Positions 1 to 24,168 of a stretch of 24,168 bases of DNA are shown in pieces. Every line of letters begins with the position of its first letter. The first letter of the stretch is position 1. The stretch lies in the IMG/VR virus record IMGVR_UViG_3300031952_000136, positions 1-24,168 of that record. One strand, 5' to 3'. Under the pieces are notes generated by a model. That model saw only the letters and a list, made by a program, of their open reading frames with translations. It ran no database searches and was not told the DNA's origin. A program made the position numbers and the translations under genes. Origin of the DNA: a virus.

Positions 1-1381
1 CGTGCTCTATTGTAGTATTTTTATCGCCAAAAACATCTCTCGAAGCAGTTCTCATTACATTCATAAAACCTTTTCTTTCATCTAACAACTCCCCTGTTCC
101 GTATAAAATGCCCTTTAGTTCTTCGTCGTTAATCTTAGCATTAATCTCATCTCTCCTTGACTCTCCAACAGCAATTGAGTTGGTCCAATCTTTAAGCTCT
201 TCGTCAGTTAAATTCTCAGGTACAGTCATACCCATACCCTTTGCTAACTGAGTAAATCTTTCTACATATTTTACATATAAATTAGGTTTTTTTAAATTTG
301 ATGCTGCAGTCATAAGGATATTTAAACCACCTGCAGTCATAGAACTTCCGCCTTCTAAAAACCAATTCATTATATCTCCATACCAAGTTCCTTGAGATGA
401 CTTCATTAATGAATACTCTCCAATCTTACTTTCTAATAAACTTTGCTCTACTGCCAACTCTGTTCTTTTGGCTTCTATAGATGCTTTTTTATCCATATAC
501 TCTTGCGTAGCCGGACTTAATTTTACCCATTCTTGTTGCTCTAATTGTAAAGCATTTACTTTCTGATTGAAGTCTGCTGTTGCACTTTGAAACTCAACCT
601 CATTGTTAAACTTCTTTCTTTGTGCTGCATACTTAGCCTCCATCTCAGCAAGACTGCCTTTATATTTTTTGCCATCAATAACCTGAGTTGTCTCTTGTGG
701 CATATGCTGTGTTATAAAACTTTTTAACTCATCGGCTTTCCCTTGAGCACCAAATCCAAATAATGGATTCAATCCGACTTCTTTAGTCTCCCCATTTGGA
801 GCCGTAACAGTAACCCAATCACCTGTAGCACCTGACTCTTCAAACTTGAATCCTAAATCTCCAAATTGGTAGTTTAGTTTTGGTACTGCGTGTTCTTCAG
901 TTCCGTTTATAAGGTCTGTATCTATTGATTCTATTGATTCAGTAATGCGTTTTGGTATTGGCTCCTTCTTTTTTATAGTTTCTAAATGAAACTCAGGTGC
1001 TTTTTGTCCATAAGGTACATCGGAATAGTTATTATTTGGGTCAAGTATTGATTTTCTTTTTTGTTCTTCTGATATCTCAAAAGGATAAACAGACTTATAA
1101 GGTTGTGATGGAGTAACAGGAGCAACAGGAGTAACAGGAGCAGTCTCATCAGTTGTTATGGCAGGAGCAGCAACAGGTTGTTCTACATTGATTCCTTTGC
1201 CACTATATTTTTGCAAAAATGAATCTTTGTCTTTACTATAAAAACCATCTCTACTAACAACTTCATAAACTTTTTCTTGATAAGACGGGTCTTGACCCCA
1301 TCTGCCTTGAAACTCTTCAAAAGTTTTTGAATATTTTCCTTCTCTAACTAATAAATCATATAACTTTTGTAATTCATCCAT
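1..1381 (-). CDS. Large internal virion (ejection-type) protein, C-terminus beyond window
   Basis: The first 460 residues of a larger protein are visible; the frame stays open to the left edge. The ATG at 1381-1379 follows the 613-residue gene by 24 bp. Residues 7-28 and 38-59 are two copies of a motif of the form [LV]Y-[DE]-x2-x-R-[ED]-G-x-YSK-x4-F. A Pro/Thr/Val/Ala-rich linker follows (about 72-93), then a mixed region and a strongly charged helical, probably coiled-coil stretch (about 245-325). A Gly/Ala/Met-rich stretch near 341-361 could contact membrane. I recall this kind of N-terminus from giant proteins encoded after the tail genes in Bacteroidota phages. Following two Ala-rich virion-type genes, it most likely travels in the capsid and is ejected with DNA; this is inference. 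Any enzymatic domain (lytic, polymerase or other) would lie outside the window. Confidence 0.65.
   Translation of the reverse strand, partial: MDELQKLYDLLVREGKYSKTFEEFQGRWGQDPSYQEKVYEVVSRDGFYSKDKDSFLQKYSGKGINVEQPVAAPAITTDETAPVTPVAPVTPSQPYKSVYPFEISEEQKRKSILDPNNNYSDVPYGQKAPEFHLETIKKKEPIPKRITESIESIDTDLINGTEEHAVPKLNYQFGDLGFKFEESGATGDWVTVTAPNGETKEVGLNPLFGFGAQGKADELKSFITQHMPQETTQVIDGKKYKGSLAEMEAKYAAQRKKFNNEVEFQSATADFNQKVNALQLEQQEWVKLSPATQEYMDKKASIEAKRTELAVEQSLLESKIGEYSLMKSSQGTWYGDIMNWFLEGGSSMTAGGLNILMTAASNLKKPNLYVKYVERFTQLAKGMGMTVPENLTDEELKDWTNSIAVGESRRDEINAKINDEELKGILYGTGELLDERKGFMNVMRTASRDVFGDKNTTIEH
1205..1363 (-). repeat. Tandem 31-residue-spaced repeat in N-terminus of large virion protein
   Basis: Residues 7-28 (LYDLLVREGKYSK...) and 38-59 (VYEVVSRDGFYSK...) of the partial gene align without gaps. 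They share a hydrophobic-Tyr-acidic start, an Arg-acidic-Gly triplet, Tyr-Ser-Lys, a Phe five residues on, and an aromatic end. The repeat shows at protein level, with diverged codons, so it is an old duplication. Its role is unknown; an N-terminal packaging or docking signal is one possibility. Confidence 0.7.
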
Positions 1382-1405
1382 TTATTCGTATAATTTTATA
1401 TGTTA

Positions 1406-3247
1406 TTAATCTAATTCTTTCGCCTTTGCTGCTGCTGCTGCTGCTGCATCTGCTGCTGCTGCTGCATCTGCTGCTGCTTTATATTTAGCTTCTAATTCTC
1501 TAATAAGTCTTATGTATTCTGTATTTCTATTCTCTTCTGAACTATAATTGGTTTGAACATCAGATACAACTTTATTGCCATTTGAATCTACTATGTCTAC
1601 TGTATTGTATATTTTATTACCTGATTGTGGCACGGCGCGATATCCCAAAGATTTTATTAATGGATTTATTGCTGTTGCAAATGAACCCATTTTCTTTTCA
1701 AATATTTCAGGTTTTATACTATTTGCTACTGCATCAAAATCAACTGTAGGCGCAGGTTTTTTCTTGATTACTTCTACCGTCTTATTAATAACGTGTGCAC
1801 TTGAAGGATTCTTTGAAATATATTTATTTGCAGCGTCTCTTATAAGTTTTTCTCCTAATCCTTTAGTAGAATTAATTGCAGATACCATAGATGCAGCTAC
1901 TTTTTTAGGGTCTGTGCCTCTTGGATAAATAACCTCAGGTAAATCATTGCCTTGTTTATCTACAGGTATTAAATGGTATCCTTTTGAATCAGTCCAAGCA
2001 TTTATACCTAATCCTTTAGCATAATTAATACCTTGCTCAACTTCGGCAGCAGTTTTGCCTGTAAGTATTTTTGCTATGTTTTCACCCATAACATCCGCCT
2101 CCTGTAATTCATTTGTTTGTGCTGCATCACCTGCATAATTAGGTGGAGCGTGATAAGTTTGGTCAGTAACTTGACCTTTCTCTTCAGATTGTATTTTATC
2201 ATCAAACTTATTATTTAATTGGCTTTTAACCCAACTTGCAGCCTCTTCTTTTTGTTTCTTAAAATTCTTCCCTGTTTCATCTATAACACCAAGACCGGAA
2301 TTATTAGGATTCATTTTTAATAAAATCTTAGATTCATCAGCATTAGCAACTGCTCTATCAAAAGTATATGACTCAGCACCATATTTACCTGTATTTTCTG
2401 TAAGTACAGACATTAAATCGTATGGATGAATAAGTAGTGAATCTACGTATTTATTTACACCATCATCCCATTTCCTCATAGTAGCTTTTGCTTCAGGGTC
2501 TGCTATTTTATTTATTGCATCTCCTGTAAGTGTAGTTATATTACCTAAACTATATTTTGTAGCAAATTCTTGTTGTTCTCTAATTCTTTCAGACCAACCC
2601 TTTGCAGTTCTATCTAAAGCCTCATCAACCATAAATGTAGGAACCTGCTGAAGTATCTTACCTTTAAGTACACCTACAGGTTGTGTGTTGTCTGCATTAT
2701 CTACTATTTTATATGTACCTGTAGTTTGGTCAAATGTAGTACGAGCAATGTTTATTTTACCTGTAGTTTGGTCTACCATCGCTCTTAGATTCTTTAGGTC
2801 TTTTATACCTTCAGCATTAGCCATATTGAAACCATTAAACGCCTGTAGAGAACCATCTGCTAATCCTTTTTGAATCTCAGGTGCTTTCTCTTGGTATATC
2901 TTCTGTATGTCAAATAAGTTTTTAGTATCGTCTGTATTGTTCTGCCTTCTTAGTATATAATCTTTAAGATTTAATTTCCCTGATTTCAATAATCTATCGT
3001 CCATAAGCCTTTGCTTCTGCATCATATCAACAAAATCAGTAGTAAACTTATTGCCATCTTGAAACTCTCCCTGAGGGGCATCAGCTAATTCAACACCATA
3101 TTGTCGAGATGCTGCATCAATAGCGGCTTTTTTTCCCTCGCGTATTTTTTGCTCTTCATTGAGCATATTGCTCATATTCTTCCCTATCTCAGCGTAGTTA
3201 ACATAACTATCTGCAGCTCTCTCTACGTATTTATAACCTATTGGCAT
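1406..3247 (-). CDS. Predicted internal virion protein, Ala-rich coiled coil, 613 aa
   Basis: An ATG at 3247-3245 follows an A-rich leader 27 bp after the previous gene. The protein is charged and mostly helical, with many Lys, Asp, Asn and Gln and no obvious enzymatic motif or signal peptide. The C-terminus (about residues 588-613) is an Ala/Asp tract encoded by near-perfect GCA-type triplets, ending in a charged tail. A central stretch has short Gly/Pro-containing turns, suggesting several folded segments. It lies between a smaller Ala-rich virion-type gene and the giant partial gene, in the position of the ejection proteins of short-tailed phages (compare the T7 gp14-gp15-gp16 order). I assign the role from position and composition; no named family is recognised. 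Confidence 0.6.
   Translation of the reverse strand: MPIGYKYVERAADSYVNYAEIGKNMSNMLNEEQKIREGKKAAIDAASRQYGVELADAPQGEFQDGNKFTTDFVDMMQKQRLMDDRLLKSGKLNLKDYILRRQNNTDDTKNLFDIQKIYQEKAPEIQKGLADGSLQAFNGFNMANAEGIKDLKNLRAMVDQTTGKINIARTTFDQTTGTYKIVDNADNTQPVGVLKGKILQQVPTFMVDEALDRTAKGWSERIREQQEFATKYSLGNITTLTGDAINKIADPEAKATMRKWDDGVNKYVDSLLIHPYDLMSVLTENTGKYGAESYTFDRAVANADESKILLKMNPNNSGLGVIDETGKNFKKQKEEAASWVKSQLNNKFDDKIQSEEKGQVTDQTYHAPPNYAGDAAQTNELQEADVMGENIAKILTGKTAAEVEQGINYAKGLGINAWTDSKGYHLIPVDKQGNDLPEVIYPRGTDPKKVAASMVSAINSTKGLGEKLIRDAANKYISKNPSSAHVINKTVEVIKKKPAPTVDFDAVANSIKPEIFEKKMGSFATAINPLIKSLGYRAVPQSGNKIYNTVDIVDSNGNKVVSDVQTNYSSEENRNTEYIRLIRELEAKYKAAADAAAAADAAAAAAAKAKELD
1428..1477 (-). repeat. GCA-type triplet tract encoding poly-Ala/Asp
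   Basis: Fifty bases made of plus-strand gct triplets broken by two gca-tct interruptions. On the coding strand they encode Ala runs with single Asp residues near the C-terminus of the 613-residue virion protein. A related 20-base stretch occurs at 3531-3550 in the neighbouring virion gene. Tracts like this are prone to polymerase slippage and could vary in length between isolates. Confidence 0.85.
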
Positions 3248-3274
3248 ATTCTTATTTTTATTTTAACTCATTGA

Positions 3275-3994
3275 TTATACATCAAATGGATTTAGTTTAG
3301 TTTTAAATGGGGTTTCTCCATATTGATTCTTTGCACTAAATGCATCCTTTTGTTGTTGAGATAATGCTGAGGTAGTATTTTGTTTTAATAAATTTTGTTT
3401 TGCAGTTTTAGCTGCTCTTTTATCAGCCCTTTTTTGTTCCCCTCCTTTACCATATAACGAAGCATTTTCAATTCCTGTTTGAACACCACTTGTTATAGAC
3501 TCAAATCCTTGAGCAGTTGCTGCTGCCTGTGCTGCTGCTGCATCTGCTGCCATTTGTTGTTGACCTTCTACCTCTGATAAGTATAATTGAACATTTACAT
3601 CACGAAGTCTACTTTGTTCAGTAGCTTTTCTTAAAGCCAAATCTTGTAAGTCTTTACCCATTGCTGTTCTTGTATCTGCTTGAGCAATATTTTGTTGACC
3701 TAATACCCTACCTGCAGTTGCTGCACCACCTCTTTCGCTTTCTACCCCTGCTTCAGTAGCCTGAGCACCTGCCGCTATATTTGCTTCACGCTCTAATTCG
3801 TAAGGCTCCTTTTGTATACTAAGTTTATCAAAAGTATTTACCTCAAGCAATTTCTTTGCACTTACCATAGCACTTGTTGCATCAGCTACTGCTTGTTTCT
3901 GTAGTTTCTTTTGCTTATCAGAATCTGAAAAAGATTTACCTGCAGTTCCTGCTGCTGTTGCTATTGCCAATGCTGTTGCTGTTGTTATTGCCAT
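3275..3994 (-). CDS. Small internal virion (ejection-type) protein, 239 aa
   Basis: The protein begins with an Ala/Thr-rich hydrophobic stretch (residues 2-18), then an amphipathic helical body rich in Ala, Gln and Glu. The middle (about 85-165) carries a pattern I associate with conserved Bacteroidota phage virion proteins: a Gly/Ala-rich segment, AMGKDLQDL, then RLRDVNVQLYLSEVEG and an Ala-rich helix. The C-terminus is basic (about 180-200), then polar. Size, Ala content and position before larger ejection-type genes resemble T7 gp14 and similar proteins that form a channel in the cell envelope. That functional match is inference; the hydrophobic N-terminus is compatible with membrane contact. 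The gene starts one base after the GNAT-like stop codon, so the two are probably co-translated. Confidence 0.6.
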   Translation of the reverse strand: MAITTATALAIATAAGTAGKSFSDSDKQKKLQKQAVADATSAMVSAKKLLEVNTFDKLSIQKEPYELEREANIAAGAQATEAGVESERGGAATAGRVLGQQNIAQADTRTAMGKDLQDLALRKATEQSRLRDVNVQLYLSEVEGQQQMAADAAAAQAAATAQGFESITSGVQTGIENASLYGKGGEQKRADKRAAKTAKQNLLKQNTTSALSQQQKDAFSAKNQYGETPFKTKLNPFDV

Positions 3995-3995
3995 A

Positions 3996-4406
3996 TCATA
4001 AAATTTTAATCATTTCATTAATATACACATCTCCTTTTATATATCCAAGTTCTTTATATGTATCAATAAGTCTCTTGTGCTTTATAAGTGCATATGCGTA
4101 TTTTCCACCTAAATTTTTGCTTACTATACCCAATGTATCAATAAGAAGTGTTATTGCTTCCTTTCTTTTTGGTTTAACTCTGTATTCTTTATTTGATATA
4201 ATCCAATCTATCCAAACTGCTTTTGAGTTTGTAACGTACATAAATCCTGCACATATTGGAGTCTCTTCATCAAATACAATTATACCACCTTCCCCATTAT
4301 CAGGAAGGAAGTCTTTCAATGGTGCTTCCCAATTCCAATCCTTCCACCATCCTAAAAGAATGTTGTCGTAATCGGTATCGTTTAATTTTCTTACAATTAA
4401 GTCCAT
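3996..4406 (-). CDS. GNAT-fold acetyltransferase-like protein, 136 aa
   Basis: The order of elements suits the GNAT fold: an N-terminal strand (MDLIVRKLNDTDYDNI), a central hairpin (GIIVFDEETPICAGFMYV, 41-58), the core strand (AVWIDWIIS, 63-71), a helix after basic residues (RVKPKRKEA, 76-84), and a C-terminal HKRLIDTYKELGY (110-122), typical of the last GNAT helix and strand. The usual CoA pyrophosphate loop (R/Q-x-x-G-x-G/A) is not present; its place holds the basic RVKPKRKEA. It may bind CoA differently or have lost catalysis. The length is normal for a single GNAT domain. It opens the ejection-protein group after a promoter-like TATATTTGTA, suggesting a role with the virion proteins that follow. 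The substrate is unknown. Confidence 0.6.
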   Translation of the reverse strand: MDLIVRKLNDTDYDNILLGWWKDWNWEAPLKDFLPDNGEGGIIVFDEETPICAGFMYVTNSKAVWIDWIISNKEYRVKPKRKEAITLLIDTLGIVSKNLGGKYAYALIKHKRLIDTYKELGYIKGDVYINEMIKIL

Positions 4407-4412
4407 ATTCAG

Positions 4413-4422
4413 TACAAATATA
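4413..4422 (-). promoter_or_regulatory. Candidate Bacteroidota -7 promoter element
   Basis: TATATTTGTA on the minus strand fits the Bacteroidota -7 consensus TAnnTTTG and lies in the 23-bp gap before the GNAT-like gene. There is no clear -33 TTTG. The predicted leader would be only a few bases, which weakens the call. The same decamer pattern occurs in two other gaps of the window. Confidence 0.35.
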
Positions 4423-4429
4423 TCAATAA

Positions 4430-5242
4430 TTAAGGGAAACTTTTCATAACATCAGATGCTAAGGTAAATAACTCTATTTTACTTGACGAGCCATTGGTAA
4501 TATCAAACACGCAATAGTGTCCTAATACTCCGTGTGACTCTGCCACTGAGTTTTTCACAAAGAAGAAGTAATTGTCATTGGCAGCAATAGGAACAGTTCC
4601 CGGAGGAGAGGTATCTACAACCATTTGGTTTATTCCTGCAGGATAATTTTTTATTATATTCTGAACTAATCCTGCAAATTTAGGTATAGTAGCAGGAGGT
4701 ATAGTAAAATATACACTATCTCCAATACTTATTATACCACCCATATCTATAAGTGGGGATATAGAGAAGTCCACATCAGTACCACCTGTAACTAATATGC
4801 TTCTTCCTATACCATTCAAACTACGTAGTGCAAACTGCCCATTAGAATCGTTTCTTATAAAAGCAAAGTAAGATGCTTCTTTCTTTTCAAACCAACTTGA
4901 TTGTATAAATCCTGAGTACTGAAGGTCAGTTTCAAATGTCATTGACCAAGTGGCATCGCCCTGTATATTTATAGTCTTAAATAATTTATTTTCAAGAGCA
5001 ACGTCATTAAACACACTTACTAATCTCGTAGAGATAAATGGTCCGGGAGAAGGGATAGGCGGAAACTTTGCCCACCACTGCTCATAGAATGTATTGCGAG
5101 AGTTATTTACATTGTGTTTGTAAAGGTCACCGCCTTTAAATGTGTATAGGTAGTTGTTCATTCCTATAATCCAATCAGGATGATAAGAGTAGAATGACAC
5201 CCAACCGTCTACTGTTTCACTATATGTTAAAGTATTTGCCAT
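4430..5242 (-). CDS. Tail protein with hub-type module, 270 aa
   Basis: Residues 13-31 (GWVSFYSYHPDWIIGMNNY), then YTFKGGDLYKHN (33-44) and RNTFY (49-53), form a module I associate with the C-terminal part of the large tail stabilization/hub proteins of crAss-like and related phages. A second conserved-looking block, around W99 to R130 (TDLQYSGFIQ...SYFAFIR), is also of that type. The rest is beta-rich. Here the module is a free-standing gene, separated from the hub gene by the 189-residue Cys-rich gene. It probably joins the tail hub and may carry or contact fibres; the link is inferred from motif memory and position. The start ATG at 5242 is 9 bp after the Cys-rich gene. Confidence 0.6.
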   Translation of the reverse strand: MANTLTYSETVDGWVSFYSYHPDWIIGMNNYLYTFKGGDLYKHNVNNSRNTFYEQWWAKFPPIPSPGPFISTRLVSVFNDVALENKLFKTINIQGDATWSMTFETDLQYSGFIQSSWFEKKEASYFAFIRNDSNGQFALRSLNGIGRSILVTGGTDVDFSISPLIDMGGIISIGDSVYFTIPPATIPKFAGLVQNIIKNYPAGINQMVVDTSPPGTVPIAANDNYFFFVKNSVAESHGVLGHYCVFDITNGSSSKIELFTLASDVMKSFP

Positions 5243-5251
5243 AATCTTTTA

Positions 5252-5821
5252 TTAATCACACGAACAATTTAAAAATTCTAAATGACCATTCCCTGCTGTA
5301 ATAATTGGTGTCGTTCCGGGAAGAATACAAAAGTTACTTTCAAATGCAACAAAAGATACCGTTGATTCTACACCTGCACAATCTGTATATGCTATAGTAG
5401 CACTTGGAACACCACCTTCAGGAACCCACTTCCAAGTATTACAAGTTGAATCAACGCAACATCCACAATATATTGTATTTACAACAGTTACATCTCCACC
5501 AAGAATAATAGGAGTCGTTCCTCTAACTGCACAAATTTGGACTATATCGCCTATTTTTAATTTAAGGTCTATTATAAGACCTGAGCCACATTCAATATAT
5601 GTAACATCTCCATCTGTTATAAATGTAATCTCCCATCCTGCACAATTATCAGTACAACAAGCAGGGCAAACCTGCTCAGGAAGTAATATACAATCTACCT
5701 GCTCCCTTGATATTATACCATCAGAATAGAACCCGTCTGCTGCACATATCGATAGTGCTGAATCATCAAATACTGCTGTTGCAGTAGCAAACGATATGTC
5801 ATTAATGTAAAACGCTGCCAT
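5252..5821 (-). CDS. Cys-rich repeat tail-associated protein, 189 aa
   Basis: Sixteen cysteines in 189 residues is exceptional for this window. The N-terminal part (about 7-56) has the pattern FATATAVFDDSALSICAADG...FYSDG..SREQ and ends in CPACC, a type I recall from Bacteroidota phage tail genes. Two repeats follow, residues 60-122 and 127-188, each with C-x2-W, then Y-x2-C-x-G, an isolated Cys, GTTPII and a closing C-x-C. The same unit ends the adjacent 1550-residue hub. There is no signal peptide or membrane segment. An extracellular, disulfide-bonded or metal-binding adhesive decoration of the tail is a fair guess, but no function is established. The gene lies 15 bp after the hub stop and its ATG follows an A/T-rich leader. 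Confidence 0.6.
   Translation of the reverse strand: MAAFYINDISFATATAVFDDSALSICAADGFYSDGIISREQVDCILLPEQVCPACCTDNCAGWEITFITDGDVTYIECGSGLIIDLKLKIGDIVQICAVRGTTPIILGGDVTVVNTIYCGCCVDSTCNTWKWVPEGGVPSATIAYTDCAGVESTVSFVAFESNFCILPGTTPIITAGNGHLEFLNCSCD
5258..5443 (-). repeat. Cys-rich module, copy 2 of small tail protein
   Basis: Residues 127-188 of the 189-residue protein. It aligns with residues 60-122 through C-x2-W, AYTDCAG against TYIECGS, an isolated Cys, the identical GTTPII and a terminal C-x-C. Confidence 0.7.
5456..5644 (-). repeat. Cys-rich module, copy 1 of small tail protein
   Basis: Residues 60-122 of the 189-residue protein: CAGW, TYIECGSG, ICAVRGTTPII, then CGCC. It pairs with the copy at 5258-5443 and with the hub C-terminus at 5840-6070. 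Confidence 0.7.
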
Positions 5822-5836
5822 ATATTTTTATTTAAT

Positions 5837-8800
5837 TTATTCAGGACAAATATTATCAACACACTCAGCACCTTGCGTTATTGTTACACCAACAGTTGGC
5901 TCAACACTTCTTGCACAAATGTCTGTAGTAGCAGTTAAGAAAATAACCTCAGTTGCTCCATTACAATTAACATAAGTAACATTAATTGAAGACTCGCCTA
6001 ATGTTAACGTAAAGCAATAACACGGTAGGCAGTCACAACAAGCAGCAACAATATTATCTACATTGTAACACAAATCAATAGGTGTCGATACCCTCATATC
6101 CCAAATAAGATATAAATTTTGTCCGCTTGTAGCAGGAGGAACGATGAAGTCTGCATAGTATACAGATGGCCCACCGCTAATAGGCGTAGCAAGACTTGAC
6201 AATGACAACATAGTATTTAAGGCTGCAGATGTATTACTATATCCTACAGTGCTTCTAAGGTATCTAAACTTATCTGTTAAAGGGTCAAAGTTTTTGTCGT
6301 CAAATCCACTCTTATTTGTTTGCAATCTCATAGTACTTCCTCCCGGAGGGAAACTACCTGTACCTGCATATCCTAATGTGATATTATACCTTGACACAAG
6401 AGGATTAGATGTGCCACTTGCAAATATTACTAAACTTGATTGTAGTGGCCCAACAAATGTTCCACTTGTATATCTGTACTCAACGTGAATCATATCTCCT
6501 GCATCTGAGTTCTTAGAAAGAACAATCTCATAAACAAACAACTCTTCAGGAGTAGGGCAATTTACATTTATATCAAGAACTACGTCTCCTGTATATGTGA
6601 TTACAATAGTTGCAGTTTCTACATAGTTTACACCTTTCTCAAAAGTCATTGAATCACTATAGTCAACAAGGCCTGAATCAGTTGTAGTTCCATTAAATGT
6701 AACTGCTACATTAAATTCTGCTCCCGGTTCTATACTAATTACGTTCCAACTTATTATGGTTTCTCCAACAGGTACACCGAGATTTACACAATACTCAAAT
6801 GTCTTCTCGACTTCTCCAAGAATTGACAATGTAAGCACTTGTGATGTACCACAAGCAATACAAGATGGATTGTTTGGAAGTTCCCTTTCTGTACTTGACA
6901 ATACGTACTCGTTCATATATGGGTCATATCCACCAAGTTTCTGATAGTTGAAGGTTGCATTGAAGTCATCTCTAAACCAAGTTCTCATACCTTGTTCAGA
7001 TATAATCTTAATTTGGTCATTAGAATATGAATCACCTTGTAGTTGGATTACTGAGCCACGTTTAGCATCAGTAAAGAACCTATTTGCCCCCCACTGAACA
7101 TAACTCTCGGGATTGAAACTTATACCATACTTCTCAGTACGAGCAATCTGCGTACCCAACACCTCAGGAACTGAGGTAAGTGCACCACCTGCTGCTGCAT
7201 CAGAAAGAAGGTTCTTACCTGCTAATACGTATGATATCTTATCTTCTTGAAGAACAAGCACATCAGTTTGCCTTCCGTCCATCATATATATTTCTCCAAA
7301 TGAAACCTCTAAATGCTTGTAGTCCAACAATCCTAAGTTAAACTCGTTTAGTTTATTTACATTAGACTCAGTATTGTATATACCACTATAAGTAATATCA
7401 GCAAATCTATCGGCTTCTTTATAGTCTTGAGCGGCTACAACTGTAACCCTATTACCTAAATTGAATGGTTTGCCTGTAAGCGAATCTCTAATCTTGTAAC
7501 TCTCTACACCATTTCCAAATGCAAAGCAGTTAAAGAATCCTGTGTTTATTATTGCAGGAGTTCCTAATGCAATATTTTGATTCTGCACATTACCATAATG
7601 GTCTCCTGTGGCTTGGTCTATTTCGAATGACAATTCATTTTCAAAGAATATATCAGGCAAAGAATCTTGTGGTTGTGTTTCAAATACCAATAAATTATTT
7701 GCAAGTTGAACAGTCATTGATGTAATAACTGATGACCTTCTTGCTTGAGGGTTAGGCCATCCCGGACACCTTTGAGTACCTCTAAGCATCAATACAAGTT
7801 GACCATCCCCACCACCAACAATAGGATACCTATAGAATCTATAGTAGTTAGTAGTAAGAGATTGAGATATAGATGTAGAAGTAGGTGCAATAGTAGGGTC
7901 ATAACTATTATTTATAGGAGGACCTCCTCCTCCTACATCTGAAATGCCACTATTTACAGTAGAGCCTATATTATCCCCATTCCACCAATTAAACATATTA
8001 CTATAATTAGCAGAAGCAATATATTGTTTATCTAAAGTATATATTCTTCTTTCACAAGCACCTCCGCCACTTCTTGGGCCTAAGCGTTGAAACTTTATAC
8101 TTATTTTTATTATACTTCCTGCAGGAACTGCATAGTCAAGATACTGACCCGGATTTGCAGGGTCTTCCTGATTCATAGGATACCTTTGTAAAACAAAGTC
8201 TCCCGGAGTATTCTCGTCAGTTTGTATCGTACCGGGAACAATGGTTGCATTAGGGTCTTCAACTGCTGCAAAACTATTTGCATTTATTTTCATATAAGCA
8301 CCTGCAGGAACAAAAGTGCCTGACGTTGGTGTTATAAATGATGATGACTTGCCTTCTTTCTCAAGAACGGTAGCATAAACACAATCAGGTGTTGGGCCGT
8401 TGGTGTCTGCCTTTACAATCAATCTATCTCCCTTCTCAACTTTAAATGAGTTCTCACCATCAAGTAAGAAATAACTTAGATTAGTATTAGGGTCTCTAAA
8501 AAATAAGTTACAATAAATTGTCTCATAATTCTCTTGGTCAGGTTTGATTACAAACTTATATCGTGTTGCCCAAGAAGGAGCAATCTGCGTAGGTGGTATT
8601 GTTACAAAAATCTGATTTTGTGTATCAGAATCTCCACAAGCTACAAACTCTGTATTATTTGGACTTACCAATGCAGTTGACGCTCTATTAAATTCATCCA
8701 TATACACAATACCAATCTCATACCCTCTATTACTATGAAGACTTTTGGGATTACCTATCTCTTGAAATGTAACAGTTGCATCTGTAATTTGGTAAAATTC

Positions 8801-10489
8801 CCAAGTGGGTATTAATGGTGCAGGAGTAGTAGTATATTGCATTGCAGGAAACTGAAATGATATAGTTTGACTTCCCGGAGAACTTATTATTTTTATTGGT
8901 TGGTCATATGTAGCAGCATAAAAAAATGGTGCTCCTGTACCAAATCTATACTTATATAGCCCGTCTAATGTTTGTGGCAATGCACAAGTGAATGTATCTG
9001 TAAATGTTGTACCACCACAAGATGAAGTAGGATACACAGGAAGTATATTAAGTGTAAATGGATTACCAACAGCATCTAAAAATGGAGTGCTTACTGATAA
9101 TGCGTATGGAGAAAGATATCCACTTGAAAAGAAAAATGAAAGTGTTATGTTAAATGGAGCGGTTGTTTGTGTAAGGGTAGTTCCTGAAAATGCTGCGTGA
9201 GTAAGTGTTAAGTCTAAATTTAAAATAGCACCTTCAACAAGATTTGCTCCTGTAAAATCAACATCTAAAACAGAATTGGTTACTACCTGTGGACCTAATA
9301 TACTAACTAAATACGTTCCTTCAGAAAATGAAGTAGGAAGTATTTTTTGCCCGATTGCTTCAGACACAAGACTTGTTGTATACTCAAACTTAGTTGGCAT
9401 ATCATACTTGTCAATCAGGTTATACCCTTCAACATAGTTTCCGTACATAAGCCTGTTGCCCATAATAGTCTGAGCCTTTGCAAATCTTGGTACATTGTCA
9501 TACAACCTTAATATTTCTCCTTCAGAAAGAACTGTAAATATCTTGCTATTATTAAAAAGATATGTAGGAGTAGCGTTATCAGGAATACCTAAATCAGCTT
9601 TATTAAGTTTCTCTATAACCTTAATTACATTATTAGATGCTTGTTTGAATAACAAGTCAATTCCTTTTACAAGTGGTCCACCACTATTATATGTTACCTG
9701 AACTGCATTGTAAAGATTTACCATCCCCTCGTTTAAGTAACTATTCGGACTAAACTCAAAAGGCTTTGGTATAAAAGCAGGAGCAGACCACTGTGACGTG
9801 GATGAGTATTCTCCATCCTCATACCTATACCTATAGGCAAAGCAAATAAATCTTGTATCTATGTAGTTCTCTTGCCCACTTGTTAATATAGGAACAACCG
9901 TAGGAGACTCAATTGGAGGCTGCTTGATTACAAGTATTGCCTTTGGGTCAAATTGGTCTATATATCCAATTGGATTAGGATACCTATTTACAGTAGGATA
10001 TACATTTATAACTCGAGGAGCATTGTAGTCGTCTGTAAAGAATAAAAGATTCTCTATCAAATCAACTCCCGTAATAAGATAACTTGGATTAAAATTAAGC
10101 GTAGTATTTATACCACCTCCATCATCGGTACTTACAATGTGATACGTAAGTATTCCTGTAAGAACATTAAATGATACAATCATATCAAGTTTACCTGTAG
10201 AACTTCCACCAAAATTAGGCTCGTGTACAAACCAATATATCGTTTCCCTTGCACTATCTGCAATTGAGCCTATGCATAACGCATCTACACTCAATGGTGT
10301 ACCGTCAATATAGGTAAGTGCAGTAAGAGCCAAGTTACCCTTAGTATTCTCAATAACACCTATCTCGGAGTTCTCGGTAGACCCCATTCTAACATTCATA
10401 GCATCAATATATTCTCCATTAGGGAGAATACGTTGGTCCATAACCTTGTTCATCTTTCCCGATAAAAAGTTCCTTGTTATTTTTGCCAT
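5837..10489 (-). CDS. Tail hub/stabilization protein, crAss-like type, 1550 aa
   Basis: The N-terminus (RNFLSGKMNKVMDQR at 6-20, then LPNGEYIDAMNVRMGSTENSE at about 22-42) is the hallmark I recall for the large stabilization protein of crAss-like phages, functionally likened to the P22 gp10 tail accessory factor. The long middle part is beta-rich with many short loops, suiting a propeller or sandwich scaffold at the tail hub. GYDPYMNEYVLS (1187-1198) marks the end of the shared core. The last 350 or so residues form a different-looking extension: an Ig/PKD-like stretch, a segment with LYLIWDMR, and a Cys-rich end (1474-1550). Related proteins often carry the module found here in the separate 270-residue gene. 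The start ATG is 1 bp after the 307-residue gene. It likely stabilises the head-tail joint and holds receptor-binding parts. Confidence 0.8.
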   Translation of the reverse strand: MAKITRNFLSGKMNKVMDQRILPNGEYIDAMNVRMGSTENSEIGVIENTKGNLALTALTYIDGTPLSVDALCIGSIADSARETIYWFVHEPNFGGSSTGKLDMIVSFNVLTGILTYHIVSTDDGGGINTTLNFNPSYLITGVDLIENLLFFTDDYNAPRVINVYPTVNRYPNPIGYIDQFDPKAILVIKQPPIESPTVVPILTSGQENYIDTRFICFAYRYRYEDGEYSSTSQWSAPAFIPKPFEFSPNSYLNEGMVNLYNAVQVTYNSGGPLVKGIDLLFKQASNNVIKVIEKLNKADLGIPDNATPTYLFNNSKIFTVLSEGEILRLYDNVPRFAKAQTIMGNRLMYGNYVEGYNLIDKYDMPTKFEYTTSLVSEAIGQKILPTSFSEGTYLVSILGPQVVTNSVLDVDFTGANLVEGAILNLDLTLTHAAFSGTTLTQTTAPFNITLSFFFSSGYLSPYALSVSTPFLDAVGNPFTLNILPVYPTSSCGGTTFTDTFTCALPQTLDGLYKYRFGTGAPFFYAATYDQPIKIISSPGSQTISFQFPAMQYTTTPAPLIPTWEFYQITDATVTFQEIGNPKSLHSNRGYEIGIVYMDEFNRASTALVSPNNTEFVACGDSDTQNQIFVTIPPTQIAPSWATRYKFVIKPDQENYETIYCNLFFRDPNTNLSYFLLDGENSFKVEKGDRLIVKADTNGPTPDCVYATVLEKEGKSSSFITPTSGTFVPAGAYMKINANSFAAVEDPNATIVPGTIQTDENTPGDFVLQRYPMNQEDPANPGQYLDYAVPAGSIIKISIKFQRLGPRSGGGACERRIYTLDKQYIASANYSNMFNWWNGDNIGSTVNSGISDVGGGGPPINNSYDPTIAPTSTSISQSLTTNYYRFYRYPIVGGGDGQLVLMLRGTQRCPGWPNPQARRSSVITSMTVQLANNLLVFETQPQDSLPDIFFENELSFEIDQATGDHYGNVQNQNIALGTPAIINTGFFNCFAFGNGVESYKIRDSLTGKPFNLGNRVTVVAAQDYKEADRFADITYSGIYNTESNVNKLNEFNLGLLDYKHLEVSFGEIYMMDGRQTDVLVLQEDKISYVLAGKNLLSDAAAGGALTSVPEVLGTQIARTEKYGISFNPESYVQWGANRFFTDAKRGSVIQLQGDSYSNDQIKIISEQGMRTWFRDDFNATFNYQKLGGYDPYMNEYVLSSTERELPNNPSCIACGTSQVLTLSILGEVEKTFEYCVNLGVPVGETIISWNVISIEPGAEFNVAVTFNGTTTDSGLVDYSDSMTFEKGVNYVETATIVITYTGDVVLDINVNCPTPEELFVYEIVLSKNSDAGDMIHVEYRYTSGTFVGPLQSSLVIFASGTSNPLVSRYNITLGYAGTGSFPPGGSTMRLQTNKSGFDDKNFDPLTDKFRYLRSTVGYSNTSAALNTMLSLSSLATPISGGPSVYYADFIVPPATSGQNLYLIWDMRVSTPIDLCYNVDNIVAACCDCLPCYCFTLTLGESSINVTYVNCNGATEVIFLTATTDICARSVEPTVGVTITQGAECVDNICPE
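5840..6070 (-). repeat. Cys-rich C-terminal module of hub (third copy)
   Basis: Residues 1474-1550 of the hub have CYNV...ACCDCLPCYC, VTYVNCNG, DICAR and a terminal C-x4-C. The Y-x2-C-x-G and isolated-Cys spacing matches the two units of the downstream 189-residue protein, although GTTPII is not kept. Confidence 0.55.
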
Positions 10490-10490
10490 T

Positions 10491-11414
10491 TTATTTAATT
10501 ATCTTATCCATACCTCTTAAGTTCATTAAGAGTCTTCCGGGATGAATGTTACTAATTCTTATTTTTGCATTTCTAAGTAAAGCACCTCTTTCCTTTTTTG
10601 CACGGTTAACAACATATTCCTGTACTCCAAACTTTGAGTTTAACAATTCAAATTTAATTGCAGCGTAGATATATTGCTCGAATAACTTATTAACTGTAAC
10701 TAATGAATTGTCACCGTTCTCCATACCATCAGATACATATTCAACAATACATATCTCTCCTGCCATCCCTGAGTCAAAATTAATGACACCTGCTTTTTTA
10801 TCTATCTTGAATGTAGGGTTAAAATTAGCCGTTTCTGTGTTCAATCCGTAAGCAGCACCTATACCATAGTCAAAGTACCACATACCGTCTACGTTCCATC
10901 CCCACTGCCCATTAAATTGATTTCCTTGATTAAGATAGATACTTTTCTTAGTTCCCATTATCCTATCAAAGTCAATATCTGAATATTGAGGCTGAAGTAT
11001 ATTCCCAAATTGGTCAAATAAAATATTGCCTTGATTGTCCTGCAAGTAAGCCTCAGAAGATATAGCCTGAATATTCTCACTTAATGGTCTTAGATATCCA
11101 TCTTTATAAAGAGATATTCTAACCCAATTAACAAAGTCAGATGGTAACACATATCTTAATGAATCAACAACACTTAACTCCAATATTTTTATTTCCTTAA
11201 AGGCATCGTAATTCAATTCCTGTATTGCCCTCTTAGCGTGGAAGATTATCTTATATCTCTCCTCATTGTTAATTAACGAGTGGTTTCCTGTATGCATCAA
11301 CATAAAGTTAGTTACAACATCTTGTAAACTAATATACTGATAAGAACCCCAATTAGCATTCGTAGGATTATTTCCCGAGTTTGCGTAGTATTGATACTGT
11401 GATATATATGCCAT
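10491..11414 (-). CDS. Head-tail connector/ring-type structural protein, 307 aa
   Basis: Helical N-terminal half with SLQDVVTNFMLMHTGNHSLI (29-48) and FHAKRAIQELNYDAFKEI (58-75), then LRYVLPSDFVNWVRISL (86-102), a pattern I recall from conserved structural proteins upstream of the hub in crAss-like phages. A beta-rich C-terminal half follows (about 150-240), then a basic helical end. Position between another connector-like gene and the hub suggests a ring or adaptor between portal and tail (compare P22 gp4 and gp10 positions). I cannot say which ring protein it corresponds to. It begins 6 bp after the preceding gene stop and ends 1 bp before the hub start, so translation of the three is probably linked. 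Confidence 0.6.
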   Translation of the reverse strand: MAYISQYQYYANSGNNPTNANWGSYQYISLQDVVTNFMLMHTGNHSLINNEERYKIIFHAKRAIQELNYDAFKEIKILELSVVDSLRYVLPSDFVNWVRISLYKDGYLRPLSENIQAISSEAYLQDNQGNILFDQFGNILQPQYSDIDFDRIMGTKKSIYLNQGNQFNGQWGWNVDGMWYFDYGIGAAYGLNTETANFNPTFKIDKKAGVINFDSGMAGEICIVEYVSDGMENGDNSLVTVNKLFEQYIYAAIKFELLNSKFGVQEYVVNRAKKERGALLRNAKIRISNIHPGRLLMNLRGMDKIIK

Positions 11415-11420
11415 AACTTA

Positions 11421-12416
11421 TTATTGTTGTTGACTAAATGTCGGTTGTTCGTGTTGTTCTTGTGCTATTGCAAACTGAGCAACTTCAATTTCGCGAATAG
11501 ATATACCACAATATTGAAGAATCTTCATAACCAATTTAAACTCATCTTCCTGAGGCATCTCAAAATCTTGATAGTCAAGTTGTGATTGGTCAAACGAAGG
11601 TTCTCCTCCTGACAATGTTATATAAGTCCATTTAGGTTCTTTAGGATACCTAAAGTATGTAGCCTGAAGTTGACCTAATAAACTAACAACAAAAGTTGAA
11701 GATATAGGATAAATCTGCATCAATGAATATTCTTGGGTATATGCAGGGAACATACTACTTGGAGCAGTAAGACTTGAAAGGTTAAGACTAATTATTTTAC
11801 CTGAACTAACTTTCTCAGATTCTACATAATTCTGAGCAGATATTATATAATAGTCATCACCTACAACAGGAAATATATCAGCACTTATTTGAAGTGCAGT
11901 GGCATTAATAACAGTATAAACAATAGCAGTTTGAGGCGGACTTGCACTCCAATTAACAACTATATCTCCGGGTTGTACGCCATCTGTTACAAAATCTGCA
12001 AAACTATCTACTAATTCAAATGCTTGAACAGTATCATTTGTGCCATTTTGATTTAATATTGTAGGATAACAAACTACTTTGCTTATCATATATGCCTCAT
12101 TACCTGTAGTGGTAAGTGATGGTATATAGAATCTATTTCTTCCTACATTAGTAAAATCATAATCAAACGGTATTAAGAAGTCACTTACTAAAAAATACTC
12201 AAGAGTTTCTCCTATTGCTTTATTCAAATCCGCATAGTCACTTCCTGATGCACGTGAATTTTCTGCATTTACAACCTTATTGTAATTACTAAAGTACTCC
12301 TCAAATAATTCTATTTGCGCTTGTTTTGCATACAGATTAAAATCAGATGGAGAGATGTATCCATAGTTGTTTTTATTAAGTACGGAGAGAACTGAATTTC
12401 TAACTGAGTTTATCAT
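11421..12416 (-). CDS. Connector/ring-type structural protein, 331 aa
   Basis: The helical N-terminus has YISPSDFNLYAKQAQIELFE (20-39), YFSNYN (41-46), then a Ser/Gly/Asp turn and an amphipathic helix (IGETLEYFL, 68-76). The middle part is beta-rich with hydrophobic strands; the C-terminus is acidic and Gln-rich (EQHEQPTFSQQQ). I recall the N-terminal pattern from structural proteins of Bacteroidota phages that lie between capsid and tail hub. A role in the neck or tail ring is inferred from position. It is the first gene after a strong terminator and a promoter-like TATATTTGTA, so it probably begins a separate tail transcription unit that includes the hub. Confidence 0.55.
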   Translation of the reverse strand: MINSVRNSVLSVLNKNNYGYISPSDFNLYAKQAQIELFEEYFSNYNKVVNAENSRASGSDYADLNKAIGETLEYFLVSDFLIPFDYDFTNVGRNRFYIPSLTTTGNEAYMISKVVCYPTILNQNGTNDTVQAFELVDSFADFVTDGVQPGDIVVNWSASPPQTAIVYTVINATALQISADIFPVVGDDYYIISAQNYVESEKVSSGKIISLNLSSLTAPSSMFPAYTQEYSLMQIYPISSTFVVSLLGQLQATYFRYPKEPKWTYITLSGGEPSFDQSQLDYQDFEMPQEDEFKLVMKILQYCGISIREIEVAQFAIAQEQHEQPTFSQQQ

Positions 12417-12428
12417 TGCTCACTTTTT

Positions 12429-12438
12429 TACAAATATA
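12429..12438 (-). promoter_or_regulatory. Candidate Bacteroidota -7 promoter element after terminator
   Basis: TATATTTGTA on the minus strand lies 3 bp beyond the T-tract of the terminator and 12 bp before the ATG at 12416. It matches TAnnTTTG and the sites at 4413-4422 and 15873-15882. No clear -33 element is visible. A promoter directly after a terminator is a sensible way to restart transcription. Confidence 0.45.
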
Positions 12439-12441
12439 CAT

Positions 12442-12470
12442 AAAAAAAGAGGGTGTAAAAACACCCCCTC
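12442..12470 (-). terminator. Rho-independent terminator after post-capsid gene
   Basis: On the minus strand the stem GGGTGT/ACACCC closes on a TTTT loop. It extends outward by G-U, G-C, A-U and G-U pairs to about 10 pairs, followed by seven T. It lies 36 bp after the stop of the 247-residue gene and ends 25 bp before the next start. Confidence 0.85.
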
Positions 12471-12506
12471 GAGATTATCAATCAAAACAAAACACGGAGC
12501 ACTAAA

Positions 12507-13250
12507 TTAATTTAATGTAGATTCTAACATTTTCAATGAATCAATACCATCGTCACTACGTAAAAAATGTGCAGTTGCATCATATGGGTCATCCCCAAAT
12601 GGTATAGACATCATCTTCTTTTTATTTGTAGCGGTACTAAACCAAACTTCTTTATCGTTGTTGCGTAGTGCTAATAATTTATTTTCAAAAAACTGACGAA
12701 CTTTAGCTTGAAACTTCAATTCAGGGTCATTGATAATATTTAAGAACTCTATTGGTTCTCTCTTAGCAAACACTAATATATCTCTTTTTAATTCAGCAGT
12801 TGATATTGTTGAGGGGTCTTTACCAAACATTACTCTCGTGAACATTTCTATTTGTTCAACACTAAGTTGACGAGCCTCAATCAATGCATCTACCTCTATA
12901 TTCAAATCCTCAACCTCTACACTTGCATCTCTTTCCTTATCTACCTCTCCAAATATCACTCCATTAAGTGGATGATAATGTAAGAACTCTTGTAATACAG
13001 GATTTTGTTTAGGAACTCTTAAGAAACCATCTTCAAAAATAATCGGTTCTAATATTGAGTTACCGTCCTGTTGGTCTTCAAATGGAGACTTCTGATTTAC
13101 GGCATATCTAAGTGCACGATTCTGATTATTTTTTTCATCATACCACATTAAAGGATATCTTGGATGATTTCTTGAAGCCAATGTATAAGATAATGGACTT
13201 CCTGTTTTTAACTTGTATACCTTGTCTGAAGGTACTGCATTTTTTGTCAT
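12507..13250 (-). CDS. Conserved-looking post-capsid protein of unknown function, 247 aa
   Basis: The N-terminal 100 residues hold motifs I recall from many phages of Bacteroidota and other aquatic hosts: SPLSYTLASRN (18-28), PLMWYDE (33-39), ALRYAVNQKSPFEDQQDGN (46-64), ILEPIIFEDGFLRVP (66-80) and FLHYHPLNG (89-97). The rest is helical and charged, with one Met-rich stretch near 212-218. No catalytic motif is evident. Its place right after the major capsid gene suggests a head role (decoration, completion or assembly), but the function is not known to me. The gene is bracketed by terminators at 13279-13309 and 12442-12470, so its expression is probably set by read-through from the capsid gene or by a promoter I cannot see. 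Confidence 0.6.
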   Translation of the reverse strand: MTKNAVPSDKVYKLKTGSPLSYTLASRNHPRYPLMWYDEKNNQNRALRYAVNQKSPFEDQQDGNSILEPIIFEDGFLRVPKQNPVLQEFLHYHPLNGVIFGEVDKERDASVEVEDLNIEVDALIEARQLSVEQIEMFTRVMFGKDPSTISTAELKRDILVFAKREPIEFLNIINDPELKFQAKVRQFFENKLLALRNNDKEVWFSTATNKKKMMSIPFGDDPYDATAHFLRSDDGIDSLKMLESTLN

Positions 13251-13278
13251 TTTATATAATTTAATTTGATTAAAATTT

Positions 13279-13309
13279 AAAAAAAGCAGGGGATTTTAAT
13301 GCCCCCTGC
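13279..13309 (-). terminator. Rho-independent terminator after major capsid gene
   Basis: The minus-strand stem GCAGGGG/CCCCTGC (7 GC-rich pairs) closes on a 10-base loop and runs directly into seven T. It lies 21 bp after the capsid stop codon. Confidence 0.88.
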
Positions 13310-13330
13310 CTTTAGTTTATCACTTATATA

Positions 13331-14749
13331 CTATCCGTAACGGAATAATAAGAAGTTGTTTGCACCCAAAGTACATACACAACGCTCAGAAAGGAAGTTA
13401 ACCTCCATTGCATCCAAGTCGCTTGTAGCTGCACCACCTGCAGAACCTGTAATCCAAGTCTTATACTTACGGTCTTCAGCCTCAGACGCTCTGTAACGAA
13501 CGTGAAGGAAAGGACGCTTAGCATTTTTTCCCATAATTTGGTCATACACTGAAGTAGAACCTGCAGGAACCATAAGACCTGTAACTGTACCTGTAGCAGA
13601 AGCAGCAGTAGTATTTAAACCACCACGCATAGTTGGGTCATTTAAGTATTTCCAATCAGACTTGTAGAAATCGTAACCTCTACGGAATCCTGTGAAACCT
13701 AAATTTAACGCCATACTTACATCGTTGTCAAATAGACCATAAGATGCAGAAGCAGAAACACCACTACTGTTAAATCCGTTCAAAGTAGCCAACATATTAT
13801 CTATGTCGAAACTTAATCCACGATTAACAAATACTACGTTTTCTTCAATAGCACCTTGCTTATCTAAGCGAGAAACAATTGTATCCCAATCAGAAAGTGT
13901 TGTTGGAGTACCACCACCCCATACATTACCACGAGAGTTTACAACGTAGAAGATTCCTTCAGAACCTTTCATTCCTGCAGCTAATGCACCGGAAGAGGCA
14001 GCAGCAGGTACGGCTTCAATCATTGCAGTCTCAAGATAATCTTCAAAACGAAGACGAGTCTCGTGCTCTGATTTCAAATACCAAAGGTATCCTGTAGCAC
14101 CATTTTCAGTTGTAACTTCAACCCAACCAATTTGAGCCATATCAGAACCATTAACAGCATACTTGTCTTTGATGATGATTGGAGAGTTAGTGTAGATGTC
14201 ATCTTCTGCTTCCAAAGAACCAACCATTCCGTTAGTTCCTTTTTTAAACTCAGAACCATAGATAAATACAGTACAGTTTGTAGATACTGCGAAAGCCTGA
14301 CCTGCAGTTTCGTAGTAAGCTACTGTGAAAGTAGTTGCAGTAGGAACAGCAGTAACGATTGCTTTGTTGAAAACACCTGAAGTGTTATTCTGAATCATTA
14401 AAGTTTGTCCAACACGAATTGCGATGTAAGTAACACCTGTATCAGCTACAGTAAATGTTGCAGTTGCAGAAGTTATTGCTGACGCTGAAGTACACAATGT
14501 ATACTTAATGTGAAGACGGCCTTGTTCTGCCCATTTAATTTGGTCAGAGTTAGAAGGCATTTCAGCACCTACCATTCTTAAGAATGAAGATACTGTTCTG
14601 TTACCATAACGCTCAAATTCTTTCTCGTAAGTATCAGGTAGATACTGATTCAAGAAGTTAAAGTTAGTTATGTAATTTGTTTGTAACGCTACTTGTTCTG
14701 CTGACGGTTGCAGCGCGAAGGTTGGCGTATTTAATAAAGCACTTGCCAT
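13331..14749 (-). CDS. Major capsid protein, crAss-like HK97-fold type, 472 aa
   Basis: It follows the acidic scaffold-like gene in the usual portal-scaffold-capsid order and is followed by a strong terminator, fitting a highly expressed gene. An N-terminal arm (about 1-75) contains NYITNFNFLNQYLPDTYEKE. A Thr/Ala/Val-rich beta stretch (about 83-168) looks like an inserted domain in the HK97 fold. Later come a charged helix (LRFEDYLETAMIEAVPAA, about 232-249) and a beta-rich C-terminal half ending in LGANNFLLFRYG. Length and pattern match my recollection of crAss-like capsid proteins. I see no separate maturation protease gene in the neighbourhood. The ATG at 14749 is preceded by an A-run rather than a Shine-Dalgarno. 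The assignment rests on order and sequence pattern, not on a search. Confidence 0.8.
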   Translation of the reverse strand: MASALLNTPTFALQPSAEQVALQTNYITNFNFLNQYLPDTYEKEFERYGNRTVSSFLRMVGAEMPSNSDQIKWAEQGRLHIKYTLCTSASAITSATATFTVADTGVTYIAIRVGQTLMIQNNTSGVFNKAIVTAVPTATTFTVAYYETAGQAFAVSTNCTVFIYGSEFKKGTNGMVGSLEAEDDIYTNSPIIIKDKYAVNGSDMAQIGWVEVTTENGATGYLWYLKSEHETRLRFEDYLETAMIEAVPAAASSGALAAGMKGSEGIFYVVNSRGNVWGGGTPTTLSDWDTIVSRLDKQGAIEENVVFVNRGLSFDIDNMLATLNGFNSSGVSASASYGLFDNDVSMALNLGFTGFRRGYDFYKSDWKYLNDPTMRGGLNTTAASATGTVTGLMVPAGSTSVYDQIMGKNAKRPFLHVRYRASEAEDRKYKTWITGSAGGAATSDLDAMEVNFLSERCVCTLGANNFLLFRYG

Positions 14750-14770
14750 TTTTTTTAGTTTTTAAAGTTT

Positions 14771-15853
14771 TTAAATTCGTTTCATACTTCGGATTTTTAA
14801 ACTCCTCCCGGAGTCGGGGTTAACCGCTTTTACTTGAATCCCATCAACTGCTTTGCTAACTTCAGGTGCTCTACGTTCAGACATATTGATATTCTTTATG
14901 CCTTTCATAGTACCCTCTGTTGCATCTGCTTGTCCTTGTTCGTAAAAGAACTTGGCAAACTTATCGGGATTCATTGCCATAGCTAATGACTTATGGTATC
15001 CTTTCGCGTCTTTCATTAAACCACTTTCATCCAAGAACTTACTTATAAAGTTCGCAGGTGTAGACTGATTCTTTTTTAACTCAGTAGCATCTCCCGGTGA
15101 AAACGAAAATGATTTGTCATTAATCTTGAACTCAAAACCTTTGAACTCGTTGTTAAAAACCTCATTTGTTTTTTGGTCGAACCAACTGCGTTTACGGTCA
15201 TTTTCCTCATTAATCGTCTTAGCTTGACTTGTATATTGCTTATAACTTTCAAACTCTTCTTTTTCGCTTTCAGGAACAAATGCCGAACTTGACTCAAGTG
15301 GCATTTTATATTTTTCCTTCTGCTCATTAAAGAACTTTTTAGCCTCAGCAACGACTTTCTTTTTTGCAATTTTTATTTTCTTTATAGACGACTCATCATC
15401 AAGGTCCTCATCAAATCTATAGTCGTCCATTAAAGTATCTATATCTTCAGAATCAAGACCCTGTTGAGTAGATGTTAAATACTCTTTTAATAATTGGTCT
15501 GAATCCATTGAATCGAAGTCTTTTTTCAACTTAACAAAATCTTCAAAACCTCTACCTGTATCTTTCTTATACTTCATATAAGCAGCAACATCTTCAGGCA
15601 TTTCATCAGACTCTTGTCTTTCAGTCATTAACTCATCAAATGAATTAATCTGTTTGTTATATCTTTTCCCAATATATGAAAGAACTTTGTCTTCGCTTAA
15701 TTCCTCTTCAGGAACTTCAGTATTTATAGGTTCAGAAACTTGTTCTTGTGTTCCTGCTATTTCTTGTTCGTGCTTTTCAAGCAACTCTTGTTCTACTTGA
15801 GCAACACCCTTTTCTTGTGTGTCCCCAACAATTTTAACCGATGTAAATTCCAT
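14771..15853 (-). CDS. Capsid scaffolding-type protein, 360 aa
   Basis: Very acidic in the first half (Glu/Asp/Gln-rich, residues 1-160), with long charged helices and a lysine cluster (KKIKIAKKKVVAEAKKFF, about 159-176). The C-terminal part is more basic (ERRAPEVSK ... SLKIRSMKRI). This charge layout, a flexible acidic body with a basic end that can touch the capsid lattice, and the slot between portal and major capsid genes are typical of scaffolding proteins. No protease motif is evident. The gene starts 49 bp after the portal stop, beyond a promoter-like TAAATTTGTA, so scaffold and capsid may form a separately boosted transcription unit ending at the terminator at 13279-13309. Confidence 0.65.
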   Translation of the reverse strand: MEFTSVKIVGDTQEKGVAQVEQELLEKHEQEIAGTQEQVSEPINTEVPEEELSEDKVLSYIGKRYNKQINSFDELMTERQESDEMPEDVAAYMKYKKDTGRGFEDFVKLKKDFDSMDSDQLLKEYLTSTQQGLDSEDIDTLMDDYRFDEDLDDESSIKKIKIAKKKVVAEAKKFFNEQKEKYKMPLESSSAFVPESEKEEFESYKQYTSQAKTINEENDRKRSWFDQKTNEVFNNEFKGFEFKINDKSFSFSPGDATELKKNQSTPANFISKFLDESGLMKDAKGYHKSLAMAMNPDKFAKFFYEQGQADATEGTMKGIKNINMSERRAPEVSKAVDGIQVKAVNPDSGRSLKIRSMKRI

Positions 15854-15872
15854 TTGATTTAATTTTATTTGT

Positions 15873-15882
15873 TACAAATTTA
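15873..15882 (-). promoter_or_regulatory. Candidate Bacteroidota -7 promoter before scaffold-capsid unit
   Basis: TAAATTTGTA on the minus strand matches TAnnTTTG, lies in the 49-bp gap after the portal gene and leaves 19 bp before the scaffold ATG. A -33 TTTG is not apparent. A promoter here would boost capsid genes over portal and terminase. Confidence 0.4.
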
Positions 15883-15902
15883 TATAAAATTTCTGATACT
15901 TT

Positions 15903-18341
15903 TTAACGAGGGTTAAATTCACCTAAATCAAAACCATCTAAACTATCTTCATTAGACTCAAAATTCAATGGAGGAAGGTTGTTTTTACGTTGGTCTATCA
16001 ACTTAGATTGTTCTGTATTTTGTTGACTTATACGCTTTGCTTTACCATCTTCTTTAGATTGATTGGTTTTAGATAAAGTACCCATTTCCATTTGGTATAG
16101 TTGTTGGTTATACCCAAACTCTTCACTCATCAACTTAGACTTAAGACCTGCTTCAAATTCCATCTTTTGAATCTCAAGTTGGTTAGTAGCCTGTAGTATC
16201 CGCATTTTAGATTGCAAGTCAGCCTGTATCTTCTGCATTGCAGTTTCTCCTGCCATTTGCTGAGATTGCAACTGCTGTTGTGCAGTAATGGCTTGTTTTT
16301 GCATAGCCATCTTTTCTTCTCTATCTTGTTTCTTAACCCTCTTCATTTTAAGAAGTTGATTAGCAAGTTTAAGATTCCTTATCTCTCTTATATCTATGGC
16401 ATCTTCAAGATTAATGTCCCCCTTTGATAATGCCATTTGGATATTAGCTTCAAGCTGTGCTTTTTGTTCTTCGTCCGGAGATACCTCAATGAATATACCA
16501 AAGTCGTAAATGTATAAGTCTGAGATTTCATCTAATATTGAAACATTATATTTTCCTATCTTATTTATAAACTCTTCTCTAAAGTCAGAGTATTCTAATA
16601 CATCTGCAACTCTATAGGTTAATGCCTCTGCTAAAGTACGATAAATATATAATCCTGATTCAAGGATATGGCGAGTGGCTGTGTTTGAATTTAATGCAGC
16701 TAACTTCTGTACTCCAACTAATGAATTAGGGTCAGGATTAGAACCATCTCTTGCTTCATTAAGACCCGTTACGGACCTAATCATATCCATATAATGATTA
16801 TAGTTAGCGAGTAGCATTTGGGTTTTACTTGCCCCTGAATTAGATGTCAACTGAGTTATTGGAACTCTTGCATTATTAAAGTCTCCATCCTGAGTGAAAC
16901 TACGACCAATTACACTACCTGTTTGGAAGTAAAGTCTAAGAGCGTCTTCGGGATTATATGCCGCTCCATTTCCTAAGTCAATCTCATTAAGACCATCAGC
17001 ATCTATAAATACACCATCAGGAACTACACGAGCAATTACTTGTTGTAGTTTAAGGTGTGTAATCTGAATTAAATCAGTAAATGGTATCATCCTACGAGTT
17101 AAAGACTCAATAACTCCCTTGTACATACGTGGAGCACACGCTACATAGTTAGGAAGTGCGTGTTGAGTTGCCGATTTAGGACGAACCATATTCTGAGATA
17201 AATTCCATTTTAAAAGAATATTAGTTCCCATAACCATTATTCCTTCATACCAAACATCAATAGTCTTCTCTATCTTTTCAAAGTTTCCTTCCTCCATCAT
17301 TTCATTTGGAGGATTAAACGTATCGTCTTTTTGTATTACTCGAGAACCGCCGCCTTCAAGTATCTTCTTTTTATAAACAATCTTCTTTGTAGTCTTATAG
17401 TTAAAGTACAATAAAGTGCAACTATCTCTTGAGAATAAACTATTCTCATAGAACTGTGCTACATTATAGTAGTTATACCAACCTTGACTATATTGAGATA
17501 TTTCTTGTAAATCTTCATTTGTTAGACTTTGGTCTATCTTTAATAACTCTGTTAATGGAACTGTTTTAATCTCTCCCCAATAGAAGCAGTCTTTAAATTG
17601 AGGGTCTTCAGTATAACTATATACTATATTAGCAGGGTCTACATATGAAATCTGCACTCCTGCTCCCGGTAAGAACTCGTGCTTTGCAACACCAATACCT
17701 AAGACTACTGTATCATAATCAATTCTTCTACGTGTATCCTCATAATGATTCTCATCAAATATTGTATTGATGGCTTCCTCTTCAGCAATCTCTATAGCAG
17801 GTTTATAATTCAACTGCATATATAATGACATCTCCTCATCAGTTTCAGGAAGTTCTTCGGGGTCCATCATAAAACCATCAACACCTGTTTTCTCTTTTAC
17901 TATAGTTAAGATATCTTTTGCAGCCATTTGTCCTTCAAGCATATCTTGATACTTGCTTCTCTTAGCTTGTGACATAGCATCTTGCGCATATGCCTTTACC
18001 TTAAATAAACGCTCAGACATACCATTAACAACAATATCTACAAACTTAGGAAGTATAGGAACAGGAGTCCAATCTAAGTTAAGATATGATAAATCTCCAT
18101 CTATTGCTAACTCATTTTTATATTTAGCAACAGACTGTTCGCCTCTTGCATATAGTCTAACTTTATGAAAATCTCTCCATTGTGAATAGTACCTACAAGA
18201 GTTACCATCCTTTCTAAACCACTCATATTGAATTGCCTGACCTACCTGTAAACCAAATGAGTCAGATGCCTTTTCGGCATCATTAGCCATCTGAGTTGGG
18301 AATACTGTAGACTTTATATCTATTAATATGTTATTTTTCAT
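15903..18341 (-). CDS. Portal protein, crAss-like type, 812 aa
   Basis: Large portal located directly after TerL, overlapping its stop as ATGA (18338-18341). Recognisable stretches include WRDFHKVRLYARGEQSVAKY (about 55-74), LNLDWTPVPILPKFVDIVVNGMSE (about 87-110) and YDTVVLGIGVAKHEF (about 208-222), all patterns I associate with crAss-like and related portals. The C-terminal 147 residues begin with a Gln/Met-rich coiled coil (about 666-745) and end in an acidic tail (SNEDSLDGFDLGEFNPR), perhaps a barrel and crown. It forms the ring in the capsid vertex through which DNA is packaged and ejected. The length is larger than the 450-700 residues of most phage portals, in keeping with this group. 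Confidence 0.85.
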   Translation of the reverse strand: MKNNILIDIKSTVFPTQMANDAEKASDSFGLQVGQAIQYEWFRKDGNSCRYYSQWRDFHKVRLYARGEQSVAKYKNELAIDGDLSYLNLDWTPVPILPKFVDIVVNGMSERLFKVKAYAQDAMSQAKRSKYQDMLEGQMAAKDILTIVKEKTGVDGFMMDPEELPETDEEMSLYMQLNYKPAIEIAEEEAINTIFDENHYEDTRRRIDYDTVVLGIGVAKHEFLPGAGVQISYVDPANIVYSYTEDPQFKDCFYWGEIKTVPLTELLKIDQSLTNEDLQEISQYSQGWYNYYNVAQFYENSLFSRDSCTLLYFNYKTTKKIVYKKKILEGGGSRVIQKDDTFNPPNEMMEEGNFEKIEKTIDVWYEGIMVMGTNILLKWNLSQNMVRPKSATQHALPNYVACAPRMYKGVIESLTRRMIPFTDLIQITHLKLQQVIARVVPDGVFIDADGLNEIDLGNGAAYNPEDALRLYFQTGSVIGRSFTQDGDFNNARVPITQLTSNSGASKTQMLLANYNHYMDMIRSVTGLNEARDGSNPDPNSLVGVQKLAALNSNTATRHILESGLYIYRTLAEALTYRVADVLEYSDFREEFINKIGKYNVSILDEISDLYIYDFGIFIEVSPDEEQKAQLEANIQMALSKGDINLEDAIDIREIRNLKLANQLLKMKRVKKQDREEKMAMQKQAITAQQQLQSQQMAGETAMQKIQADLQSKMRILQATNQLEIQKMEFEAGLKSKLMSEEFGYNQQLYQMEMGTLSKTNQSKEDGKAKRISQQNTEQSKLIDQRKNNLPPLNFESNEDSLDGFDLGEFNPR

Positions 18342-20587
18342 CTAATTAATTGACTTGAGTTACCATCGTTTCTATACCTTGCGAAGTTAAGAGTTATTTT
18401 CGATTCTTTTTTCTCGGGCATATATAAATGTTTTTGATTTGCCATAATAGCTAATCCTGAACTTATAGAGGCATCAAACTTTGTTCTATCGTTTATATCG
18501 AACTTTGCCCAATCTTCTAATGTACGAGTAAAAGGCATTGTTCCCATCTCGTCATTACTTCTATATGTTGCAGTTAAATCCATCCCTATAAATCTTTCAA
18601 TATAAGACTCAATAGCAGAAGCGTGAGACTGCTTAACATCTTCAGAAGAGTTAGGTATACCACCAAGTTCACGCTCAGTCTTAGTTAGTTTATTATATTG
18701 CTTGTCAGGCCTATTTAAACAGAATCCTCTGTACCCCCTATTCTTAAAGTGATACAAAAGTCGTGGTTTATTATTCTCTATTAGTATGGGCATACCATAA
18801 AAGACACAAGCCATAAGTACTTCTTCGAAAAATATCTCTGCTGTTTGAGGTCGAGCAACATACTCTAAAAAGAACTCATTAACAGGTGCTTCGTCCATAT
18901 GGAACTTAGTCATTCCGTGTAAAGAACCATTAGAACCTCTACCTCCAACTACTGCGGATATATCATAGGAATCACAACCAAATGAACCTATATGCTCGTT
19001 TCCGGGATGAAATATTCCATTCCTTGTTTGAACATTGTTTTGCAAATGCTTCTGAGGTGTCCAACTTACATTAAACCTTCCTCTATTATCAGGAGTCCAT
19101 ATTACTTGAGTATCCTTTATGCCATCCTTCCAATGAAATGAACCACGAGTAATATAATGCTCTTTAATAGTTGAATCATTATAATCTATCTGTTGGTATA
19201 TTTTTGTAAGGTTAAAGATAGCCTCTTTACTTTCATCTCTGAATGCGTGTGACTCAGTACGAGGGAACTGACGATAAAATTCATTAAGGGCATCAGCGTC
19301 ATTTTTTAAAGAGTCTACCTCATTTTCCCAATAATCTATTGCTCCATTTGAAATCCAATTTCCATCAATACCTTTTACTTTATCGGAAGGCTTCCTAAAT
19401 ATAGGCATCCCATATCTATCTATAAAACCTTCCATATTCCATTCCATAGGAATAAATAAAGCATATAGTCCACTTTTTGTTTGACCATTGGCATTACGTG
19501 TATCTACACGAGACTCCTCATATATATCCTTGAAGTTTTGTCCTCCTTTACTTAATGCATTAGAAGTTGACCCCATCATACACTTGCCAATAATCTTGCT
19601 ACCTAAACGCAAACAAGTTTTAGTTACACGCCAATTCTCTTTAATATTCTGTGGCTTCGTCCATTTGCCACTTTCATCGTGAGCCAAAAACAATAGCTTC
19701 TCTCCATCGTATGAGTTGTCTTCTGTGTTCTTCCAATCTATAGTCGTATCTAATCCATCCACACTACTATCGCTATCCTCATACATATTCTTTTTTGTAA
19801 TTCTCGCAGCAGGAACACGAAAAGCTAACTCAGTCTTCGGCTTATCCATACCATCCATAATAGGCTTAAAGAAAAAAGGTAGTCTACTATTAATAGGAAC
19901 TACCTTATCTGTAAACATCTTCTTAGCATCACTACCTGTTTTAGATAGTATACCAACCCTTGCATCTCTTGCAAGTGTCCCTATGTTAATACATTCTGAG
20001 GATGACATAAATGAAAACCCTGAACGTCTTATCTTTAAATACACCAATCCAAAAGACCTTGAATCAGCCTTACACGCTTCCCAAAAGATATAAAATATTC
20101 TATTAGCTTCTCTGAAGTCAGGATATCCAACATCGATACTCGCCCACTGAAGATACATATAGTGTGAACCTGTTATGTAGGTAGGCACTCCATTATTCAT
20201 AAACCAAACACCATTCTCTCTATTGTCAAACTCGTTCTCTATGTAGTCTACCCAAAGGTCTTTGAATCGTGCTTCTTTTTGATTCCAATTAAATATAGAC
20301 TGAATCTTATCTAACTCCTTTGCTAACCTAACCCTTTCCCAATATTGTTCGCCCTTAGTGTCACTGCGTTTAATAATATTATCTGATATAGCAGGTAACG
20401 CAATCATTAAGCCTGATATCTCTACAATATCTCCTATCTGCCCTGTTTTAGATATGACTACTAAATTGTACTGTTCGTTATACCCATATAGCCAAGACCT
20501 TGCTCTATTCTTATTAGCTAAAGCAGCGTTAGGCACGTAGTTTTTTACTACTCTATAAATGTTATTATTTTGACCTTCTTTCTGCAA
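18338..20587 (-). CDS. terL: Terminase large subunit (TerL), 749 aa
   Basis: DNA-packaging motor with ATPase and nuclease parts. The ATPase Walker A-type site is likely KIRRSGFSFMSS (185-196), Walker B LLFLAHDE (298-305) and the coupling motif GSTSN (339-343). In the RNase H-like nuclease, D539 (FGCDSYD), E604 (ILIENNK) and D705 (KFDASISSGLAIMA) are the probable metal ligands. The residue choices are my reading of the motifs, not an alignment. The upstream part (WLYGYNEQYNLVVISKTG, 32-49) looks conserved too and supports the early ATG at 20587, which overlaps the preceding small gene by 23 bp. The stop overlaps the portal start as ATGA. The order small protein-TerL-portal is classical for a packaging cassette. 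Confidence 0.92.
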   Translation of the reverse strand: MQKEGQNNNIYRVVKNYVPNAALANKNRARSWLYGYNEQYNLVVISKTGQIGDIVEISGLMIALPAISDNIIKRSDTKGEQYWERVRLAKELDKIQSIFNWNQKEARFKDLWVDYIENEFDNRENGVWFMNNGVPTYITGSHYMYLQWASIDVGYPDFREANRIFYIFWEACKADSRSFGLVYLKIRRSGFSFMSSSECINIGTLARDARVGILSKTGSDAKKMFTDKVVPINSRLPFFFKPIMDGMDKPKTELAFRVPAARITKKNMYEDSDSSVDGLDTTIDWKNTEDNSYDGEKLLFLAHDESGKWTKPQNIKENWRVTKTCLRLGSKIIGKCMMGSTSNALSKGGQNFKDIYEESRVDTRNANGQTKSGLYALFIPMEWNMEGFIDRYGMPIFRKPSDKVKGIDGNWISNGAIDYWENEVDSLKNDADALNEFYRQFPRTESHAFRDESKEAIFNLTKIYQQIDYNDSTIKEHYITRGSFHWKDGIKDTQVIWTPDNRGRFNVSWTPQKHLQNNVQTRNGIFHPGNEHIGSFGCDSYDISAVVGGRGSNGSLHGMTKFHMDEAPVNEFFLEYVARPQTAEIFFEEVLMACVFYGMPILIENNKPRLLYHFKNRGYRGFCLNRPDKQYNKLTKTERELGGIPNSSEDVKQSHASAIESYIERFIGMDLTATYRSNDEMGTMPFTRTLEDWAKFDINDRTKFDASISSGLAIMANQKHLYMPEKKESKITLNFARYRNDGNSSQLIR

Positions 20588-20849
20588 ATCCTTGTTTTGT
20601 ATCTGTTTTACTTATTCCTTTTTCCGCAATATCAAGATTCTCTTTTTCTAATTCTATTCTACTTAGAATCTCAAATGCATCAAAGATTGCTAACTTCTTT
20701 GTAGCTGCTGCATTCTTTAATTTATCAGCAGCCAAATCGCCACCATCTTCATTAGGTTTCAATATAGACTCTTGAGCAACCTTTATAAGTTCCTCAACTG
20801 CCCTATGACCTGCTGCTATTATCCTTAATTTTATTTCTTTGTTAGTCAT
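20565..20849 (-). CDS. Small helical protein, possible small terminase subunit, 94 aa
   Basis: Short, wholly helical-looking protein with an N-terminal MTNKEIKLRIIAAGHRAVEEL, a Lys/Ala helix (AADKLKNAAATKKLAIFDAF, 40-59), then ILSRIELEKENL and a basic end (GFAERRSK). It lies directly upstream of TerL with a 23-bp overlap and starts in an ATGA overlap with the oxygenase gene. Position fits a small terminase subunit, but 94 residues is shorter than typical TerS proteins and no helix-turn-helix is obvious. It may instead be a TerL partner or an unrelated conserved protein. I recall similar sequences before TerL in Bacteroidota phages. Confidence 0.45.
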   Translation of the reverse strand: MTNKEIKLRIIAAGHRAVEELIKVAQESILKPNEDGGDLAADKLKNAAATKKLAIFDAFEILSRIELEKENLDIAEKGISKTDTKQGFAERRSK

Positions 20850-21322
20850 TGTTTTCTTTTTAAAAATATGACTTGAATTAATCTTGCATCATCTCCTTCT
20901 CCAAAATTTTCAAATATATTTCTTGCATGGGGAAGGTAAGAGTCAAAGAAAGTCATGCGATTAAACTTAGCATATACTTTAAATATAGGTAAGCCATCAG
21001 TATCAAATATTGTAGTTCCATCTTCTTTAGGGTGGGTTTTATTAAGGTACAATATGCAGGTTATATCACCCATCATATCGTCCTTGTGTATAAAATTAGG
21101 TTCCACTTGTCCTAACGGAGATTTCCTTATAAAATTATAATTAATGTTGTATTCAGGGAATAATAACAATACGTATTTTGCAAACTCATCGTCATTATCT
21201 CTTGCTTGTATATTCTTAAAAACCTTATCCCCGTCAGGTATGTCTTGAAATTCTCCATTAAGGGCATTATCTAAATACTCTTTTGGATTCGCTAATACGT
21301 CATCTGTTGTAAACAAAATCAT
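20846..21322 (-). CDS. 2OG-Fe(II) oxygenase-like protein, 158 aa
   Basis: The C-terminal half shows the layout of a prolyl-hydroxylase-type double-stranded beta helix: H79-K80-D81 (FIHKDD, the metal-binding HxD), strands DITCILYLN (86-94) and GTTIF (102-106), the distal metal ligand H132 (YLPHARN), and R147 (ARLIQVIFLK), the probable 2-oxoglutarate carboxylate ligand. All four expected residues are present in the expected order, so it is probably active. The length is minimal for the family. Such proteins hydroxylate amino acids, nucleobases or small molecules; the substrate here is unknown. It is translationally coupled by ATGA overlaps to the GroES-like gene before and the small pre-terminase gene after, which hints at a shared early-assembly or packaging role, but this is inference. 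Confidence 0.7.
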   Translation of the reverse strand: MILFTTDDVLANPKEYLDNALNGEFQDIPDGDKVFKNIQARDNDDEFAKYVLLLFPEYNINYNFIRKSPLGQVEPNFIHKDDMMGDITCILYLNKTHPKEDGTTIFDTDGLPIFKVYAKFNRMTFFDSYLPHARNIFENFGEGDDARLIQVIFLKRKQ

Positions 21323-21882
21323 AATTTAATTGTTATTTGATTATCGTACATTCTATAAAGTTTCTCTCCATCAACCTCAAACTCATATTCGCTATCAGGA
21401 ACAAAACAAACTTTATCTCCATCCTTTATACCAATACTTAAAAGGTATTCATTAGGATACCTCATTACTCCCATTAACGGTTCTTCACTAAATGGTTTCT
21501 TAATATAAGAGTCAATAGCAGCTATAGGCTTAACGAAACAATATTTGTCATACGCATTCCACGTGGAACCTTTTTTGTACATAAAAAATTGGTCAAGTTC
21601 AATGAAGAAGTTATCATCTCTAAAGAAACTTTTGCCACTTTTTTGACGACCCTTTATATCATTGTAAAATTTGAACACGTTATGGTGTACAAGAAGTATA
21701 TCTCCCGGAGTAATAGGTCCGGTATAGCCTAATGGAAGTTCAACGACCTCAGCATACCTATTTGAAAACTTATGGTCTTCCTCAGATGTACTCACAATTA
21801 AGTCAATATCTCCTACCTCTCTTGTGTTGTCGTATCGCTTTCCATTCAAAGGCTTCGCTATGAAACTGAATGGTGAACGCAT
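21319..21882 (-). CDS. GroES-like (co-chaperonin fold) protein, possible double barrel, 187 aa
   Basis: Residues 8-105 follow the GroES outline: a basic-Pro start, EVGDIDLIVS, then YAEVVELPLGYTGPITPGDILLVHH (about 43-67). Residues 113-187 repeat the outline in shorter form: YCFVKPI, LMGVMRYPNE, then GIKDGDKVCFVPDSEYEFEV (151-170) and EKLYRMYDNQITI (173-185), closely resembling the last strands of GroES. Cellular GroES is about 95-100 residues, so this could be two fused barrels with a diverged first half. T4 gp31 is the known phage GroES analogue and helps fold the capsid protein. A role in folding the capsid protein with the host GroEL is a reasonable hypothesis, not shown. The start ATG directly follows the previous stop as TAAATG. 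Confidence 0.5.
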   Translation of the reverse strand: MRSPFSFIAKPLNGKRYDNTREVGDIDLIVSTSEEDHKFSNRYAEVVELPLGYTGPITPGDILLVHHNVFKFYNDIKGRQKSGKSFFRDDNFFIELDQFFMYKKGSTWNAYDKYCFVKPIAAIDSYIKKPFSEEPLMGVMRYPNEYLLSIGIKDGDKVCFVPDSEYEFEVDGEKLYRMYDNQITIKL

Positions 21883-22110
21883 TTAGAAATTTATATTATA
21901 TTCGATTGAAATTGGCATTGTACTATTAAACTCCTTCCAAAGTAATATCTCTGACAAGTGGTTTATGATATATATCTTTAAAGATAAGTTTTTTGTGTCG
22001 TATTTGATTATATGTATCTCATAAGAATCCCCAAGAACCTTTTGTCCTACAATATAGTGCATAGCACCTCCCTTGTAATCGGGTCCCACTGATATTTTTC
22101 TTATGTCCAT
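21883..22110 (-). CDS. Small conserved-looking phage protein, 75 aa
   Basis: Small beta-rich protein: MDIRKISVGPDYKGGAMHYI at the start, VGQKVLG (21-27), alternating hydrophobic strands, then WKEFN (58-62) and a C-terminal SIEYNINF. I recall this pattern, with a Gly-rich turn, GQ-x-VL and the EYN-x-NF ending, from Bacteroidota phages next to structural genes, without a known function. It starts 1 bp after the 81-residue gene and its TAA runs into the ATG of the GroES-like gene. No enzyme motif or membrane segment is seen. Confidence 0.6.
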   Translation of the reverse strand: MDIRKISVGPDYKGGAMHYIVGQKVLGDSYEIHIIKYDTKNLSLKIYIINHLSEILLWKEFNSTMPISIEYNINF

Positions 22111-22111
22111 A

Positions 22112-22357
22112 TTAAACTACTATTCTTATCTCTCCTGTTGGTGTACGATAAATTTCTCCAAAAATTAATCCTCCTGCAAGTGCTGCTGTATTATCAACAT
22201 AAGAGTCAAGTGAACTTCCATTTTCAAAAATAAATTGAAGTATTTCCTGAATACTGAAGTTCTTTGTTGCATTGTCATTAACTGAATCTGTTCCAATTAA
22301 TGTATCAGCACCTGACACAGGAGCAACCCTTAATGCGTATGATTCTATTTTTGCCAT
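22112..22357 (-). CDS. Small tail-associated-type protein, 81 aa
   Basis: The centre holds LIGTDSVNDNATKNFSIQEI (20-39), a motif I recall from tail-fibre-associated proteins of aquatic phages, followed by a C-terminal NTAALAGGLIFGEIYRTPTGE (about 56-76), another recurring phage ending. The two together suggest a small structural adaptor or a remnant of a fibre N- and C-terminal region. It sits between the fibre-like gene group and the small gene before the GroES-like protein. Function unknown. Confidence 0.55.
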   Translation of the reverse strand: MAKIESYALRVAPVSGADTLIGTDSVNDNATKNFSIQEILQFIFENGSSLDSYVDNTAALAGGLIFGEIYRTPTGEIRIVV

Positions 22358-22367
22358 TTTTATATTT

Positions 22368-22544
22368 TTATGATTGGTAAATTAAATATTGATATTGTTC
22401 AGGTATAGGGTCTTCAGTTATCTCAAATAATTCAGGATGCTCAACTATTGATGGATGGTCTTCTAATGGAAGAATCCAATTAGTTGTAACTACTATTGTA
22501 TAACTATCTGTCCCAACGCTATTTATTTGTCTTATGTACCTCAT
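22368..22544 (-). CDS. Very small protein after fibre gene, 58 aa
   Basis: A 58-codon reading frame with ATG at 22544-22542 and TAA at 22370-22368 fills the space between the fibre-like stop (one base away) and the 81-residue gene (10 bp away). It begins MRYIRQINSVGTDSYTIVV, continues TTNWILPLEDHPSIVEHPEL and ends QYQYLIYQS. The beta-strand start and the Trp-Pro-acidic middle look like a genuine small folded protein, and I recall similar short proteins behind fibre genes in Bacteroidota phages. Tight spacing on both sides supports it. Function unknown. Confidence 0.65.
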   Translation of the reverse strand: MRYIRQINSVGTDSYTIVVTTNWILPLEDHPSIVEHPELFEITEDPIPEQYQYLIYQS

Positions 22545-22545
22545 A

Positions 22546-24168
22546 TTAATTAGTTAAATAAAATCCATACATATTGAAATACCTTACTGTTAATCCTGTA
22601 AAAGTTTGCTGAAAAATCCATGCAGTATTTGCCACATTCCTTGCTATTGTACTATTTCTATTTGTTGTAGCAACACCAACATTTAGTGCTGTACCACCAT
22701 TACAAATATAAGGTGTTGGTTGTGTCGTAAATGATGCATTAAATGTAGGTTGTGGCATATCAGATGGGAAATCCCAAAAAATACTATTTAACCCTGCACT
22801 TGCAGTGGTATAAAGAAAATCAAATCTAAATGTAACAAGGTTGCCTATTTGATTCCAAGTATATCTAAGTGTAGCTGTACCACTTGGTGCAGTTGTTCCT
22901 GTAAATGATACAGTACCACCATAAGCAGCATCTGTTGCGCTATGGAAAGGAAAATCTGTAGCATTAGCTGTGACAGCAGTATTATTTGCTCTTACTGTAT
23001 AAGAAGAAAGAGAAAGGTCTTGTTTATTATTAAATGTTGTCCAATCAGCAGATGATAATGCACCTCTGTTTGTTGCTGATGCTGTAGGTACATTAAGAGT
23101 TATTACAGGTGTAGTTGTTCCGTTAGCTACAGTTGAACTCAAATCAGTTCCTGTAGTTCCTAATGTCAAAGCAGCAACACTTGTCACTCCATTAGCAGGT
23201 GTAACCACTAAGGGTATTGGTAGTGTTGTTCTTACAGGAGACGCGCCGCCAAACTGAAATTCAAAAGATGGGTTTGAACCACCGGGAAGTCTTAGTCCAT
23301 AGAACTTTATAACAACTCTATCAGTAGCAGTAAATACACCGTTATTAAATAAAGCTGCTGCATTAAATTCTACATAAATAGGAGAACTAACAGGGAATGT
23401 GTTAGCAGATGTTACAATAAGAGTTTCTGTTCCTCCGCTATCTCTCTTATATACTTCATAGAAAAAAACACCTTCTGCTGTACCTGCTGTCCTTCTAATG
23501 TTACCTATGGTACTCATCGTGAAAATACCCGGATTACCAACTATAATATTTGCAGGTGAAATAATTCCTCCACAATATGTAGCCACTGTAGTTGATGTAA
23601 GTGGACCTATAGGAATATCAACAGCTACAGTATTAAAGTCAGGGTCAGTTAAACTCGACACTGCTTTGGTATAAGTACTTATCCCACTTGCTACGTTTGT
23701 AGCATATAAAGTTAAATTTGATGGAAGGTCTTGTAAAGATATAAAGTGAGTGTATCCATTATCTCCATCATTGAATAATTCACTTGTTTTAGTTGGAACT
23801 GCTACTGTTATATCTCCATTTGTTCCTGCTGCAATACCATTAACTGATAATGCAAATGTACCTGTAGCATCAGGAAGCTGTAAAGTTGGTGAAGTTGTTA
23901 AATTAGTTGCCTCTATTCTTCCTGCAAAACCCCCACCATCATCTATTACAACTGCCCCACCTGCACCTAATTTACCTGCTAATACATCACCATTAGTTTG
24001 TAAGAAATCAACTTCAATACTATTAGTAGTAGTATTTCCTAAATCTGTAACTTGTTGAAGGTCCTGAGAACCTGCAATTATTGTTATATCTCCTGCAGCA
24101 TCTGCAAAGTTTCCATTGACAGATAGAGCAAATGTACCTGCAGCATTTGGAAGATAATAATATCTTCC
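22546..24168 (-). CDS. Tail fibre/receptor-binding-type protein, N-terminus beyond window
   Basis: The frame is open from the right edge to TAA at 22548-22546, giving 540 residues, so the GTG at 23661-23659 is an internal valine, not the start. The visible part is Gly/Thr/Ala/Asn-rich with no cysteine-rich section. It contains two copies of a 25-residue unit (LPNAAGTFALSVNG at 6-19 and LPDATGTFALSVNG at 98-111), the fibre motif QDLQQVTDLGNTTTN (35-49), and NRGALSSADWTTFNNKQD (367-384), both recurrent in Bacteroidota phage fibres. The last 120 residues have a strand-rich tip-like pattern (YTWNQIGNLVTFRFDF). It most likely forms a trimeric fibre or baseplate adhesin that touches the host surface. 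Lying upstream of the terminase group, it would be transcribed ahead of the packaging genes. Confidence 0.7.
   Translation of the reverse strand, partial: GRYYYLPNAAGTFALSVNGNFADAAGDITIIAGSQDLQQVTDLGNTTTNSIEVDFLQTNGDVLAGKLGAGGAVVIDDGGGFAGRIEATNLTTSPTLQLPDATGTFALSVNGIAAGTNGDITVAVPTKTSELFNDGDNGYTHFISLQDLPSNLTLYATNVASGISTYTKAVSSLTDPDFNTVAVDIPIGPLTSTTVATYCGGIISPANIIVGNPGIFTMSTIGNIRRTAGTAEGVFFYEVYKRDSGGTETLIVTSANTFPVSSPIYVEFNAAALFNNGVFTATDRVVIKFYGLRLPGGSNPSFEFQFGGASPVRTTLPIPLVVTPANGVTSVAALTLGTTGTDLSSTVANGTTTPVITLNVPTASATNRGALSSADWTTFNNKQDLSLSSYTVRANNTAVTANATDFPFHSATDAAYGGTVSFTGTTAPSGTATLRYTWNQIGNLVTFRFDFLYTTASAGLNSIFWDFPSDMPQPTFNASFTTQPTPYICNGGTALNVGVATTNRNSTIARNVANTAWIFQQTFTGLTVRYFNMYGFYLTN
23803..23877 (-). 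repeat. Fibre repeat, copy 2
   Basis: Residues 98-122 of the partial fibre protein (LPDATGTFALSVNG..., ending GDITV). It pairs with 24079-24153 over 25 residues, identical at FALSVNG and GDIT, with clear DNA-level similarity. Confidence 0.8.
24079..24153 (-). repeat. Fibre repeat, copy 1
   Basis: Residues 6-30 of the partial fibre protein (LPNAAGTFALSVNG..., ending GDITI). Further copies may lie beyond the right edge. Repeats of this kind are common in fibre shafts. Confidence 0.8.

Follow-up and report, generated by a model that had tools for sequence, protein, structure and literature searches.

Few phages are as abundant as the crassviruses and their relatives. The crassvirus muzzle is a hexamer that closes the tail, with a seven-bladed propeller and, mid-chain, a crass fold and IG domains. 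We know of no split and no nested cassette in the T7-type nozzle (gp12). The muzzle propeller and its ring-joining domains resemble this nozzle; in the muzzle of crAss001, i.e., gp44, the IG2/crass insertion extends to about residue 1021, beyond which the chain rejoins the propeller, and insertions into the crass and IG2 regions are the only reported source of length variation among crassvirus muzzles (PMC10172136). Tentaclins are DGR-targeted phage adhesins in which a conserved virion-anchoring domain is combined with variable binding domains on beta-sandwich beads (PMC10743442).

We analyzed a window of 24,168 nucleotides, i.e., positions 1 to 24,168 of the IMG/VR virus record IMGVR_UViG_3300031952_000136, in which a first-pass annotation had noticed a small Cys-rich protein of 189 residues next to a tail gene that it called a hub. 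This neighbor is better described as the N part of a crassvirus-type muzzle (muzN), the other half of which (muzC) lies beyond the small gene. The crAss_MUZ match of muzN covers profile positions 4–206, and a profile of the muzC family aligns to residues 1201–1284 of the 1371 residues of crAss001 gp44 (hhalign, E 3e-7); a profile of muzN residues ~964–1198 gives no alignment to gp44. Since the 1550-aa ORF is the N part of a muzzle and muzC is its C part, the small gene, hereafter the gap gene, interrupts a split muzzle. Sequence comparison places the cut near gp44 residue 1200, where the chains of both phi38:1 and crAss001 are continuous; in phi38:1 and the elemo phages, the equivalent of muzN and muzC is one chain. 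Given that the gp44 insertion ends at about residue 1021, the cut in the window muzzle would fall either in the late part of the propeller or immediately ahead of the C-terminal domain.

The window resembles the crassvirus muzzle (crAss001 gp44; crAss_MUZ, crAss_MUZ_C) in that its N- and C-terminal profiles both score above the curated cut-offs and in that the genome order is equal, a link to crassviruses drawn from comparison of the muzzle genes only. However, the window muzzle consists of two chains rather than one, carries a third gene in the cut, and ends its first chain with a Cys unit (Table 1). Cellulophaga phage phi13:2 (gp120/gp121), a crassvirus outgroup, has its muzzle split at the same place, with gp121 being 30% identical to muzC, whereas it has no gene in the gap, only 9 Cys, and a cadherin-like domain (Big_9, 2e-20) where the window has its Cys unit. 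Podoviridae sp. ctfjg026 (MW202828, a circular record from Manatee Spring) shares with the window the split muzzle, a gap gene (183 aa), and a Cys unit at the muzN end. However, the two gap genes have only their first ~56 residues in common (the anchor, 47–48% identical), and that of MW202828, annotated as a putative glycosidase, continues into an unrelated, Cys-poor head. The muzzle itself is already known; we have not found a description of the variant in which it is split and an exchangeable gene lies within the cut. Searches of the open-licence literature for a split muzzle, a Cys-rich phage tail, or a hypervariable crassvirus tail returned no description of the arrangement in the window, which is weak evidence of novelty. 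A muzzle can be a two-chain part with a nested accessory gene.

Table 1. Features of the muzzle locus, in window coordinates
Feature	Position	Strand	Evidence
Exchangeable Cys-rich gap gene in the muzzle cut, 189 aa	5252..5821	-	ORF at the equivalent place in 79/80 close relatives; dN/dS <1 in relatives
Muzzle N part (muzN), 1550 aa	5837..10489	-	Pfam crAss_MUZ E 1.4e-8, 33.8 bits, cut-off 27; phrog_14478 virion structural protein 3.8e-203
Muzzle C part (muzC), separate gene, 270 aa	4430..5242	-	Pfam crAss_MUZ_C 6e-10, 39.9 bits, cut-off 27
Anchor domain, residues 1-56 of the 189-aa protein	5654..5821	-	Profile match in 81/81 genes at the equivalent place; adjoins the muzzle in anchor-only scans
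Codon of anchor Cys26 (putative partner Cys44)	5744..5746	-	Both Cys in 46 anchors, neither in 60, one alone in 0; at least 10 state changes on the muzC tree
Codon of anchor Cys44 (putative partner Cys26)	5690..5692	-	Co-variation with Cys26
Cys unit 1 (U1), residues 60-121 of the 189-aa protein	5459..5644	-	Profile matches; six predicted strands, 60-115
Cys unit 2 (U2), residues 127-188 of the 189-aa protein	5258..5443	-	Profile matches; six predicted strands, 128-185
Cys unit 3 (U3), muzN C-terminus, residues ~1487-1550	5840..6031	-	Held-out profile match 16.6 bits; AlphaFold pLDDT 91.9, equal strand order
LCY-x9-CCxC motif at the end of the muzN core, with Cys 1474, 1484, 1485, 1487	6029..6073	-	Kept in nearly all relatives, including those without a Cys unit
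Extra muzN region after strand GGYDPYMNEYVLS, ending YLIWD	6074..6895	-	Alignment and muzzle sequence comparison; absent from phi38:1 and elemo

At least 526 relatives were recovered when viral contigs (IMG/VR) were scanned with the muzC alignment; the group is a large one of uncultured phages from aquatic sources, related to the crAss viruses. Among the best 80 of these, which were kept, the muzzle is split in every one, and an intervening Cys-rich ORF of 122–634 aa is present in 79, in most cases with only a few bases to either neighbor. The gap gene of the relatives has dN/dS below 1, showing that it is coding and constrained. These relatives were found with alignment queries; when the 189-aa protein alone served as the query, viral contigs gave no matches, and neither Pfam nor PHROG holds a family for this protein at useful E-values. 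A profile of the anchor, i.e., of residues 1 to ~56, matches all 81 of the 81 gap genes and also 20 muzN C-termini. Because this profile was trained on the same gene set that it matches, the anchor-only scans carry more weight as an independent test. In such a scan, muzN was directly upstream of the anchor in 80 of 80 viral loci and muzC directly downstream in 70 of them, most of the rest stopping at a contig end. An earlier anchor-only scan of viral contigs gave an equivalent picture, with the loci at the split muzzle; the scan sets overlap and hold fairly close relatives, so that they say nothing on very distant anchors.

Many of the longer gap genes carry a second, diverged copy of the anchor near residues 245–310, and only this internal copy can be present in L040, the gap gene of which is truncated at its 5′ end. 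Another locus, L041, is without a separate gap gene, and its anchor is fused together with a further domain to the end of muzN (1758 aa). The first-pass annotation had proposed a search for the Cys-rich module in Bacteroidota surface proteins as well. A module common to such proteins was not supported by a scan of ~85,000 species genomes, with the anchor rather than the Cys unit as the query, which found one place only (L154; CP070801.1, 546884–565048), a phage fragment. L154 lies near runs of N in a MAG labeled Aenigmatarchaeota, probably a chimeric chromosome, and carries muzC and a gap gene that belong to this group of phages.

Beyond the anchor, the gap genes carry interchangeable heads. 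The Cys unit occurs in about 11 small genes and 30 muzzle C-termini, with up to five tandem copies (L085), and the Fib_succ_major domain represents another head type. The gap genes of L026 (5098–6984) and L072 (5113–6984) have a C-terminal stretch of 315 residues with Fib_succ_major in which 311/315 residues are identical, and their anchors differ by 16%. In 16 locus pairs with flanks at least 88% identical, the identity breaks inside the gap gene and resumes near its stop. The breaks cluster at residues 56–59, i.e., the end of the anchor, and at residues 305–312, i.e., the end of the second anchor-like copy, and, except in one deletion series (L116), no more than 14 nt separate the stop codon from the point where identity returns. 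For example, L008 and L011 have flanks that are 98–99% identical and heads that are 23% identical, with the break at residue 56 and identity back 5 nt after the stop; between L031 and L038, dS rises from 0.05 in the neighboring genes to 0.66 only in the C-terminal part, i.e., the head. Point-by-point diversifying selection was not seen in the heads, the dN/dS of which is below 1. The pattern of breaks shows replacement by recombination, rather than local hypermutation, as the source of head variation.

A DGR origin of the head variation was considered and rejected. No reverse transcriptase was detected in any of 25 records (many about 60 kb and possibly incomplete; positive controls were detected), which argues against a DGR. 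Tentaclins work like the gap gene in that a conserved anchor is joined to a variable part. However, their C-type lectin head is N-terminal, their anchor C-terminal, and their diversification driven by a retroelement, whereas the gap gene has an N-terminal anchor and varies by recombination.

The wholesale replacement of the heads fits a role in host recognition, i.e., binding to a receptor or surface glycan. We hold it moderately probable that the 189-aa gene is an exchangeable tail-tip adhesin cassette anchored on a split, two-chain muzzle and stapled by Cys26–Cys44, with its heads swapped by recombination and a third unit placed on muzN. The three genes between positions 4430 and 10489 encode a two-chain crassvirus-type muzzle (muzN and muzC) and, from the cut, what would be an accessory tail-tip protein of the virion. 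The N-terminal anchor of ~56 residues, with its predicted disulfide staple, would dock on the muzzle, as suggested by gene linkage only. The C-terminal part would be the exchangeable head, consisting in the window of two beta units of ~60 residues with about two disulfides each, and such heads are replaced wholesale by recombination between relatives. As muzN ends in a third unit, the units borne by the anchor and by the muzzle are probably neighbors at the tail tip. Contact with the host cell is probably made by the heads, which may bind a receptor there; the muzzle tip of crAss001 is thought to contact the cell (PMC10172136). A protein that is swapped at the tail tip between near-identical genomes is a probable host-range determinant, and the locus pairs provide natural paired variants.

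Alternatively, the Cys-rich protein may be a structural staple that locks the two muzzle chains through disulfides or a strand swap and has no role in host recognition. Such a staple would suit a gene lying exactly between both chains, the conserved LCY-CCxC motif at the muzN end, and an anchor that occurs only with split muzzles in these scans. However, conservation over the whole length would be expected of it, whereas only the first ~56 residues are kept and the rest is replaced by other modules, and the muzzle of phi13:2 is split without any gene in the gap. Since everything past the anchor is replaceable, a pure staple becomes less likely, and we consider it rather unlikely. It is possible that the anchor alone acts as a clamp, or that it both clamps and carries.

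The adhesin-cassette reading includes the Cys units themselves, which the first-pass annotation had described as one module in three copies across two adjacent tail genes. Three such units are present, all on the minus strand, with two in the 189-aa protein (U1 and U2) and one at the C-terminus of muzN (U3). The Cys density is far above that of the other genes, as had been noted: the 189-aa protein has 16 Cys (8.5%), whereas the other proteins of the window average 0.53% (muzN tail excluded). U1 and U2 are similar in shuffle tests (p = 0.0005; p = 0.003 with the Cys positions held fixed), and U3 is weak in single pairs (U1–U3, p = 0.03; U2–U3, p = 0.07). A profile built only from the small-gene units of other phages scored 16.6 bits on U3, compared with 10.5 for the best of 2000 tail shuffles. 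A profile built only from the muzzle units of other phages matched U1 and U2 at about 1e-11 and gave 7.9 bits for U3, which is not above shuffles (best shuffle 10.9). Because U3 is recovered by the small-unit profile and U1 and U2 by the muzzle-unit profile, the unit is truly common to both genes, with 0–2 copies in the small gene and 0–5 at the muzzle C-terminus across relatives, and U3 appears to be a diverged copy of it.

The unit has four near-invariant Cys (0.95–1.0, with one shifted position counted) and a fifth Cys in 83%. The motif Y-x2-C-x-G, by which the three copies had been recognized, is exact in U2 (YTDCAG) and U3 (YVNCNG), whereas U1 (YIECGSG) has one residue more. The closing Cys pairs, also listed as a shared mark, require a correction at muzN: the pair just before U3 belongs to LCY-x9-CCxC, and since this motif (LCY-x(n)-CCxC) is kept in nearly all relatives even without the unit, it is separate from the Cys unit. 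L050, L060, and L083 have two tandem copies of LCY-x(n)-CCxC at the muzN C-terminus.

Structure prediction with AlphaFold gave a model of the 189-aa protein (9 sequences; mean pLDDT 78) with the anchor and two six-stranded units, and a model of U3 (36 units; pLDDT 91.9, pTM 0.75). In the comparison of folds proposed by the first-pass annotation, the models of U1, U2, and U3 have equal strand order and Cys at matching places, i.e., before strand 1, after strand 2, in strand 4, and after the last strand; the outcome favors the reading of one module, though this comparison is not fully independent because the U3 model was built from an alignment of all units. Fold comparison against the PDB returned only weak and mutually unrelated beta proteins (Z < 5, best 4.9 for TRAP), so that no known binding fold was matched for the head type of the window. 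TRAP ranks near the top for both the 189-aa and the U3 models (Z 3.8–4.9); that both pick equal weak entries supports a common fold, but one with no known family. By sequence, no solved relatives were found for the small protein, the units, the anchor, or the muzzle pieces.

Disulfide and metal stabilization had both been named as possible for the cysteines, and for the anchor the evidence favors a disulfide. Among 106 non-redundant anchors, 46 have Cys at both columns 29 and 47 (Cys26 and Cys44 of the window), 60 have Cys at neither, and none has a single one. A tree of muzC, which is a separate gene, implies at least 10 changes of this state, and on its supported branches 7 of 7 independent pairs are concordant (p = 0.016). 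That the two Cys are gained and lost only together fits a disulfide and supports a Cys26–Cys44 bond in the anchor, which is a specific and directly checkable prediction. For the units, the four near-invariant Cys suggest two disulfides in each. It is unlikely that the cysteines instead bind metal in a zinc-knuckle-like manner (CPxCC, CCxC): the linker clusters CPACC-x3-C and CCxC-x2-C resemble metal sites by eye and may themselves bind metal, but the CPxC motif is retained where Cys26 and Cys44 vary, strictly as a pair, and the tails of crAss001 are stabilized, and its tail proteins joined, by disulfides (PMC10172136).

A gene this small, variable, and exchangeable, with lengths of 122–634 aa, might also be a moron or an anti-competition factor, e.g., a superinfection-blocking or polysaccharide-binding decoration, for which the muzzle locus is simply a convenient insertion site. 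However, its fixed position in 79 of 80 relatives, the modules that it has in common with the muzzle C-terminus, and the gaps of only a few bases in most of them suggest one functional unit together with the muzzle, and we regard a moron as quite improbable. An artefactual split and gap gene (frameshift, assembly error, intron, or intein), of which the oddly broken muzzle of Maribacter phage Panino could be a reminder, is refuted by 79 other contigs and the circular record MW202828, all of which are arranged alike, and by the coding constraint in the gap gene.

The reading of the gap gene as an adhesin cassette can be taken further, though we put this forward tentatively. The muzzle cut may be a locus dedicated to switching tropism in a large clade of aquatic, crassvirus-related phages. 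An exchangeable adhesin, docked beside the ejection gate by its disulfide-stapled anchor, would bring receptor contact and gate opening into one assembly, and the Cys unit may be a small beta fold, not described before, that serves as beads on both parts.

Several minor observations concern the muzzle genes and their surroundings. In Panino (L006, 5777–9690), the muzzle is broken elsewhere, into 947 and 321 aa with 110 nt between them; candidate readings are a sequencing error, an intron, or another split. In L101 (8613–10013) and phrog_38031, muzC has an extra N-terminal part of about 200 residues. In the window, muzC is followed by an ORF of 136 aa (3996–4406, minus strand; phrog_17252) with a weak acetyltransferase match. 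The gene after muzC is also found in MW202828, where it is annotated as an N-acetyltransferase, and in phi13:2 and phi38:1, where it is annotated as a "structural protein".
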